DNA of 64,000 nt from Bacteroidia bacterium (GTDB lineage Bacteria; Bacteroidota; Bacteroidia; Chitinophagales; Chitinophagaceae), in NCBI GenBank assembly GCA_030427635.1, contig JAUIBA010000002.1, positions 1 to 64,000 on the forward strand, written 5' to 3'. Of this stretch, positions 1 through 64,000 are shown in pieces (the stretch's first letter is position 1; each line of letters opens with the position of its first letter). The translations under genes and the position numbers were made by a program. A model generated the notes under the pieces. The model saw only the letters and a program-made list of their open reading frames with translations. It did no database searches and was not told the DNA's origin.

Positions 1-25
1 TTTTTTTTGAAGTAACCATAAAGCA

Positions 26-61
26 AAGAAGTTTATTGAAACTAATTTCAATAAACTTCTT
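26..61 (-). terminator. Perfect 16-bp hairpin downstream of the receiver gene
   Basis: Positions 26-41 and 46-61 are exact inverted complements around a CTAA loop. The hairpin lies about 90 bases beyond the stop codon of the minus-strand operon (150-5141), so it may end that transcript. No T-run follows directly on the minus strand, so it could instead be a 3' stability stem. Nothing else is seen in bases 1-149. Confidence 0.5.
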
Positions 62-149
62 CCAAAATCAATGCAGTAAAGGATTACAGCAGATTTTACC
101 AACCATTTTTGGCCTATATATCTGTATGTTCGTTATGGCACTGCTTTGG

Positions 150-527
150 TTACGATAGCATCTGCGCCAGTTGTTCTGCTGTTACCGGTTTACAGATGTA
201 TTCTTTTACAAATCTGCTGGCAAGCGCACGCTCCTTGTCCCGGGTATCCAGTGAGCTGCTGATCATGTATATAACAGAGCGGCTAAGCCGCTCTTCAGGT
301 AACTGCTCGCAAGCGGCAAGAAACTGCCACCCATCCATGGTGGGCATATTGATGTCCAGCAGTATTATATGCGGCAGCTCTGCTTCCGGTAGCTGAGTTA
401 ACAAATCCATAGCCGGCCGGCCATTGGCAAATGACTGTACATAAAGCTCCTTATTCACCTTCAGCATCTGGTGCTTCAGTATCATCTGATACATGTTGTC
501 GTCATCTACTATAAATACTCTTTTCAT
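150..527 (-). CDS. Single-domain response regulator (receiver only)
   Basis: The 125-residue protein is a complete receiver domain with no output domain. The acidic pocket is Asp8-Asp9-Asp10, the likely phosphorylated residue is Asp58 (in LLDINMPTMDGW), Ser90/Ser91 occupy the switch position and Lys113-Pro114 is the conserved KP pair. It starts 2 bases after the histidine kinase at 530-2539 and is the last gene of a four-gene operon, so it is probably that kinase's partner. Lacking an output domain, it must act by protein contact or phosphorelay. Its target is not encoded nearby. Confidence 0.9.
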   Translation of the reverse strand: MKRVFIVDDDNMYQMILKHQMLKVNKELYVQSFANGRPAMDLLTQLPEAELPHIILLDINMPTMDGWQFLAACEQLPEERLSRSVIYMISSSLDTRDKERALASRFVKEYICKPVTAEQLAQMLS

Positions 528-529
528 AA

Positions 530-2539
530 CTACTGTTTTATGTGTACCCTAAATACTGAGCCTGCATTTACTTCACTTTCTACGGTAATGTTTCCCCCCA
601 TTGCCTCTGCCTGATATTTTATCATAAACAGTCCGACGCCCCGCGCATCGTCATTGCCATGGAAGGTTTTGTACATGCCAAAAATCTTATCTCCATTTGC
701 TTCAAGGTCTATACCCAGCCCATTGTCTGCTACTTCCAGTATCCACTCTCCTTCTGCCGCATTTTTATACCATGACACGGTTATTACCGGGTCCCTGTCA
801 GGGTGTCTGTATTTAATGGCATTGGATAGCAGGTTCAGTACTATACTTTCTATATACACAGCATTATAACTAACCTCTACATTTCCCGGCACATTATTTT
901 TTATGCGGGCTCCGGTTTCTGTTATCTGGCTTTTAAGTGAGGTTATTGCCTGCTGTACTACTGCTGTCAGGTCTACTGCTGTTTTCTTTGTGTCCCGTCT
1001 GTTTTGCATAGCCACTACTTCATTGAGGTGATGCAGTGTTTCGTCCAGGCGTGCCGATGCTTTATTCAGCCAGGAAAGCATGCCTCTTTTTTCATCATCT
1101 GTTGTGGCATCGGTAAGCATACCCAGAAGGCCCTGTATGTTTACAGCATGCATTCTCAGGTTGTGCGATACTATATATGAAAAGTTCAGTAGCCGATTAT
1201 TCTGCTCCTGTGCTATATCATAGGCTTTAGCCAGCTCCTGCTCCATTTGCTTACTTGTGTTCACATCCTGTATGGTGCCGAACATAGATATAGCCCTTCC
1301 ATTCTCATCATAGTTATATTCACCGGTTGCCGTTACCCAACACTCTTTACGGTCATTATATCGCTGTACAATGTATGTAGCGGTAAACTTGCGCCGCTCT
1401 TTAATTGCTGCTACCGCCTCTGCAGCTACTGCATCATGAAAGCGGGGCAGTATATGATCGCGCCAGCTCACAAGGTGCCTGTGTGATGCTCTGTCCAGAC
1501 CAAGAATATCATCCAGCGTACCCGATGTCTGTAGCTCACCGGTCACAAAGTCATAATAGTAGTTACCAATGCGCGCCATACGCTGCGCATCCAGCAGGCG
1601 GCGGTCCTGTGCTATAAGCACCTCATGTGTTCGCCTAAGGTCGTCGCGCATATTTATTAGCGCACGGCCCAGTTTATCTTCATCCGATAGCAACGTAAAT
1701 CCTGCATCATAATTGCCCCTTCCTATCTGCTCTGCAAACTCTGTTTTCTGTTTTATGCCGGCTATCATCTTGTTCACCGCCATCTGCATCTGCCCTATCT
1801 CATCATGCCGGGTTACGCCTATCTCCTGCTCTACCTGGCCGGTAGCAAGGTCATTGAGCGTCGCATCCAGTCGCACTATAGGCCGCACTATCTTCCGCAC
1901 GGAATAGCGAGACGCAATAATGATAACCACAACAACCAGAATAATTGTGAAGAGAATGACAGCATATAGCCAGTGCAGCAGCCAGTTAATTCTATTCTGC
2001 TGGTTTTCCTGGTTCTGCTCTTTCATGGCTATGAGGCGCTCGTAAGCATCGTCATTCACCCTGGCCATGCTGTCTACCTTTGCATGTATAGCACTTGCAT
2101 AATCTGCTACCTCATCATTCAGGTAAAACTCCGGCTTACTGAGCAGTACGGTTATTTTACTTACAGAATCGGCAATATCACGGCTCAGCATACTTGCCTG
2201 AGCATACAAGTCCTTTTCTGCCTGCTGGTGCCAGTTTCCTGACAGCCAGCTAAGGCTGCTATCCATGAGCGGGTAATCTTTTGTGAGTAACTCCTGTAAT
2301 CTTTCCTTATCGCGATTGTTGCCGGCATATACCCATGTTGCGGATAGTCGCTTCATACGATCCATACCAGCCCGCATATCTTTCAGATATTTTACCGAGG
2401 GTAATGTGACACGACGCAGCTCTGTATTGGATCTGAGATTGGCATCCAGCACATACAGGCACCAACCACCACTCACCACCGTAGCCAGGATGATGATCAG
2501 GTAAGTTGTATTAAGCCTCCGTGCTATTTTTTTTGCCAA
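530..2539 (-). CDS. Membrane sensor histidine kinase (HAMP-PAS-HisKA-HATPase)
   Basis: The protein has 669 residues. A first membrane helix (about 11-30) and a second (about 187-210) bracket a helical periplasmic domain of about 155 residues, resembling four-helix-bundle sensors. A HAMP linker follows (about 211-265), then a PAS domain (about 320-430). The dimerisation helix carries the likely phospho-acceptor His459 in SYIVSHNLR. The ATPase domain shows the N-box (LLSNAIKYR, Asn573), the G1 box DNGLGI (605-610) and the G2 box ARGVGLF. It sits between a TonB-dependent receptor (10 bases upstream) and its receiver gene (2 bases downstream). The likely ligand is something handled by the receptor or the YfiR-like protein; this is inference. 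Confidence 0.92.
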   Translation of the reverse strand: MAKKIARRLNTTYLIIILATVVSGGWCLYVLDANLRSNTELRRVTLPSVKYLKDMRAGMDRMKRLSATWVYAGNNRDKERLQELLTKDYPLMDSSLSWLSGNWHQQAEKDLYAQASMLSRDIADSVSKITVLLSKPEFYLNDEVADYASAIHAKVDSMARVNDDAYERLIAMKEQNQENQQNRINWLLHWLYAVILFTIILVVVVIIIASRYSVRKIVRPIVRLDATLNDLATGQVEQEIGVTRHDEIGQMQMAVNKMIAGIKQKTEFAEQIGRGNYDAGFTLLSDEDKLGRALINMRDDLRRTHEVLIAQDRRLLDAQRMARIGNYYYDFVTGELQTSGTLDDILGLDRASHRHLVSWRDHILPRFHDAVAAEAVAAIKERRKFTATYIVQRYNDRKECWVTATGEYNYDENGRAISMFGTIQDVNTSKQMEQELAKAYDIAQEQNNRLLNFSYIVSHNLRMHAVNIQGLLGMLTDATTDDEKRGMLSWLNKASARLDETLHHLNEVVAMQNRRDTKKTAVDLTAVVQQAITSLKSQITETGARIKNNVPGNVEVSYNAVYIESIVLNLLSNAIKYRHPDRDPVITVSWYKNAAEGEWILEVADNGLGIDLEANGDKIFGMYKTFHGNDDARGVGLFMIKYQAEAMGGNITVESEVNAGSVFRVHIKQ

Positions 2540-2549
2540 TGTGTTCTGA

Positions 2550-4613
2550 CTATTTAAAAGGTATTGTGTATAGAATTTTTAAATAAACCGTTCTTCCCAT
2601 TCCCGGCAGTGCTGAATGGTAGCTGTTATATGCCTGCGGGTATACTATTCGCTCATCGATAATGTTACTTATACCAACACCCCCACTCAGGTTAGGTACC
2701 AGCTCCTTACAGCCTGCATAGAGATTCATAACCAACTGTGGCTGCCACTGGTATAGTATGCCATTGTCATCTGCATCTACTGTTTCATAGCTCCAGCGTT
2801 TTCCAAGACTTACCAATGATGGTGAGATGAAAAACCGGTCTGTCAGGTTTACACTTCCTGATACAGCCAGCTTGCTTCTTGCAGTACCCAGTGTCATAGC
2901 ATCATTTACCGGAACCACATTAGACTCGTCTACACTTTTTCCTGCTACCGTATAGTATGACCACGCCACATTTACATATCCAAACCGTGAACGATACTTA
3001 TACTCTACCTCTACACCCCTGCTTCCTATGAGCTGGTCGCTATTTCTATATCCATCCGGCTCACCTACCGTAACACTATCTGTTTTTATAAAATAGCGGA
3101 TAGCATTCTTTGTGGAGATATCAAACACGTTCACAGACAGATACATGTCCTTTCTTATTTTCATACTGGCTTCCAGCTCCAGCGTGTTTGACTGTTCCGG
3201 TTTCAGCTTCATATTATCTATGCCCCTCTGGATACTTTCTATAGCAGGCGCCCTGAAGGATGATGCATAAAGCAGCTTGAAGTTAAATGCTCCCATCCTG
3301 CGGGTAACTCCCAAACGGGGATTGAATGCACTGCCAAAAGCAGTACTCACATCATACCTTGCACCTACGGTAACGTTTGCAATAGCAGAGCGCAGTAATA
3401 GCTGTGCATATGGTGCATAGTTCATGTAGCTTACCTCATTGGTACTATCGGTGCGGAATACCTGGCCGCCTTGAAGGCGACCCCGGTCATTATGGCTTTC
3501 CAGACCACATAATACATTCAGCCAGCGGTGTACATCCCACATCAGGCTAACATTGCCCCGTAATGTACTGGCGCGTAACAGATAGTAGGTATATGTAGAG
3601 TCTTCCGGCTCCGGCTGTCCGGTATAGCGCCACGGCTCAGAATACTTATGATTGAGCTTTACTGACAGCTCTGTCTTTTTACTGAGCCGATGTACAAACT
3701 TTAGTTCTGACAGATAACTGCGGAAGTCGACAGGGTATGCTTTACTCAATACCGTAAAGTCTCCGTCCCGGTTTGTGGTCTGGTAATTGTCATATATGAA
3801 CCGGGCCGAAAGGCCTTTGTAAGATGCCGCCAGATTAGCATGGTCATTGTTAAGGTCGGCATTACCCGGCATGCCAAAGCTGTTTCCATAAGCATCTGCA
3901 TACTGCCTGTTGCTGCGCTGGCCTCTTGCTACCATACCAGATGCACTATAGGTCCAGTCTCCTTTTCTGTTACCTATGCTCAGTCCTCCGTTGCGGCGGG
4001 CATAGGTACCATTTGCCTCTCCGGCCAGTACATCGGCCCTTATTCCTTTCAGGTCATCGCCATTGCGGGTAATGATATTGATAACAGCATATTCGGCGCA
4101 GCCGCCATATATGGCACTGCCCGGGCCACGAATTATTTCTATCTTTTTTATCTGGCTCAGCGCATAGTGGTTGCCAAACTGAAGTGACGCATACCCTACC
4201 TCATTGACCTCTATACCATCTATCTGCAGCGATATGCTTCCCTCATTTGCCCACAACCCCCTGAACGACAATGCCACAACCCCTTCTACATCCAGATTAA
4301 ACTCTATACCCGGTATCAATGCCAGCACATCCATAAGATCCTGCGCACCACTTTTTTCTATATCGTCTCCCGTAACTACAGAAATTATAGACGGAGAGCG
4401 ACGTAAAGGTAATGGCTTACGCGACGCTGCACTTATTGCCTGATTTATCGTTTTCTCCATTTCTGTAGCTGTATAGCGCGACTTCATTTTCGTCAGCTCC
4501 TCTATAGTATAGTCAGAGAGGTCTGCCGTATCTCTACGCACACGATGCTCCTGTCCCCACAGGTTTGCGGCACAGAATATGGAAGCGATATACAGTATAC
4601 TCCTCTTCATCAT
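2550..4613 (-). CDS. TonB-dependent outer-membrane receptor
   Basis: The 687-residue protein begins with a signal peptide (cleavage near LWGQ, residue about 21). A plug domain (about 55-185) contains the typical stretches SIISVVTGDDIEKSGAQDL, LRGLW-like and IRGPGSAIYGG. About 500 residues of beta-barrel follow, ending in an aromatic-containing C-terminus (YTIPFK). The carboxypeptidase-like N-terminal domain of SusC proteins is absent and no SusD gene is adjacent, so it is not a polysaccharide-utilisation pair. The start codon directly follows the stop codon of the YfiR-like gene (TAA then ATGATG), implying translational coupling. The substrate cannot be told; the operon context suggests a signalling receptor. 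Confidence 0.92.
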   Translation of the reverse strand: MMKRSILYIASIFCAANLWGQEHRVRRDTADLSDYTIEELTKMKSRYTATEMEKTINQAISAASRKPLPLRRSPSIISVVTGDDIEKSGAQDLMDVLALIPGIEFNLDVEGVVALSFRGLWANEGSISLQIDGIEVNEVGYASLQFGNHYALSQIKKIEIIRGPGSAIYGGCAEYAVINIITRNGDDLKGIRADVLAGEANGTYARRNGGLSIGNRKGDWTYSASGMVARGQRSNRQYADAYGNSFGMPGNADLNNDHANLAASYKGLSARFIYDNYQTTNRDGDFTVLSKAYPVDFRSYLSELKFVHRLSKKTELSVKLNHKYSEPWRYTGQPEPEDSTYTYYLLRASTLRGNVSLMWDVHRWLNVLCGLESHNDRGRLQGGQVFRTDSTNEVSYMNYAPYAQLLLRSAIANVTVGARYDVSTAFGSAFNPRLGVTRRMGAFNFKLLYASSFRAPAIESIQRGIDNMKLKPEQSNTLELEASMKIRKDMYLSVNVFDISTKNAIRYFIKTDSVTVGEPDGYRNSDQLIGSRGVEVEYKYRSRFGYVNVAWSYYTVAGKSVDESNVVPVNDAMTLGTARSKLAVSGSVNLTDRFFISPSLVSLGKRWSYETVDADDNGILYQWQPQLVMNLYAGCKELVPNLSGGVGISNIIDERIVYPQAYNSYHSALPGMGRTVYLKILYTIPFK

Positions 4614-5141
4614 TTACCTGGTTAATGCAGCATTATCCCGTATTGGTGCGGCCACCTGCAGATGGCGTGCAGCACAGTTACGCAAACTAAGCTGATATCC
4701 TGTTTTAAAATCATCATCTTCGTCAATAAAAAAGGAGATACAAGCGCCGGCAGCACTCATATTCTCCTTTTCCGATATTATAAGTATTGATTGTCCGGAA
4801 GTAGCCATATTAATGGCTTTCAGGCTATTGGCAGCTTCCCTTGCTATCAGTAACACATCGGCCTGATCTGCCTCTGCCGGCTTCATGTCCCGTACCTGAT
4901 ATATGGTGTTGGGGTTGGTTTTACGGGCAAAAAGTCTACGCAGTTCCGTGCTTGTTTCCGTTGTACCTATAACGCCTACTGTGATAGATTGCTTTTTTTC
5001 CGGCCAGCTTGTGTGACGAATGAAGTTATACACATACACAGCGTTTTCGACATGGTCGAAACTCTGAGCACTGCTACAGAATACCGTAAGCATTGCTATG
5101 ATGAGCGCTGTTGTGAATCTCCTCATTCTCTTTCTGTACAT
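4614..5141 (-). CDS. YfiR/DUF4154-family periplasmic protein
   Basis: The mature protein of about 150 residues follows a signal peptide (RRFTTALIIAMLTVFCSSAQ). Features of the YfiR/HmsC (DUF4154) family are the early VYNFIRHTSWPE, a VGVIG strand, the segment ADVLLIA, and a late SILIISEKENM followed by ISFF. Two cysteines near the C-terminus could pair. In gamma-proteobacteria YfiR is a periplasmic repressor of the YfiN diguanylate cyclase. Here the next genes are a TonB-dependent receptor, a histidine kinase and a receiver, so the YfiR fold may feed a kinase instead (inference). The ATG at 5141 is preferred over an in-frame GTG at 5162 because it places the basic residues directly before the hydrophobic signal helix. 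Confidence 0.8.
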   Translation of the reverse strand: MYRKRMRRFTTALIIAMLTVFCSSAQSFDHVENAVYVYNFIRHTSWPEKKQSITVGVIGTTETSTELRRLFARKTNPNTIYQVRDMKPAEADQADVLLIAREAANSLKAINMATSGQSILIISEKENMSAAGACISFFIDEDDDFKTGYQLSLRNCAARHLQVAAPIRDNAALTR

Positions 5142-5286
5142 TGTCTTTACGACTCTAAACACATTTTGCCTCCACAGTAGATAGGAAATTCAGGGCCAGA
5201 AAACTTTATAAATGCGTTGTTATCTATTCTTAAAGATAATTAATTCTATCTGGTTTTTTTATTTATTTTCAGTCATATACTTTTTT

Positions 5287-6075
5287 TTATATGCTGCCGG
5301 TGCGGCCACCATCCACAGGTATAGAAGTACCATTGACATAGGAGGCTGCCGGTGTAGCCAGGAAAGCTACAACCGCAGCTATCTCTTCAGGATGACCAAA
5401 CCGGCGGGCGGGTATCTCACTTACCATATCATGCTCTATTTCTGTTGTATCCTTTCCGGTTTTTGCTGCCCGGTTATTTACAATAGATGTAAGCCTGCCG
5501 GTGGCTGTAGCCCCAGGCAATACATTATTGACTGTTATACCAAACTGCCCCACCTCATTTGCCATGGTTTTAGCCCAGGAAGCTACCGCTCCTCTTATTG
5601 TGTTGGAAACACCAAGGCCTGTAAGTGGTATTTTAACAGAAGTAGATATAATATTAATGATACGACCATATCCTGACAGCTTCATGCCATCCAGCACCAG
5701 CGTAGCCAATATGTGATTACATATGAGGTGCTGGTTAAAAGCATTGATAAATTCATCCGTTCCGGCATTGGTAACCGGACCACCGGCCGGGCCACCCGTA
5801 TTATTAATGAGTATATGCACTGTGGTACCTGACAGGAAACCAGATACAACTTCTTTGACCTGTTGCGGGTCAGAGTAATCTGCTACAAGGTAACTATGTT
5901 GCTGGCCCTTTGCATTGTCCAGCGTTGCTACCGCTTCTTTCAGTTTATCTTCACTGCGCGACAATAGTACACATGTGGCACCCAGCAGTGCCAGCTCCTG
6001 TGCCGATGCCAATCCTATGCCCTGTGTGCTACCACCTATTAGGGCTGTCTTACCCGATAAGTCTGTTTGTATCAT
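5287..6075 (-). CDS. SDR-family oxidoreductase lacking the YxxxK motif
   Basis: The 262-residue Rossmann protein resembles 3-oxoacyl-ACP reductases. The nucleotide-binding turn reads GGSTQGIG (14-21), the NNTGG motif is INNTGGPAGG (near residue 91), and the catalytic-type serine lies in INIISTSVKIP. Where classical members have YxxxK, this protein reads SNTIRGAVASWAK, so the catalytic tyrosine is missing. A BKR-like SDR subgroup with imperfect motifs of this kind is known in many bacteria. The C-terminus (ASYVNGTSIPVDGG) is typical of the family. It is a lone gene between two promoters facing opposite ways; its substrate is unknown. Confidence 0.85.
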   Translation of the reverse strand: MIQTDLSGKTALIGGSTQGIGLASAQELALLGATCVLLSRSEDKLKEAVATLDNAKGQQHSYLVADYSDPQQVKEVVSGFLSGTTVHILINNTGGPAGGPVTNAGTDEFINAFNQHLICNHILATLVLDGMKLSGYGRIINIISTSVKIPLTGLGVSNTIRGAVASWAKTMANEVGQFGITVNNVLPGATATGRLTSIVNNRAAKTGKDTTEIEHDMVSEIPARRFGHPEEIAAVVAFLATPAASYVNGTSIPVDGGRTGSI

Positions 6076-6226
6076 AACTGTGCAATATACAGTTCCCTTT
6101 CAAATAAATCGGACTGTATTATATAAAGGTAAATCTGGTTAATCAAATGTTAGAGAGCATTAATAATTGGCCGATTGTATTCATTTCATATAGTTTTGTA
6201 TTGTATTAAACTGTACATTCTGTTTT

Positions 6227-9200
6227 ATGAATAATATTACGCGATATTCGTTAGCTGCAGCATCTATGCTGGCCAGTATTACAGGATATAGCCAGTCCAG
6301 CCCTACAAGCCCGGCACTTGGGTTCAATGTATTTCTTGAGGGGAACGGTCGTTTTGTAAATAATGAAACCGAAGGCCCCGCAGCTATGGGTGGCAATCTG
6401 ATTGTTGCCGGAGGCTATCAGGTCTCTATCAATAATACCGGCACCTTTGATGTAGGTGGCAAGCGGGTTACACTTGTTGTGGGTGGCCATGTAGAATATG
6501 TGAGCGGTAACCTTCAGGTAAATCAGAACGGGCATGTGAAAATAGGTGACTGTATTGGTTCTACTGTTTGGTATCAGGACCCTAACGGTGCGTATCCTCC
6601 CATACGTATTACCCCCGGCTCCAGCTATGATGCCAATCCCCGCATCAGCATGTCGGCAAGCGCTACCACACTTGGTATCAGTGCTGCTGTAAACCCGGTT
6701 TGTGAGGCAGGTGTTATTGATTTTGCATCAGCTTTCACCGCCATGAGAGCATCTGCTCTTTGCATGAAAGACAAAACGGATAATGCTAATATAACCAACT
6801 CCTCAGGTACGCCGATTCCACATACAGGATTACCCTCACAGGTAAAAATAACACTGCATGCCGGAGAGAATATACTGAACATATCCGGTGCCGACTTCAA
6901 TGCTATGTCAGAGCTGACATTTCTGAACGCACCTTCAGCATCACAGTACCTGATAGTGAATGTTACTACCCCAGGCACTTTTACCTGGACGGTTCCTAAT
7001 ATTAACGGAGTAGGCCTGAGTCAGTGTCGCTATGTCTTATATAATTTTTACAATACTACTACGCTTAACATAGCTGGTTATGGTGTACCTGAAGGAACTG
7101 TGTTTGCTCCCAATGCCGATATTACCAAAACGGCCAGCTCATCTAACATAGAAGGGCAAATCATAGCAAAGTCTTATCATCATAATGGTGGTGAGAATCA
7201 CTATGCCGTCTTTGCACCCGCTATCACCGGCTGCAGTGGGCCAATAGCTACAGCAGCTACATATTCAGTAAATGCAACAAACCAGTGCCTCGCTTGTAAT
7301 TCATTTTCTTTTACCAATACTTCTACCGGTGCCGGTACCCTTTCGTACCTATGGTCATTTGGTGATGGTACATCGTCTACTGCTGCCAATCCTGTAAAAG
7401 TATATACTGCATCGGGTACCTATACCGTAAAACTGCGCACAACCGGCGATGCCGGCGCCGACTCTGTCTCTACTTCTGTTACAGTGTCTCCGGATCCCGT
7501 ATATGGGTTTTCTATAAATGACTCTGTACAGGAACTAACCGGCAACAGTTTCAGCTTTACCAGCACAGCACCTACAGCAGGTAATACATATTACTGGACA
7601 TTTGGCGATGGTGGCACATCTACCGATGCCAATGCTATACATAGCTATACGGCAGCCGGCATATATACCGTTATGCAGCGTGTCACTGGTGGTGCGGGCT
7701 GTATTATGGAAACATTCAAGACCGTAGTGGTGGAGAGTGATGCTGTAGGCGGTGGCGGTGAAGGTGGCCTGGAAAGTGAGAGTCTTGGAGACCTCATAAG
7801 CCGCAGGGCATACAAAAAAATTAAAAACAGCGTAAGTACTAAACCTGATTATGCTACACTCCCTGTATTTGTAAAAGAAAGCAAACTGGCAGTAGCAGCA
7901 AAAGGTACTGCCGCCTCCAGTACACTGGAGCGTTTCATTCCTGCCAGTATGGATGCCGTGACCACTCCTAAAATCACATCTCCGTCAGAGCTGAAGGATA
8001 TAACAAGCGCCGTTGATGCTTTTGCCGTTGACTATACAAAAAATGATATATCAAAGGCTGTGGTACTGGGAATCACTACTGAAGGCAAGGCATATAATCA
8101 TACCAAGTCTATCTGTGACCGTTTTCGCGGCGGTGAGTTACTCAATACCCGTGTTGTTACTATAAACGGTTACAATTTTGTGCTCTTCGCGCTGAAGCAG
8201 CCAGACGGGCACATTGAGCACTCTATCACCTTCGCTGCCGGTAAGTCTGCCGGTGCTTCTGTGTTTCACCTGCAGAGCAAATGGCTGATATCAGAATATG
8301 CCGGAGATGATTCTGTCTTCAACTTCCAGGTATGGGCTACTACCCCTGAGAATGTTATAAAACTTACTGCCGACGTAATCAGTAATCTACAGACGGTACT
8401 ACCGGTACAGCAGACAGATGTAAACTTTGGCCAGCCACAAAGCTATATGGCTAAGGGTATTCGCAATAAAGAGCACCTGAATGTAAATATTGTAAGCGCC
8501 CGTGCTTCCAACAACGCTAAAATCGTATTTATAAGGAAGGTAAATGAAGAGGCTCCTGAAGACTCACTGATTATTCCGTTTAACATTGCGGCAGGAAGTG
8601 AAAATAACTTCTCAATACCAATTTATGACGGCTATGAGTACGAAGGGCATTTCTATGTAAATGATACGCTTACTGATGATGTATACATGGCCGATGGTGG
8701 CTGGAGTCTGGATGTAGACAAAACATATACCAGTGTTTTACGCTTCCGACCTGAAAATGATGAAGCCCGTGTATATGCTGATGATGAGTTTCCTCTATAT
8801 CGCAGTATTAACGTTGCTGCCAATACTACCGACTATATCTCTATATACAAGTTTGTAAAAGCCGGGCAGGAAGCTGCAGACCTTTCCCGGTTCCACTCTT
8901 ATAAATTTTATGCTACGGGTTCCGGTAAGATGACCATAAGACTTATAAAAAGTTCTATTGTCAAATTTGCCAGCCAATACAAAACGATTGTAACACTCAA
9001 CCCTAACGGGCAGCTGCATCAGATTAGTCTTGACGACTTCCAGTCCACAGGCTCTTCTGCTCCTTTTGATGCATCAGACGTTACAGCTATTGTGTACACT
9101 TTCGAGATGAATGGTCAGCTTACAGAGTTCTCTTTCTATGCAAAAGATCAGGCATTCTCTCCGGCTACAGTACAAAGTCTGGTGGCACTATCGTCCAAAA

Positions 9201-9457
9201 AGGTAGATATATTCCCTAACCCAACTGCTAATGGCGCATTCCAGCTGAAGTTCGCATCAGAGTCTGACCGCGAAATGGATCTTACCGTTACCGATATCAC
9301 AGGAAAGCTGGTATACCGTCAGTCAATAAATGCGGTAATGGGCTTTAACAAGTTTGATATTCAGCTACCTGCAGGTATACCTCAGTCTGTACTATTTGTA
9401 CAATTAGGTAATGACAATGTTACCTATGGAGTTACCAAGCTCAGCGTACTGAAGTAA
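6227..9457 (+). CDS. Secreted choice-of-anchor A/PKD protein with T9SS sorting domain
   Basis: The 1076-residue protein has a signal peptide (about 1-22). A choice-of-anchor A-type domain follows (about 25-330), with the opening LGFNVFLEGNGRF and the later VPEGTVFAPNADI and GQIIAKSYHH stretches typical of that family. Two PKD domains (about 350-430 and 435-510) carry SFGDGTSS and TFGDGGTS. A glycine-rich hinge (GGGGEGG) near residue 515 leads to about 480 residues that I cannot assign. The last 80 residues (from DIFPNPTANG) form a type-A T9SS C-terminal sorting domain, which is cleaved as the protein is attached to the surface. It is a monocistronic gene followed by a strong terminator and is probably a surface adhesin or shell protein. 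Confidence 0.88.
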   Translation: MNNITRYSLAAASMLASITGYSQSSPTSPALGFNVFLEGNGRFVNNETEGPAAMGGNLIVAGGYQVSINNTGTFDVGGKRVTLVVGGHVEYVSGNLQVNQNGHVKIGDCIGSTVWYQDPNGAYPPIRITPGSSYDANPRISMSASATTLGISAAVNPVCEAGVIDFASAFTAMRASALCMKDKTDNANITNSSGTPIPHTGLPSQVKITLHAGENILNISGADFNAMSELTFLNAPSASQYLIVNVTTPGTFTWTVPNINGVGLSQCRYVLYNFYNTTTLNIAGYGVPEGTVFAPNADITKTASSSNIEGQIIAKSYHHNGGENHYAVFAPAITGCSGPIATAATYSVNATNQCLACNSFSFTNTSTGAGTLSYLWSFGDGTSSTAANPVKVYTASGTYTVKLRTTGDAGADSVSTSVTVSPDPVYGFSINDSVQELTGNSFSFTSTAPTAGNTYYWTFGDGGTSTDANAIHSYTAAGIYTVMQRVTGGAGCIMETFKTVVVESDAVGGGGEGGLESESLGDLISRRAYKKIKNSVSTKPDYATLPVFVKESKLAVAAKGTAASSTLERFIPASMDAVTTPKITSPSELKDITSAVDAFAVDYTKNDISKAVVLGITTEGKAYNHTKSICDRFRGGELLNTRVVTINGYNFVLFALKQPDGHIEHSITFAAGKSAGASVFHLQSKWLISEYAGDDSVFNFQVWATTPENVIKLTADVISNLQTVLPVQQTDVNFGQPQSYMAKGIRNKEHLNVNIVSARASNNAKIVFIRKVNEEAPEDSLIIPFNIAAGSENNFSIPIYDGYEYEGHFYVNDTLTDDVYMADGGWSLDVDKTYTSVLRFRPENDEARVYADDEFPLYRSINVAANTTDYISIYKFVKAGQEAADLSRFHSYKFYATGSGKMTIRLIKSSIVKFASQYKTIVTLNPNGQLHQISLDDFQSTGSSAPFDASDVTAIVYTFEMNGQLTEFSFYAKDQAFSPATVQSLVALSSKKVDIFPNPTANGAFQLKFASESDREMDLTVTDITGKLVYRQSINAVMGFNKFDIQLPAGIPQSVLFVQLGNDNVTYGVTKLSVLK

Positions 9458-9481
9458 CAATATCGTTTATTCGTCGTTTTT

Positions 9482-9508
9482 AAAAAGGGGCTGATCAGCC
9501 CCTTTTTT
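9482..9508 (+). terminator. Rho-independent terminator after the choice-of-anchor gene
   Basis: A self-complementary sequence with arms AAAAAGGGGCTGA and TCAGCCCCTTTTT ends in six T residues on the plus strand, 25 bases after the stop codon at 9457. Confidence 0.9.
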
Positions 9509-9577
9509 ACATTATGGTGATGCCCTCACATTTTTGCCCGATATTTATCGGCATATATACAGATATGCAGCATATTC

Positions 9578-10828
9578 ATGAAAGCAGATGCCCGTCATAG
9601 CAGCTATCGGATATTCGGTTTTGACCTTATGCGGGTTGTTGCTATTTTTCTGGTATTGATAGCACACACTTCCGGTACCTTTAAACTATGTGCAGGCAAA
9701 TGGTCATATACAATAGATAAAGATCCATTTCCGCACATGGGACTGTTTCCTGATGGTAAAGATTTGCCGGAAAGTATGCAAAAAGCGGCAGCGGCGCTTC
9801 CCCCAGGCAGAGTATGGATTTTTGGTACAGCAGGTGTTGAGTTGTTTTTTGTTCTGAGTGGTTTTCTCATTGGCGGTATCCTGATACGTCAGGTAACCAG
9901 CAGCCCGAAATATACTATAGCACATGCCGGCAGCTTTCTGGTAAGACGCTGGTTTCGTACTATACCTGCCTATTGGTTTGCGCTTACCGTTTTTTTGACT
10001 TTGTATTCACTGGCTGACGGAAAACCAATTACTGCACAGCTTTTATCATACTATTTATTTCTTCAGAACCTAAACCATCCACATCCTGGTTTTTTCGGTA
10101 TAGCCTGGAGCCTGGCTGTAGAGGAATGGTTTTATTTATTATTGCCGCTACTGGTTTTTATTGTTACGTCACTTTTCGGCGGGGTTGACAAAGTAAAACT
10201 GTTACTGATTACTTTTATTTTATTTGTTTTTTCCTGCATCGTTTACAGGGCATTTCATGTACAGCGCGTTCCGATAGGATTCAACTTTGATCTTGAAATA
10301 AGAAAAGTTGTTTTGTACAGACTTGATGCTATCATGTATGGTGTTATGGCAGCATTGCTGGTTCATAAGCGTAAGCAGGACTCAGGCATATTGTATCAGG
10401 TACTTTTTGTTGCCGGGCTTAGCTTGTCAGGTGTGCTTATAGCCATGGCTCTTATTATGGGCCCGGTATTTTCAGCCACGAGCTCATCTGGTTACGTTGC
10501 TTTCTTTGGTGTTATATTTTATGCAGCACTCCCCTGTGCTTTTGCACTATTACTCCCTTTGACCTCCCGGTTCAGAATGGGCAATAATAAAATGGTACAG
10601 GCCATTACCTTCCTGAGTCGCATTTCCTATTCCGTATACCTTGTTCATTTTTACCTGTATTACCTTGCTCAGTTTCGCAGGGTTCATTTTGGAAACTACT
10701 TTTTAGCTTCGCTTTTTTATCTATCATACCTAAGCTGTGTTATAGTAACTGCCTCTTTTATTTATTTCTTAATAGAGAAACCGTTTCTGAACATACGTGA
10801 TAAATATATTCCACTAAAAACCGGATAA
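9578..10828 (+). CDS. Acyltransferase-3 family membrane protein
   Basis: The 416-residue protein has about ten hydrophobic helices. Acyltransferase-3 (OafA/YrhL-like) hallmarks are an N-terminal FDLMRVVAIFLVLIAHTSG with the catalytic-type histidine near residue 25, VELFFVLSGFLIGGILIR, and WSLAVEEWFYLLLPLLVF. Such proteins transfer acetyl or other acyl groups to sugars of O-antigen, exopolysaccharide or peptidoglycan at the inner membrane. An unusually long loop (about 35-80) after the first helix is predicted to face the periplasm. A second acyltransferase and a GT-C-like protein follow on the same strand, so the three may decorate one surface glycan. Confidence 0.9.
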   Translation: MKADARHSSYRIFGFDLMRVVAIFLVLIAHTSGTFKLCAGKWSYTIDKDPFPHMGLFPDGKDLPESMQKAAAALPPGRVWIFGTAGVELFFVLSGFLIGGILIRQVTSSPKYTIAHAGSFLVRRWFRTIPAYWFALTVFLTLYSLADGKPITAQLLSYYLFLQNLNHPHPGFFGIAWSLAVEEWFYLLLPLLVFIVTSLFGGVDKVKLLLITFILFVFSCIVYRAFHVQRVPIGFNFDLEIRKVVLYRLDAIMYGVMAALLVHKRKQDSGILYQVLFVAGLSLSGVLIAMALIMGPVFSATSSSGYVAFFGVIFYAALPCAFALLLPLTSRFRMGNNKMVQAITFLSRISYSVYLVHFYLYYLAQFRRVHFGNYFLASLFYLSYLSCVIVTASFIYFLIEKPFLNIRDKYIPLKTG

Positions 10829-10914
10829 TATGCCCGCGCTTGCATAAAAAGCAAATGTGCGTATTTTAGCTACATTTGTACTGCTAGCCCACCAGACTAA
10901 TATTTTCTCCGGAC

Positions 10915-12078
10915 ATGATAAATAAACAGGAAGCCAGCAGAGAGCGTTTCCACTTTCTTGATGGCCTCAGAGGTATTGCTTCATTACTGGTTGTCTTACA
11001 TCATTCTGTGAGTGGCGCTATTGGTGGCGGACTTATTAATGCCGGTTATCCATATCTGGGAAATCTGCTTATATACTTTACACAATCAGGTGTAGTGCTT
11101 TTTTTTGTATTAAGTGGGGTAGTGCTGTTACGTCCCTATGTAAGAGGCGAACGTAAATTCAAAACTGTAAACTACTTTATACGAAGGGCACGACGCATTT
11201 TTCCTCCTTTTCTTGCAGCATTGGTTTTCGGATATCTGGTAATACTGCTTATAAAGTACGGACCCACAACCTTTTATTCACCAATATGGAACTGGGTAGA
11301 TATCTCTTTTCCTGAATTATTACGTCAGGCATTAATTATTAATCATTCGGGCATTTATTTCAACCTGGCATGGTGGAGTCTGCAGATAGAAGCAATTTTT
11401 TACATTCTTGTACCTGCTTTTGTTTTTCTTTTCTCTATCAGCAAACAGCTGAATTACATAAGAGTTTTTGCTGTATTAGCAGGTACACTGATTGGTAGCT
11501 ATCTGCTGCAGGGGTTTGCTGATCAGTATTTCCAGCATCTTTATTCGAAACAGTATGCTACGCTCAATATGTACCGGTTTATAGACTACCCACTATCTTT
11601 TGTTTTGGGAGTATATCTTGCCCGTTTCGATTTTGATCTTTGGTTTGGGCGTGTGTTGTGTATTGCTGGTATAGGTTTTATTTTGTTTTCCGGCACATAT
11701 GGGCCTCTCATCAACTCCGGATACAGTATGTTATATGCCGGAATTATGATTTTTGCGTTTAAAGAGCAATGGCTGCAGCGCATTCTGGATAAGCCTATCA
11801 TGATATGGATAGGTGAGCGCTCCTACTCACTGTTCCTGATACATTTTTCAGTTTTTTATCTTGTTGATTATATATGTTCCATGATATTTGCCGACAGGAA
11901 TATATATTATGGTATTGCCACGCGCTCATTTGGTGTTCTTTTAGCATTTATCATGGCTTTGCTTCTTTTTCATTTTGTGGAGCGCAGGCAGGCAAAAGGT
12001 CTCATAACAGACAAAGCATTCTGGCCATGGCAAATTAAAAAGCTTCCTTTTGTAAAAGATAAAAGTATTATCAGATAA
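10915..12078 (+). CDS. Acyltransferase-3 family membrane protein (second copy)
   Basis: The 387-residue multi-helix protein shares the family signature with the gene before it but is clearly divergent: FHFLDGLRGIASLLVVLHHSVSG with the catalytic-type His near residue 26, VVLFFVLSGVVLLRPYV, and WWSLQIEAIFYILVP. The C-terminal tail is basic and cytoplasmic. A TACATTTG box at 10871-10878 matches the Bacteroidota -7 element and may drive it, although a TTG at the expected distance was not found. The next gene starts 14 bases downstream. The role is probably O-acylation of a surface glycan; the acceptor is unknown. Confidence 0.88.
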   Translation: MINKQEASRERFHFLDGLRGIASLLVVLHHSVSGAIGGGLINAGYPYLGNLLIYFTQSGVVLFFVLSGVVLLRPYVRGERKFKTVNYFIRRARRIFPPFLAALVFGYLVILLIKYGPTTFYSPIWNWVDISFPELLRQALIINHSGIYFNLAWWSLQIEAIFYILVPAFVFLFSISKQLNYIRVFAVLAGTLIGSYLLQGFADQYFQHLYSKQYATLNMYRFIDYPLSFVLGVYLARFDFDLWFGRVLCIAGIGFILFSGTYGPLINSGYSMLYAGIMIFAFKEQWLQRILDKPIMIWIGERSYSLFLIHFSVFYLVDYICSMIFADRNIYYGIATRSFGVLLAFIMALLLFHFVERRQAKGLITDKAFWPWQIKKLPFVKDKSIIR

Positions 12079-12092
12079 TTCGTTTATGAGCA

Positions 12093-13775
12093 ATGGGAGA
12101 TGTACCGGAAAATATGATGTCCTCAGCAAATAAATATATTATCAGGGGCAGTATCGCTATTACCTCTACTTTGTTATTGGTATGTCTGGGCATTATTATA
12201 TATATAGGTCCATGGATTAACTGTGACATTCTTGAAGGTCTGTTATCGCTCAATAATTACCTGGGTGGAATGGGTTTTCATCAGCGAATAGAGCTTGATG
12301 ACGATAATATAATTAAACAAGGTATTTTATCATACTGGCCTCCGGGCCAGTATGTCTATTCCTGGGCTGTTGCGCAGTTGTTACATATCAACATTGGAAA
12401 TGCTGTAACCGTTACTTCTTTTCTTTTTCTTATAGCCGGGTTTATTTGTTATTACTATCTGCTGCTTCACTTCCGGTTCAGCAAAAAAGTAATTTTCTTC
12501 ACAATCCTCGTTCTTACCTATCAGCGTTTTTTTACGGGGCTATTTCTTAAAATGAATGCTGTAGATGTTTACCTTATATTTTTTTCCTGTGCCACAGTAC
12601 TTCTATATGAAAAATACTATACTGTAAATAAACAGCAACATAGAGCCGGTATACTATTACTAATGCTGCTCACTTTTTTGGGCGGGTTGTATTCAAAAAA
12701 CAGCTTTACACTGCTAATCATTTCTGTGACTGCATATTATGTGGTCACCCATTTTATTAAAGCCGTAAAATCAGAGTCGGGGAAAATAAAAAAACTGTTT
12801 GTTTCCGGGCTACCGGCACTGGTGGCTCTTACTTCAGTACTTGTTTTTTATTTTCTGTTATATGCACAAAACAGAACTCCTTTTTCTCAGAGAGTGGAAG
12901 CCAATACATTGCAGCTCTCTTTTCTGAAAATACTGAACATTTTTATTAAGCCGGCTATACAGTCTCTTGGTGCATGTTTTTCACTGGATGCATTCATGCT
13001 GCATATACCTTCTGTACAGAATAGCTACTTCTCTTACTTTACTGATTTTACCTGGCAAGGTATTGCCGGTAGTCTTATAATGCTTGTACCACTTGTGTAC
13101 GCTGTTGTGTGGTTTCACAAAAAATCTGAGTCTAAATCTTTCGCGCTGATTGCTGCAATTGCAGTCATTGTATACACCGGATTTTTTGCTGTCGCCATTA
13201 TTCGCCAAACTGATGTCTATGCAGAAGACAGGCTTTTTCTACCTATGATATTGCTTGTGATACCTATATATGCTTCCGCTTTTTTTGAAGGTAGCAAATG
13301 GTTAAAGTTGTCTATGTCAGTTTTTATAGCTGTATCTCTTTTTTTCGGTATTGCTTCTATACCAAACACTTTTCAGTATTATAAAAACAGTACAGAAATA
13401 AACAGCAGTAAATTAATGAGCGGGTTTATAGTACATACCCCCTATGATGACTTTAAAGAACTAAAAAAAATAGGTAATGCAATAAAAGATAATTATACCG
13501 ATAATAATCTTATTATGGCATTCAATGCTGAGCGATTTTTTGCATTGAATGTTAATGTGCCATGTATTATGTACAATGCTGTAAAGAATGCTGATGTAAA
13601 TGATATTGTAGCAAAAAACACATCGTTTTTCCACAGACACCAGATTCGCTACATGACTATTGTGCTACCAAGTGCCGACAAACCACTGAACATTGATGAA
13701 TCTCTTCTTATAAAAAAGGAGACATACAATATTTATACTCTCTACATAATAAGTACAATTCCTTTAGGCAATTAG
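12093..13775 (+). CDS. Polytopic membrane protein, probable GT-C-type glycosyltransferase
   Basis: The 560-residue protein has about eleven hydrophobic helices and a soluble C-terminal domain (about 450-560). The first periplasmic loop carries acidic residues (ILEGLLSLNNY, then ELDDDN), and the sequence QGILSYWPPGQYVYSW is reminiscent of polyprenyl-phosphate-dependent GT-C transferases (RgtA/B/C/D-like). No strict DxD motif could be fixed, so the assignment rests on topology and context. It lies 14 bases after an acyltransferase gene and is probably co-transcribed with it. A later in-frame ATG at 12117 is an alternative start. Codon use is AT-rich compared with the housekeeping genes in the window. 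Confidence 0.6.
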   Translation: MGDVPENMMSSANKYIIRGSIAITSTLLLVCLGIIIYIGPWINCDILEGLLSLNNYLGGMGFHQRIELDDDNIIKQGILSYWPPGQYVYSWAVAQLLHINIGNAVTVTSFLFLIAGFICYYYLLLHFRFSKKVIFFTILVLTYQRFFTGLFLKMNAVDVYLIFFSCATVLLYEKYYTVNKQQHRAGILLLMLLTFLGGLYSKNSFTLLIISVTAYYVVTHFIKAVKSESGKIKKLFVSGLPALVALTSVLVFYFLLYAQNRTPFSQRVEANTLQLSFLKILNIFIKPAIQSLGACFSLDAFMLHIPSVQNSYFSYFTDFTWQGIAGSLIMLVPLVYAVVWFHKKSESKSFALIAAIAVIVYTGFFAVAIIRQTDVYAEDRLFLPMILLVIPIYASAFFEGSKWLKLSMSVFIAVSLFFGIASIPNTFQYYKNSTEINSSKLMSGFIVHTPYDDFKELKKIGNAIKDNYTDNNLIMAFNAERFFALNVNVPCIMYNAVKNADVNDIVAKNTSFFHRHQIRYMTIVLPSADKPLNIDESLLIKKETYNIYTLYIISTIPLGN

Positions 13776-13790
13776 TAAGATGTGCTGTAT

Positions 13791-15278
13791 TTAATGAAAA
13801 AGGGTAACGTTACCTGCCTGAGCCCTGGGGATGCCGTTACTATCAGTATATTCTATTTTCCAAACATATACACCCTGTGGCTGGCGTACGCCATTGAATG
13901 TTCCATCCCATGCTATCTGTGCTGATTGAGGTACTGTCACTATACTTTTTGAGAGATTACTATATACCACCTCTCCCCACTTATTATATACAGAAAACGA
14001 TTTTATAAGTGCACCCTCCAACGGTATCGGAATCAACAAATCATTGATACCATCTCCATCGGGGGTGAAAGCATTAGGAACTGCAAATGTGCTGTGTGCC
14101 AATACCTGTATCAGCACAGTATCTGTAGCCACACAACCAGAATCGCTAATACCCTGTAGTATATAATAATACTTACCTGGTTCTGTAAATGTTCCCAATG
14201 GTTGTGCAGACATAGGATTATCCAGGAATCGTGATGGTGACCAGGAATAGCTAACTGCTCCTGAACCCTTCAATCTTAATGTATCTCCTGCAAGGACCGT
14301 ATGATTCTGTCCGGCATCCGGTTTATAAAGGGTAATTCCAATTTCATTGCAATCTTTCACAGTAAACTGAAATTCCCTGAATACAGTATTAATGTTCACT
14401 CCATTTCTCCATTCTCTGCAAGCTATTGCCACCTGGTATCTTCCTATTTTATCCGGTGTAACAGTCAAATTACCAGATTGTGCATCAATAGACATATGCG
14501 CTGTCGCATGCATTGGCTCTGCGAATGAATAGCCCGGATGATACTGTAATGCATCATATGGAGGTGCAGAGGCAACAGATGGTTTAATGTCTGGTCCGTT
14601 AGCACCGTTGTAGCATGGCGACAGTTCATAAGTTAACGAATCTCCGTCTGCGTCAGTTGCGCTTTGATTTATTGTTACATTATATCCTCTGCATAATGTC
14701 TGTGGTGGATATTCTCCGAATACAGCTCCGGTATTTCTGATATTGCTATTTCCTGCAGGAATAGTACAGAAGAATGTAACTCCAGTCTCTTCTGAATTTG
14801 TAATATTAATCAGTGATGATAAGCGGCAACAGCGCTGATAGACTATTGTATAAGATTTATCATTAATCGGGATATACCAGGTCTTTAAAAATTTTTTGCG
14901 TAGCAGACATACCTGTGGTATACTGATGCTGCCGCATTCTGATAATATTGTACTGTTTTCAATAACTTCTGATCCACCGGTGCCGGGAGCCGGATCAAAA
15001 TATACAACAGAATCGCCTGTGTATACAACATTGCCACTGTTGTCATATAATGTAAGAAAAGCAGGATTGTCCTGGAAAATTGCATCGGGTACACCTACTT
15101 CACAATCCTGATACAGATAAAGTGTTATCTCACACTTCATAAATGGATTACCGGATATCAGCGTATCGCCAAGATAGGAATAGGTAATGTTTCCCCCAGC
15201 CATATGACTACCGTATGCTGAAGAGAAGGGTATATAAGAAAAGAGGATTATCAGGTATACCAGTATTCGGGTATTCAT
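13791..15278 (-). CDS. Secreted protein with type-B T9SS (gliding-associated) C-terminal domain
   Basis: The 495-residue protein has a signal peptide ending near SSAYGSH. The N-terminal two-thirds contain repeated beta-sandwich-like stretches (for example CEITLYLYQDC and DSLTYELSPC) with many cysteines, as in large Bacteroidota surface proteins. Residues from about 400 (FAVPNAFTPDGDGINDLL) to the end form the gliding-motility-associated C-terminal domain, the type-B T9SS signal. Type-B cargo is usually exported with a PorP/SprF-like partner encoded alongside, but none is adjacent here. It converges with the GT-C-like gene (15-base gap) and points away from the long non-coding stretch at 15.3-16.0 kb. 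Confidence 0.88.
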   Translation of the reverse strand: MNTRILVYLIILFSYIPFSSAYGSHMAGGNITYSYLGDTLISGNPFMKCEITLYLYQDCEVGVPDAIFQDNPAFLTLYDNSGNVVYTGDSVVYFDPAPGTGGSEVIENSTILSECGSISIPQVCLLRKKFLKTWYIPINDKSYTIVYQRCCRLSSLINITNSEETGVTFFCTIPAGNSNIRNTGAVFGEYPPQTLCRGYNVTINQSATDADGDSLTYELSPCYNGANGPDIKPSVASAPPYDALQYHPGYSFAEPMHATAHMSIDAQSGNLTVTPDKIGRYQVAIACREWRNGVNINTVFREFQFTVKDCNEIGITLYKPDAGQNHTVLAGDTLRLKGSGAVSYSWSPSRFLDNPMSAQPLGTFTEPGKYYYILQGISDSGCVATDTVLIQVLAHSTFAVPNAFTPDGDGINDLLIPIPLEGALIKSFSVYNKWGEVVYSNLSKSIVTVPQSAQIAWDGTFNGVRQPQGVYVWKIEYTDSNGIPRAQAGNVTLFH

Positions 15279-15973
15279 AAAGTTAGTTTAGGGTAAATAT
15301 TAAAGTTACAAACTTTACAAACGTATTTGCACCTAAAATTGTTACGTGTATAGCAAAAAGATGTTAGAAACCGATGAATAAGTGTGGATAAACACTGTAT
15401 TAAGTATCTGAAAATCAACATCCAACAGCAATTTTTCTATATCAACCGCGAAGCGGCGATTTTTTTTGTTTTTGCTCACATCAATCCACATAGTTTTACT
15501 AAATCCACACTATACTAGTTTTCAACACTCAGGTTTATTAACAATTAACTTTGTGATGTGTACTTCAAATAGGACTTACAGAATACCTATTGTGTTTATT
15601 TGCTTTTTAAGCACTTGGGTAGTTACGCTGGTATTCTGATAGTGTTGTCTATAAAGGTTTATGCACTTCTGTTTTATATAATCAGTATTCCATGTTATTG
15701 TTTTTAAAGAAAATCAGGAATTAATATGATGATGGTATTACTTTAATTAACATGTTGGTAACCTTATGGTAATATGTGTATAAGTGCTGGTTCTGACAAT
15801 GTCAATGAGGATTAAATATTTTATTCCCCGAATCCACGCACCTAATAGTAATAGTCATTTCTTTTTAAAAAGATTAAAATACTATTATCAGGAATGTGGA
15901 TTTTTGACTGTGTGGTACGAAATTTGTGTAACATTTTATATCAATCCCTATATTTCAGGATTTTAGAGCAATT
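15279..15973. other. 695-bp non-coding stretch, candidate chromosomal replication origin (oriC)
   Basis: No convincing gene is present. Two perfect TTATNCACA DnaA boxes occur in reverse orientation at 15383-15391 and 15775-15783, and a one-mismatch box lies at 15659-15667. ATCCACA-containing relatives lie at 15482-15490, 15501-15509 and, reversed, 15895-15903. The stretch is AT-rich, especially 15670-15760. Flanking genes diverge from it. Hand counts in minus-strand genes show C over G on the plus strand to the left (lines 14101 and 14401: 17 G, 36 C) but G over C to the right (lines 19441 and 19621: 29 G, 16 C), as expected where replication arms part. Two parS sites lie 4-5 kb away. Perfect boxes also occur by chance inside genes (near 5027, 23352 and 23893), so the call is tentative. 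Confidence 0.45.
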
Positions 15974-16975
15974 ATGGATAGTGTATTAGCCGGGTCTGTT
16001 GAGAAAAACGGATATCTGGATATTGAAGTGGATCCTCAGCTGGATCTGTTTGCTGAGATAGACAAACTAAGAAAGGAAAAGAAAGCAATTATTCTTGCGC
16101 ATTATTATCAGGAACCTGATATACAGGATATAGCTGATTATATAGGCGATAGTCTGGGTCTGGCTCAAAAAGCTGCAGATACTGATGCCGAGATAATAGT
16201 TTTTGCAGGTGTTCATTTTATGGCAGAAACTGCAAAAATTTTGAATCCTACAAAAAAGGTATTGATACCCGATTTGAAAGCGGGTTGTTCTTTGAGTGAT
16301 AGTTGTCCGCCGGCATTGTTTGCTAAGTTTAAGGAGAAGCATCCGAATCATATCGTTGTTTCTTATATAAACTGTTCTGCAGGAATAAAAGCACTTAGTG
16401 ACATTATATGTACCTCTTCCAATGCGAGAGCTATTGTAGAAAGTCTGCCATTGGATCAGAAAATAATATTTGCGCCAGATAAAAATCTTGGTGCATATAT
16501 TAATAAGGTAACTGGGCGGAACATGGTGTTGTGGAATGGTGCCTGTATGGTACATGAGATATTTTCACAGCAGAAGATTGCTAAGCTGAAAGAGCGCCAT
16601 CCTGATGCTAAACTTATAGCTCATCCGGAATGTGAGGAGTCTGTGCTTGCAATGGCCGACTTTATTGGTTCTACAACAGCACTTCTTAAATATACGCAGT
16701 CAGATGACAGTAATACATTCATTGTTGCCACTGAGGCTGGTATATTACATAAGATGATTGCCGGTGCACCAGATAAAACATTTATTGCTGCACCGCCCGA
16801 TAATTCGTGTGCGTGCAATGAATGTCCTCATATGAAAAGGAATACTCTGGAAAAAATATATACTTGTCTGAAATATGAATTACCAGAGCTTATAATGGAT
16901 GAAGAGTTGCGTATAGCAGCCAGAAAACCGATAGACCGTATGATGGAGATGAGTAGGGTAGCAGGAATTATATAA
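15974..16975 (+). CDS. nadA: Quinolinate synthase
   Basis: This enzyme condenses iminoaspartate with dihydroxyacetone phosphate to give quinolinate, the first ring of NAD. The 333-residue length is normal for the family. The three-fold repeated NadA architecture is visible: [20 protein letters not shown] (39-58), the [13 protein letters not shown] stretch, and the cluster cysteines Cys105 (AGCSLSDSC), Cys191 (NGACMVHE) and one of Cys279/281/284 ([10 protein letters not shown]) that hold the oxygen-sensitive [4Fe-4S] centre. The HPEC motif is at 217-220. No nadB or nadC is adjacent. The gene points away from the candidate origin. Confidence 0.97.
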
Positions 16976-17085
16976 TTGTATGTATAATTAGATTTATATA
17001 AAAATCTGCCCCCTTTCGCGTTATTTTTTGTTCGTTCTAAATAATAGTTATAAATTGTCAAACCAAAATTAAATTTAATTGTTTT

Positions 17086-19062
17086 ATGAAGCAAATCATT
17101 ACACTGAAGAACTTACTGCTTGCCACGTGTGTAGCGGGAGCAAGTGTGGCTAATGGTCAGATACATCCTCTGGCATTCGGTGAATTTCCTTATGGTACAG
17201 GTACATCAGATCCAAACTGGTATAAGGATTATGTTGGGTTGAGGTTCGTGGTAAATAGCCCAGCTGCTGTAGCAGGTGATAAGGTGTATACACATCCTGG
17301 TGTCGGAGCAACGCCATGGGGTGGAACTGTAGTTACTCCTATCGTTAATGAGCAGATTGTAATGCCACCACTGGGCGGTGATACTATGGCTGCTGCTGCA
17401 TTTCCTGCTGGTTCTATGGCTGGTAAAATTGGTTATGTATATCGCGGTGGAGGTGTAGAGTTTGTATGTAAAGCACAGCGTTGTCAGGACGCAGGCGCCA
17501 TTGCCTGTGTTATCGTAAATAATGTTACCGGTGGTCCTGTAGGTATGGGAGCTGGTACCATATGCCCTGCTACAGGTGTTACTATTCCTGTATTCATGAT
17601 CTCAAAAGAAGATGGTGATCAGATTACAGGTCTGTATCGTGCAGATGATACTGCCCGTCTCACAATCACAAACTGGGGTCTTGGTTTGGGTAATGACGTT
17701 GGTTTTGTACCTGGTGGTGGTGCTTCTTGGCATAACTATGCTATACCATCCAATCAGCTGGGTGCATCAGGTAATCCTTTTGAGTACAAAATGGTAGATG
17801 GTGCGTTCATAGCTAACTATGGTACTAACGATCTTTCTAACATTACACTCAACAGTACCCTTTCATTTACACCTACAGGTGGTTCGCCAGCTACACAGCA
17901 TACAAGCAGCGTAGCACTTGCTGCGTTCCCGGCGCTTGACTCTATCTATGCTATGTATTCTCCTACCACTGCGGGTGAGTATGACCTTTCTGCATCTGGT
18001 ACAGGTCGTTTTGACATTAAGTATGATGTTTCATCACCTGACTTTGCAGATGACAATCCATCAGATAACAGCATCACTAATTCTTTCTACGTTACTGATA
18101 GTCTGTATTCAAAATCACGTTATGACTTTAATACAAACAATCCTGTAAAGACTATTGGCTTTTCATTTAACTCTGGTGGTGACTTCGTTTGGGGCCCTAT
18201 GTATTATGTAAAAACCGGTGGTACTTCTATATCACGTGTACAGTATTCACTGTCTACAAATGCAGGTGGCGTACTTGGTACACCTTCTAACATATTCCTG
18301 TTCAAATGGGTAGATGGTTCTAATACGCTGCCTCAGGATTCTGTACTGCAGAATGGTGAGCTGGAGCTGGTTTCTCTTGGTATCCATAACTATGATGGTG
18401 TAAACGATACATCTGGTGCTAACCTGAATTTCTCTGAAATGGGTGATCTTGCCGGTAATCCTACAACTATCCTTCTTGAAGCTGATACATGGTATTATCT
18501 GGCTGTAGGTGTACCTGGTGGTCACTTCCTTGGCTCTGATGGCATCTACAATGCTTATCCACGTATCTATGGTCGTTTCCAGAATAATCCTGCAGTTCTT
18601 GATTATGTGAGCATGGTTAACGTAAGTGCTGATGATATCGCAGCTAATCCAAGCAGTGCAAATCTTCCTACTCCTGGTACATTTACCAGCTTTGTAAATA
18701 CTGTGGATTCTTTCAACTTTGCCAATGTACGCGGTCTGGTACCTGCAGTAGCTATGATTGCTAATAACAATCCTGTTATCTCTGTACCAAACAGCCCTGT
18801 AGTAAATAATAACAAAGTATCTGTATTCCCTAACCCTGCAAAGGATCAGCTGAATGTAAGTGTATCATTTGAGAACACTTCTAAAACAGCTACTTATATC
18901 ATCCTTGATGGTCTTGGACGTTTTGTGAGCAAAGAAGTTCACAACAATGTACAGTCTGAAAACTTTGCTATCAATACTGCAAATCTTCCTGCCGGTAACT
19001 ACTATCTGGTAGTGAACACTGATAAGAAAGCTATGGCTAGCAAGTTTACTATTATCAAATAA
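17086..19062 (+). CDS. Secreted PA-domain protein with T9SS sorting domain
   Basis: The 658-residue protein has a signal peptide ending at SVANGQ (about residue 25). Residues about 125-205 match a protease-associated (PA) domain: AGKIGYVYRGGGVEFVCKA, then CQDAGAIACVIVNN and TIPVFMISKEDGDQI. No peptidase catalytic domain follows. The middle contains beta-rich stretches such as DSLYSKSRYDF and a region describing an extracellular beta-sandwich. The C-terminus from VSVFPNPAKDQLNV is a type-A T9SS sorting domain. Codon use is strikingly biased and regular compared with its neighbours, which suggests high expression. A strong terminator follows. It is probably an abundant surface or secreted protein of unknown role. 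Confidence 0.87.
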   Translation: MKQIITLKNLLLATCVAGASVANGQIHPLAFGEFPYGTGTSDPNWYKDYVGLRFVVNSPAAVAGDKVYTHPGVGATPWGGTVVTPIVNEQIVMPPLGGDTMAAAAFPAGSMAGKIGYVYRGGGVEFVCKAQRCQDAGAIACVIVNNVTGGPVGMGAGTICPATGVTIPVFMISKEDGDQITGLYRADDTARLTITNWGLGLGNDVGFVPGGGASWHNYAIPSNQLGASGNPFEYKMVDGAFIANYGTNDLSNITLNSTLSFTPTGGSPATQHTSSVALAAFPALDSIYAMYSPTTAGEYDLSASGTGRFDIKYDVSSPDFADDNPSDNSITNSFYVTDSLYSKSRYDFNTNNPVKTIGFSFNSGGDFVWGPMYYVKTGGTSISRVQYSLSTNAGGVLGTPSNIFLFKWVDGSNTLPQDSVLQNGELELVSLGIHNYDGVNDTSGANLNFSEMGDLAGNPTTILLEADTWYYLAVGVPGGHFLGSDGIYNAYPRIYGRFQNNPAVLDYVSMVNVSADDIAANPSSANLPTPGTFTSFVNTVDSFNFANVRGLVPAVAMIANNNPVISVPNSPVVNNNKVSVFPNPAKDQLNVSVSFENTSKTATYIILDGLGRFVSKEVHNNVQSENFAINTANLPAGNYYLVVNTDKKAMASKFTIIK

Positions 19063-19084
19063 GCTTAGCTTCAAGTTTTTATAG

Positions 19085-19116
19085 ATAGGTGGTCTGAAAA
19101 GACCACCTATTTTTTT
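19085..19116 (+). terminator. Rho-independent terminator of the PA-domain gene
   Basis: Perfect 10-bp arms ATAGGTGGTC and GACCACCTAT enclose a TGAAAA loop and are followed by a run of T residues, 22 bases after the stop codon. Confidence 0.92.
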
Positions 19117-19184
19117 GCATATTGCTTTACTCTTTTAATTGTGTGCATCGATGCAATGTTTGTACAGCAGTTGTATAAATAGAA

Positions 19185-19218
19185 ATAAGCCCCTATAGCA
19201 ATATCTACAGGGGCTTAT
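19185..19218 (-). terminator. Hairpin between convergent genes
   Basis: Perfect 10-bp arms ATAAGCCCCT and AGGGGCTTAT flank a 14-base loop that can extend the stem. It lies 139 bases beyond the minus-strand barrel gene, followed on that strand by a T-rich stretch, so it may end that transcript. Nothing else is seen in the 294 bases between 19062 and 19357. Confidence 0.55.
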
Positions 19219-19356
19219 CTTATATCTGGTGGTACTGTTAGTCCATAATTACTTTCAGGTTCTTAAACTGGCTCTGAATAATGCCTTCAGATCAGTTATG
19301 TATTTATCAGTGAGAATTACAGGGATGCAATGCCCGGATGAAGGATATACTCTGTA

Positions 19357-19998
19357 TTATTTGATACGGTATCCTACACCAATATTAAAGCCAATAGGTC
19401 TGAATCCGTTTTCTGGCATAATATGGATAGATTGTGATAGCTGCAGGTTAGGGTTTATGTTGTAGATAATACCCTGAGTGAAGATAATATTCATGTACCT
19501 GAGATTATTGGTATTGTACATGCCGGCAGCATCTGCATTAAATGGCGAGGAGCCATTGTCTGATATCAATGGATTAAACAGCAAACCACCTCCTATATAA
19601 GGACGTATACGGTGCTGTGGCGATCCGAACTGATATTGTACTGTTACTGGTACAGAAAGTTTCAGAGATTGATATGGGTTGAATGCCTTTTCATAGCGTG
19701 TATTGAGCATCCTGTCTATGTCTTTAAAACTAAGACCAGTTTCTATTCTGAATCTTGTAGTGAGTCTTACACGAAACACTATTGTGTTACACCTTTCTTC
19801 AGCCCTTAGTGTCTTATCACTGAGCTTTACTTCTCTAGGTGCATATATACTATATACAGCTTTTTCAAAGCCTATAGTGAACTTATGGTCAAACCGTGCA
19901 AGGTTATAAGGTATATTGTACTGGGCATGTGCGCTATTACATGCTGCAGAGAGTGTTGCAGCTAGCATTAGTGTACGTATTTTATTGACCAGTCTCAT
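19357..19998 (-). CDS. Small outer-membrane beta-barrel protein
   Basis: The 213-residue protein has a signal peptide (cleavage after SAHAQ). It then shows alternating beta-strands typical of PorT-like or OmpW-sized eight-strand barrels, for example RIETGLSFKDI, VTVQYQFG, IRPYIGGGLLFNP and the closing GFRPIGFNIGVGYRIK. No other domain is visible. It is a single gene between the PA-domain gene and the parS-containing gap upstream of mnmG. The function is unknown. Confidence 0.75.
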   Translation of the reverse strand: MRLVNKIRTLMLAATLSAACNSAHAQYNIPYNLARFDHKFTIGFEKAVYSIYAPREVKLSDKTLRAEERCNTIVFRVRLTTRFRIETGLSFKDIDRMLNTRYEKAFNPYQSLKLSVPVTVQYQFGSPQHRIRPYIGGGLLFNPLISDNGSSPFNADAAGMYNTNNLRYMNIIFTQGIIYNINPNLQLSQSIHIMPENGFRPIGFNIGVGYRIK

Positions 19999-20063
19999 TT
20001 ATTATACAACTTATAACGTCGCAAAATTATATAGTATTGTTAAAGTAGCAAAAATTATTTTAA

Positions 20064-20079
20064 TGTTCCACGTGAAACA
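20064..20079 (+). other. parS partition site 1
   Basis: TGTTCCACGTGAAACA matches all 16 positions of the canonical bacterial parS sequence bound by ParB/Spo0J. It lies in the non-coding gap between the barrel gene and mnmG. A chance match is very unlikely at 16 bp in 64 kb. ParB nucleates here for origin segregation and SMC loading; parAB are not in the window. Apart from this site I see nothing in the 327-base gap 19999-20325. Confidence 0.93.
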
Positions 20080-20325
20080 TTCATCCTTTGTGGTTAATGT
20101 TTCTTTTTTAGGGTGTATCTTCTCTTATCCTTTGTCCTGGTATCTGCTTGTACTTCTTCTTTTATTCTTACAATAGTATTGTACCTCTCGTTTGCTTTGT
20201 GCACTACTGAATAGTATGTATCGTGCCAGTACTCATTTTGTTACACCGCACTGGTATTTATTTTGACTACTATTATCATAGACGGGTTTGTAATTGATAT
20301 CGTTAGTCCTGCCTATCTTTGCCGC

Positions 20326-22191
20326 ATGTTTCCTGAATATGATGTTATAGTTGTTGGTGCCGGGCATGCTGGCTGCGAAGCTGCTGCTGCTGCTGCCAAT
20401 ATGGGTGCTAAGGTTATGCTTGTAACAATGAACATGCAGACAATAGCGCAGATGAGTTGTAACCCGGCTATGGGTGGCATTGCTAAAGGCCAGATTGTAC
20501 GTGAGATAGATGCATTGGGTGGGTATAGTGGCATAGTTAGCGATAAGAGTACAATACAGTTCAGGATGCTGAACAAGTCAAAGGGTCCTGGTATGTGGAG
20601 TCCCCGTACTCAGAATGATCGTATGTTGTTTGCCAATACATGGAGAGAGATGCTGGAGCAGACTCCAAACATTGATTTCTGGCAGGATATGGTTAAAGGA
20701 TTGATTGTTTCACGTGGAACAGTGCAGGGTGTAGTGACAGGAATGGGGCAGGAAATACGTGGTAAGGCAGTAGTACTTACTAATGGCACCTTCCTGAATG
20801 GAGTAATACATGTGGGTGAAAAGCAGTTTGGCGGTGGAAGAATGGGGGAGAAAGGAGCTACAGGGATTACTGAGCAGCTGGTAGAACTGGGTTTTGAGGC
20901 TGCCAGACTTAAAACCGGTACTCCTCCACGTATAGATGGAAGGAGTCTGGACTACAGTAAGATGGAAGTACAGAACGGAGATGAGGAAGTAGTAGGGTTC
21001 TCTTACCTGCCTGTAGAGAAAATAAAACCACAGTCACAGCGTTGCTGCTGGATAACATACACCAATCAGGAGGTGCATGATATACTTAAAACCGGTTTTG
21101 AACAGTCTCCTATGTATCAGGGCCGTATAAAAGGTAGTGGTCCCAGATATTGTCCCAGTATAGAAGATAAGATAAGCCGCTTTGCTGAAAGAGAACGTCA
21201 CCAGTTGTTTGTAGAGCCGGAAGGCTGGAATACAGTAGAGATATACGTAAATGGTTTCAGTACTTCCCTGCCAGAAGATGTACAGTATAAAGCATTAAGA
21301 ACCGTACCGGGTTTTGAAAACTGTAAGTTCTTCCGGCCGGGATATGCAATTGAGTATGATTATTTCCCACCAACACAGCTGAAATTTACTCTGGAAACAA
21401 GATTAGTACGTAATCTTTTCTTTGCCGGACAGATAAACGGAACTACCGGATATGAAGAAGCAGCTTGTCAGGGATTAATGGCCGGGATAAATGCTGCACG
21501 GAATGTAATGGATAAAGAACCGGTAATTCTTAAAAGAAGTGATGCCTATATAGGAGTATTGATAGACGACCTTATTAATAAAGGAACAGATGAACCATAT
21601 AGGATGTTTACCAGTCGTGCAGAATTCCGCACACTATTAAGACAGGATAATGCAGATCTTCGTCTTACAGGATTGGGATATGAACTGGGTCTTGCTACAG
21701 AAGAGCGGTACAGACTAATGAAAGAAAAAGAAAAAAAAGTAGCAGAAATAAAAAGGCTGCTGGCCGATTTTCCTGTTGATACCAGTGCAAATGATTTTAT
21801 TACAGCGAAAGGTTCTGCGGCACTAAATGAAAAGACCAGAGCAATGAAGCTGTTACTGAGACCCGGTATAGGTATAAAAGATATGATAGAGGGTATTCCA
21901 AATTTAGCGGCTGCCATTGGTGACACAGATCCTCTTGTACTGGAGCAGGCAGAGATTCAGATTAAGTATGACGTGTATCTGGAGAAGGAAAGAGAGTTGG
22001 TAAATAAGATGGCTTCTCTGGAAGACCTTATAATTCCGCAGTCATTTAACTACGATAAGCTGACGGCACTATCTGCAGAAGCGCGTCAGAAACTGACAAA
22101 AATTAAGCCTGCTACATTGGGTCAGGCGAGCCGTATTTCGGGGGTAAACCCGAGCGATGTGCAAATATTGATGGTATACATGGGTAGATAA
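20326..22191 (+). CDS. mnmG: tRNA uridine-5-carboxymethylaminomethyl modification enzyme MnmG
   Basis: With MnmE, this FAD enzyme builds the cmnm5 group on uridine 34 of tRNAs. The protein has 621 residues, the usual length. The dinucleotide-binding motif VVGAGHAGCEAAAAAANMG begins at residue 8. The MnmG signatures are GGIAKGQIVREIDALGG, SKGPGMWSPRTQNDR and KTGTPPRIDGRSLD, and the C-terminal helical domain ends in RISGVNPSDVQILMVY. The ATG at 20326 is chosen because it begins the conserved protein; an earlier in-frame ATG at 20263 would add 21 unconserved residues. mnmG (gidA) is often near the origin, and the coding sequence contains a parS site at 20706. Confidence 0.97.
   Translation: MFPEYDVIVVGAGHAGCEAAAAAANMGAKVMLVTMNMQTIAQMSCNPAMGGIAKGQIVREIDALGGYSGIVSDKSTIQFRMLNKSKGPGMWSPRTQNDRMLFANTWREMLEQTPNIDFWQDMVKGLIVSRGTVQGVVTGMGQEIRGKAVVLTNGTFLNGVIHVGEKQFGGGRMGEKGATGITEQLVELGFEAARLKTGTPPRIDGRSLDYSKMEVQNGDEEVVGFSYLPVEKIKPQSQRCCWITYTNQEVHDILKTGFEQSPMYQGRIKGSGPRYCPSIEDKISRFAERERHQLFVEPEGWNTVEIYVNGFSTSLPEDVQYKALRTVPGFENCKFFRPGYAIEYDYFPPTQLKFTLETRLVRNLFFAGQINGTTGYEEAACQGLMAGINAARNVMDKEPVILKRSDAYIGVLIDDLINKGTDEPYRMFTSRAEFRTLLRQDNADLRLTGLGYELGLATEERYRLMKEKEKKVAEIKRLLADFPVDTSANDFITAKGSAALNEKTRAMKLLLRPGIGIKDMIEGIPNLAAAIGDTDPLVLEQAEIQIKYDVYLEKERELVNKMASLEDLIIPQSFNYDKLTALSAEARQKLTKIKPATLGQASRISGVNPSDVQILMVYMGR
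20706..20721 (-). other. parS partition site 2, inside mnmG
   Basis: TGTTTCACGTGGAACA is the exact reverse complement of the parS site at 20064, 642 bases away and within the mnmG reading frame, where it encodes part of LIVSRGTVQG. parS sites inside coding sequences are common near origins. Confidence 0.92.
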
Positions 22192-22229
22192 AAAATCGCC
22201 AATTTTTGTATCAAAAATTGGCGATTTTT
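22191..22229 (+). terminator. Rho-independent terminator of mnmG
   Basis: A perfect 18-bp stem (AAAAATCGCCAATTTTTG paired with its complement) with a TAT loop ends in five T residues and starts at the last base of the mnmG stop codon. The symmetric A- and T-runs would let it act in both directions. Confidence 0.95.
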
Positions 22230-22315
22230 GAATAATTTTTCAATTTCTGGTTCAGCACAGTATATGAATTTGTATTCATGATGTGAAAATGCTGAAAAGT
22301 GATATTTTCCAATAA

Positions 22316-22762
22316 ATGTTAGACCCGGCTATAAAAAAATATTGTGAGTATCAGGAGCGGTGCCATAGTGAGGTAAGAAGTAAACTGATAACCTTAAAAA
22401 TATATGGTGATGATCTGGAAAATCAGATTGTATTTCTGGTAGAGACAGGATTACTGAATGAAGAAAGGTATGCCCGTGCCTTTGCAAGGGGCAGATGGCG
22501 ACTGAAGAGATGGGGAAGGAATAAAATACGCCAGCATCTGAAGTTGAAAAAAGTATCAGAATATTGTATAAAAAAGGGCCTTTCTGAGATAGATAGTGAT
22601 GAGTATGAAAAAGTGCTATTTTCTATTTTTTCTAAAAAACTGCAGGAACAAGCATCAGAAAAGAACATTTTTGTAAAAAAAGGTAAAATTCAGCGTTTTT
22701 TGATGCAAAGAGGTTTTGAGCAGGATATGATACAGGATTGCCTCAAAACAATGGATGAATAA
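22316..22762 (+). CDS. recX: RecX-family regulatory protein
   Basis: The 148-residue protein has the three-helix repeats of RecX, which limits RecA filaments: KYCEYQERCHSEVRSKL (repeat 1), GLLNEERYARAFARGRWRLKRWGRNKIRQHL (repeat 2 with the family-defining RYA..F..GR) and a C-terminal KGKIQRFLMQRGFEQDMIQDCL (repeat 3). The length is typical. recA is not adjacent. It stands alone between the mnmG terminator and the glucosaminidase gene. Confidence 0.9.
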   Translation: MLDPAIKKYCEYQERCHSEVRSKLITLKIYGDDLENQIVFLVETGLLNEERYARAFARGRWRLKRWGRNKIRQHLKLKKVSEYCIKKGLSEIDSDEYEKVLFSIFSKKLQEQASEKNIFVKKGKIQRFLMQRGFEQDMIQDCLKTMDE

Positions 22763-22896
22763 TTGTAATATAAATTATACATAGTGTGTTAAATATAAAA
22801 CAATATATTTTGTTTAATATTTTATCAGGCAATATTTCTGTACAGTAACTTATTTTTGCCCCGCTCCCTAATTTTTGTCAGTAAAGCATATAAGCT

Positions 22897-24531
22897 ATGA
22901 GAAAAAGCATACATGGCATTGTAATCCTTATTTTTCTTTCTATGCACCATGTAATGGCGCAGGAGAGTTATGCCGACAGGGCAAAAAAATACGTGAAACA
23001 ATATGCTGCTTATGCTATTGCTGATCAGAGATCATCAGGTGTTCCGGCATCTATTACATTAGGACAGGGACTGCTGGAAACAGAAGCAGGTATCAGTGAG
23101 CTGGCAACAGAAGCAAATAACCATTTTGGCATAAAATGTAAGAATGGATGGACCGGGCCAACAATACTGCACACAGACGATGCAAAGAATGAATGTTTTA
23201 AAAAGTACGAGAGTGCCCTGGAATCATATAATGATCATTCGGCGCACCTTCACAGAAACCCACGTTATAAGCCACTATTTAAACACTCCGTTACAGACTA
23301 TGCCAGCTGGGCTCATGGACTGAAAAAATGCGGATATGCAACCAATCCCCGTTATGCACAGCAGCTTATTAAAATTATAGAAGATTATAAACTACAGCAG
23401 TACACATATGCGGCTCTTGACAGTACATACGAGCTGCCCGGAGAAGAAGAAGAGCTGATAGTAGAAACAAGGACAGACCCGCCAAAAGCAGAAACAACTT
23501 TTGTAAAAGACCCGCTGGAACCTGCTATTACAAGAACTGTAGTTACCACTACTGCTACTACTGTAAAAACAATAAGTGTAGCCCGTCGTGCAACGGGTAC
23601 AGAAAATACTGCCGTTAAAGAACCGACCACAGACGCTATACCGGTAAAAACAAAAATAGAAACATCGAAAACGGGTATGGTTGCGGCATCTCCTGTAACT
23701 ACAAATCCTGCAAATAAGAATGTGGCAACCGGTACTGATACGACAGAGACTGATAATAGCCCGTATCTGGAAGAGCAGCCAATAGAAGATACAGATGCAG
23801 CAGAGGGAGTACAGATGGTAAATGGTTTAAGAGCTATACGTGTGCGCAGAGATGAGGCACTGCTGCCATATGCTGTTAAGTATAAAATACGTTATGCACA
23901 CTTGCTGGAGATGAACGACCTGCCCGATCAGCCACTGGCTTTTGACTCCTGGATATACCTGGAAAAAAAGAATCCTACAGGCACCAGAGAGCGTCATATA
24001 GTGCGTGAGGGAGAAACCCTAATTCAGATAGCACAGCAGGAGGGTATGCAACTGAAAAGACTGGCAGCGCTGAACCTGCTGAACCCATATGAGCAACCCG
24101 TTACAGGTACAGTACTGAACCTGAGAACTATTGCTGATAAAAAACCCGAAATAACTGACTATAAAGCGCCGAGAGAATTACCCAAAGATGAGGTAGCTGC
24201 GAAAGTACCAGCAACAGAAAGTAGTGCTGTATCTGCTAAAGCAAAATATGCTACTACATACGAAAAAGTGGCTCCGGATAGTACAAAGGAAAAAAGTGAT
24301 GGACTGGTAAAACAGCCATTCATGAAAGAAGACCCACCTCAGAGACAAATGAATAAACCTGTACCGGCTCCCAGCTACAGTAAAGAGGACAAAAAGTATG
24401 TAGTGAAACGGGGAGAGACAGCATATTCTATAGCAAAGAAACATCACATCACCGTAAAGCAGTTACTGGACTGGAACCATCTGGACCCACAGGATCTGAA
24501 AGCGGGACAAACACTCATTATAAAGCAATAA
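22897..24531 (+). CDS. Secreted N-acetylglucosaminidase with three LysM domains
   Basis: The 544-residue protein has a signal peptide (about 1-21). A glucosaminidase domain of the FlgJ/LytF type (about 28-168) shows GQGLLETEAGISELATEANN with the catalytic-type Glu, HFGIKCKNGWTG, and YESALESYNDHSAHL. A long Thr/Pro-rich linker follows (about 185-300). Three LysM repeats lie at about 322-362, 366-410 (HIVREGETLIQIAQQ) and 500-543 (YVVKRGETAYSIAKK). It cleaves glycan strands of peptidoglycan and anchors to it by LysM. Its stop codon touches the hpt start, so the two genes are likely co-transcribed. Confidence 0.93.
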   Translation: MRKSIHGIVILIFLSMHHVMAQESYADRAKKYVKQYAAYAIADQRSSGVPASITLGQGLLETEAGISELATEANNHFGIKCKNGWTGPTILHTDDAKNECFKKYESALESYNDHSAHLHRNPRYKPLFKHSVTDYASWAHGLKKCGYATNPRYAQQLIKIIEDYKLQQYTYAALDSTYELPGEEEELIVETRTDPPKAETTFVKDPLEPAITRTVVTTTATTVKTISVARRATGTENTAVKEPTTDAIPVKTKIETSKTGMVAASPVTTNPANKNVATGTDTTETDNSPYLEEQPIEDTDAAEGVQMVNGLRAIRVRRDEALLPYAVKYKIRYAHLLEMNDLPDQPLAFDSWIYLEKKNPTGTRERHIVREGETLIQIAQQEGMQLKRLAALNLLNPYEQPVTGTVLNLRTIADKKPEITDYKAPRELPKDEVAAKVPATESSAVSAKAKYATTYEKVAPDSTKEKSDGLVKQPFMKEDPPQRQMNKPVPAPSYSKEDKKYVVKRGETAYSIAKKHHITVKQLLDWNHLDPQDLKAGQTLIIKQ

Positions 24532-25068
24532 ATGGCACAGGAAGTAACCGTACTGGACAAGGTATTTGTACCATACATCACCCGCGCTGAGATAAGCAGC
24601 AGAATTAGCGAAATGGCCGCCCGTATTAATGAAGATTATGCAGGCAAAAACCCATTGTTTATAGCTATACTCAATGGTTCATTCATTTTTGCAGCTGATC
24701 TGTTCAGAGAGGTAACAATAGATGCGGCTATAACATTTGTAAAGCTCGCATCCTATAAAGGCACTACCTCTACCGGTAATGTAGTCACTGCTATAGGAAT
24801 GGAAGAGCGCCTTACAGACCGCCATGTGGTGATAGTGGAAGATATTATTGATACCGGAAAAACACTGAGCGCATTTATACCTGAAATAGAAAGCCAGAAG
24901 CCGGCCAGCATAAATATTGCTACCTTTCTCAGTAAACCATCAGCACTGAAGTATGATGTGAAAGCAGCATACACAGCATTTGAAATTGAGAATAAGTTTG
25001 TATTAGGCTATGGTCTTGACTATGATGGTCATGGCCGCAACCTGCCAGAACTGTACATACTGAAATAG
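24532..25068 (+). CDS. hpt: Hypoxanthine phosphoribosyltransferase
   Basis: This enzyme salvages hypoxanthine or guanine to IMP or GMP using PRPP. The 178-residue length is normal. Motifs are FIAILNGSFIFAADLFR (substrate loop), FVKLASYKG, and the PRPP-binding VVIVEDIIDTGKTLSAF near residue 100, followed by KYDVKAAYTAFEI and FVLGYGLDYDGHGRNLPELY. The ATG follows the preceding stop codon directly (TAAATG). A convergent DUF2480 gene ends 3 bases downstream. Confidence 0.95.
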   Translation: MAQEVTVLDKVFVPYITRAEISSRISEMAARINEDYAGKNPLFIAILNGSFIFAADLFREVTIDAAITFVKLASYKGTTSTGNVVTAIGMEERLTDRHVVIVEDIIDTGKTLSAFIPEIESQKPASINIATFLSKPSALKYDVKAAYTAFEIENKFVLGYGLDYDGHGRNLPELYILK

Positions 25069-25071
25069 TAT

Positions 25072-25575
25072 TTATCGTTTCTTATAAACGGGAACAGTAG
25101 AGCAGGGCTCTCCATACATAAGCGACTTTACCACAGGTTGCAGATGGCTGGTGAGAGCCAGATAGGCAGCATCGGGAACGGGTACATCGCCGCATCCTTT
25201 TATTACCACACGCTTATCGGTGTACTCATCGATGGGTATTGCTGCAATACTGGCCAGCATCAGGTGGCGTATCAGCTCTTCTTCGGTGCCGAAGAAGACG
25301 GATGCGGCAAAAGGCTTCAGGTTTACAGCAGCCAGCATCCATGCCCATGCCGGTATAATAGCATCTGCAGAGCAGTAAACAGCTACATGCTTTCCGGTAT
25401 ATTGCTGCCAGTCGTGTTGTGGCAGTGCAGCGCGGTAGTCTTTCTCACGCAATATCATCTCACGAAACAGGAACGGCTTCAGGTCAAAACTGACAACTTC
25501 CTGCTTGGGCAAAAATTCTGCCGGGTCCAGTGTTATGATGCCGCTCTCTGCTACTTTGTTTACTATTGTTTCCAT
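25072..25575 (-). CDS. DUF2480-family protein
   Basis: The protein of about 167 residues matches my recollection of the Bacteroidota DUF2480 family: METIVNKVAESGIITLDPAEF at the start, KPFLFREMILREKDYRAAL, HDWQQYTGKHVAVYCSADAIIPAWAWML, and a cysteine-containing GCGDVPVPDAAYLALTSHLQPVVKSLMYGEPCSTVP near the end. The invariant cysteines suggest a metal or redox role, but none is proven. The internal ATG at 25575 begins the conserved sequence; an in-frame start at 25602 would add nine residues. Confidence 0.8.
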   Translation of the reverse strand: METIVNKVAESGIITLDPAEFLPKQEVVSFDLKPFLFREMILREKDYRAALPQHDWQQYTGKHVAVYCSADAIIPAWAWMLAAVNLKPFAASVFFGTEEELIRHLMLASIAAIPIDEYTDKRVVIKGCGDVPVPDAAYLALTSHLQPVVKSLMYGEPCSTVPVYKKR

Positions 25576-25712
25576 GCCGTTGTCCAGAATATGATAATGC
25601 AAATGTACGCAACATGCCCGAGGCCGGGCTTATAACCCAATGAACACTATCTATATATCCCCGGCTGATAACCGTCAATAGCTGTCAGCACTCATTTCTA
25701 TAAATTTGCGCC

Positions 25713-26681
25713 ATGAAAAAGCTGATGCTTGTGTTGCTGGTGGGTATAGTGTGTATTGCATTTATCAATGTTCCACGTGGTGAGGAGCTCAGCTTTTCCG
25801 GCATGCCATCAACTCCGGCACAACTGGGGGAAATGCTTTTTCATGAAAAAATGCTGTCAGCAGATGGTACTATCAGTTGTGCATCCTGTCATATACCGGC
25901 TTTTGGCTTTGCCGATACAACCGCATTCAGCAAAGGTGTGGGGGGAAGGAGAGGCCTGCGCAATGCACCTTCCTGTACCAATATGAGCGACAGACCTTAT
26001 CTGTTCTATGATGGGCGTGCTGCAACGCTGGAAGATCAGGTGCAGTTTCCCATAGAGGATACCAACGAAATGGCACTACCCATAGCTACGGCAGTGAGCC
26101 GCCTAAGTAATGATAAGTTATATGCATCCTTATTTCAGAAACTGTATGGAGCACCGCCTACAGTAAAAAACCTTAAGGCTGCAATTGCAGCATTTGAGCG
26201 CACGCTGGAAACATCAAAAACACCGTTTGACAGATATATGGATGACGATGAGCAGGCCATATCAGAATCTGCAAAGCGAGGCAGGGAGCTGTTTATGAGC
26301 GATAAGGCTAAGTGTTTTGACTGTCATTTTTCGCCCGACTTTACAGGAGATGAATTCAGGAATATAGGTCTATATGATGGCGTAAAATATACAGATGCCG
26401 GCCGATATAAAATAAGCGGAGATACTGCCGACCTGGGAAAGTTTAAAGTACCGGGTCTGCGTAATGTGGCGGTTACTGCACCCTATATGCACAATGGTAT
26501 GTTCCGCACACTGAAAGAAGTAATCAGTTATTATAACGACCCATATAAAATTGTATCCCAGCCAGTAAACATAGATACGCTGTTACTACAGCCACTGGGC
26601 CTTACACAGCAGGAAATGGATGACCTGGAAGCATTTCTGTATACACTTACAGACGACAGGTTCATGCAAAAGAAATCGTAA
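25713..26681 (+). CDS. Di-haem cytochrome c peroxidase (CcpA/MauG family)
   Basis: The 322-residue periplasmic protein has an N-terminal membrane or signal helix (1-20). Two c-type haem sites are Cys56-Ala-Ser-Cys59-His60 and Cys201-Phe-Asp-Cys204-His205. Family landmarks are RNAPSCTNMSDRPYLFYDGRAATLEDQ, the distal-side stretch around it, and PYMHNGMFRTLKEVI with a possible Met ligand. Such enzymes reduce hydrogen peroxide or, as MauG relatives, oxidise proteins. A TAAATTTG box at 25701-25708, five bases before the ATG, resembles a -7 element and would make the mRNA nearly leaderless. Confidence 0.92.
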   Translation: MKKLMLVLLVGIVCIAFINVPRGEELSFSGMPSTPAQLGEMLFHEKMLSADGTISCASCHIPAFGFADTTAFSKGVGGRRGLRNAPSCTNMSDRPYLFYDGRAATLEDQVQFPIEDTNEMALPIATAVSRLSNDKLYASLFQKLYGAPPTVKNLKAAIAAFERTLETSKTPFDRYMDDDEQAISESAKRGRELFMSDKAKCFDCHFSPDFTGDEFRNIGLYDGVKYTDAGRYKISGDTADLGKFKVPGLRNVAVTAPYMHNGMFRTLKEVISYYNDPYKIVSQPVNIDTLLLQPLGLTQQEMDDLEAFLYTLTDDRFMQKKS

Positions 26682-26711
26682 AGGCTCATCAAATATGTGC
26701 ATCTTTATGTG

Positions 26712-28376
26712 ATGAAAAGAAATATACTCCTGTTCCTTACCTGTATATTCTGTACCTCCTCTTTTGCACAGCTTACAGAAACAGATAAATATGCATCACT
26801 ATGCAGGGTGTGGGGCTTTCTTAAATACTATCATCCACAGGCAGCAAAAAGAAATGCCGACTGGGACAGAGAGCTGATGAGCAGGGTAAGTGCTGTAGCT
26901 GCAGCAAATGACCGTGAGCAACTAAGCGAAATATACCTGCAATGGATAGGCTCGCTGAAAGAGGTTCCTGTACTGAAGACTCCCCGTAATTATGTAGCTG
27001 ATACAACAGATAAAAACTATGAGAACGAGTGGATGGATAATGACCGGGTATTCACAGACTCATTACAAAATTTGTTGCACTACATAGAAGACAACAAAAA
27101 GGAAAAAGTAAGAAGTCATTATATACGCAGGCACTTTCCTCAGATGAATCAGAGTTTCAGGAATGAAAAAAGATATCGTGACTCTGTAATGCCATCACTG
27201 AATATGCGATTGCTGTGTATGGCCCGTTACTGGAACATAGTACAGTATTACTATCCGTACAAGTATATGACTGATACCCCCTGGCAGCGGGTACTGGAGA
27301 ATGTAATACCTGTATTTGTGGCGGCTAATGATACACCACAGTACTACTGGGCTATGGCAACACTGATAGCAAATATCAATGATAGCCACGGCTATTTATC
27401 AATGCGTAAGGATTTAAGAATAGGGGGAACCAATAAAGCAATTCCGGCCGGATATTGCATTACCCATGACGATACAGTGGTCATAAACGAGATATACAAT
27501 GACTCCCTGGCAGCAAGGGAGGATGTGAAGCCGGGAGATGTGATACTGAAAGTAAATGGCAGACCGGTAAAAGAAATCATAGATGAAAAGCTGAAACAGG
27601 AGTGTGCTTCCAACAGAGATGCGGCATACCTGCGGCTGTCGTGGTATAACAGTCTTACATACGGGATCAAAGACAGCATTGTTGTGCTCACAGCGCGTGA
27701 TGGGGTTATTAAGGAAAAGACCGTAAAAAGATATGCCCCACAACTGATGAAGGTAACCTATGGCGAAAAGAAGGGAAAGCAGTATTACCGCTGCATAGAT
27801 GACAGTATTGGCTACCTGGACCTGGATGTACTACGGATAAGGCATGTGCGCCATGCAATGAAAAAAGCAGCAAACACGAAATCACTCATAGTAGATGTAA
27901 GAAATTATCCAAAGATGACCATGTTCAGACTGGCACGCTTTCTTAACGGACACAGAACAAAGTTTGCAACATTTGTATTTCCGCAATGGTCATATCCGGG
28001 ACATTTCAGGCGTAAGGGTACCAATAAGATAGGCTGGAATCACCACAGCTCATACAATGGCAAGGTTATACTACTCTTCAACGCACGCACACAAAGTCAT
28101 GGCGAGTTTACCTGCATGGGATTACAGCAGGGCCGAGATGTAACCTGCATAGGAAGCCAGACGGCCGGTGCCGATGGGGATGTAGCAGCAATACATTTGC
28201 CGGGAGGATATGATACAAGGATAACAGGACTGGGGGTGTACTATCCCGATGGTACACCTACGCAGCGCATTGGCATTGTACCAGATATAACAGTATACCC
28301 TACAGCCGCCGGAATAGCAGCACAGCGCGATGAAGTACTGGAGCGCGCACTGCAATATATACGCACAGGAAAGTGA
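26712..28376 (+). CDS. Exported S41-family peptidase with PDZ domain
   Basis: The protein of about 554 residues has a signal peptide (MKRNILLFLTCIFCTSSFAQ). An N-terminal helical domain contains YASLCRVWGFLKYYHP, common to Bacteroidota S41 proteases. A PDZ domain (about 245-300) shows GDVILKVNGRPVKEII. The C-terminal S41 core includes SLIVDVRNYP, LLFNARTQSHGEFTCMG with the nucleophile-region serine, and GSQTAGADGDVAAIHLPGG. A clear catalytic lysine could not be fixed. The ATG at 26712 is preferred over 26697 because it begins the signal peptide. Confidence 0.85.
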   Translation: MKRNILLFLTCIFCTSSFAQLTETDKYASLCRVWGFLKYYHPQAAKRNADWDRELMSRVSAVAAANDREQLSEIYLQWIGSLKEVPVLKTPRNYVADTTDKNYENEWMDNDRVFTDSLQNLLHYIEDNKKEKVRSHYIRRHFPQMNQSFRNEKRYRDSVMPSLNMRLLCMARYWNIVQYYYPYKYMTDTPWQRVLENVIPVFVAANDTPQYYWAMATLIANINDSHGYLSMRKDLRIGGTNKAIPAGYCITHDDTVVINEIYNDSLAAREDVKPGDVILKVNGRPVKEIIDEKLKQECASNRDAAYLRLSWYNSLTYGIKDSIVVLTARDGVIKEKTVKRYAPQLMKVTYGEKKGKQYYRCIDDSIGYLDLDVLRIRHVRHAMKKAANTKSLIVDVRNYPKMTMFRLARFLNGHRTKFATFVFPQWSYPGHFRRKGTNKIGWNHHSSYNGKVILLFNARTQSHGEFTCMGLQQGRDVTCIGSQTAGADGDVAAIHLPGGYDTRITGLGVYYPDGTPTQRIGIVPDITVYPTAAGIAAQRDEVLERALQYIRTGK

Positions 28377-28401
28377 TGTATAACAAAACTACTTTTACAG
28401 A

Positions 28402-29175
28402 ATGACTGATGTGGCAAAACTGAAGCAACTACTGGATGAAAAAGTAAAGGTGTATAATACGCCATCGTTTATCAAGAATGACCCCATTACCATACCACAT
28501 AGTTATACCCACAAGCAGGATATAGAAATAGCGGGCTTATTTTCAGCAACGCTGGCCTGGGGCAACCGAACTACCATAATCAATAGCTGCCGGAAGTTGA
28601 TGCAGCTGATGGATAATGCTCCCTATGATTTTGTAACACAACATAATGAAACTGACTTGCGTAGTTTTTTGCAGTTTGTACATCGCACGTTTAAAGCTAC
28701 AGACTTATTGTATTTCATCTCTTTTCTCCGGCGGCATTATGCAGTAAGCAATACTCTTGAAGATGCTTTTGTACCCGGTGCCAGGTATACGGAAGTAAAT
28801 ACAGGTGCAGCACTGATACATTATCATAACTATTTTTTTGCAGAGGAGCATCCGGAGCGTACCCGCAAGCATGTGGCTACACCAGTGCGCAACTCGGCCT
28901 GCAAGCGGCTGAACATGTACCTGCGGTGGATGGTGCGTAAAGACCGTCAGGGTGTGGACTTTGGTATATGGAAAAAGATAAAACCGCATCAGCTCATATG
29001 CCCGCTGGATGTGCACGTAGCCAGGGTGGCATACAGGCTCAATCTGATACCAACAGAAAAGGCTGACTGGAAAAATGCAGTGGCGCTTACAGAACAACTA
29101 AAACAACTAAACCCAGCCGACCCTGCAGTATATGATTATGCACTTTTTGGTCTGGGAGCAGAAGAGCGCTTCTAA
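28402..29175 (+). CDS. TIGR02757-family protein of unknown function
   Basis: The 257-residue protein matches the Bacteroidota/Chlorobi TIGR02757 family, with a predominantly helical fold. Stretches I recognise are DPITIPHSYTHKQDIEIAGLFSATLAWGNR, FVHRTFKATDLLYFISFLRRHY, ACKRLNMYLRWMVRKDRQGVDFGIWKKI and PLDVHVARVAYRLNLI. The second half resembles DNA-glycosylase-type HhH proteins in the RLNMYLRWM and PLDVHV patterns, but no function has been established to my knowledge. It lies 25 bases after the S41 gene and ends 2 bases from the convergent GT39-like gene. Confidence 0.8.
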   Translation: MTDVAKLKQLLDEKVKVYNTPSFIKNDPITIPHSYTHKQDIEIAGLFSATLAWGNRTTIINSCRKLMQLMDNAPYDFVTQHNETDLRSFLQFVHRTFKATDLLYFISFLRRHYAVSNTLEDAFVPGARYTEVNTGAALIHYHNYFFAEEHPERTRKHVATPVRNSACKRLNMYLRWMVRKDRQGVDFGIWKKIKPHQLICPLDVHVARVAYRLNLIPTEKADWKNAVALTEQLKQLNPADPAVYDYALFGLGAEERF

Positions 29176-29177
29176 CC

Positions 29178-30815
29178 TTAACGAAAGCGCAGCAGATAAT
29201 ACTGCTTCATGGCAGTTGCTCTGGTTTTGGGGTTCAGAAACTCAGGAGTAAGCTCGCTTACTTTATAGAACGAACCGGTACGAACCACTTCATATTTCAG
29301 ATTTGTTTTCAGCAGGTCTTCCATACCCCTGCCCGATGTGAGCAGGTAGGGCTTTTGCAATGAAGCAAGCGTATCTATCCCACTTATTACTCCCTCTGCA
29401 TAAAAGTGCATTGCATTCAGCGGGTCATCTGCCTTATATGATACCACATCTGACGCAGCTATGTGCTGCTGCTGCATATACCTACCCACCTGTGAGCCTA
29501 CCTGATACTGCAGCAGTGGTGCATAGAAGAAATTAGTAAAGAAGATATTGACAATGATAATAGCTGCAGCGGGTAGCCACAGCAGCTTACCCGTGAGGTT
29601 TTTGCTGAATACCAGAAATACCCACACTACAGTAAGTACTATCCACAATAAAATGACCATATTGCCCGCAGGGAAAACATAGCTGATGATGAGCAGAATA
29701 ACCGCAAGCAGCAGAAAGGAGATAGTGCCATGTGAATATAGCAGTACCTTGTTCAGACGAATGTTTTCCATAGACACAGCTATGTACCGTGCGGTAATAA
29801 TAGCAGCCAGCGGAAAAGCAACGAATATGTAGTGTGGCAACTGGTATGCCGATGACCCAAGTGCCAGATATGCAAGGATGAAGCCGCCTGTAGTAATCCA
29901 CTCCTGCCCTTGCTGCAGCCGGAGCCGCTGACGCACCAGTACAATACAGTTAGTAATAAGCCCGGTCATAAACAGGAATATCCACGGCAGGAACGACCAT
30001 AACATATTGAGCAGCAGAAAGTCAATTCCGGCGCCATTATTCCACGGGCTCTCCCCTGTAATGCGGCCAAAGCTCTGCGACCAATAGAAAAACCTGAGGC
30101 CAGATACACCAATGGCTCCGTTCACGTGTTTTTCCGGATGCATATCGAACTGCTGGTACAGACCTACGCTCATGGGTATGAGCAACAATGCTATTACTAC
30201 AATAGCCAGCAGGTGTGCCGGATTAAAAATGTTTTTCCAGTTGCGCTGCAGCAGCCAGTGCGTACCAAAGCCAAATACAGGCACCATAAGTGCAATAGGC
30301 CCTTTTGTCATCATGCCGCAGGCTATTGCTGCCGCACCACCCAGCAGATACATTATTTTACGGCTGTGTGCCCATTCCTGTATGAGCCACATTGCAGTTA
30401 TAACCCATGCCATTAGTAAAGTATCGCACCGTATATCATTTGTCATGAGAAACATACCCTGGCAGGATGCCAGTATCAGCGCAGCCATGCGCCCTGTAGC
30501 ATCGTCATATAACCTTTTGCCCAGGCGGTAAGTAGGGAATAGAGACCATATAGCGAAAAGTACAGAGGGGAGTTTATAACCAATATTACCTACCCCGAAG
30601 ATGCGCATACCAAGGGCACTGAGCCAGAATAGCATTGGTGGCTTGTCCAGATATTCTGCGCCACGGTCATAAATGTGCAGATAGTCACCGCTACGCATCA
30701 TTTCCCTGCTTATCTCGGCATATTGTGAGGCATCTACATCCATAGTATCTACCCGCAGCGCAGTGAAGTATAGCAGACCTATTATAATGAATATCCAGAA
30801 TGGAATCTTTGGCAT
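29178..30815 (-). CDS. ArnT/GT39-like glycosyltransferase, integral membrane
   Basis: The protein of about 545 residues has roughly twelve helices. The first periplasmic loop has the GT-C acidic motif and downstream signature VDASQYAEISREMMRSGDYL...AEYLDKPPMLFWLSALGMRIFG, as in ArnT and related lipid-linked sugar transferases. GKRLYDDATGRMAALILAS and WLIQEWAHSRK follow. The soluble C-terminus (about 445-545) is short. ArnT adds aminoarabinose to lipid A; the sugar and acceptor here are unknown. The ATG at 30815 is chosen because the upstream in-frame start at 30896 would overlap the divergent epimerase gene and add 27 hydrophilic residues. Confidence 0.85.
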   Translation of the reverse strand: MPKIPFWIFIIIGLLYFTALRVDTMDVDASQYAEISREMMRSGDYLHIYDRGAEYLDKPPMLFWLSALGMRIFGVGNIGYKLPSVLFAIWSLFPTYRLGKRLYDDATGRMAALILASCQGMFLMTNDIRCDTLLMAWVITAMWLIQEWAHSRKIMYLLGGAAAIACGMMTKGPIALMVPVFGFGTHWLLQRNWKNIFNPAHLLAIVVIALLLIPMSVGLYQQFDMHPEKHVNGAIGVSGLRFFYWSQSFGRITGESPWNNGAGIDFLLLNMLWSFLPWIFLFMTGLITNCIVLVRQRLRLQQGQEWITTGGFILAYLALGSSAYQLPHYIFVAFPLAAIITARYIAVSMENIRLNKVLLYSHGTISFLLLAVILLIISYVFPAGNMVILLWIVLTVVWVFLVFSKNLTGKLLWLPAAAIIIVNIFFTNFFYAPLLQYQVGSQVGRYMQQQHIAASDVVSYKADDPLNAMHFYAEGVISGIDTLASLQKPYLLTSGRGMEDLLKTNLKYEVVRTGSFYKVSELTPEFLNPKTRATAMKQYYLLRFR

Positions 30816-30887
30816 GATAAAGTCATATTCTGTTTCCGGTAACCAGGAAACCTTTTCTGTGCGCAAAATTAGTCGCAATTTTATCCC

Positions 30888-31934
30888 ATGCTGCAATTAA
30901 AACATTATTCCTTTGAGCTGCCTTTCCAATATCCCTTCACTACAGGTAAGGGAACCAAGACACATCAGCCTACATTGGTGGTTAGTCTTGGGCTGGCAGC
31001 GCTCAGGGGTTTCGGAGAGGCTCCGGCTATCAGTTACTATGATGTGACCGTAGATGATATGGTGGCCTTGCTGGAAAGCAAACGACCGCTAATAGAGCGT
31101 TATGCTTTGATAGACCCGCAGCGATTCTGGCATTTTCTGCATCATCTTATCCCGGGACAGCATTTTCTCACTGCGGCGCTGGATATAGCGGCATGGGACC
31201 TTTTTTCACAGATGCGACGCATGCCGCTGCACAAGCTGCTGGGCATAACATGGAATGATGGACCTCTTACAGACTACACCATAGGCGTGGGTACTGGTGA
31301 GGAAATGACAGATAAGATACAGGCTCATCCATGGCCTGTATATAAAGTAAAGTGCAGCAGCCCCCATGATATAGATAAGCTGCGGAGGATAAGAGCAGTT
31401 ACCGCTGCCCGCCTGCGGGTAGATGCCAATGAGAGCTGGACGCTGGAAGATGCGCGCCTGCTACTGCCAGAGCTGCAGCAATTGGGTGTGGAGCTGGTGG
31501 AGCAACCCCTGCACCGCGATGCCTGGAATGAGATGAAAGAACTGAAGGCAACTTCTCCCCTGCCACTATATGCCGATGAAAGCTGCCGTACTGAGGATGA
31601 TGTAAAAAAATGTGCGGAATCGTTTCATGGTATTAATATAAAGCTCACCAAGTGTGGCGGTATTACCCCCGCCATGCGTATGATAAAAGAAGCCCGCACA
31701 CTGGACCTGAAAGTAATGATGGGCTGCATGAGTGAAAGTACTATAGGTATAGCAGCCATAGCTCAGTTAATGCCACTGCTGGATGAGCTGGATGCAGATG
31801 GCCCCCTGCTGCTGGCCGAAGATGTGGCGGAAGGAATACGGTATGATAATGGCAGGCTTATACCCTCCGGTATGCCCGGGCTGGGAATAAGATTTACCGG
31901 GCAAAGGAAATCGCAACTGTTTAACGCAGGATAA
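30888..31934 (+). CDS. Dipeptide epimerase (enolase superfamily)
   Basis: The 348-residue protein has the two-domain enolase-superfamily layout with muconate-lactonizing and L-Ala-D/L-Glu epimerase motifs. Catalytic bases are Lys155 in YKVKC (with Lys153) and Lys252 in NIKLTKCGGI. Metal ligands are Asp179 (RVDANESW), Glu205 (VEQPL) and Asp230 (YADESC). MGCMSEST near residue 284 forms the barrel end. L-Ala-D/L-Glu epimerases recycle murein peptides; other dipeptide specificities exist, so the exact substrate is inferred. The gene is divergent from the GT39-like gene. Confidence 0.9.
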   Translation: MLQLKHYSFELPFQYPFTTGKGTKTHQPTLVVSLGLAALRGFGEAPAISYYDVTVDDMVALLESKRPLIERYALIDPQRFWHFLHHLIPGQHFLTAALDIAAWDLFSQMRRMPLHKLLGITWNDGPLTDYTIGVGTGEEMTDKIQAHPWPVYKVKCSSPHDIDKLRRIRAVTAARLRVDANESWTLEDARLLLPELQQLGVELVEQPLHRDAWNEMKELKATSPLPLYADESCRTEDDVKKCAESFHGINIKLTKCGGITPAMRMIKEARTLDLKVMMGCMSESTIGIAAIAQLMPLLDELDADGPLLLAEDVAEGIRYDNGRLIPSGMPGLGIRFTGQRKSQLFNAG

Positions 31935-31942
31935 TAACGTGG

Positions 31943-32179
31943 CTATTCGTCTATCTGCTGTTTTCTGCGGCTGAGTGCAAATAGTATATAAAACACCGTG
32001 AGAAATATCAGATAATCTATAAACAGGAATACCAGATATACCTTACCGGCCAGGCCGCTGAAAAAAGGAATGCCCCGCAGATGGGTGAACCGCCACATGA
32101 ACAGCAGACTAACCGGTATAGAAAACACCAGACAACTAACCAGTACACGACGGTTAAAAAACTCTTTGATAGCACTCAT
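31943..32179 (-). CDS. Small membrane protein with two helices, unknown
   Basis: The 78-residue protein has two hydrophobic helices (about 12-30 and 42-68), a basic N-terminus and a polar tail (SRRKQQIDE). I do not recognise a family. It converges with the epimerase gene (8-base gap) and lies downstream of the phage-like repressor gene on the same strand, 51 bases after it, so it may be read through from there. Confidence 0.6.
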   Translation of the reverse strand: MSAIKEFFNRRVLVSCLVFSIPVSLLFMWRFTHLRGIPFFSGLAGKVYLVFLFIDYLIFLTVFYILFALSRRKQQIDE

Positions 32180-32230
32180 AAGTATAAAAGTCTGGTTGCC
32201 GGGGAAAATTACAGAGAAAATGGCAATCGG

Positions 32231-33049
32231 TTACTTCCCTTCCATCATCCGCTTCATTTCCATTACATCCATTTCCAGGTCTGCAAGGCGGTGATATACT
32301 TCAGCAGGTTCGCTGAAGTCGCTACTTATTTTCATGCGGCCATACCATACTTCTTTTACATCTTCAGGGTCTATTTCTATAGTGGGGAACTCGTGCCTGT
32401 GTACAACCGTATCTGATTTCAGATAGAGTTTGCCCCGCTCTTTCAGTCTGTTTACTACACGCTTAATAGCTACTCCTCCTTTATGTACCACAATATATAC
32501 GCGGTTGTCGCGTATTTTGTCCAGACTCTCTATCCACTCACCTATCACCCGGTCGCCATGCAGCACATTGGGTGCCATTGATGGCCCTTCCACCTCAAAC
32601 ATTCTGTATGTAGCATTGCTCAGCCCCGGCAGACGGAAGGTAGGCAGCGTTTCTATAAACTCTGCATCGCCAAACCCCAGCAGATAGCCAGCCCGTGCTT
32701 TTACCGGTACATAGATGATGTTATCGTTTCCGCTGCTGTCAACGGTTATGATACGGGGCATACTACTGTAACCCTGCTGCTGCGGAAAGGCTCCACGCAG
32801 CATAAGGTCTTTTTCCATGCTTTTCACATCCTCATCTTCCTGAGCGTTTTCCATGTTCTTTGACAAAAGTTTGTCAAGACTTACGCCAAAATACTTGGCC
32901 AGAGAACGGAGTGTTTCCACATTGGGCTCGCTTATGCCGGCTTCATAGTTGGCTATGGTGGTACGGCCTATACCAATGTCAGAGCTAAGCGCATCCTGCG
33001 TTTTGCCCATTTTCTTTCTCAGAAACTTCAGGTTGTTTGCTAAGTACAT
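32231..33049 (-). CDS. XRE/S24 LexA-like repressor of the Mu-like cassette
   Basis: The 272-residue protein has an N-terminal XRE helix-turn-helix (about 1-60; KTQDALSSDIGIGRTTIANYEAG). A linker leads to a C-terminal S24/LexA peptidase-type domain (about 115-235). The cleavage-type dipeptide Ala120-Gly121 (VKARAGYLLG), Ser157 (EVEGPSMAP) and Lys196 (VAIKRV) supply all parts needed for RecA-stimulated self-cleavage, as in LexA and phage repressors. The last 35 residues look coiled-coil. It is divergent from the MuB-like operon, with GGAAT repeats in between, so it probably represses that operon and releases it after DNA damage (inference). A CAAAGTTA box 6 bases before its start suggests a leaderless transcript. 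Confidence 0.9.
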   Translation of the reverse strand: MYLANNLKFLRKKMGKTQDALSSDIGIGRTTIANYEAGISEPNVETLRSLAKYFGVSLDKLLSKNMENAQEDEDVKSMEKDLMLRGAFPQQQGYSSMPRIITVDSSGNDNIIYVPVKARAGYLLGFGDAEFIETLPTFRLPGLSNATYRMFEVEGPSMAPNVLHGDRVIGEWIESLDKIRDNRVYIVVHKGGVAIKRVVNRLKERGKLYLKSDTVVHRHEFPTIEIDPEDVKEVWYGRMKISSDFSEPAEVYHRLADLEMDVMEMKRMMEGK

Positions 33050-33054
33050 GGCTA

Positions 33055-33062
33055 CAAAGTTA
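33055..33062 (-). promoter_or_regulatory. Candidate -7 element of the repressor gene (leaderless)
   Basis: On the minus strand this reads TAACTTTG, matching the Bacteroidota -7 consensus TAnnTTTG. It ends 6 bases before the repressor ATG at 33049, so transcription would begin at or next to the start codon, as for the leaderless cI message of phage lambda. No TTG was found at the usual distance upstream, so activation may be needed. Confidence 0.45.
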
Positions 33063-33134
33063 GGAATATTTTTCCATAAAATTTGGAATTGACAAAATAA
33101 TTGGAATATCTTTGTGTCGTGATTGATGACAATC
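33063..33134. promoter_or_regulatory. Operator region with GGAAT repeats and a rightward promoter
   Basis: GGAAT recurs at 33063, 33085 and 33103. The first is part of the inverted repeat GGAA-tattt-TTCC (33063-33075). A rightward promoter fits TTTG at 33082-33085, a 21-base spacer and TATCTTTG at 33107-33114, so two repeats overlap the promoter. A second inverted repeat, GATTG-atga-CAATC, spans 33121-33134 at the expected transcription start. These are candidate operators for the divergent XRE/S24 repressor. Confidence 0.5.
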
Positions 33135-33254
33135 GTTCATAAAAATACAAATAACCTGACAATAATGCCAGAATGTTTGTCGGAACACCAAAGAAAAGTA
33201 CTCCCAATAAAGACAGACCCAACCACTATCATAAACACAAAAAACCAGAAGACT

Positions 33255-34109
33255 ATGACACACGAACAGAAAAAACAGGTAAGAGACGCTCTGCTGCGCT
33301 ATGTGAATAACTTCCCCACACAGGCTGCCGCGGCACAGACACTGGACCGCGTGAGCGCATCTACCATATCATTAATAAAAAATCATAACTGGGATTTGCT
33401 CAGCGACAGGTTGTGGCAACATATATCCCGTCAGGTAGGCTTTTACTGTGGCGACTGGCAAACAGCGGATACCAGTGTATATATGCTGATGCGCATTTTG
33501 CTGGGCGATGCACAACGCTACGGAATGGCATATGGCATCACCATGCCGTCCGGAGCAGGCAAAACGTTCAGTGCTGCACACTATGCTCATGCTTATGACA
33601 ATGTATTGTATATAGCCGGGAGAGAACACTATAACCGCAAATCTTTCCTCACAGCGCTGCTGCGTATAGCAGGCTGTGAAGAGCCGGAGCCCACAACACC
33701 GGGAATGCTGCGCCAGCTGTCACAGATAATAACAGAAAAAGATCAGCCGCTGGTGCTGATAGATGACGCCCACTTGCTACGCGACAGAGTATTGCACCTG
33801 GTAGTACTGTTGCTCAACAGTTTGCACAGCTCTGCTGGTATCATCCTGCTGGGCGATGCCCAGCTCCGCATGCGCATAATAGATGGTGTAAGACTAAAGA
33901 AACCGGGATTTGAGGAAATATTTCAGAGCATAGGCAAACGCTTTGTAACAATGAGCAGCATGGCACCATCGGACATTCCTATGCTATGCCGGGCCAATGG
34001 GGTGCATGATGAGGATGTAATAGCATACATATCGGGAGAGTCTGGCAACAATCTGCATACGGCTACCCTGCTCATTAATCAGTATGTGCCACAGCAACAG
34101 GCAGCCTAA
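33255..34109 (+). CDS. MuB-like AAA+ ATPase
   Basis: The 284-residue protein resembles transposition ATPases of the MuB family. An N-terminal helical, HTH-like region (about 1-60; NFPTQAAAAQTLDRVSAST then ISLIKNHNWDLLSDRLW) corresponds to the MuB N-domain. The AAA+ core has Walker A PSGAGKT (98-104), Walker B VLIDDAH (167-173) and a sensor-1-like IILLGDAQLR. MuB loads on target DNA and stimulates MuA; no MuA is encoded here. The ATG at 33255 is preferred because the family homology begins there; an in-frame start at 33126, near the promoter, would add about 43 residues. It is the first gene of a five-gene operon. Confidence 0.8.
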   Translation: MTHEQKKQVRDALLRYVNNFPTQAAAAQTLDRVSASTISLIKNHNWDLLSDRLWQHISRQVGFYCGDWQTADTSVYMLMRILLGDAQRYGMAYGITMPSGAGKTFSAAHYAHAYDNVLYIAGREHYNRKSFLTALLRIAGCEEPEPTTPGMLRQLSQIITEKDQPLVLIDDAHLLRDRVLHLVVLLLNSLHSSAGIILLGDAQLRMRIIDGVRLKKPGFEEIFQSIGKRFVTMSSMAPSDIPMLCRANGVHDEDVIAYISGESGNNLHTATLLINQYVPQQQAA

Positions 34110-34141
34110 CCGTATAACAAAAAAATAAAAACAGATATATT

Positions 34142-34576
34142 ATGCAATACGCAACACTTCCCGCAGCAATGGCTGCAACTCAGGTATCATATGCCAGCTT
34201 TAATACAGGAACGGAAGCCGCAACACAGCCGTTTACTGTGCTGCAATACCCAACCCTGCAGGTAAACCGTACACCGCAGCGCCTGCTGCATGTGATAGCG
34301 CTGGCTCTGGATATGAATCCGGAATGCTATCGTACGCGGTCCCGTGTACGCAGCATTGTAGAGCTGCGCTTTCTGGCCAGTCTGCTGCTGAGGCGCTATT
34401 TTCCTGCGCTTACGCTACAGCAGATAGGCGCTTACTTCGGAGGTCAGGACCATACCTCTGTTATAAACGGCATCAGCAGAGCAAATGAGCTCATTTATGT
34501 GCGGGATGCATCCTTTGTCAAAAAATATAACACCGTAATAAACTCTGTAAACTCATGGCTAAAAAGAGGTGTATAA
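34142..34576 (+). CDS. Stand-alone DnaA domain IV-like DNA-binding protein
   Basis: The 144-residue protein carries, from about residue 45 to 140, a domain like the C-terminal DnaA-box-binding domain of the replication initiator: RSIVELRFLASLLLRRYF, LTLQQIGAYFGGQDHTSV and NGISRANELI. The DHT triplet (103-105), which reads bases in the major groove in DnaA, is intact, while the preceding FGGRD arginine is glutamine (Gln102). No AAA+ domain is present; the neighbouring ATPase gene, 32 bases upstream, could supply one. Residues 1-40 are Ala/Thr-rich and probably disordered. Proteins with this domain occur in some phages and mobile elements. The role here is unknown. Confidence 0.8.
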   Translation: MQYATLPAAMAATQVSYASFNTGTEAATQPFTVLQYPTLQVNRTPQRLLHVIALALDMNPECYRTRSRVRSIVELRFLASLLLRRYFPALTLQQIGAYFGGQDHTSVINGISRANELIYVRDASFVKKYNTVINSVNSWLKRGV

Positions 34577-34872
34577 GATTACGCATAAACCGCCAGCGCG
34601 TAGAGGCCCTTCATGAGATATGCGGGGAAATGCTGGACGACTTCACGCCCGATAATGAACACCGTCAGCTACTGCGGGAGTACATGGTGGAGCTGCGCTA
34701 CAGATTGGAAGAACTCCTGGAGCGCAATCAGGAACTCTACACACTTATGCTGGGCAATACCGAGGCGGTAGCATTTTATCAGCTATGGCAGATGCTGGAT
34801 ATAAGACATGATAAGTATGCACACCTTATAGTAAATGACCTGCTGCGCAAAATGAGCAATCTGGCAGCATAG
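34555..34872 (+). CDS. Unknown helical protein in the Mu-like operon
   Basis: The 105-residue protein begins inside the end of the preceding gene (22-base overlap), which suggests translational coupling. It starts with a basic segment (MAKKRCIRLRINRQRVEAL) and continues with amphipathic helices (EYMVELRYRLEELLERNQELY; MLDIRHDKYAHLIVNDLLRKM). I do not recognise a family. The small size and charge fit a phage early-region accessory protein. Confidence 0.7.
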   Translation: MAKKRCIRLRINRQRVEALHEICGEMLDDFTPDNEHRQLLREYMVELRYRLEELLERNQELYTLMLGNTEAVAFYQLWQMLDIRHDKYAHLIVNDLLRKMSNLAA

Positions 34873-34910
34873 CAAAACAATAAACCCTGAATCATTAAAA
34901 AACAAACAAA

Positions 34911-35411
34911 ATGAAGAAAGCGAAGGAGAAGATAAGTAAGACAAAGTTTGAAGAGGCTGTAGCCCGCTACACAAATGCAATGCAACGGGAGGCCATGATA
35001 AACAGAATGATGGAAGATGAAATAAATGAGATACTGGCAAAACATGAAGAATCATTGCAAACCATAGCAGACGAAAAGAAAAAAGCTTTCGATATGGCAC
35101 ATGCATACTGCACTGCCAATAAGCAGCGGCTTTTTACAAAACGGCGCAGTATAGGGCTTGCTGACGGTATTGCCGGTTTCAGGCTGGGTACGCCTCGGCT
35201 GCGAACAAACTCAGGTAGCGGGTGGCAGGACGTGGTAGGCCGGCTTAAAGAGGTGCTTCCCGGCTATGTGCGCACTACCGAGGAGCCTGCCCGGGACATG
35301 CTGCTGGCAGACAGGAACAAGCCAGATGTAGCGCCACTGCTGGTGCAGCTGGGCCTGCAGGTAGTACAGGACGACCTTTTCTATATACAGCCGCATAAAG
35401 CGGCAGCATAA
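34911..35411 (+). CDS. Gam-like host-nuclease inhibitor
   Basis: The 166-residue protein has the layout of phage Mu Gam-family DNA-end-binding proteins. A long N-terminal coiled-coil-like helix contains AMINRMMEDEINEILAKHEESLQ and then AYCTANKQRLF. A beta-region follows (GIAGFRLGTPRLR), then a helical segment with DVVGRLKEVLPGYVRTTEEPARDMLLADR, and the closing VVQDDLFYIQP. Gam protects linear DNA ends from RecBCD-type nucleases and is a Ku homologue. Here it is encoded downstream of MuB-like and DnaA-IV-like genes with no transposase. The assignment rests on pattern and context. Confidence 0.75.
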   Translation: MKKAKEKISKTKFEEAVARYTNAMQREAMINRMMEDEINEILAKHEESLQTIADEKKKAFDMAHAYCTANKQRLFTKRRSIGLADGIAGFRLGTPRLRTNSGSGWQDVVGRLKEVLPGYVRTTEEPARDMLLADRNKPDVAPLLVQLGLQVVQDDLFYIQPHKAAA

Positions 35412-35440
35412 TAAAACATAACTAACCAAAAACAACCAAC

Positions 35441-35659
35441 ATGCAACAGGATTATACAGAGTTTCTGCACACGGGCAATGAAGTGCCACCGGCTGTTTAC
35501 CATGCTATTCCCAAACGCACGACTACCCGCAGACAAAATAAACATGACATGCTGCTGACCTTTATCACTTATGCTAATACCCCTGGCCGTAAACGAAAAC
35601 GATATGTAGCCCCTGTATTGCAGCCTGTCATGCGCGCTCTGAGATTCCTGTTTCTGTAA
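35441..35659 (+). CDS. Small basic protein at the end of the Mu-like operon
   Basis: The 72-residue protein is rich in Arg, Lys and Thr (IPKRTTTRRQNKHDM; GRKRKRYVAPVLQPVMRALRF). I do not recognise a family. It is taken as real because its ATG follows an ACCAAAAACAACCAAC leader resembling the AC-rich leaders of the other genes in this operon, and because a hairpin follows. The charge suggests DNA or RNA binding. Confidence 0.55.
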   Translation: MQQDYTEFLHTGNEVPPAVYHAIPKRTTTRRQNKHDMLLTFITYANTPGRKRKRYVAPVLQPVMRALRFLFL

Positions 35660-35677
35660 ACAATTACCTGTACCCTT

Positions 35678-35708
35678 ATCCTGCTGCCCCGCTGTCGGGC
35701 GGCAGGAT
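35678..35708 (+). terminator. Hairpin ending the Mu-like operon
   Basis: Arms ATCCTGCTGCCC and GGGCGGCAGGAT pair over 12 positions with one T-G wobble around a 7-base loop, 18 bases after the stop codon at 35659. No strong T-run follows, so termination may be partial. Confidence 0.6.
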
Positions 35709-35848
35709 ATTATGTTTCTGGAATGTTAGAAAATCAAGATGTATAATCAATCGCAAAACCGGGTCCGGTAATATTGTAACAAAATCTCTCTGAAGATAAA
35801 AATGCAAAAAGGAAATATCACATAATACGCTTATTATCAATAAAATAA

Positions 35849-35879
35849 TTTGGAGGTAAGTTAGAAACAATTAAATTTG
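35849..35879 (+). promoter_or_regulatory. Consensus Bacteroidota promoter for the 38-residue microprotein
   Basis: TTTG at 35849-35852, a 19-base spacer and TAAATTTG at 35872-35879 fit the -33/-7 consensus (TTG-N17-23-TAnnTTTG). The ATG of the microprotein is at 35885, so the mRNA would be leaderless or nearly so. Confidence 0.7.
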
Positions 35880-35884
35880 TACTA

Positions 35885-36001
35885 ATGAACGCCAAATATA
35901 CAGACCGCTACGTCCGCACATCAGATGTTACCACTTATATATTAGTGGCATTTGTAGTGCTTACGGTAATGGCAGGCGCAGTAAAAATCTTCTTCTTCTG
36001 A
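35885..36001 (+). CDS. 38-residue single-helix membrane microprotein
   Basis: Reading ATG at 35885 to TGA at 35999-36001 gives 38 residues: a polar N-terminus (MNAKYTDRYVRTSDVTT), one hydrophobic helix (YILVAFVVLTVMAGAVKIFFF) and no tail. A consensus promoter lies five bases upstream and the next gene is convergent, so it is a stand-alone unit. I do not recognise a family. Single-helix proteins of this size often act as subunits or regulators of membrane complexes, but no partner can be named. It may belong to the host rather than to the Mu-like cassette. Confidence 0.65.
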   Translation: MNAKYTDRYVRTSDVTTYILVAFVVLTVMAGAVKIFFF

Positions 36002-36022
36002 TTCCGTTATTAACGGGTATTC

Positions 36023-37711
36023 TTATTTTTTACCGGCAGTTAAAAGAGCCTTATATTCGGTTGGGGAGTTTAGTACAGATACTGCTTTAGCTATCTCTTT
36101 ATCGTACTGCATTGTTTGTGCCATACGGCCACGGGTATAATAATAGCGCGATGCTATCTCGCTTTCCAGTATCTGCTTCACCTGTTCTTTATGCTTCAGC
36201 AGATCCTGCTTCTTGTCATGTGAGAGTTTATTGCGCAGTGCTTCAAACTCTGATTTGATGTTGGCATAATATTTCTCGTCTTCGGCTTTCTTTTTCAGCG
36301 AGTCCAGCTGCGATTCCGTTTCTGTTTTGTAGGAGAAATCCTTGTTTTCTACCCACTTGGCAAAGTCGTTAAACTCAGCTTCGGTAAGTGTGAATTTAGT
36401 AGGATCAGCTATGGTCTTATGTTTTGATGCATAGAGCGTAGCATAATCAAAAATGTAGTTTTTGCTATAAAGGGTTACTGCTACCATGCTCATAGGCTCA
36501 TCCTTTACTATAATATCGGGCGTTACACCGCCACCACTTTTTACTTTACGGCCCGCAGCAGTAGTGAAGGTTTTCTTCATAGAGTCAGAAAACGCATTAA
36601 CTGTTCCATCGGAGTTGCGGTGGGTATAGTCCAGCGCCTGTATACAGCGGCCGCTGGGAGTATAGTAGCGGGCTACGGTTAGTTTCAGTTGCGACTTAAA
36701 GCCCAGCGGGCGAGTTACCTGTACCAGTCCTTTACCAAAAGAGCGCTCTCCAATTATCACACCACGGTCCAGGTCCTGTATAGAGCCGGATACGATTTCG
36801 GATGCCGATGCAGAGGATTTATTTACCAGTACTGCCAGTGGCAGATCTTTATTCCATGCCGGGAGTGCTGTTTTATATTCCTTATCCATATCGGGTATAC
36901 GGTAGCGGGTAGTAAGTACCGATGTTCCTTTATCCAGGAATATGTTACAGGTTACAATAGCTTCGTCCAGCAGCCCACCGGGGTTGTTGCGCAAATCCAG
37001 TACCAGCCCTTTCAGTTCCGGCTTTACTTTTTTCAGACTGTCATAAGCGTCCTTTACCAGTGTACCGCAGTGCTGGGTAAACTGTGTGAGGCGTACATAT
37101 GCAATGTTTTCCTGTGGGCCTACAAAGCCGGCATATGGTACTGATGAAATTTCTATTTCCCCTCTTGTTACCAGCCTCTCTGATGACTGCTGCGTGTAGG
37201 CATCTTTTACTTTCATACGCAGCTGAGTGCCGGGTGACCCTTTTAACAATATCCCCAGATCATCAACGCTTTTTCCCTTCAGCGACTGACCATCAATAGA
37301 CTCTATCAAATCGCCGGGATGCAGCCCTGCCATTTGTGCCGGGCTGTTTTCATACACATCTGCAACATATATATCATCACCTTTACGCTGCATGTTGGCA
37401 CCTATGCCACCATACCTGCCGGTGGTCATAAATTCATATTCTTCTATGTCGGCCTCAGTAATCAGATTGGTATATGGGTCCAGCTCTTCCAGCATAGCAT
37501 CTACACCTGTCTTTACCAGCTTTCCGGGCTCTATAGGGTCCACATAGTAAGTGTTGAGCTCTTTGAACAGGTTGGTGTATATGTCCAGGTTCTTGGATAT
37601 TTCAAAGTAAGGATCGCTGGTAGCAGCGTTAATAAAAAAGAAACCCGTAGCAGATAACAATGCTCCTGCAAGAAATCCGCGTGGCGTACCCAGCTTGCTC
37701 AGTCGTCTCAT
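36023..37711 (-). CDS. Carboxy-terminal processing protease (S41, Prc/CtpA type)
   Basis: The 562-residue periplasmic protease has an N-terminal membrane or signal segment (GFLAGALLSATGFFFINA). An N-domain is followed by a PDZ domain (about 95-180; AGLHPGDLIESIDGQSLKG), then the S41 core with LKGLVLDLRNNPGG, the nucleophile stretch NKSSASASEIVSGSIQDL and IGERSFGKGLVQ, which supplies the catalytic Ser/Lys pair. The C-terminal 150 residues are helical and typical of Bacteroidota CTPs. Such enzymes trim or degrade envelope proteins. The gene converges with the microprotein gene (21 bases). Confidence 0.94.
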   Translation of the reverse strand: MRRLSKLGTPRGFLAGALLSATGFFFINAATSDPYFEISKNLDIYTNLFKELNTYYVDPIEPGKLVKTGVDAMLEELDPYTNLITEADIEEYEFMTTGRYGGIGANMQRKGDDIYVADVYENSPAQMAGLHPGDLIESIDGQSLKGKSVDDLGILLKGSPGTQLRMKVKDAYTQQSSERLVTRGEIEISSVPYAGFVGPQENIAYVRLTQFTQHCGTLVKDAYDSLKKVKPELKGLVLDLRNNPGGLLDEAIVTCNIFLDKGTSVLTTRYRIPDMDKEYKTALPAWNKDLPLAVLVNKSSASASEIVSGSIQDLDRGVIIGERSFGKGLVQVTRPLGFKSQLKLTVARYYTPSGRCIQALDYTHRNSDGTVNAFSDSMKKTFTTAAGRKVKSGGGVTPDIIVKDEPMSMVAVTLYSKNYIFDYATLYASKHKTIADPTKFTLTEAEFNDFAKWVENKDFSYKTETESQLDSLKKKAEDEKYYANIKSEFEALRNKLSHDKKQDLLKHKEQVKQILESEIASRYYYTRGRMAQTMQYDKEIAKAVSVLNSPTEYKALLTAGKK

Positions 37712-37813
37712 TCTGTGTCTAAGTTATATGCTACGAATTTACAGCTTTTAAAGGCCGTGCCTATACTTAAAAGTGGCATTGCGGGTATTAATTGTTAGAA
37801 TATTGGTAATTTG

Positions 37814-37852
37814 TAACCCCAATGGGGTTAGGATATTGTTTGTATAACCCCG
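37814..37852. repeat. TAACCCC inverted repeat plus an extra half-site
   Basis: TAACCCC-aat-GGGGTTA forms a 7-bp inverted repeat at 37814-37830 and a third TAACCCC lies at 37845-37851, just upstream of the GTG start at 37865. It could be an operator or a small hairpin; no further copies were noticed nearby. Confidence 0.4.
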
Positions 37853-37864
37853 GCAACGTGTTCT

Positions 37865-38515
37865 GTGAAGAGGCTGAGCAACATATTATTTTGTCTGGCA
37901 CTGATACTTTCGGTAAGTGCAGGTGCACAGGTCTCCTTTGAAGAAGGGGAGATAGTGTATCATGTAGCGCTGACAACGGCCGATAATTATACGATAAAAG
38001 GCATTTATGTCTTTTCTATAAAAAACAGGCAGATACGAAAAGAGCTTACCATGGACAACGGATATAAGGACATAACGCTCATAAATGCTGCCAGGGGCAC
38101 ATTATATTCATTGCAGGAGCGGGATGGTCATAAATATGCTATTCAGCTGGATATGGAAAATGATTTGCTGAAAAAGCAGACACGCTTCAAGGGCCTGATT
38201 GTAACAAAAGAAGAGCCGTGTGCACACCCGCTGGCAGGGCAGAAGTGCTACAAAGGCACTGTTATGTATAAAGACAGTACCACAACCGAGATAATCTACA
38301 GTAAGGCATGGAAGCCGGATGTCCCATCTACATGGAACCGGTTTCCCGATGCGCCGTTTATCCCACTCATGTTTTCATATAAAGAGGAGAATGGCGTAAG
38401 TATGGTATTTACTGCCGAAAGGATAGAAGCAGTACCGGTACATACTTCTCTTTTTTCCATTCCGCAGGGATATAAAATGATATCTAATACAGAGTACCTG
38501 CAGCTGAAGAGATAA
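37865..38515 (+). CDS. Exported DUF4412-like protein
   Basis: The 216-residue protein starts at GTG and has a signal peptide ending at SAGAQ (about residue 21). The mature part resembles Bacteroidota DUF4412-type proteins: an early FEEGEIVYHV, an IYVFSIKNRQIRKE strand, IIYSKAWKP and LFSIPQGYKMI near the end. These are probably periplasmic or outer-membrane beta-fold proteins of unknown role. The L,D-transpeptidase gene begins 6 bases after its stop, so the two are likely co-expressed. The family call is tentative. Confidence 0.6.
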   Translation: MKRLSNILFCLALILSVSAGAQVSFEEGEIVYHVALTTADNYTIKGIYVFSIKNRQIRKELTMDNGYKDITLINAARGTLYSLQERDGHKYAIQLDMENDLLKKQTRFKGLIVTKEEPCAHPLAGQKCYKGTVMYKDSTTTEIIYSKAWKPDVPSTWNRFPDAPFIPLMFSYKEENGVSMVFTAERIEAVPVHTSLFSIPQGYKMISNTEYLQLKR

Positions 38516-38521
38516 TTGCAT

Positions 38522-39214
38522 ATGTTGGTTTTTCTAAGAGTTCCCTTCCTGTTTGTATTCTTAATGCTTTCGGCTGTTCTGTTTCCGCATGTTGTTACAG
38601 CACAGTCAGGAGAAATAACCGGCTTAAAAGTGCTGAATGAGCAGCGTAATGCAGCTGGTGACCTTGTAAGGACGGTACAATATTATCAGAACGGTAAGCG
38701 TGTGGTAGAAACACGCATCATAAGACCGGTACCCCTACTCAATATTCCGCTGGACCCTGACACGCTCAATCAGGAGTATATGATGGTGGTGATAAACAAG
38801 AGCCGTTTTGTACTGGATGTTTACTACCGGCGCACAAAGGTGAGGTCTTATAAAGTGGTTTTCGGGCCTAAGCCGGCAGAGAATAAAATGATGAAAGGAG
38901 ACCGGCGCACACCGGAAGGATGGTTCAGAGTGCTGGAAAAACACCGTAGTGCCCGCTATAACAAGTTTGTACACCTTGATTACCCCAATGACTCCTCATA
39001 CAGACGATTTGCCATCCTGAAAAAAAGGGGGCTGATACCGCAGGGTGCGGAGATAGGTGGTGATGTGGGCATACATGGTGTATGGAAGGGAGGAGACAAT
39101 ACTATAGATATGGGTGTAGGCTGGACTGATGGGTGTATAGCACTGAAGAATAAAGACATGGATGACCTTTATGATTTACTGGGAGTAGGTGCAAGGGTCC
39201 TTATACGGAAGTAA
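38522..39214 (+). CDS. L,D-transpeptidase (YkuD domain)
   Basis: The protein of about 230 residues has a signal peptide (LRVPFLFVFLMLSAVLFPHVV then TAQ). The YkuD catalytic domain (about 85-228) has YMMVVINKSRFVLDVYYR, RTPEGWF, and the active-site region GIHGVWKG followed by GWTDGCIAL with the nucleophilic Cys. The usual SHGC motif reads TDGC here, a variant also found in other members. The enzyme would form 3-3 cross-links or attach proteins to murein. The ATG at 38522 is preferred over a TTG at 38516. Confidence 0.88.
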   Translation: MLVFLRVPFLFVFLMLSAVLFPHVVTAQSGEITGLKVLNEQRNAAGDLVRTVQYYQNGKRVVETRIIRPVPLLNIPLDPDTLNQEYMMVVINKSRFVLDVYYRRTKVRSYKVVFGPKPAENKMMKGDRRTPEGWFRVLEKHRSARYNKFVHLDYPNDSSYRRFAILKKRGLIPQGAEIGGDVGIHGVWKGGDNTIDMGVGWTDGCIALKNKDMDDLYDLLGVGARVLIRK

Positions 39215-39266
39215 CCTCCATAAAGGCTTTCTTTTTTCATTAAATTCGCAATTCAAATATCAAAAG

Positions 39267-39962
39267 ATGAATAAAGTAGTAGCAGGTGCAGATATAGCGG
39301 TTCAGGATATACCATCGGGCGCCACGCTCATGCTGGGTGGCTTTGGCCTGTGCGGCATACCGGAAAACTGTATTTCGGCGCTGGTAAAGAAAGGAGTGAA
39401 TGGTCTTACCTGTATTTCCAACAATGCCGGTGTAGATGATTTCGGTATAGGGCTTATGTTGCAGCAGAAGCAGGTAAAGAAGATGATATCGTCCTACGTG
39501 GGTGAGAATGCAGAGTTTGAGCGGCAGCTGCTGAGCGGAGAACTGGAGGTAGAGCTGATACCACAGGGTACGCTGGCTACCCGCTGCATGGCTGCCGGCT
39601 ATGGTATGCCCGCCGTATATCTGCTGGCCGGTGTAGGAACCGAAGTAGCAGAAGGTAAAGAGGTGCGTGAGTTCAACGGAAAGAAGTATCTGCTGGAGTA
39701 TGCGTTTGATGCAGACTTTGCAATAGTAAAAGCATGGAAAGGCGATACACAGGGCAACCTCATATTCAAGGATACTGCCCGCAACTTTAACCCCATGATG
39801 GCAATGGCCGGCAAAATAACAATTGCTGAGGTAGAAGAGCTGGTGCCTGTGGGAGAACTGGACCCTAACCAGATTCATGTACCGGGCATATACGTACACC
39901 GCATATTTCAGGGTACTGATTATGAAAAGCGTATAGAGCAGCGCACAGTAAGAAAGCGTTAA
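39267..39962 (+). CDS. scoA: 3-oxoacid CoA-transferase subunit A
   Basis: The 231-residue alpha subunit moves CoA between succinyl-CoA and acetoacetate or related acids. Motifs are SGATLMLGGFGLCGIPENCI (CoA-transferase signature 1), LTCISNNAGVDDFGIGLML and ELIPQGTLATRCMAAGYGMPAVY. The start at 39267 begins the conserved sequence; an earlier in-frame ATG at 39189 lies inside the L,D-transpeptidase gene. scoB follows 112 bases downstream, completing the enzyme. Confidence 0.95.
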   Translation: MNKVVAGADIAVQDIPSGATLMLGGFGLCGIPENCISALVKKGVNGLTCISNNAGVDDFGIGLMLQQKQVKKMISSYVGENAEFERQLLSGELEVELIPQGTLATRCMAAGYGMPAVYLLAGVGTEVAEGKEVREFNGKKYLLEYAFDADFAIVKAWKGDTQGNLIFKDTARNFNPMMAMAGKITIAEVEELVPVGELDPNQIHVPGIYVHRIFQGTDYEKRIEQRTVRKR

Positions 39963-40073
39963 TAAACGGCTACGGTACTGATAGAAAAGCACTGGCTGCA
40001 TAACAAAAGACAAAAGATATAGGTGTGCAGAGCGCACCGTGTCGCATTAACCACATTTATTGCATTTTATAAA

Positions 40074-40730
40074 ATGGCACTCAACAAAGAACAAATAGCA
40101 AAACGTATAGCACAGGAGCTTCAGGATGGTTTCTATGTGAATCTGGGCATAGGTATACCTACTCTGGTGGCTAACTATATACCGGAAGGTGTAAACGTAG
40201 TATTGCAGAGTGAGAATGGCCTTCTGGGAATGGGTCCCTTTCCCTGGGAAGGAGAGGAAGATGCCGATCTCATCAATGCAGGCAAGCAGACTATTACCAC
40301 ACTCCCCGGCTCTGCCTTTTTTGACAGCGCCATGAGTTTTGGTATGATACGCGCCGGAAAGGTAGACCTTACTGTACTGGGCGCTATGGAAGTAGCAGAT
40401 AATGGAGACATAGCTAACTGGAAAATACCGGGCAAAATGGTTAAAGGTATGGGTGGCGCTATGGACCTCGTGGCAGCAGCAAAGAACATCATAGTTGCAA
40501 TGCAGCATACTAACCCCAAAGGGCAGAGCAAGCTGTTACCATCCTGCACACTACCTCTTACCGGCGTGGGCTGTGTAAAAAAGATAGTAACAGACCTGGG
40601 AGTATTTGAGGTAACGCCCGATGGCTTTCTGTGTACAGAATATGCGCCAGGTGTTACGGTAGATGAAATAAAAGCAAAAACGGCAGGCCGTCTTGTGATA
40701 GCGGCTGATGTGAAAGAAATAGCGGTGTAG
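40074..40730 (+). CDS. scoB: 3-oxoacid CoA-transferase subunit B
   Basis: The 218-residue beta subunit carries the catalytic glutamate in [16 protein letters not shown] (signature 2) and the [25 protein letters not shown] segment. It pairs with scoA just upstream. The start at 40074 opens the conserved [16 protein letters not shown]. The two subunits give the organism ketone-body or branched-chain acid use, in keeping with the nearby 2-oxoacid dehydrogenase E2 and the fatty-acid module downstream. Confidence 0.95.
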
Positions 40731-40765
40731 CTACACACCCCATAATAACCGGTATTCCGGAAAAG

Positions 40766-40799
40766 AAACGGCCCCTGCAAACAAAAGCAGGGGCCGTTT
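40766..40799. terminator. Bidirectional terminator between scoB and the E2 gene
   Basis: Perfect 13-bp arms AAACGGCCCCTGC and GCAGGGGCCGTTT enclose an 8-base loop. It ends in a T-run on the plus strand and has an A-run before it that serves the convergent minus-strand gene. Confidence 0.9.
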
Positions 40800-40818
40800 A
40801 TATATGCTGTAATCTTTA

Positions 40819-42129
40819 TCAGATATCGCGGTTGGGGTCAAATGCTTCCAGCTCTTTTGCTACCGCAGTGAGGAAGCTGGCACCCAGTGAGCCATCTACC
40901 GTACGGTGATCATAGCTCATAGACAGATACATCATGTGGCGTATTGCTATCACGTCACCATCTTCTGTTTCCAGTACCATAGGGCGTTTTTTGATGGCGC
41001 CCAGCGCCAGTATAGCTACCTGTGGCTGGTTTATGATAGGCGTACCCATAAGGCTGCCAAATGTACCCACGTTAGTAACGGTGAATGTACCGCCCTGTGT
41101 ATCATCAGCTTTCAGCTTATTATTACGGGCAGCATTGGCCATAGCATTTACATCTTTGGTAAGGCCCAGCAGGTTTTTGGTTTCTGCATTTTTTATCACC
41201 GGCACTATCAGATTACCTGAAGGCAGTGCGGTAGCCATTCCTATATTGATGTCTTTCTTCACTATTACGTTATACCCGTCTACACTTGCGTTTATCATCG
41301 GGTACTTGCGTATGCAGTTTACGATGGCTTCAAAGAAGATAGGTGTAAAGGTTATTTTCTCACCATATTTCTTCTGGAAGGAGCCCTTCATCTTATCGCG
41401 CCACTTTACAATATTGGTTACATCGGCCTCTGTGAAGCTGGTAACGTGTGGCGATGTGGCCTTACTGCGCACCATATGGTCTGCTATAAGCCTGCGCATG
41501 CGGTCCATCTCTATTATTTCCACATTGCCTGATATAACTGCAGGTGCTGCTGCCGGCTGTAGTGCGGGTGCTGCCACAGGAGCTTGTGGTGCAGGTGCTG
41601 CTACTGGTTGTGGAGCTGGTTGTGCAGGCGCCGCGCTACGGTTAGCTACATATGCCAGAATATCTTTTTTGGTTACCCTACCCTCATTGCCGGTACCGGG
41701 TATACGCTCCAGCTCGGCCATTCCTATGCCTTCTTTGCTGGCTATATTCAGTACCAGAGGAGAGTAGAAGCGGCTACCGTTATCAGCAACAGCTACCGGT
41801 GCGGCAGGTTGGGCCGCCATAACGGGTGCAGCCTGTACAGGCGCAGCCGCTGGTGTGGCTACGGGAGCCGCAGGAGCTGTGGCAGCGCCACCGGCATCTA
41901 TGCGTGCTATTACCGCACCTACGGGTATTACATCATTCTCATTGCACAAAAGCTCTGTTATAACGCCGGCGGCTGTAGAGGGTACCTCGCTGTCTACCTT
42001 ATCAGTAGCTATGTCCAGCAGGGTCTCATCCATCTTTACAGTATCGCCTGGTTTCTTGTGCCATTTCAGCACAGTGGCTTCCATTATGCTTTCTCCCATT
42101 TTGGGCATTACAACATCAACTATGGCCAT
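40819..42129 (-). CDS. 2-oxoacid dehydrogenase E2 (dihydrolipoyl acyltransferase)
   Basis: The 436-residue protein has a lipoyl domain (about 1-77) with the lipoyl-lysine in DIATDKVDSEVPS. An Ala/Pro-rich linker (about 80-120) leads to the E1/E3-binding domain (about 122-165; YSPLVLNIASKEGIGM, GTGNEGRVTKKDI). A second Ala/Pro linker precedes the catalytic core (about 205-436) with the active-site His in SMSYDHRTVDGS. Features fit either 2-oxoglutarate (SucB) or branched-chain (BkdB) complexes; no E1 gene is adjacent, so I leave the symbol blank. Confidence 0.93.
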   Translation of the reverse strand: MAIVDVVMPKMGESIMEATVLKWHKKPGDTVKMDETLLDIATDKVDSEVPSTAAGVITELLCNENDVIPVGAVIARIDAGGAATAPAAPVATPAAAPVQAAPVMAAQPAAPVAVADNGSRFYSPLVLNIASKEGIGMAELERIPGTGNEGRVTKKDILAYVANRSAAPAQPAPQPVAAPAPQAPVAAPALQPAAAPAVISGNVEIIEMDRMRRLIADHMVRSKATSPHVTSFTEADVTNIVKWRDKMKGSFQKKYGEKITFTPIFFEAIVNCIRKYPMINASVDGYNVIVKKDINIGMATALPSGNLIVPVIKNAETKNLLGLTKDVNAMANAARNNKLKADDTQGGTFTVTNVGTFGSLMGTPIINQPQVAILALGAIKKRPMVLETEDGDVIAIRHMMYLSMSYDHRTVDGSLGASFLTAVAKELEAFDPNRDI

Positions 42130-42409
42130 AATATTTTCTTGTATGTACGAAAAAACAGTGCAAAAATAATCAAATAGAGGGCATTCTGAATTGTTTTTTA
42201 ATAGTGTTTACATGCATATAACTTCACGGCAGTATGTTAGCGTAAGAATAATATTAACCGATGGTAATACGGCGTAGATAATCAGATAAATATCATCATT
42301 CAGATATTTGATTGTTTAGATGTTTTTTACACATTTGCATAGCATTATGTTCTTTTTGTAAACAGCAGAATAGTATAATGCTTCACCTATAAGCCGGTAT
42401 TATATAGTA

Positions 42410-43789
42410 ATGACAATCAGCAGTTCAGACATACTTGCATCAGTTATGTATTGTGTGAGGGACGCTATCGTGGTTACAGATCTGCAGCATAATATAATTT
42501 ACTTCAATGACCGTGCTGCCACCATCTCGCCACATCATAGCCATACCCGCATGTGTGAGGGTGATGACTACCGCAGGCACATAAGCAGTGATAATATAGC
42601 AGCCTATATGTCGGCAAGGCAAAAGGTAATGCTGGGCGGCACCATACGTGCCGAGCAGCAGCTGGCGGTAAACGGGCGCAAAGTATGGTGCCGCCTGGGT
42701 ATGAGCCCGGTATATAATAGTAGGAATGGCATTATTGGTATAACGATAATAGTTACAGATATAGAAGAGCAGAAAAGCCGGCAGCACGTGCTGGAAGCAT
42801 CAGAGCAGCGGTTTCGCAGTGCATTTGAACACTCCTCTATAGGTATGGCTATTGTAGCCCCCGATGGGCGATGGCTGAGAGTAAATGATACTCTTTGTAA
42901 AATAGTGGGCTATACTCATGAAGAAATGCTGGGTATGACCGCGGCCACCATCACTCACCCGGATGACCAGGCAGAAAGTGTAAGGTTAATAGCAACAATA
43001 ACAGAGCAGCATGCAGACCATTACAGTATGGAACTGCGGTTACTGCACAAAACCGGCTCGCATGAGTGGATAAGTGGGGTGGTATCTGCTATACGTGACC
43101 GTAAGGGTGCGCTATCTTACTATGTATGGCAGCTGAGACATGTGGCAGAGCGCCGGCAGATGATAGACCGGTTAAGGGCCAGTGAGAATCTGCTGAACCT
43201 GTTTGTAGAGCATAGCCCGGCGGCCATTGCCATGTTCGACCGGAATATGTGCTACCTGCAGGTGAGCCGTCGCTGGATGAGCGACTTCAGGCTGGGGGAT
43301 GAGCCGCTGATTGGTCGCAGCCACTATGAAGTATTTCCCGGTATGAAGCAGGAGTGGAAAGATATTCATGACCGCTGTATGACAGGAATATCTGAGCGGC
43401 GCGAAGAAGACACATTTATAAGAGAAGACGGGGAGCAGGAATGGGGCCGCTGGGAGATACACCCATGGTATAATGAAGCAGGAGAGATAGGCGGCATAAT
43501 AATGATGAGTGAGTTAATAACTGACCGTAAAAGAATGGAGCTGGAGCGGGAAAGTATGCTGGAAGCGCTGGTGTCCCGAAACCGGGATCTGAGCAGCTTC
43601 GCCAGTCTGGTATCACACAACCTGCGGGGGCCACTGGCTACCATACTGGGTCTGTGCGACCTCCTGAATCAGGATATACCTGAAGTACAGAAAGATACCA
43701 TTATAGCTGGTATAAATGAATGTGCCACCCGGCTGGATGCAGTAGTAAAGGAAATGAACATGCTGCTCAATGCAACGCAACGAAAATAA
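42410..43789 (+). CDS. PAS-sensor protein ending at the HisKA domain (no ATPase)
   Basis: The 459-residue cytosolic protein has three PAS modules (about 10-118, 134-248 and 260-375) followed by a dimerisation/phosphotransfer helix pair with His403 in SLVSHNLRGPLATILGL. It stops at residue 459, right after the second helix, so the catalytic HATPase domain is absent. The stop is clean and followed by a tRNA gene, with no ATPase remnant in the 66-base gap. It may be phosphorylated by another kinase and act as a phosphotransfer or inhibitory partner (inference). The 280 bases upstream hold no recognised feature. Confidence 0.85.
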   Translation: MTISSSDILASVMYCVRDAIVVTDLQHNIIYFNDRAATISPHHSHTRMCEGDDYRRHISSDNIAAYMSARQKVMLGGTIRAEQQLAVNGRKVWCRLGMSPVYNSRNGIIGITIIVTDIEEQKSRQHVLEASEQRFRSAFEHSSIGMAIVAPDGRWLRVNDTLCKIVGYTHEEMLGMTAATITHPDDQAESVRLIATITEQHADHYSMELRLLHKTGSHEWISGVVSAIRDRKGALSYYVWQLRHVAERRQMIDRLRASENLLNLFVEHSPAAIAMFDRNMCYLQVSRRWMSDFRLGDEPLIGRSHYEVFPGMKQEWKDIHDRCMTGISERREEDTFIREDGEQEWGRWEIHPWYNEAGEIGGIIMMSELITDRKRMELERESMLEALVSRNRDLSSFASLVSHNLRGPLATILGLCDLLNQDIPEVQKDTIIAGINECATRLDAVVKEMNMLLNATQRK

Positions 43790-43820
43790 AAACAGATATT
43801 TCTTTTTTCAGAAAAAATAC

Positions 43821-43828
43821 TACATTTG
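43821..43828 (+). promoter_or_regulatory. -7 element of the tRNA gene
   Basis: TACATTTG matches TAnnTTTG and lies 27 bases before the tRNA 5' end. No TTG was seen at the expected distance upstream. Confidence 0.55.
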
Positions 43829-43855
43829 CACTCCATTTTTGACGATTTCGTCATA

Positions 43856-43930
43856 GGGCCTATAGCTCAGTTGGTTAGTAGCACCTGACTCATAATCAGG
43901 GGGTCCCAGGTTCAAGTCCTGGTGGGCCCA
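43856..43930 (+). tRNA. tRNA with anticodon CAT (elongator Met, or Ile2 after lysidine)
   Basis: The 75-base sequence folds with acceptor arms GGGCCTA/TGGGCCC (one T-G pair), anticodon stem CCTGA/TCAGG around CTCATAA, and T-arm CCAGG/CCTGG around TTCAAGT. The discriminator is A, and CCA is not encoded. CAT anticodons serve Met and, after TilS modification, Ile ATA codons; the body resembles elongator tRNA-Met. The D-arm reads GGTTAGTAGC where GGTTAGAGC is usual, leaving a three-pair D-stem. A terminator follows 6 bases later. Confidence 0.93.
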
Positions 43931-43936
43931 CCCCCC

Positions 43937-43969
43937 AAAAGCCGTTACGGATTCCGTAACGGCTTTTTT
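43937..43969 (+). terminator. Rho-independent terminator of the tRNA gene
   Basis: A perfect 14-bp stem AAAAGCCGTTACGG / CCGTAACGGCTTTT with an ATT loop ends in T residues. Its A-run would also serve the convergent minus-strand synthetase gene. Confidence 0.93.
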
Positions 43970-43986
43970 GTTTGTAACATCACTGG

Positions 43987-45897
43987 TTATGCTGCATCAA
44001 TAGCCCTGAAACCTATACCCATTGATCTGCGGGCAAAGGCATCGGTAAGCTCATCCAGTACTCCGGTATCTTCTATGGTAGACGGCACTATATAGGGTAC
44101 GCCATCGGCTATTTTGCAGATGGTCTTACGCAGTATCTTTCCGCTGCGGGTTTTGGGTAGCCGTTTTACTACTATTACATTCTTAAAGTAGGCTACGGGC
44201 CCTATTTTTCCCCGCACCAGCGCTATCAGTTCTTCTTCCAGCACAGCCTCATCTGTCTGTACCCCATCTTTTGTAACAATCAATGCTACCGGTCGCTGCC
44301 CTCTGAGCTCATCGGCTATGCCTACCACGGCACACTCTGCCACTGCTGCATGTTTTGCTACTACCTCTTCCATTTCCCCGGTACTGAGCCGGTGTCCGCT
44401 CACGTTTATGATATCATCTATACGCCCCATTACGTAGAAGTATCCTTCCTCATCTCTGTACCCACTATCTCCCGTAAGGTAATAGCCGGGATAGCGGTCA
44501 AAGTATCCCTTCCTGAACCGCATTTCATTTTCCCACAGGGTAGTGAGGCAGCCGGGAGGCAATGGCAGCTTTACTGCAATATTGCCCTCTGTTCCGTGAG
44601 GTAGTTCTGCGCCGTCTTCGTCCAGCACACGAATGTCATACCCGCATACCGGCCTGCCGGCAGAGCCCGGTTTCAGCTCCTGCCCGCTTATAGATGCCAT
44701 TACACCCAGCATAGGCCATCCGCTCTCTGTTTGCCACCAGTGGTCGGTTACGGGCTTGTTTAGCAGACTGCTTATCCACTGCCATGTGTCTGTATCGCAG
44801 CGCTCGCCGGCCAGAAACAGATGACGGAGTGATGATGTGTCGTATTTCTTCACATAATCGCCATAGGGGTCTTCTTTCTTTATAGCCCGTATAGCGGTAG
44901 GTGCGGTAAACATATGTGTTACCTTATGCTTCTGCACTATGCGCCAGAAGGTGCCGGCATCGGGCATACGTACCGGCTTACCTTCAAACAGTACGGTAGC
45001 GCAGCCATGCAGCAGCGGGCCATATACAATATAGGAGTGGCCCACCACCCAGCCTATATCGCTGGCGGCAAAGAACACCTCGCCCGGTCTTACATCGTAA
45101 AAGTGCTCCATAGAATATTTCAGCGCGGTAGCATAGCCGCCGGTATCTCTTACTATTCCTTTGGGGGTGCCTGTAGTGCCTGATGTATAAAGGATATATA
45201 ATGGGTGTGTGGATGATACTTCCCGGCACCCAACAGTGCCGCACTTCATGAGGGCCATAAAGTCCAGCTCGTTTCGGCCACCCAGGTTATCAAATCCCTC
45301 TTCGCGCCTGTAGTATATCTGATAGTCGGGCTTATGCTTTGCCTCTTCCAGCGCTGCATCTACAAGCTCCTTATAGGGGATGCGCTTGCCAAACTCTATG
45401 CCATAGCTTGCCGATATAATGAGCTTAGGCCGGGCATCATCTATGCGCATAGCCAGCTCGTGCGGAGCAAAGCCCCCAAACACTACCGAGTGGATAGCTC
45501 CTATACGGGCACATGCCAGCATGGCAATGACCGCCTGGGGTATCATAGGCATATATATAATAACGGTGCTCCCCTCACCCACGCCCAGGTTTCTCATGCC
45601 GGCAGCAAATTTTGAAACGCTGTCCAGCAGTTGTTTATAAGTAATTACCTGCGACTTTCCGGTAGCGGGCGACTCGTATATAATGGCTGGTCGTAATCCG
45701 TTCCCGGCTTCTACATGCGCATCCAGGCAAAGGTTGCTCATATTAAGCCTGCCATCTGCAAACCAGTTGCTATGTCCTGACTCGTCATAGCTAAGCACTT
45801 CTGCCGGCGGGACATGCCAATTAATGTTAGCTGCCTGATCTGCCCAGAATTGCTCCTTGTTTTCAATACTCTCCCGATAAATTTCTGCATATCCCAT
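43987..45897 (-). CDS. prpE: Acyl-CoA synthetase, probably propionyl-CoA synthetase
   Basis: The 636-residue AMP-forming synthetase activates a short carboxylic acid with ATP and CoA. Motifs are the AMP-binding YTSGTTGTPKGIVRDTGGYA, the adenylate stretch DHWWQTESGWPMLG, YLTGDSGYRDEEGYFYV and the C-terminal catalytic lysine in PKTRSGKILRK. The N-terminus (YRESIENKEQFWADQAANI) and VRDTGGYATALKYSMEHFYDVRPGEVFF resemble PrpE more than Acs, but substrate assignment by eye is uncertain. It is followed upstream on the same strand by a receiver protein and a symporter-kinase, linking it to fatty-acid sensing. Confidence 0.85.
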   Translation of the reverse strand: MGYAEIYRESIENKEQFWADQAANINWHVPPAEVLSYDESGHSNWFADGRLNMSNLCLDAHVEAGNGLRPAIIYESPATGKSQVITYKQLLDSVSKFAAGMRNLGVGEGSTVIIYMPMIPQAVIAMLACARIGAIHSVVFGGFAPHELAMRIDDARPKLIISASYGIEFGKRIPYKELVDAALEEAKHKPDYQIYYRREEGFDNLGGRNELDFMALMKCGTVGCREVSSTHPLYILYTSGTTGTPKGIVRDTGGYATALKYSMEHFYDVRPGEVFFAASDIGWVVGHSYIVYGPLLHGCATVLFEGKPVRMPDAGTFWRIVQKHKVTHMFTAPTAIRAIKKEDPYGDYVKKYDTSSLRHLFLAGERCDTDTWQWISSLLNKPVTDHWWQTESGWPMLGVMASISGQELKPGSAGRPVCGYDIRVLDEDGAELPHGTEGNIAVKLPLPPGCLTTLWENEMRFRKGYFDRYPGYYLTGDSGYRDEEGYFYVMGRIDDIINVSGHRLSTGEMEEVVAKHAAVAECAVVGIADELRGQRPVALIVTKDGVQTDEAVLEEELIALVRGKIGPVAYFKNVIVVKRLPKTRSGKILRKTICKIADGVPYIVPSTIEDTGVLDELTDAFARRSMGIGFRAIDAA

Positions 45898-45980
45898 ATC
45901 CTGAATTTTTTTCGTGACATACGAAAATTAGTTCATTCATGTGGAGAAGTGACAATATGTATACCAAATAACCAGAAAAA

Positions 45981-46352
45981 TTATTCGGCCAGCAGCTCGT
46001 TTATGTGGCGGGCAATGTCCCTTGTAGAAAAGGGCTTGCATATGTATCGGGCGGCACCCAGCTGCAGCCCTTTTTCTATATCGGTCTCCTGGGTGCGGGC
46101 GCTGATGAAGACTACAATGATATCCTTTGTTTTCTCATTTGCCTTTATATAACGGCATATGGAAAAGCCATCCACATCGGGCATCATTACATCCAGCAGC
46201 AGCAGGTGGGGGTGAAATGAATTGATAGCTTCTACCGCCTCGGCACCATTGCGCGCTATCATCACATCGTGACCTGCCTTTTTCATTACAAACTCAAGAG
46301 ACATGAGTATGTACGGATCATCATCTACAACCAGGATACGTTTCATCGGCAT
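45981..46352 (-). CDS. Single-domain response regulator beside the symporter-kinase
   Basis: The protein of about 123 residues is a receiver domain only: Asp10-Asp11-Asp12 pocket, phosphoacceptor Asp54 in LLLDVMMPDVDGF, switch residue in VVFISARTQ and Lys-Pro in YICKPF. It lies 45 bases after the symporter-histidine kinase gene and is its probable partner. CrbR/CbrB partners of such kinases normally have DNA-binding output domains; this one has none. An alternative start is the ATG at 46346. Confidence 0.9.
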   Translation of the reverse strand: MPMKRILVVDDDPYILMSLEFVMKKAGHDVMIARNGAEAVEAINSFHPHLLLLDVMMPDVDGFSICRYIKANEKTKDIIVVFISARTQETDIEKGLQLGAARYICKPFSTRDIARHINELLAE

Positions 46353-46399
46353 CAAAAATAGCAGATAATATTATGCCACCACCACCAATGCCGGAATTA

Positions 46400-49087
46400 T
46401 TATATATCAAACGGGAGGGCGAATATAAATCTTGCGCCTTCCGGCATGCGGTTTTCTACCCATATACGCCCGCCATGCATTTCCATTATGCGCTTACATA
46501 TGGCCAGGCCCAGACCACTGCCTTCAGGCTTGCGCAGATTCTGGTCCTGCGCCTGAAAGAACTTTTCAAATATCCGGGTATGCAACTGTACCGGTACACC
46601 CCGGCCATTATCTTCTATCCACACAAAAATCTCTCCGTTTTCCTGACGGATGGATACATCTACCTGCCCGCCGGTAGCCGGTACATATTTCAGCGCATTG
46701 GCTATGAGGTTATATCCTACCTGCCTTATCAGGTCACGGTCGCACTGCACAATGAGCATACTGGCGGGGTTATGAAATGATATGGTAATGCCTTTTGGCT
46801 GTGCGAGGGGCGTAAGTGCGGTAATAACTTCCTGCATGAGCCGGGAAATATCTACTGCATGCAGATGCAGTTTTTGCCTGCCCGACTCATACTTTTCAAG
46901 GTTCAGCACCTGAGTTATGAGATAACTCAGGCGTTCTATCTCGGTAACAATATTCCCCAGATACTCCTGCCGTAGCGGTTCTTCCATATCGGGGTTGTCA
47001 TAAACAATTTCAGACATGGCCCGTATAGATGTAAGCGGGGTTCTTAGCTCATGTGTTACCGTATAAAGGAACTCATCTTTAATAGCATCGGCCTGCCGTA
47101 GCTGGTCGTTAGCCTCCTGTAGTAAATGAGTAGCCCGGGTAAGCTCTATCGACTTTTTTCTTAGTTCCTTATTCAGCTCCAGTGCCTGCTGCGATTCTTT
47201 TACTATGTTCAGTACCTCTTCCACACTTATCTGCTCTTCCCGTGTGGCATTGCTTATCATAAACCGTGCAGATGCAGAGCCTATCACCCCCGATAGTATC
47301 TTTTCTGCAAAGACCACTATTCTGGGGTCGGCCTCGGGCTCCTGTGTACTTATCTGATTTCTGTGTGCATAGGAGGCAATGAGGTTATATGCCCGCTCGC
47401 GCCCGATAAAGCCAGATACCAGCCGACGGATATCTGCAATGTAGGCAGTACCCTTCCATACCGCCCCACGCTGAAATTCATCGTCATTCAGGTCTGTAAA
47501 TATCTCTGCCTGAACCAGCTCTTCAGAGCTGAGTGTGGACAATACAGAAACGACTATGTAGCACAACAGATTAATAAGCAGACTCCAGAACAGGGAGTGT
47601 GCCAGCATACCAAAGTCAGTGAGCCCCAGCAGCGCCTGTGGTCTGAGCCAGCTGATACCCCATGGGCCGGCATCAAGTACAGATTTACCTATAAAGCCTG
47701 CACCTGCAAATGAAGGAAAAATGAGTGTATAAAACCACACAACAAACCCCGATATAATCCCGGCCACAGCCCCCTTGCGCGATGCATACTTCCAATACAA
47801 CCCACCGAAAACGGCAGGAGCAAACTGAGCAACAGCAGCCATGGAAACCACACCAATAGATACCAGAGAGAAATAGGCCGCTATATACCGGTCATACAGA
47901 TACGCCAGCAGGAGAATGGCAAAGATGCTGACCCGCCGAACGAGCAAGATGCGTGAGGACAACTCCATTTCAGCGCTCCGCTTGTGTAATGAGCGTAGAA
48001 ATGTGGGAAATACCAGATGATTGCTGACCATTGTAGCCAATGCAATTGTCTCTACGATAATCATACCACTGGCTGCCGACAGGCCACCTATATAAACAAA
48101 AACAGCAAGCGTGTGTGCATGTGCAAAAAGAGGTACAGACAGCACATAAGTATCTGCATCTACACCGGCAGGTAGCAGATGCTTTCCTGCAATGGCGATG
48201 GGCACAACAAATATGTTTATGGCCAGCAGGTATAATGGGAATAACCAGGCCGCACGGCGCAGGTGCCTTACATCTGTATTTTCAATAACGGCCACCTGAA
48301 ACTGCCGGGGTAGTAATATTACGGCCAGCATAGCCACCAGCAGCATAGCCAGCCAGTTACTGTAACCACCGGCTGGCGCCAGCCCCAGAAATTGCATAAA
48401 ATGCTGCTCCCGGGCTACATCAAAAAGATTACCAAAGCCATTGTAAAGACCCCACGTAACAAATATCCCTGCTGCTATAAAAACTATCAGCTTTACTACC
48501 GACTCAAACGCAATAGCGGCGACAATACCCCGATGACGCTCTGAAGCATCTACAGACCGGGTGCCAAACAGTACAATGAAAGCGGCCATCACCACCGCTA
48601 TCACAAAAGAATTGTCGGGGAATGCATGGTCACCGCCGGATACGGAGTTGCCGGTAATCATCTGAAAGCTATTGGAAATAGCTTTTAGCTGCAGTGCTAT
48701 GTAGGGGATGATACCCAGCACACAGCAGAGTGTAACTATGATACCTAATGAAAAGTTCTTTCCGTACCGTGTGGATATAAAGTCGGCAATACTGCTTATG
48801 CGTTGTGTTTTACAGATGTGTATTATTTTCTGCAGTACCGGTATAAACATGGCGCACATAACAGATGGGCCCAGATATATGGTAAGAAAGTCAGCGCCAC
48901 TTACAGCGGCCCTGCCCACACTGCCGTAATATGTCCATCCGGTACAATACACAGCCAGCGAAAGAGCATATATCCAGGAGCTACCCGTTTGCTTTTCTTC
49001 CTGGTTGCGACGCTCTACCAGGTAGGCAATAATAAACAGTATTGCCAGATAGCTGAGAGATATGGTAATGATAAGGAGACTACTCAT
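46400..49087 (-). CDS. Sodium/solute symporter-histidine kinase fusion (CrbS/CbrA-like)
   Basis: The protein of about 895 residues joins an SLC5-type transporter of about 13 helices (1-500; GWTYYGSVGRAAVSGADFLTIYLGPS, AFVYIGGLSAASGMIIVETIA) to a cytosolic kinase. A connector (about 555-650) and coiled coil lead to HisKA with the phospho-His in FLYTVTHELRTPLTS. The ATPase domain has LIANALKYV, VWIEDNGRGV and GSGLGLAICKR. In Vibrio and Pseudomonas such proteins (CrbS, CbrA) sense substrates such as acetate and control acs or carbon use. The ATG at 49087 overlaps the upstream 71-residue gene by 8 bases, a sign of coupling. Confidence 0.92.
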   Translation of the reverse strand: MSSLLIITISLSYLAILFIIAYLVERRNQEEKQTGSSWIYALSLAVYCTGWTYYGSVGRAAVSGADFLTIYLGPSVMCAMFIPVLQKIIHICKTQRISSIADFISTRYGKNFSLGIIVTLCCVLGIIPYIALQLKAISNSFQMITGNSVSGGDHAFPDNSFVIAVVMAAFIVLFGTRSVDASERHRGIVAAIAFESVVKLIVFIAAGIFVTWGLYNGFGNLFDVAREQHFMQFLGLAPAGGYSNWLAMLLVAMLAVILLPRQFQVAVIENTDVRHLRRAAWLFPLYLLAINIFVVPIAIAGKHLLPAGVDADTYVLSVPLFAHAHTLAVFVYIGGLSAASGMIIVETIALATMVSNHLVFPTFLRSLHKRSAEMELSSRILLVRRVSIFAILLLAYLYDRYIAAYFSLVSIGVVSMAAVAQFAPAVFGGLYWKYASRKGAVAGIISGFVVWFYTLIFPSFAGAGFIGKSVLDAGPWGISWLRPQALLGLTDFGMLAHSLFWSLLINLLCYIVVSVLSTLSSEELVQAEIFTDLNDDEFQRGAVWKGTAYIADIRRLVSGFIGRERAYNLIASYAHRNQISTQEPEADPRIVVFAEKILSGVIGSASARFMISNATREEQISVEEVLNIVKESQQALELNKELRKKSIELTRATHLLQEANDQLRQADAIKDEFLYTVTHELRTPLTSIRAMSEIVYDNPDMEEPLRQEYLGNIVTEIERLSYLITQVLNLEKYESGRQKLHLHAVDISRLMQEVITALTPLAQPKGITISFHNPASMLIVQCDRDLIRQVGYNLIANALKYVPATGGQVDVSIRQENGEIFVWIEDNGRGVPVQLHTRIFEKFFQAQDQNLRKPEGSGLGLAICKRIMEMHGGRIWVENRMPEGARFIFALPFDI

Positions 49088-49295
49088 CGCCTGTGTTTTT
49101 AGAGCCGGCCCCCTTTCTGCCGGAAATATAAAGCAGTACAATACTGCCTATCCATACAGAACCCAGAAACAAATACAAAGCGGGGATGCCGCCAATGCTG
49201 CCCGCATGCTCGGTTACCGACAGTAGCGGATAGTTAAGCAGCAGCAGCAGCAGTGCTGCTATGAGTAAATTGATGGTTCTTCTTCTGTGATACAC
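49080..49295 (-). CDS. Small two-helix membrane protein coupled to the symporter-kinase
   Basis: The protein of about 71 residues (from GTG at 49295) has two hydrophobic helices (TINLLIAALLLLLLNYPLL; YLFLGSVWIGSIVLLYISG) and a basic start (YHRRR). Its stop overlaps the symporter-kinase start by 8 bases. The layout recalls yjcH-actP, where a small two-helix protein precedes the acetate symporter. A TTG at 49334 is in frame but lies inside a terminator hairpin, so GTG is preferred. Confidence 0.7.
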   Translation of the reverse strand: MYHRRRTINLLIAALLLLLLNYPLLSVTEHAGSIGGIPALYLFLGSVWIGSIVLLYISGRKGAGSKNTGDE

Positions 49296-49309
49296 TATGG
49301 TAATATTAC

Positions 49310-49342
49310 AAAAAAAACGAGCCAACCGTAACAACGGCTGGC
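49310..49342 (-). terminator. Terminator of the 73-residue membrane gene
   Basis: On the minus strand GCCAGCCGT-tgtt-ACGGTTGGC (one mismatch) is followed by a run of eight T residues, 25 bases beyond the stop codon of 49367-49588. It separates that gene from the symporter-kinase pair. Confidence 0.85.
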
Positions 49343-49366
49343 CCGCAGAGATAATCCCGTTATCTG

Positions 49367-49588
49367 TTACACATCATCATACTCACCCATGAGCGCATAT
49401 GTGCCGAATGTGAGTAGTCCCCCTACTATGATGGGTGTTAATACAAACAGGATTACAATACCGAATACCAGGTCGTCCTGTCTGCCCGAGGTGAGCCTGG
49501 GGATACCAAAAGTGAAAATGCAAAACCATGCGGCAGCTAATGCAAGTATCAGCCATATTAATCCGCTTATTCTTCTTATTTTATTCAT
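49367..49588 (-). CDS. Small two-helix membrane protein
   Basis: The 73-residue protein has two hydrophobic helices (ISGLIWLILALAAAWFCIF; LVFGIVILFVLTPIIVGGL), a basic N-terminus and an acidic tail (MGEYDDV). It lies 17 bases after the MFS transporter gene and ends at a clear terminator, so it is likely the last gene of the porin-MFS-membrane protein unit. It could be a transporter accessory subunit; I do not recognise a family. Confidence 0.65.
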   Translation of the reverse strand: MNKIRRISGLIWLILALAAAWFCIFTFGIPRLTSGRQDDLVFGIVILFVLTPIIVGGLLTFGTYALMGEYDDV

Positions 49589-49605
49589 GATAAAGATGTT
49601 TAGCG

Positions 49606-51132
49606 TTAATCAATTGCTTTCTTTTTTCCGTTTATGTACAGCACTCCTATTGCAAAGCACACAGCACCAATAATGATGGGGTACCAGAGCCCTTCCAGAT
49701 ACCATTCAGACAGGCCGCTTTCTTTAGACCGGGTAACAAGGTAGGTAGCCACCGTAGGCAATAGGCCACCAAAAATTCCATTACCCACATGATAGGGCAA
49801 TGACATAGATGTGTAACGTATCCTTACCGGGAACATTTCTACCAGAAATGCTGCTATTGGTCCGTACACAATAGTCACAAATATTACCTGAATGAATACC
49901 AGAAATATCATTTGCCATTTGTCAGAGCTGTTCAGTAGCACAGACTTAGATACTTTCGGCTTTGGTGTTTCTGCGGTAATGCTGGTGGATACTGTAACCG
50001 CGCTATCTACTGTGTATGTAGTACCATCGGCATAGCAGCGTACAGATGTATAGGTAATCAGAGAGTCTGTACCTGAAACCACTTTTGCTGCTCTGCTTTC
50101 CTTTCTCATGTCTACCAGTTCTGAGCGGCTGGATACGGTACACACTTCATACATCTTTTTGTATATAGGCCTGTAGGAAAGGATTGCCAGCAGCATACCT
50201 GCCATCATAACTTTCTTCCTGCCTATGCGGTCACTGAGCCCACCGAAGACCACAAATAACGGAGTAGCCATTATCAGCGCTATGGCAACAAGGCTATCTG
50301 TCTGCGCACTGTCTACATTACACACCTTTTGTATAAAGCTGAGCGCATAGAACTGTCCGGTGTACCAGATGACACCCTGCCCCATAGTGGCACCGAAAAG
50401 TGCCAGCAGCACAAACTTCATATTCAGCTTGTTGCCAAAGCTTTCTTTCAGTGGGTTGGTACTTACTTTGCCCTCTGCTTTTGCTTTTGCAAACAAAGGA
50501 GATTCGTGCATGTTTCTGCGGATGACGTACGATATTATAATCATGATAATGGATACCCAGAAAGGTACACGCCAGCCCCATGCATCAAACTGATCTTTAG
50601 ACAGGATAGTTTTTGTAGTAAGTATTACCAGCAGAGATACAAACAGGCCTACTGTTGCCGTAGTCTGTATCCAGGATGTCCAGTAGCCGCGCCGGTTTGC
50701 AGGAGCATGCTCTGCCACATAAGTAGCCGCACCACCATACTCGCCACCCAGTGCCAGGCCCTGTAGCAGTCGCAGGAGGAGTACCACCAGCGGAGCGAAA
50801 AAGCCTATTGTATCATACCCGGGCACACAGCCTATCAGAAATGTTGCACCACCCATCAGCAGCAGTGTCATCATGAAGGTGTATTTACGTCCTATGAGAT
50901 CGCCCAGACGTCCGAAAAACAATGCGCCAAACGGGCGTACTACAAAGCCCGCAGCAAACGTGGCCAGAGTAGAAAGAAACGCAGCTGTAGGATTGGTTTG
51001 CGGAAAGAACTTTGTAGAGATAGTAGCTGCCAGACTTCCGAATATATAGAAGTCATACCACTCAATGAGCGTGCCTACAGACGATGCTGAAATGACGCGC
51101 CATATGCTGTTAGTATTGTTTTGAGAAGACAT
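49606..51132 (-). CDS. MFS transporter of the metabolite:H+ symporter (MHS) type
   Basis: The 508-residue transporter opens with the MHS signatures SSVGTLIEWYDFYIFGSLA and FVVRPFGALFFGRLGDLIGRKYTF. ALGGEYGGAATYVAEHAP follows, then a second GRKKVM motif after helix 8. Between helices 8 and 9 there is an insertion of about 75 residues (about 338-410: rich in Ser, Thr and Val, with RCYADGTTYTVDSAV), absent from typical 430-residue members such as ProP and KgtP. Substrates in the family include dicarboxylates, proline and betaine. Its place between a porin-like gene and short-chain synthetases hints at organic-acid uptake. Confidence 0.88.
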   Translation of the reverse strand: MSSQNNTNSIWRVISASSVGTLIEWYDFYIFGSLAATISTKFFPQTNPTAAFLSTLATFAAGFVVRPFGALFFGRLGDLIGRKYTFMMTLLLMGGATFLIGCVPGYDTIGFFAPLVVLLLRLLQGLALGGEYGGAATYVAEHAPANRRGYWTSWIQTTATVGLFVSLLVILTTKTILSKDQFDAWGWRVPFWVSIIMIIISYVIRRNMHESPLFAKAKAEGKVSTNPLKESFGNKLNMKFVLLALFGATMGQGVIWYTGQFYALSFIQKVCNVDSAQTDSLVAIALIMATPLFVVFGGLSDRIGRKKVMMAGMLLAILSYRPIYKKMYEVCTVSSRSELVDMRKESRAAKVVSGTDSLITYTSVRCYADGTTYTVDSAVTVSTSITAETPKPKVSKSVLLNSSDKWQMIFLVFIQVIFVTIVYGPIAAFLVEMFPVRIRYTSMSLPYHVGNGIFGGLLPTVATYLVTRSKESGLSEWYLEGLWYPIIIGAVCFAIGVLYINGKKKAID

Positions 51133-51167
51133 ATTGAATGTTTTTGTGCATGAATTGAATTAGTGAA

Positions 51168-52562
51168 TTACAATGCTATCTGGAGTTGCATGATCAGTTC
51201 TCCCTTACGGTCTTTCAGCTCTTTTGTAGCAGCATCATATAGCGGGCGAGAGGAGTACTGTGCAGTAATTTTTGCATTGTGGGCATCCAGGTACAGGTTG
51301 GCCCCGGCATCCCAGTAGTTGCCGGCCGCTTTTAGAGCGTCAAAGTTTTTATATGCAATAGATGCTATGGGCTGCAGGCGGAATTTTTTACTGATAGATT
51401 TTGGCAGCAGGAGTCCGGCCTGTACGTGGGCTATAGATCCGGTACCCAACAGCACTCTGGAGTTGCCGGGACCTTCCAGTACTCTGTCTGCAGCGGGTAT
51501 TGCAGTATTGGTAGTGCCTGTGTTCATTATACCTGTGGTACGCAGATAGTTGGGCCCATAATTGTAGGAATAGTAAACACCGTAGGCCGTAATAGCCATA
51601 TTCTTCTCTTTATTACCCACGGGCATATCCAGAAATACATCTGCGCCAAAGAGAGAAATGTCATGACTCTGCAGCACACCTGCAGCATCTGAACTTTTTG
51701 TTCCCCGGGCCTGCTGGTAGAAACCGGCACCTATATTGAACACTTTTTTAGAGCCTATGTATGAGCCTACTCTGTATGGCAGCAGGTTGCTTTCCTGGTC
51801 CAGAAACTGATAATCGAAATAGCCACAAAAAGCAGCAGCGGCATCGCCGCTGTTATCCACGGCTATACCAGTACTATCTGCAGGTTTTATACTGGTAGCA
51901 AAGGGCTTGTTCAGCGCTATCTGATAGTGAAATTTCTTGTAAGCGCCTTTTGCATATACTCCATATTGCCTTGCAAACTGATCGGCATTTTCAATAGTGT
52001 ACCAGTTATATACAGGAGCATCTATCATGAGAAAAGTGAGGGTACTTGCACAGCTGAGCCGGGATACTCCGTTCCAGTAATGAAGTCCTGCACCCATAGA
52101 AAGTGAAAATGGGTTTTTATTCCCTTCAGCATTTACGGAGGGTACTATAGCATATTCATTATAGGCGTCGTGAAAAAAGAGTTGTGGTTTCTTACCCTGT
52201 CCATAACCACCGGTGCCAGATGTGCCGGTAGCGCCACCGTTCAGGAAGGTTTGATTGTTGATGCCATAGTGCATCACAATAATGTATCGGGGAGTAATCT
52301 GTGCATAGGCAAGCATTCGTAGTCTGCGTGCTCCTATATCCATTGTATTGTCTGATGGTGTACTGTTTATGAGTGTGCCGGGATTGTTATCTGTAGACCG
52401 GGCCCATATCTGGCTCCACATCAGGAATCTGATATACTTCTTCCCTGTGGGGTCCAGACTCATCTTTAATCCACCTCCATAATGCTCAGAGTTTTGTGCA
52501 GCTGCAATACCGGGCAGGCACATTGCAGCGAATGCTGATAAAGTAATGATGGCTCTTTTCAT
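51168..52562 (-). CDS. Porin-like outer-membrane protein
   Basis: The 464-residue protein has a signal peptide (cleavage after GIAAAQ). It shows amphipathic strands ending at FRLQPIASIAYKNF, ANLYLDAHNAKITAQYSS and ELIMQLQIAL, consistent with a beta-barrel of 16 or more strands. The N-terminal mature part (GGGLKMSLDPTGKKYIRFLMWSQIWARSTDNNPG) is seen in Bacteroidota porins encoded near transporters. It starts 35 bases before the MFS gene on the same strand, so the pair may move one substrate across both membranes. Confidence 0.75.
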   Translation of the reverse strand: MKRAIITLSAFAAMCLPGIAAAQNSEHYGGGLKMSLDPTGKKYIRFLMWSQIWARSTDNNPGTLINSTPSDNTMDIGARRLRMLAYAQITPRYIIVMHYGINNQTFLNGGATGTSGTGGYGQGKKPQLFFHDAYNEYAIVPSVNAEGNKNPFSLSMGAGLHYWNGVSRLSCASTLTFLMIDAPVYNWYTIENADQFARQYGVYAKGAYKKFHYQIALNKPFATSIKPADSTGIAVDNSGDAAAAFCGYFDYQFLDQESNLLPYRVGSYIGSKKVFNIGAGFYQQARGTKSSDAAGVLQSHDISLFGADVFLDMPVGNKEKNMAITAYGVYYSYNYGPNYLRTTGIMNTGTTNTAIPAADRVLEGPGNSRVLLGTGSIAHVQAGLLLPKSISKKFRLQPIASIAYKNFDALKAAGNYWDAGANLYLDAHNAKITAQYSSRPLYDAATKELKDRKGELIMQLQIAL

Positions 52563-52665
52563 GTCCGTTGTTTTTTGTTAAAAAATCTGTTAAAACAAAT
52601 TTTCACAGAATCACCGGAGAGAAAAATTCCCATATATATCCGTGGTAAGCAGATACTTTATAAGG

Positions 52666-53088
52666 CTAATTACGCCTGAATCGTTCCCATTTTATCACCA
52701 TGAATTTGTCACCTAATTCTGTTATTACACAGCCTGCGCCGTGAAGACTGTCTTTATCAGAGAAAAAGCTCACCAATTCAGCATGTGTAAGCACTTTATA
52801 GGTGGGGCGGTATTCGAAGTTTTCAGGTGCTTTTATGTTGTATCTGCGCACCCAGTTCATAACAGATACATGGCTCACACCCAGTATGCGCTCTATCTCA
52901 CGAAAGGTAAGCCCTTCAATGTACAGCTGGAGCGCTTTTATGACATAATACGGGTCAATGCTTTTTCCCTCTTTCAGCACAGAAAAGAAGTAGCCACATT
53001 CCTTGCATTTATATCGCTGCTTTCCTTTGGCAGTGCCACTCTTCACTATGTTTTCGTGCTTGCATCGGGGACAGGATATTTCTTTCAT
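52666..53088 (-). CDS. IS1-type zinc-ribbon HTH protein lacking a transposase catalytic domain
   Basis: The 140-residue protein has the N-terminal half of an IS1-type transposase. A zinc ribbon (Cys6-x2-Cys9 in CPRCKHENIV and a second CKECGYFF pair) is followed by a helix-turn-helix (about 50-85; LYIEGLTFREIERILGVSHVSVMNWVRR). The DDE nuclease part is missing; residues 95-140 instead form a short unique domain with GAGCVITELGDKFMVIKWERF. The frame is intact and there are no inverted repeats around it, so it is likely a domesticated regulator. It is divergent from acs with a 124-base gap holding a tandem repeat. Confidence 0.78.
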   Translation of the reverse strand: MKEISCPRCKHENIVKSGTAKGKQRYKCKECGYFFSVLKEGKSIDPYYVIKALQLYIEGLTFREIERILGVSHVSVMNWVRRYNIKAPENFEYRPTYKVLTHAELVSFFSDKDSLHGAGCVITELGDKFMVIKWERFRRN

Positions 53089-53110
53089 ATTCTAAATTTA
53101 CATAGCCGGA

Positions 53111-53144
53111 TATACCAACTTAGCATAACTATACCAATTTAGCA
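53111..53144. promoter_or_regulatory. Tandem 15-bp repeat between the IS1-type regulator and acs
   Basis: TATACCAACTTAGCA (53111-53125) and TATACCAATTTAGCA (53130-53144) differ at one base and are offset by 19. They lie between divergent genes whose starts are at 53088 and 53213. The arrangement fits a binding site for a dimeric or paired regulator; the neighbouring zinc-ribbon HTH protein is the natural candidate. Confidence 0.55.
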
Positions 53145-53212
53145 ATTTTAAAATAAGCTATACGGGAATGTTTGAGTAACTATGTGGTAGAAAAAACAAC
53201 AATATTTTCATT

Positions 53213-55126
53213 ATGTCATATCCATATCAGATTAAGACAGCAGAGGCCTATGAGGCTGCGTATGAGCGAAGTGTAAAAGACCCCGAAGGGTTCTGGGCAG
53301 AGGTAGCTTCTTCCTTCCTGTGGAGAAAGCGCTGGGATTCGGTACTGGAATGGAACTTCAGTGACCCGGATGTAAAATGGTTTAAAGGCGCAAAGCTGAA
53401 CATTACAGCAAACTGCATTGACCGCCATCTGGGAACACTGGGTAATAAGCCAGCCATCATATGGGAGCCTAATGACCCGGAAGAGCATCACCGGCTTATT
53501 ACCTATCGTGATTTATACCAGAAGGTAAACCAGTTTGCTAATGTGCTCAAAAACAACGGCGTACAGAAGGGCGACAGAGTGTGCATCTACATGGGTATGG
53601 TGCCGGAGCTGGCTATTGCTGTGCTGGCATGCGCCCGCATTGGTGCTATTCACAGTGTGATATTTGGTGGCTTCAGTGCACAAAGCATTGCAGACAGATT
53701 GAAAGATGCACATGCACAGACAGTAATAACCTGTGATGGCGCTTTTCGCGGCAATAAAGAAATACCGCTCAAGAATGTGATTGACGATGCACTGGTACAA
53801 TGCGACTTTGTAAATAAGGTAATTGTGCTAACACGCACACATACACCGGTGAGCATGATAAAAGGCAGAGACGTATGGTGGGATGACGAAATCCGCAAAA
53901 TAGAAACACTGGGACTACATGACTGCCCGGCCGTGGAGATGGATGCAGAAGACCCTCTGTTTATTCTTTATACATCAGGGTCTACCGGTAAGCCCAAAGG
54001 GGTGGTACATACCTGTGGTGGGTACATGGTGTATGCTACATACTCTTTTGTAAATGTGTTTCAGTACCAGCCGGGCGATGTACACTTTTGCACGGCCGAT
54101 ATTGGTTGGATAACAGGGCACAGCTATATCGTATATGGACCATTGTGTGCAGGCGCTACCACACTTATGTTTGAAGGTGTACCCACATGGCCAGATGCCG
54201 GCCGCTTCTGGGATATAGTGGATGAATACAAAGTAAACATACTCTACACGGCACCTACTGCCATACGGTCATTGATGGGTTATGGGCTGGGTCCGGTACA
54301 GGCACATGATCTTTCCAGCCTCCGAGTACTGGGTTCTGTGGGTGAGCCTATTAACGAGGAGGCATGGCAATGGCTGCATGAAAATATTGGCAAGGGAAAA
54401 TGCCCCATTGTAGATACCTGGTGGCAGACAGAGACCGGCGGTATCATGATATCGAATATGGCTGGAGTAACACCGGCTAAACCATCTTATGCTACACTGC
54501 CACTGCCCGGTATACAGCCGATACTGGTAGATGAGAATGGTAATGAAATAACAGGAAATGATGTAAGTGGCAACCTTTGCATCAAACACCCGTGGCCATC
54601 AATGATACGAACTACATATGGCGACCATGAAAGGTGCCGCACCAACTACTTTGCCACCTATCCTGACCTTTACTTTACCGGCGATGGCTGCTACCGGGAT
54701 GAAAATGGTAATTACAGAATTACCGGCCGTGTGGATGATGTACTGAATGTGAGCGGGCATCGTATAGGAACTGCAGAAGTAGAAAACGCAATCAATATGC
54801 ATGCAGGTGTTATAGAGAGTGCGGTAGTAGGTTATCCTCATGATATAAAAGGACAGGGCATCTATGCATTTGTAATATTCACCAATACTCATGGTGATGA
54901 AAACCTGAGCCGTCAGGATATAATGCAGACAGTAGCAAGGATAATAGGACCCATTGCTAAACCGGATAAAATTCAGTTTGTATCAGGGCTTCCTAAAACA
55001 CGAAGCGGTAAGATTATGCGCCGCATACTGCGCAAGATAGCTGAGAACGAACCCGGGCAGATAGGAGACACATCTACCTTACTGGACCCTGCTGTTGTAG
55101 AGGAAATCATTAACAACAGGATATAG
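53213..55126 (+). CDS. acs: Acetyl-CoA synthetase
   Basis: The 637-residue AMP-forming enzyme makes acetyl-CoA from acetate, ATP and CoA. Motifs are the Acs start (EAYERSVKDPEGFWAEVASS), YTSGSTGKPKGVVHTCGGYM, VDTWWQTETGGIMIS, YFTGDGCYRDENGNYRITGRVDDVLNVSGHR, and the catalytic, typically acetylation-controlled lysine in PKTRSGKIMRR. The length is normal. It is the last gene of the fatty-acid module and is transcribed away from the zinc-ribbon regulator. It is more clearly Acs than the synthetase at 43987. Confidence 0.96.
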   Translation: MSYPYQIKTAEAYEAAYERSVKDPEGFWAEVASSFLWRKRWDSVLEWNFSDPDVKWFKGAKLNITANCIDRHLGTLGNKPAIIWEPNDPEEHHRLITYRDLYQKVNQFANVLKNNGVQKGDRVCIYMGMVPELAIAVLACARIGAIHSVIFGGFSAQSIADRLKDAHAQTVITCDGAFRGNKEIPLKNVIDDALVQCDFVNKVIVLTRTHTPVSMIKGRDVWWDDEIRKIETLGLHDCPAVEMDAEDPLFILYTSGSTGKPKGVVHTCGGYMVYATYSFVNVFQYQPGDVHFCTADIGWITGHSYIVYGPLCAGATTLMFEGVPTWPDAGRFWDIVDEYKVNILYTAPTAIRSLMGYGLGPVQAHDLSSLRVLGSVGEPINEEAWQWLHENIGKGKCPIVDTWWQTETGGIMISNMAGVTPAKPSYATLPLPGIQPILVDENGNEITGNDVSGNLCIKHPWPSMIRTTYGDHERCRTNYFATYPDLYFTGDGCYRDENGNYRITGRVDDVLNVSGHRIGTAEVENAINMHAGVIESAVVGYPHDIKGQGIYAFVIFTNTHGDENLSRQDIMQTVARIIGPIAKPDKIQFVSGLPKTRSGKIMRRILRKIAENEPGQIGDTSTLLDPAVVEEIINNRI

Positions 55127-55154
55127 CCGAAATAGTATCGGCCATTGTGTTATT

Positions 55155-55181
55155 ACTGGCGCACCCAATGGGTGCGCCAGT
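55155..55181 (+). terminator. Terminator of acs
   Basis: Perfect 12-bp arms ACTGGCGCACCC and GGGTGCGCCAGT with an AAT loop are followed by GGTTTTA, 29 bases after the acs stop codon. Confidence 0.88.
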
Positions 55182-55303
55182 GGTTTTATAGTAAAAAGAC
55201 ATCTAAAAACCTCTTCGTGCGCTTCTGACACGGTATCGTATAATCGTACGGCAATCATTACAGCCATTGTAGCCAAAAGAAAAGAGGGACCGATATAAAA
55301 GCA

Positions 55304-55333
55304 GTACAGGCAATCCCGAGAGATTGCCTGTAC
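55304..55333 (-). terminator. Hairpin after the minus-strand T9SS gene
   Basis: Perfect 12-bp arms GTACAGGCAATC and GATTGCCTGTAC enclose a 6-base loop, 29 bases beyond the stop codon of the gene at 55362-56531. No long T-run follows. The rest of the gap 55182-55303 holds nothing recognisable. Confidence 0.7.
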
Positions 55334-55361
55334 ATAATGCAATAGTTGCTTTGATTGATTC

Positions 55362-56531
55362 CTAGCGTACTATCTGTATTGGCTGGGTAATGTTACTGCC
55401 ATCCTGTGTTTTTACTTTTACAAAGTAGCTACCTGCTGGAATATCATTGTTCAATGAAATAACCCCACCTGCAGGAATAATGCCGCTGGCTATGGTTTGT
55501 CCCACAATGTTGTACAGTTGATAGCTCGCATCATTACCGGCATGGTTGACAGTAATGGTAAACGTACTTCCTGTTACTGGGTTAGGATAAACAGAAATCT
55601 GCTGTTCTTTAATGTTGGTTGCAACACTTGTTGCCGGCATTGGCAATCTTTGTTTGTGAACATTTATAGAGCGTACCGTACTGTATGTATTATCTGTGTA
55701 CAGTACTTTAGCCATTTCACAGAACTCTCCTGCTCTGTAAAAATTCCTGTAATTGTTCTCAGATACCTGTCCCTGCGACGTGCCGAATGCTGAAAGCAGA
55801 GTAGCCGGCGCCGGGCTTCCAGCCAGGTAAAAGCTGTCTACCACCATATGGCTTACTTCTATTTCCAGTACGTCGGCATAGGCAGTAGGTGTTCCTCCAT
55901 TATTTATTCTCATTTTTCCCCAGCCTACTACATTATACGTTCGCGTAAGGCGGGATCTTCTCTCTCCGGGGGTATTGCTGAGGCCATAAGCAGCAATAGA
56001 AAGCTCAAAATGGGTAGTGTATGGTATTACCTCTGTCCAGGTAGTACCCATAGTACATGGATACTTCAGCGATTTTGGGTTGGAAGTAAAAGTTATATCC
56101 TGTTCAGGAAATGTAAGGGTGTCTGTAACGCTGCCGCTTATTGCGCCTATTGCCAGAGACTGTCTGCTCACATGCTCACCATAGTTGATAATACCGGTAG
56201 ACGTGACATGAAACAAACCTGTAGCATAATATGCTAACGAGGAAAGGTAATATACTCCCGGCTGGCTGAATGTAGCGCTGGGAAATGCTGCCCCGCTGTA
56301 TGGTTCATTATCTGAGAATATGGAGGTTGAGTCTGTCATCGTAGTCAGATCCCAGATTGCATTACTGGCAGGAGTAAAACTGACAATTGTACCAGTTACC
56401 TTAAGTCTTTGCATAGTATCATTCTGCTGGCAGATGGCAACAGATGGCGCGTTTGCTGCATTGAGTGTGATTTGTGCGCCGGCACAAACCGGGAGCGATA
56501 GTATCGCCGTAAGTAGTAGCGTGTTTTTCAT
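55362..56531 (-). CDS. Secreted protein with T9SS sorting domain
   Basis: The 389-residue protein has a signal peptide (MKNTLLLTAILSLPVCAGAQ). A mature domain of about 280 residues is rich in Thr and Ser, with repeated short strands and no recognised family. The C-terminal type-A T9SS sorting domain runs from about 310 (ISVYPNPVTGSTFTI, then NDIPAGSYFVKVKTQDG) to the end. It is divergent from the TPR kinase gene (151-base gap). A role in surface attachment or extracellular binding is likely, but not shown. Confidence 0.82.
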   Translation of the reverse strand: MKNTLLLTAILSLPVCAGAQITLNAANAPSVAICQQNDTMQRLKVTGTIVSFTPASNAIWDLTTMTDSTSIFSDNEPYSGAAFPSATFSQPGVYYLSSLAYYATGLFHVTSTGIINYGEHVSRQSLAIGAISGSVTDTLTFPEQDITFTSNPKSLKYPCTMGTTWTEVIPYTTHFELSIAAYGLSNTPGERRSRLTRTYNVVGWGKMRINNGGTPTAYADVLEIEVSHMVVDSFYLAGSPAPATLLSAFGTSQGQVSENNYRNFYRAGEFCEMAKVLYTDNTYSTVRSINVHKQRLPMPATSVATNIKEQQISVYPNPVTGSTFTITVNHAGNDASYQLYNIVGQTIASGIIPAGGVISLNNDIPAGSYFVKVKTQDGSNITQPIQIVR

Positions 56532-56682
56532 ATTTTTAAATTTTCAACAATACTACATCGTCGTATATAGCAGGATAAATAATTGGGGCAAACGACAACC
56601 TGATGTAGATAAACGACAATATGGGCACTAATGTTTCTTTTAGTTTTGCCGGAGGATATAATCAGAACACCATAGTGTAATA

Positions 56683-58842
56683 ATGGTTACAGTCATACAA
56701 AAGCGATTTGCTACACAGATGATATTATTGCTGCTGCTTTTAGTTGCTGCACACCATTCCTATGCACAGGGCAAGGCAAAGTCAGAAGAGTATCTTCAAA
56801 GGCTGACAAAAGCAAAGAATTATAAGGACAGTGTCAGAATATATTGTCTGGTTGCAGACCGGAAACGCTATGAAGAGCAGCACAATGAAGCAAAATACTA
56901 CGCAGGAATTGCAGTGTTGCTAAGTAAAAAGCATAACAATTTTCCCTTATTGGGTACCGCATATTTTCATGTGGCACAGTCATTTTTTGAGCATGAAAAT
57001 TTCGATTCGGCAAGGATATACGCACAAAAGAGTATTAGCGCATATGATGCCGCAAATGTTAAGCCGGTGTATTACCCATACGTTGTTAATATGATTGGGG
57101 GATATTACCTGAATAAGGGAGATGTCACTACAGCACTGGAATATGCACATCGCCAGATGGATGTAGCAATAGAAATAAAGGACACAGTAAGCATCTCTAA
57201 CTCCTATACACTACTGGCGGCGGTATACGGCATGCTGGAAAATCCAGACGACGTATTGTTATACACTAAAAAGGCACTGGAAATAAACCGATTGTCTGGT
57301 CAGGTGTTTAACCGGGCACAGGTATTGTCAAACCTTGCTGCTGTATATATTGAAATGAAGGAGGCCGACAGTGCAATGGTATTATTACGCGAGATGCTGC
57401 ATGTAGCCACACATGAGCGAAAAGCACTGAGAAGCGAAGGAATGGCATATATGTACATGGGCAAGTGTCATTCGCTGAAAAATAATTTTGATTCTGCAAT
57501 ACATTATCTGAAGAAAGCGGGTCAGATATTGGTCCCGTTGAATGATGTGCTATGTATCGGTGAGATGTTACAATATTCCGGAGAAGCATACCGGCAAATC
57601 GGACAATATGATTCTGCCATAAAACATGTTGACAAAAGCTTTGCTTTTATGTCGCAGGGAGGTGGGGCCGGTTTTGCTGTAGAGTTATTGCGAGTGCGGG
57701 CAGAAATATTAGCAGCGGCAGGTAATTACAAAGATGCATATACTTCATACCTGCAGTATAGAAATATCAGCGATAGCATGTTTAATGCAGATATGCAACA
57801 TAAAATAGCACAACTCAGAGAGCAGTACGAGTCTGAAAAAAAAGATGGTCTCATTGCAAGGCAGCAGGCACTCAACTCCATGCTGCAGGGTCAGGCAAAA
57901 CTACAGGAGCAACGATTGCAAAACGAGATATTATTAAAGCAGGCACTGGAGTCGGAAAATGAACTGGCACAACAGCAAATAGTTACAGACTCTGTTATAA
58001 AAAGCACGCTGGACAAGGAGAATAGTCTGAAACAAACGCAGCTGGCACAGGCAACCCGGTTAAATACAGTTCTTGCAGAAGATAACAAGCTCAGAGAGGC
58101 AGCACTGCGCAAAGAGAAAACTATAAACTCACTGCTTATCAGTGGTTTCATCATAGTATTACTTTTTAGCGGGCTTGCGTTTGCACAATACAGAAAGCAA
58201 AAAGCGGCAAACCGTATTATCGTAGAGCAAAGCGATAAGCTAACCCTACTGATGAAAGAGTTGCATCATAGGGTAAAAAACAACTTGCAGATAATATCCA
58301 GCCTGCTGAGTTTACAGTCGTTTCGTATAAAAGATGCCGCAGCATCAAGGGCGGTACGGGAGGGACAGCAACGCATAGAAGCTATGAGCCTCATTCATCA
58401 GCGACTCTATACCCGCGATAATATAACAGAGATAAACATTAAAGAGTTTATCAGTGATCTTGTAGATAGTTTGCAGAGCGCATACGGTTATCTGGAAGAC
58501 GACATTACAATATCTCTTGACATTGCAAACGAGTTGATGAATGTAGATCAGGCAATACCATTGAGCCTTATAATTAATGAGCTTGTCACCAATGTATTCA
58601 AATATGCCTGTGAAGACAATAGCCACCCTGAGCTAAGTATAAAGCTGATGCGGGCCAATGGTAGCATACACCTTTCTGTAACTGATAATGGTAAAGGGGT
58701 AAACATAGAGGATTGGAAGGAGAAAGAAGGGTCGTTTGGCAAGGAACTGATAAGAACTTTTGTAAAACAGCTGAATGGATATCTGGACCTTACAGTAAAA
58801 AACGGAACACAATTCAAACTCACAATACCTGCAGCGGCATAA
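56683..58842 (+). CDS. TPR-sensor histidine kinase (HisKA_2 type)
   Basis: The 719-residue protein has a signal or anchor segment (about 11-29) and an extracytoplasmic TPR domain (about 60-370) with repeats such as NDFDSAIHYLKKAGQI-like and YDSAIKHVDKSFAF units. A coiled coil (about 375-480) and a membrane helix (about 482-502) follow. The HisKA_2 motif LMKELHHRVKNNLQIISSLLSLQS has its phospho-His near residue 529. The ATPase domain has LSLIINELVTNVFKYA and LSVTDNGKGVNI. The LytTR regulator starts 9 bases downstream, so the two form one signalling pair. The TPR part probably senses a protein partner. Confidence 0.9.
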   Translation: MVTVIQKRFATQMILLLLLLVAAHHSYAQGKAKSEEYLQRLTKAKNYKDSVRIYCLVADRKRYEEQHNEAKYYAGIAVLLSKKHNNFPLLGTAYFHVAQSFFEHENFDSARIYAQKSISAYDAANVKPVYYPYVVNMIGGYYLNKGDVTTALEYAHRQMDVAIEIKDTVSISNSYTLLAAVYGMLENPDDVLLYTKKALEINRLSGQVFNRAQVLSNLAAVYIEMKEADSAMVLLREMLHVATHERKALRSEGMAYMYMGKCHSLKNNFDSAIHYLKKAGQILVPLNDVLCIGEMLQYSGEAYRQIGQYDSAIKHVDKSFAFMSQGGGAGFAVELLRVRAEILAAAGNYKDAYTSYLQYRNISDSMFNADMQHKIAQLREQYESEKKDGLIARQQALNSMLQGQAKLQEQRLQNEILLKQALESENELAQQQIVTDSVIKSTLDKENSLKQTQLAQATRLNTVLAEDNKLREAALRKEKTINSLLISGFIIVLLFSGLAFAQYRKQKAANRIIVEQSDKLTLLMKELHHRVKNNLQIISSLLSLQSFRIKDAAASRAVREGQQRIEAMSLIHQRLYTRDNITEINIKEFISDLVDSLQSAYGYLEDDITISLDIANELMNVDQAIPLSLIINELVTNVFKYACEDNSHPELSIKLMRANGSIHLSVTDNGKGVNIEDWKEKEGSFGKELIRTFVKQLNGYLDLTVKNGTQFKLTIPAAA

Positions 58843-58851
58843 CAGAAAAGA

Positions 58852-59601
58852 ATGACACAGACCTTTAAAATACAAATAGTAGAAGATGAGCTGCTGGTGG
58901 CGCTGGATATATCAGAGCGGCTGAAACATGCCGGGTATGAAATTACCGACGTCAGTGATAATATGGAAGACGCCGTAGCAGCATATAAAAAGCACATGCC
59001 CGATTTGGTGCTGCTGGACGTGACAATTAGTGGCAGGCACACAGGAATTGATACTGCTATTGCTATCACAGAAATACAACCTGTGCCATTTATTTATATT
59101 ACTGCGCATGCCGATGCAGTAACAGTTCATAAGGCTAAAAACACTTCCCCGGCAGCATATCTGCTGAAGCCCTATACAACCAGTTCTCTGCTGGTGTCAA
59201 TAGAGCTGGCGTTGCACAACTTTGCATACAAAACCGGTGAGGAAAATGAACAGGAAGTGGCACAGGATAAGAGCATATTTCTCAGGCAAAACCATGTGTA
59301 TGTTAAGGACGGATACAAGTTTGTAAAGTTGTTCCTTAATGACATTCTTTACTTTGTGGCAGAAGATAACTATGTAAAGATTTTCACAGTAAGCAATAAG
59401 ACCTTTCTGGTAAGAAATACCCTCACAAGGATAATGGACATCTTTAAGAACAGCCACATTGTGCGTATACATAAATCTTATTGCATCAATACCAATCATA
59501 TAGACGTATTCAGCGAGCATGAGGTTACCATAAATAATAACACAATACCGATAGGACGCAATTATAAAAGTGAGCTGTTGCGGTTGTTCCGGTTTCGCTA
59601 G
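58852..59601 (+). CDS. LytTR-type response regulator
   Basis: The 249-residue protein has a receiver domain (about 5-125) with Glu11-Asp12 in IQIVEDELL, phosphoacceptor Asp56 (LVLLDVTIS) and Lys-Pro in YLLKPYT. A LytTR DNA-binding domain (about 140-249) shows VYVKDGYKFVKLFLNDILYFVAEDNYVKIFT and NTLTRIMDI...IVRIHKSYCINTNHI. It is coupled to the TPR kinase gene (9-base gap) and would bind direct repeats upstream of target genes. Confidence 0.92.
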   Translation: MTQTFKIQIVEDELLVALDISERLKHAGYEITDVSDNMEDAVAAYKKHMPDLVLLDVTISGRHTGIDTAIAITEIQPVPFIYITAHADAVTVHKAKNTSPAAYLLKPYTTSSLLVSIELALHNFAYKTGEENEQEVAQDKSIFLRQNHVYVKDGYKFVKLFLNDILYFVAEDNYVKIFTVSNKTFLVRNTLTRIMDIFKNSHIVRIHKSYCINTNHIDVFSEHEVTINNNTIPIGRNYKSELLRLFRFR

Positions 59602-59717
59602 TGTTGCCATTTTCATACTGTAGTTAAGTATGTTGTTTACTGTTTTGCTTGTATATATCCCTTTGTTCCGGGCGGTATATATAAGAGTGGCATGGATATT
59701 GCAAACATTTACTGAAA

Positions 59718-60221
59718 ATGTACCTTATGATACGATATGTCTTACTGATTTGTGCCGGTATGTGCCTGTTTTCGTGCAGCAGAAGTAGTAAGGTGCAGTG
59801 CGTAGATGCCACCTCCTTTTTGTTGGTTTTTGATAATGGTTTGTATGATCCGGTAAAGCTGGATACAAGCAATGTCACGGATACGCACATCACTTTGGAA
59901 AAATATGAAAAGGGTTCAGGGTTTAAAACTATGGTGTACTCTGATACCAATTTATGGGGAGGGAACCTTTCTGGTCGCAAAACTGTGTTTCTGGAGTATA
60001 ACAATAGTGATTACACGAAGTATGATTACAGGATACTGGTATACCCTTCGCTGAAGGAGTATATAATAACGGAGCTGAATACATACAGCCGGTCTGTCAA
60101 AGTAGCGAATGAAGACAGGCAGGGATACCAGTGCTATAATAGCGTAGGCCTTAGGGTAAATGGGACACCCTACTTTGATGAAGTTAAGGGCTTGCCGGGA
60201 GGTATTACTATCCCCTATTGA
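59718..60221 (+). CDS. Putative lipoprotein of unknown function
   Basis: The 167-residue protein has a lipoprotein signal peptide with the lipobox-like CLFSC (YVLLICAGMCLFSCSRSSK), Cys near residue 20. The mature part has no recognised domain; it is polar with a Gly/Pro-rich end (KGLPGGITIPY). It sits alone between the LytTR gene and priA with no clear operon link. Confidence 0.65.
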   Translation: MYLMIRYVLLICAGMCLFSCSRSSKVQCVDATSFLLVFDNGLYDPVKLDTSNVTDTHITLEKYEKGSGFKTMVYSDTNLWGGNLSGRKTVFLEYNNSDYTKYDYRILVYPSLKEYIITELNTYSRSVKVANEDRQGYQCYNSVGLRVNGTPYFDEVKGLPGGITIPY

Positions 60222-60405
60222 TAAGGTGGGCGTATTATGGAATACCGTTTCGGCAGAGCGTATGAGCAGCGCGGGCTGTCATTTTCTTTTCTGCATTGCA
60301 GTTTTTTCCGGCATCATTATGCATGCAGAATGATGTTGTTCTCATCTGCGTACTTTGTGCTTACTTTGTCTGTTGCCCGGGTTATAGTTACCTTGCTGTT
60401 GCTTT

Positions 60406-62847
60406 ATGTATGCCGATGTGATATTGCCGCTCAACCTGCCACAGGTACTTACTTACGGTGTACCTGTGGAAATGCACGATTTGGTGCAGCCCGGTATGCG
60501 TGTAGAAGTAGCGCTGGGTAAAAACCGGCAGTATGCCGGTATTGTAGCCCGCCTGCATAATGAGAAGCCCGAAGCATATCAGGTAAAGCCCGTGAGGGGT
60601 ATTATTGATGAGCAGCCGGTGGTTACAGAAATGCAGTTGCGCTTCTGGCAGTGGGTAGCAGCTTACTACATGGCTGCGCCCGGAGAGGTAATGCAGGCCG
60701 CCCTGCCTGCACACCTGAAGCTGATGGGAGAAACCCGCTTGGAGTGGGTAGGTGATGAAAGTGTTGTTTATGACTGGAGCGATGGTGCATACCGTGCAGC
60801 AGAAGCATTGCGGGTGCGCCGGGAGATAACCATCAGCGAGCTACGTACTATAGCAGGGCCGCACCAGTTTGCAGCAGCACTTAGCGAGCTGCTGGAAAAA
60901 GAGGCGGTTATCATAAACGAGTCGCTGGAGTCTGACTACAGGCCACGCAAGGAGAAAATAGTAAGACTGGCTGCCCGGTATGAGGCCGAGCCGGAAATGA
61001 TAGCCCTGTTTGACCAGCTGGCACGTGCACCCAAACAGTTACAGATACTGATGGCCTATGCCGAGCTGAGCCGTAAGCAGCTGGTAGTAAAGCAGCAGGA
61101 CCTGCTGGAGCGTGCATCGGCAGCACAGGTACAGCTGAAGGCACTTGCAGACAAGGGAATATTTACAATTGGTGAGCAGATAACAGACCGTCTTCCTGCC
61201 CCTGAAAAGCCGGATGCCCCACCAATAGTTTTCACCCCCGCCCAGCAGACAGCATGGGATGCACTGGGCACCAGCATGGAAGAGAAGCAGGTAACGCTGC
61301 TGCACGGAGTAACGGGCAGTGGTAAAACGTTGCTGTATGTAGAGAAAATAAAGGAATGCCTGGCACAGGGGAAGCAAGCTATATTACTACTGCCGGAGAT
61401 AGCGCTCACTACACAGCTTGTGCGCCGGCTGCAGTCATACTTTGGAGCAGAGCTGGGTGTATATCATTCTCACTTCAGTAACAATGAGCGGGTAGAGATA
61501 TGGGAAAAAGTGCGTAAGGGGAGCTACCGTGTAGTAGCCGGTCCCCGCTCTGCGCTATGGCTGCCATATAGTGATGTTGGCCTGATAATCATTGACGAAG
61601 AGCATGACGGCTCTTTCAAGCAGAAGGACCCTGCTCCCCGTTTTCACGCGCGCGATGCGGCTATATATCTGGCAGGAATGTCAGGCGCACGGGTTATACT
61701 GGGTTCCGCTACGCCATCAGTAGAGTCACTGTACAATGTGCGGCAGCGCAGGTACGGATATGTGTCGCTGAAGGAACGCTATATGGGATTTTCTCTGCCG
61801 CAGATACAGGTAGTGGATGCCCGCACGCTGAGTACAGTAAAGAACGAGGACATAAAAATGATAACCCCTGTACTGCAGGAGGCTATTACAGACGCATTAA
61901 AGCATAAGCGGCAGGTTATCCTGTTTCAGAACAGGCGGGGTTATGTGCCATTTACGTTGTGTACATCCTGTGGCTGGTCGCCACGCTGCCGCAACTGTGA
62001 TGTGTCGCTCACCTATCATAAAAGCACAGACAAGCTGCATTGTCACTACTGTGGGTTTAAAACGGCTGTAATGCATGCATGCCCTTACTGCGGTAGCGAG
62101 CGGCTTACCGGGAAAACATTCGGAACACAGAAAATAGAGGAGGAGCTGCAATACACATTCCCCGATGCCCGCGTAGCCCGCATGGATGTGGACAGCATGC
62201 GGGGCAGACACGCCATATCAGACCTCCTTACCCGGCTGGAAAAACGCCGGGTAGATATACTGGCAGGCACTCAGATGGTGGTAAAAGGACTGGATCTGGA
62301 GGGGGTATCACTGGTGGGCATCCTTAATGCAGATAGCCTTTTGTCCTTCCCCGACTTTCGGGTCAATGAGAGAGCATTCCAGCTCATGGAGCAGGTAAGC
62401 GGCCGTGCCGGCCGTGGCGATGGTGTGGGTAAGGTGCTCATACAGGCATACAATACAGAGCATCCGGTACTGCAGTGGGTAAAGGCGCATGACATTAATG
62501 CATTTTACCGGTATGAGATTAAGTTTAGGGAGCAGTATTTCTATCCACCGTTCAGCCGCATTATCCGAATCATTTTCCGCCATACCGATGAGCAGAAAGC
62601 TGTTGCTGCGGCCCAGCTTATGGCCGATGCCCTTACATCACAGCCCGGCATAGTAGTACAGGGCCCAGGTCCGGCGGTCATTCCCCGGGTACGTAATCAG
62701 TATATAAGAGAGATATGGATAAAGTGCCCGCGCGACAACAGGCTCATTGAGTCTTTAAAGTCGCTGCTGCGTGCACAGCGGATGCACATTATAGGTATGA
62801 GAGGTAATACAGGAGTACAGATACTCTTTGATGTGGACCCGGCCTGA
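60406..62847 (+). CDS. priA: Primosomal protein N' (replication-restart helicase)
   Basis: The 813-residue helicase restarts stalled forks by loading DnaB at recombination intermediates. The N-terminal DNA-binding domain is followed by the DEAH-like helicase with Walker A LHGVTGSGKT (residues 301-308) and Walker B IIIDEEHDG. The zinc region holds the eight cysteines in CTSCGWSPRCRNCD, HCHYCGFKT and ACPYCGS. Then GTQMVVKGLDLEGVSLVGILNAD and QVSGRAGRG complete the helicase motifs. The length is normal for the phylum. No operon partner is evident. Confidence 0.96.
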   Translation: MYADVILPLNLPQVLTYGVPVEMHDLVQPGMRVEVALGKNRQYAGIVARLHNEKPEAYQVKPVRGIIDEQPVVTEMQLRFWQWVAAYYMAAPGEVMQAALPAHLKLMGETRLEWVGDESVVYDWSDGAYRAAEALRVRREITISELRTIAGPHQFAAALSELLEKEAVIINESLESDYRPRKEKIVRLAARYEAEPEMIALFDQLARAPKQLQILMAYAELSRKQLVVKQQDLLERASAAQVQLKALADKGIFTIGEQITDRLPAPEKPDAPPIVFTPAQQTAWDALGTSMEEKQVTLLHGVTGSGKTLLYVEKIKECLAQGKQAILLLPEIALTTQLVRRLQSYFGAELGVYHSHFSNNERVEIWEKVRKGSYRVVAGPRSALWLPYSDVGLIIIDEEHDGSFKQKDPAPRFHARDAAIYLAGMSGARVILGSATPSVESLYNVRQRRYGYVSLKERYMGFSLPQIQVVDARTLSTVKNEDIKMITPVLQEAITDALKHKRQVILFQNRRGYVPFTLCTSCGWSPRCRNCDVSLTYHKSTDKLHCHYCGFKTAVMHACPYCGSERLTGKTFGTQKIEEELQYTFPDARVARMDVDSMRGRHAISDLLTRLEKRRVDILAGTQMVVKGLDLEGVSLVGILNADSLLSFPDFRVNERAFQLMEQVSGRAGRGDGVGKVLIQAYNTEHPVLQWVKAHDINAFYRYEIKFREQYFYPPFSRIIRIIFRHTDEQKAVAAAQLMADALTSQPGIVVQGPGPAVIPRVRNQYIREIWIKCPRDNRLIESLKSLLRAQRMHIIGMRGNTGVQILFDVDPA

Positions 62848-62966
62848 TGCAGGACTCATATCATATGCAGGTGCTTGTTTAGTGTTCGCATTGTATGCTG
62901 AATCAGGTATTTTTGTGCACATGCCGGAAATATCATCAGATATTAGTGGCAAATGAGATAAATTTA

Positions 62967-64000
62967 ATGGCAATGAACGGTCAGGACAGTATATTTTTTG
63001 CGAAGAGTAAGATAAAGGCGGAAGACCTTGAGCATAAGCGCAAGGTGGCGTTCAACATACAGAAGTATAATGACAGCGTAGTAAAAGGCAAGCAGCAGTA
63101 CTCAGATCTGGAGCTGGCCCGACGACGCGCAAAGAATACCAAGTGGAAAGCCATAGAAAAACTGGATAGCCTTCTGGAGCAGTTTGAAAAGAACTTCACT
63201 GCCAATGGCGGCAAGGTAATATGGGCCGAGAATACGCAGGAAGCTCAGGAAGCTATACTGCAGATATGTAAGGCAAAGAATGCCCGCCAGGTAGTCAAGG
63301 CCAAATCTATGGTTACTGAGGAGATACACCTCAATGACTTTCTGGGCTGGAATGGTATAGAGTCGGTAGAGACCGACCTGGGAGAGTATATACAACAGCT
63401 GGATGGTGAGCCTCCCTACCATATTGTAACCCCCGCCATGCACAAGAGCAAGGAAGATGTGGCAAAGCTCTTTCATGACAAGCTGGGTACTGACCCGGGC
63501 CTTACACCTACAGAGATAACGATGGTGGCCCGTAAGAACCTGAGGGAGAAGTACACCACGGCCGAGATAGGCATTACCGGAGGTAATTTCCTGCTGGCCG
63601 ATGTGGGAGGTGTATGTGTTACAGAGAATGAAGGAAACGGACGTCTCAGCAGCTCTTTTCCCCGCACACATATAGCTATAGTAGGTATTGAGAAGATGTT
63701 ACCATCCATCAACGACCTGCCGCTTTTCTGGCCTCTGTTATCCACCTTTGGTACCGGGCAGAAGGTGACGGTGTATAACACTGTGTTCACCGGCCCGCGT
63801 AAGACTACAGAAACTGATGGCCCTGACGAAATGTATGTGATACTGCTGGATAATGGCCGTACTAATCTCATGCGCAGGGAGATAAGAGAAAGTATGTACT
63901 GTATACGCTGTGGTTCCTGCCTTAATGCATGCCCGGTATATAAAAACATAGGCGGTCATGCATATGGCGCTACCTACAGTGGGCCTATTGGTTCCGTTAT
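62967..64000 (+). CDS. lutB: LutB-like iron-sulfur protein of lactate oxidation (partial, 3' end outside)
   Basis: The frame opens at ATG 62967 and runs off the window after 344 codons. The LUD domain (about 50-290) shows GGKVIWAENTQEAQEAIL, FLGWNGIESVETDLGEYI, EIGITGGNFLLADVGG and ENEGNGRLSS. The [4Fe-4S] motif CIRCGSCLNACPVYKNIGG appears near residue 312. A second cysteine motif should lie beyond the edge. With LutA and LutC it oxidises L-lactate; lutC may follow in the next window. An in-frame ATG at 62973 is an alternative start. Confidence 0.92.
   Translation, partial: MAMNGQDSIFFAKSKIKAEDLEHKRKVAFNIQKYNDSVVKGKQQYSDLELARRRAKNTKWKAIEKLDSLLEQFEKNFTANGGKVIWAENTQEAQEAILQICKAKNARQVVKAKSMVTEEIHLNDFLGWNGIESVETDLGEYIQQLDGEPPYHIVTPAMHKSKEDVAKLFHDKLGTDPGLTPTEITMVARKNLREKYTTAEIGITGGNFLLADVGGVCVTENEGNGRLSSSFPRTHIAIVGIEKMLPSINDLPLFWPLLSTFGTGQKVTVYNTVFTGPRKTTETDGPDEMYVILLDNGRTNLMRREIRESMYCIRCGSCLNACPVYKNIGGHAYGATYSGPIGSV

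What the first reader, a model, noticed from the sequence alone, without database searches (positions are those of the whole stretch)
32231..35708. Mu-like early-region cassette with no transposase
An XRE/S24 repressor faces an operon encoding a MuB-like ATPase, a DnaA domain IV-like protein, an unknown helical protein, a Gam-like DNA-end protector and a small basic protein. All reading frames look intact and the control region is elaborate, but no MuA, lysis or virion gene is present; on both sides lie ordinary host genes. The Mu-type functions that remain (repression, ATP-driven DNA coating, end protection) together with a DnaA-type DNA reader suggest either a recent deletion remnant or a domesticated DNA-handling system that responds to DNA damage. 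Seen: gene order, motifs, absence of other phage genes. Known: roles of MuB, Gam and LexA-like repressors. Inferred: that they work together here.
Basis: partly seen in the sequence, partly recalled or inferred. Interest (0 to 1): 0.75.

Follow-up and report, generated by a model that had tools for sequence, protein, structure and literature searches.

The report
Control cassette of domesticated Mu-like particle
This small gene cluster looks like the control switch of a tame, virus-like particle whose shell, tail and DNA-packing genes sit elsewhere on the same chromosome and have been kept in related bacteria, so these bacteria may make their own DNA-carrying particles.

Summary
The cassette is real: an XRE/S24 repressor facing MuB, a DnaA domain IV-only protein, an unknown protein, Gam and a small basic protein. 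It is not a lone remnant. The same contig holds, without MuA, a near-complete Mu-like virion gene set split among host genes: tail, capsid and protease at C33:107-120 kb, portal, adaptor and terminase at 137-143 kb. Relatives keep the split set under purifying selection; of 21 cassette genomes 18 carry the matching capsid and 16 show no MuA match. Cassette and virion gene distances agree. Perfect DnaA boxes are enriched before virion genes; the DnaA-like protein folds like a DnaA-box reader. Best reading: early/control module of a gene-transfer-agent-like element derived from a Mu-like phage, seen here in one Bacteroidota family only. The circuit parallels Caulobacter/Rhodobacter GTAs. Packaging of host DNA is inferred, not shown. 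Three cassette genomes lack the virion genes, and eight genomes of another genus carry a reduced cassette with no match to my virion probes, so another role is possible there.

The parts
32231..33049 (-). XRE/S24 (LexA/CI-like) repressor, 272 aa; predicted cleavage site A120-G121, catalytic S157 and K196 (motifs recalled from LexA/CI)
   Evidence: these residues are kept in 21 of 21 cassette homologues
33050..33254 (.). divergent control region with a conserved TTCC-n-GGA element before a TAnnTTTG-type -7 box; GGAATATTTTTCC at 33063-33075 in this genome
   Evidence: upstream sequences of 17 genomes read side by side; TTTTTCCACAAAATTTGGA is exact in 8 of 20 genomes, variants in others, pattern not found in 6; binding by the S24 protein is inferred
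33255..34109 (+). MuB-like AAA+ ATPase, 284 aa (start by homology; a longer ORF opens at 33123)
   Evidence: phrog_296 6e-34, AAA_22 6e-13; Mu B C-terminal domain only 14 bits against a cut-off of 25
34142..34576 (+). DnaA domain IV-only protein, 144 aa, proposed activator that reads DnaA boxes
   Evidence: Bac_DnaA_C 1e-11; AlphaFold2 model matches DnaA-DBD:DnaA-box structures 3pvp and 1j1v; GGQDHTSV aligned to GGRDHTTV
34555..34872 (+). unknown 105-aa protein (hel4), predicted strand-helix-helix twice
   Evidence: 19 sequences aligned; model pLDDT 74.5; no structural match
34911..35411 (+). Mu Gam-like DNA-end binding protein, 166 aa
   Evidence: PF07352 5e-24, phrog_491 8e-23
35441..35659 (+). 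small basic protein, 72 aa, weakly conserved
   Evidence: phmmer hits in 16 of the 53 stretches scanned, the window and two duplicated genomes counted; no family
35677..35709 (+). hairpin after the last gene, likely end of the operon transcript
   Evidence: 13-pair hairpin, -24.6 kcal/mol

Best explanation
The cassette is the early/control module of a gene-transfer-agent-like element domesticated from a Mu-like contractile-tailed phage. The rest of the element lies in separate chromosomal blocks: tail, capsid and protease (C33:107118-119840), portal, adaptor and terminase (C33:137248-142533) and a small conserved gene, regC (C33:177377-177682). Proposed working: DNA damage makes the S24 repressor cleave itself; the operon opens; the DnaA domain IV protein binds DnaA boxes upstream of the virion operons and helps switch them on; procapsids form and terminase packs chromosomal DNA by the headful; Gam shields DNA ends from host exonucleases and MuB coats DNA; an endolysin releases particles. 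Shown here: gene content, dispersal, loss of MuA, purifying selection, shared history of cassette and virion genes, box enrichment. Inferred: every binding, packaging and transfer step.
For: Virion set on the same contig. Same split set in relatives at varying distances. 18 of 21 cassette genomes have the GTA-type capsid and 18 of 21 a Mu-like portal; Fisher 8e-24 and 5e-15 over 394 genomes, not corrected for kinship. 16 of 21 cassette genomes have no MuA match anywhere. MuA, one phage ATPase, MuF and gpG: 0 of 76 element stretches, against 6, 11, 12 and 13 of 16 phage stretches. Low dN/dS. Distance matrices agree in 23 of 25 cassette-virion gene pairs. TerL acidic residues invariant in 17 aligned sequences. 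DnaA box TTATCCACA in 12 of 48 upstream regions of protease, TerS and regC against 15 of 585 control regions, p 7e-8; the two top 8-mers of an unbiased ranking are pieces of this box. Same-genome similarity of block A and B promoters above all 300 shuffles in 5 of 9 genomes. DnaA-box-binding fold. Known GTAs use an S24-type repressor over a DnaA-like activator (passages).
Against: No experiment shows particles or packaged host DNA. Three cassette genomes (G196, G324, G349) lack capsid, portal and TerL. Eight genomes of genus g72 carry a reduced cassette and match none of the three probes; but the probes also find nothing in G253 of that genus, which has MuA, MuB and Gam together, so absence there is not proven. 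Broken frames exist: TerL with an in-frame stop in G176 and G079, protease and sheath each in two frames in G069, capsid in two in G299, MuB in two in L036. In the window's own genome the box is found only before regC, not before the two virion blocks. G062 and G171 show no shared promoter element, G000 and G262 a marginal one. The MuA probes are not fully sensitive: the single-query search missed L064 and L084, which hold family-9 MuA, and G262 has a phage-type cluster with MuF and gpG but no MuA match. MuB without MuA has no known job. The capsid tree is poorly resolved at depth, and G089 falls outside its genus.
Confidence: 0.72

Rival explanations
1. Host-kept DNA-handling or DNA-repair cassette (S24-controlled Gam plus DNA binders) that works without particles; the virion blocks are a separate domesticated element that merely shares ancestry.
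For: Cassettes persist without capsid, portal or TerL in G196, G324 and G349. A reduced S24, DnaA-like and Gam form sits at a shared site in eight g72 genomes with no match to the virion probes.
Against: 18 of 21 type-1 cassette genomes carry the virion set; cassette and virion genes share history; DnaA boxes sit before virion genes; the probes may be blind in g72 (G253).
Confidence: 0.13
2. Decaying Mu-like prophage broken up by rearrangement, on the way to loss.
For: Blocks lie apart among host genes; some phage genes are gone; broken frames in TerL of G176 and G079, protease and sheath of G069, capsid of G299.
Against: dN/dS 0.010-0.146 where dS is below 1; no in-frame stop in any of the 23 GTA-type capsids, 22 of them in one piece; the same four genes are missing in the stretches checked.
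Confidence: 0.06
3. Domesticated contractile tail device (tailocin-like) that injects or kills and carries no DNA; head genes are passengers.
For: Sheath, tube, baseplate and endolysin genes are kept.
Against: Capsid is highly conserved (81% mean column identity over 16 sequences), its one pair with dS below 1 has dN/dS 0.010, and TerL acidic residues are invariant.
Confidence: 0.04
4. Still-active phage whose blocks are mobilised in trans by a resident MuA.
For: The window's genome and four other cassette genomes have a MuA match elsewhere, one of them weak and partial.
Against: 16 of 21 cassette genomes have none; blocks are dispersed and mostly track host genera.
Confidence: 0.05

Closest known systems
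Caulobacter crescentus GTA (CcGTA: RogA, GafY, GafZ)
   Same: S24/LexA-like repressor shuts an operon with an activator similar to the DnaA-like part of GafA, which switches on virion genes; peripheral loci (PMC9632790 and PMC11150451, passages seen)
   Different: RogA is reported to lack the autopeptidase residues, whereas the repressor here keeps cleavage site, Ser and Lys; here Gam and MuB are in the operon; Mu-like portal and a tail sheath; other phylum
Rhodobacter capsulatus RcGTA and its activator GafA
   Same: DnaA-like DNA-binding domain needed for activation; binding reported 75-125 bases before TerS (PMC9638019, passages); here boxes at -118, -119, -118 and -163 before TerS
   Different: GafA also has a sigma-like C-terminal part; the protein here is domain IV plus a short N-terminal stretch of low model confidence
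Mu-like prophage at C37:104-142 kb of the same genome
   Same: Best segments: S24 50%, DnaA-like 43%, capsid 61%, portal 47%, TerL 47% identity; divergent TerS/protease arrangement
   Different: One contiguous element with MuA, MuF, gpG and a second ATPase; no TTWTCCACA in the 200 bases before its protease gene
Porphyromonas Mu-like phages (phage012a and relatives)
   Same: Closest capsid among 50,697 phage records, 48% identity; 'Mu-like' is recalled, not from the call
   Different: Deposited as single 33-35 kb phage records

Membership tests
Gene transfer agent | Tailed-phage structural and packaging genes in the host chromosome | tested here: met
Gene transfer agent | Genes in several separate loci (stated in PMC12946183, passage) | tested here: met
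   at least three blocks over 145 kb in the window's genome, distances vary in relatives
Gene transfer agent | No machinery for autonomous replication (stated in PMC12946183, passage) | tested here: met
   MuA 0 of 76 element stretches and no MuA match in 16 of 21 genomes; MuB is kept; probes not fully sensitive
Gene transfer agent | Evolves with the host genome (vertical, purifying selection) | tested here: met
   no host marker tree was built, genus labels only
Gene transfer agent | Particles pack host DNA and at best part of their own genes | not testable with these tools
   needs particle DNA sequencing
Gene transfer agent | Transfer of genes to recipient cells | not testable with these tools
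   needs culture
Mu-like transposable phage | MuA DDE transposase with the early region | tested here: not met
Mu-like transposable phage | One contiguous element with defined ends | tested here: not met
   blocks separated by host genes; ends and target duplications not searched
Mu Gam family | PF07352 above cut-off | tested here: met
   85.4 bits against 28.3
MuB family | AAA+ core plus Mu B C-terminal domain | tested here: inconclusive
   phrog_296 6e-34; PF09077 14 bits against 25
DnaA domain IV DNA-binding fold | Fold and signature of the DnaA-box reader | tested here: met
   binding itself not tested
GafA/GafY activators | Homology to GafA/GafY, not only to DnaA | not tested
   no GafY or GafA sequence was compared
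RogA-type GTA repressor | LexA-like fold lacking autopeptidase residues | tested here: not met
   residues present in 21 of 21

The most novel reading that the evidence does not exclude
A new, independently domesticated lineage of gene transfer agents, made from a Mu-like contractile-tailed phage, seen here in one Bacteroidota family only, dispersed over the chromosome and controlled by the same logic as alphaproteobacterial GTAs (S24 repressor over a DnaA-domain activator that reads DnaA boxes about 100-160 bases before virion genes), but with a repressor that can still cleave itself, so that production would follow DNA damage, and with Gam and MuB kept as DNA-handling helpers for packaging.
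Probability: 0.5. Interest if true: 0.92.

Novelty: new variant of a known kind. Interest (0 to 1): 0.85.

Why it matters
If right, it adds a GTA lineage from another phylum and from a transposable, contractile-tailed ancestor. It would show that unrelated GTAs end up under the same control logic, and would give these bacteria a dedicated gene-transfer device. It also warns that virus catalogues hold pieces of such host elements as viruses: all 16 IMG/VR contigs of the search with capsid identity of 73% or more carry block A genes (two also block B) and no MuA, MuF or gpG match. It turns the question of what selects for GTAs into a testable one outside Alphaproteobacteria.

Tried and rejected
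Recent deletion remnant: rejected by dN/dS and by the same cassette in 20 other genomes. Shared motif GTTC(C)GGTGTG upstream of blocks A and B in the window's genome: found only there, dropped. Mu-transpos_C (PF09299) as a MuA probe: rang nowhere, not even in controls, so replaced by an alignment of ten MuA proteins. Close relatives of the MuB protein in viral contigs: none. Fold search with the unknown protein: nothing. GTA-type capsid in a 395-genome phylum sample: apart from the window's own genome none above 48% identity. Papers on a Mu-like or Bacteroidota GTA: searches showed none in what was listed (12 of 28 papers, 15 of 84); the library holds only part of the literature. TTTTCCACA before the MuB gene (TTWTCCACA in 13 of 20 genomes) is not used as DnaA evidence, since it overlaps the likely repressor operator.

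Rows dropped before counts: one search left out upstream regions under 230 bases and the G069 protease fragment; one search left out capsid rows of G105 and G299 and protease rows of G105 and G069; searches used upstream regions of 290 bases or more. The 48 promoters come from related genomes and are not independent. The Fisher values ignore kinship. Of 62 IMG/VR loci only the first 20 were annotated.
Full report
1. The observation. A strong hairpin closes the operon. The genome is a 4.25-Mb draft in 49 contigs; the window is the start of contig C33. Named records with related MuB genes are a Taibaiella, a Flavipsychrobacter, a Sphingobacteriales and uncultured Bacteroidetes.

2. It is conserved without a transposase. 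In 394 genomes of the family, 45 have a Gam match. Around these, 21 genomes (the window's included) carry the same cassette order next to a closely similar S24 repressor, with no MuA between (MuB missing in G392, no hel4 hit in G299 and G324). The flanking genes fall into at least three contexts that are each shared by several genomes, and others seen once, so the cassette is old, mostly inherited in place, and has moved a few times. Genomes with a true Mu-like prophage have a family-9 protein (MuA; full-length ones 609-694 aa) next to MuB; ten aligned members keep D344, D372 and E451 invariant, and one matches Mu-transpos_C above cut-off.

3. The missing virion is elsewhere on the chromosome. 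Mu-like portals occur in 9 of 9 genomes of the genus in the sample. The window's genome has two: one in a complete-looking Mu-like prophage on C37, one on C33, 102 kb from the cassette. Comparing C33 frames with the prophage proteins gave two blocks among host genes. Block A, C33:107118-119840: fibre, baseplate, hubs, tape measure, tube, sheath, endolysin, capsid, protease. Block B, C33:137248-142533: gp37-like, portal, head-tail adaptor, TerL, TerS-like (some names come from position and homology to the prophage, not from a family hit). A third gene, regC (C33:177377-177682), matches a prophage gene. MuA is not there.

4. The split set is shared. The block B order gp37-portal-adaptor-(x183)-TerL-TerS recurs, and regC lies beside gp37 in six stretches. 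The block A order recurs in the stretches fetched. In G222, G373, G296, G166, G033, G092 and G392 blocks A and B are close and divergent, as in the prophage; in G000, G171 and G266 they are 17 to 128 kb apart. The capsid is 68-83% identical in 22 other genomes; all other capsids of the same search are 62% or less. In IMG/VR all 16 contigs at 73% or more carry block A genes and no MuA, MuF or gpG match; of the four next ones looked at (57-60%) two carry MuF. MuA, one ATPase, MuF and gpG gave no match in 76 element stretches, against 6, 11, 12 and 13 of 16 phage stretches; this single-query search missed at least two known MuA genes (L064, L084), so the whole-genome profile search is the better test.

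5. Cassette and virion belong together. Of 21 cassette genomes 18 have the capsid and 18 a portal. Distances between genomes agree for 23 of 25 cassette-virion gene pairs (r 0.42-0.87, at most 4 of 5000 permutations as high); gp37 with hel4 and with Gam do not. Trees of S24, capsid and portal mostly group rows by genus; exceptions are G089, outside its genus in capsid and portal trees, and g6, which lies inside an unresolved g1 group in the S24 tree. Selection: where dS is below 1, dN/dS is 0.014-0.063 for S24, 0.054 and 0.146 for MuB, 0.021 and 0.066 for the DnaA-like protein, 0.012 and 0.032 for hel4, 0.073 and 0.090 for Gam, 0.078 for protease and 0.010 for capsid.

6. Wiring. Upstream regions of blocks A and B of the same genome share a species-specific element, an inverted repeat in several, in 5 of 9 genomes, above all 300 shuffles; G000 and G262 are marginal (8 and 7 of 300), G062 and G171 negative; pairing within genomes beats 20,000 permutations. 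The perfect DnaA box TTATCCACA occurs in 12 of 48 upstream regions of protease (3 of 22), TerS (4 of 16) and regC (5 of 10) against 15 of 585 control regions; scrambled 9-mers reach at most 4 of 48; in an unbiased ranking of 8-mers the two best are pieces of this box. Boxes sit at -102 to -103 before protease, -118 to -163 before TerS and -78 to -154 before regC. None lies in the 200 bases before the protease of the five prophage-type loci read. In the window's own genome only regC has the box. The cassette's DnaA-like protein has the DnaA-box-binding fold. So the cassette encodes a plausible reader of the virion promoters; host DnaA or the S24 protein could also read them.

7. Comparison with the known. 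Passages of three papers report that the Caulobacter GTA is held by RogA, an HTH-S24 protein lacking autopeptidase residues, which represses gafYZ; that GafY resembles the N-terminal part of GafA; and that GafA's N-terminal part is DnaA-like and likely the part essential for activating GTA promoters. The same order of control is proposed here, on a different phage chassis and in another phylum. The repressor here keeps the Ala-Gly site, Ser and Lys in 21 of 21, so induction by DNA damage is predicted. Whether this is convergence or a circuit inherited from phages cannot be told; the Mu-like prophage also has an S24 and a DnaA-like gene.

8. What does not fit. G196, G324 and G349 have the cassette but no capsid, portal or TerL. 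Eight genomes of genus g72 have a reduced form, S24, DnaA-like and Gam, and match none of the three probes; yet G253 of that genus has MuA, MuB and Gam together and matches none either, so the probes may be blind there. Either these genomes lost the particle, or it is too diverged to see, or the cassette has a second use. G371 and G144, both incomplete, have the capsid but no TerL match. Broken frames occur in TerL of G176 and G079, protease and sheath of G069, capsid of G299 and MuB of L036. G262 has a phage-type cluster with MuF and gpG but no MuA match. Nothing here shows particle production.

Noticed in passing
G000:C37, about 104-142 kb (L117, L118): A complete-looking Mu-like prophage with MuA of 735 aa, MuF, gpG, capsid, contractile tail and fibre genes in the same genome.
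   Followed up: partly
L052, L056, L060, L063, L066, L067, L074, L075 (genus g72): S24, DnaA-like and Gam cassette without MuB or MuA between, at a shared chromosomal site: a reduced form with unknown role.
   Followed up: partly
IMG/VR contigs L225-L240: Contigs listed as viral that carry block A (two also block B) genes of this element; likely host elements filed as viruses.
   Followed up: partly
L041:8717-9007, L042, L044, L053, L065, L072, L080 and others: A DUF4406 gene of about 96 aa lies just after the cassette in several relatives and after Gam in some Mu-like prophages; no such gene after the cassette in the window.
   Followed up: no
G000:C1:178196-178408 (L215): A fourth DnaA domain IV protein (97 aa) among genes that look like another prophage early region.
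   Followed up: no
G000:C33:139864-140415: x183, a protein with an apparent signal peptide, sits between adaptor and terminase in block B of most relatives but not in the C37 prophage.
   Followed up: no
L072 (G262) and L077 (G392): MuB is only 26% identical between G262 and G166 and is missing in G392 while the rest of the cassette is conserved.
   Followed up: no
L040 (G097): A same-genus genome with a compact form: S24, hel4-like and Gam beside terminase, portal, capsid and protease genes, no MuA match in the genome.
   Followed up: partly
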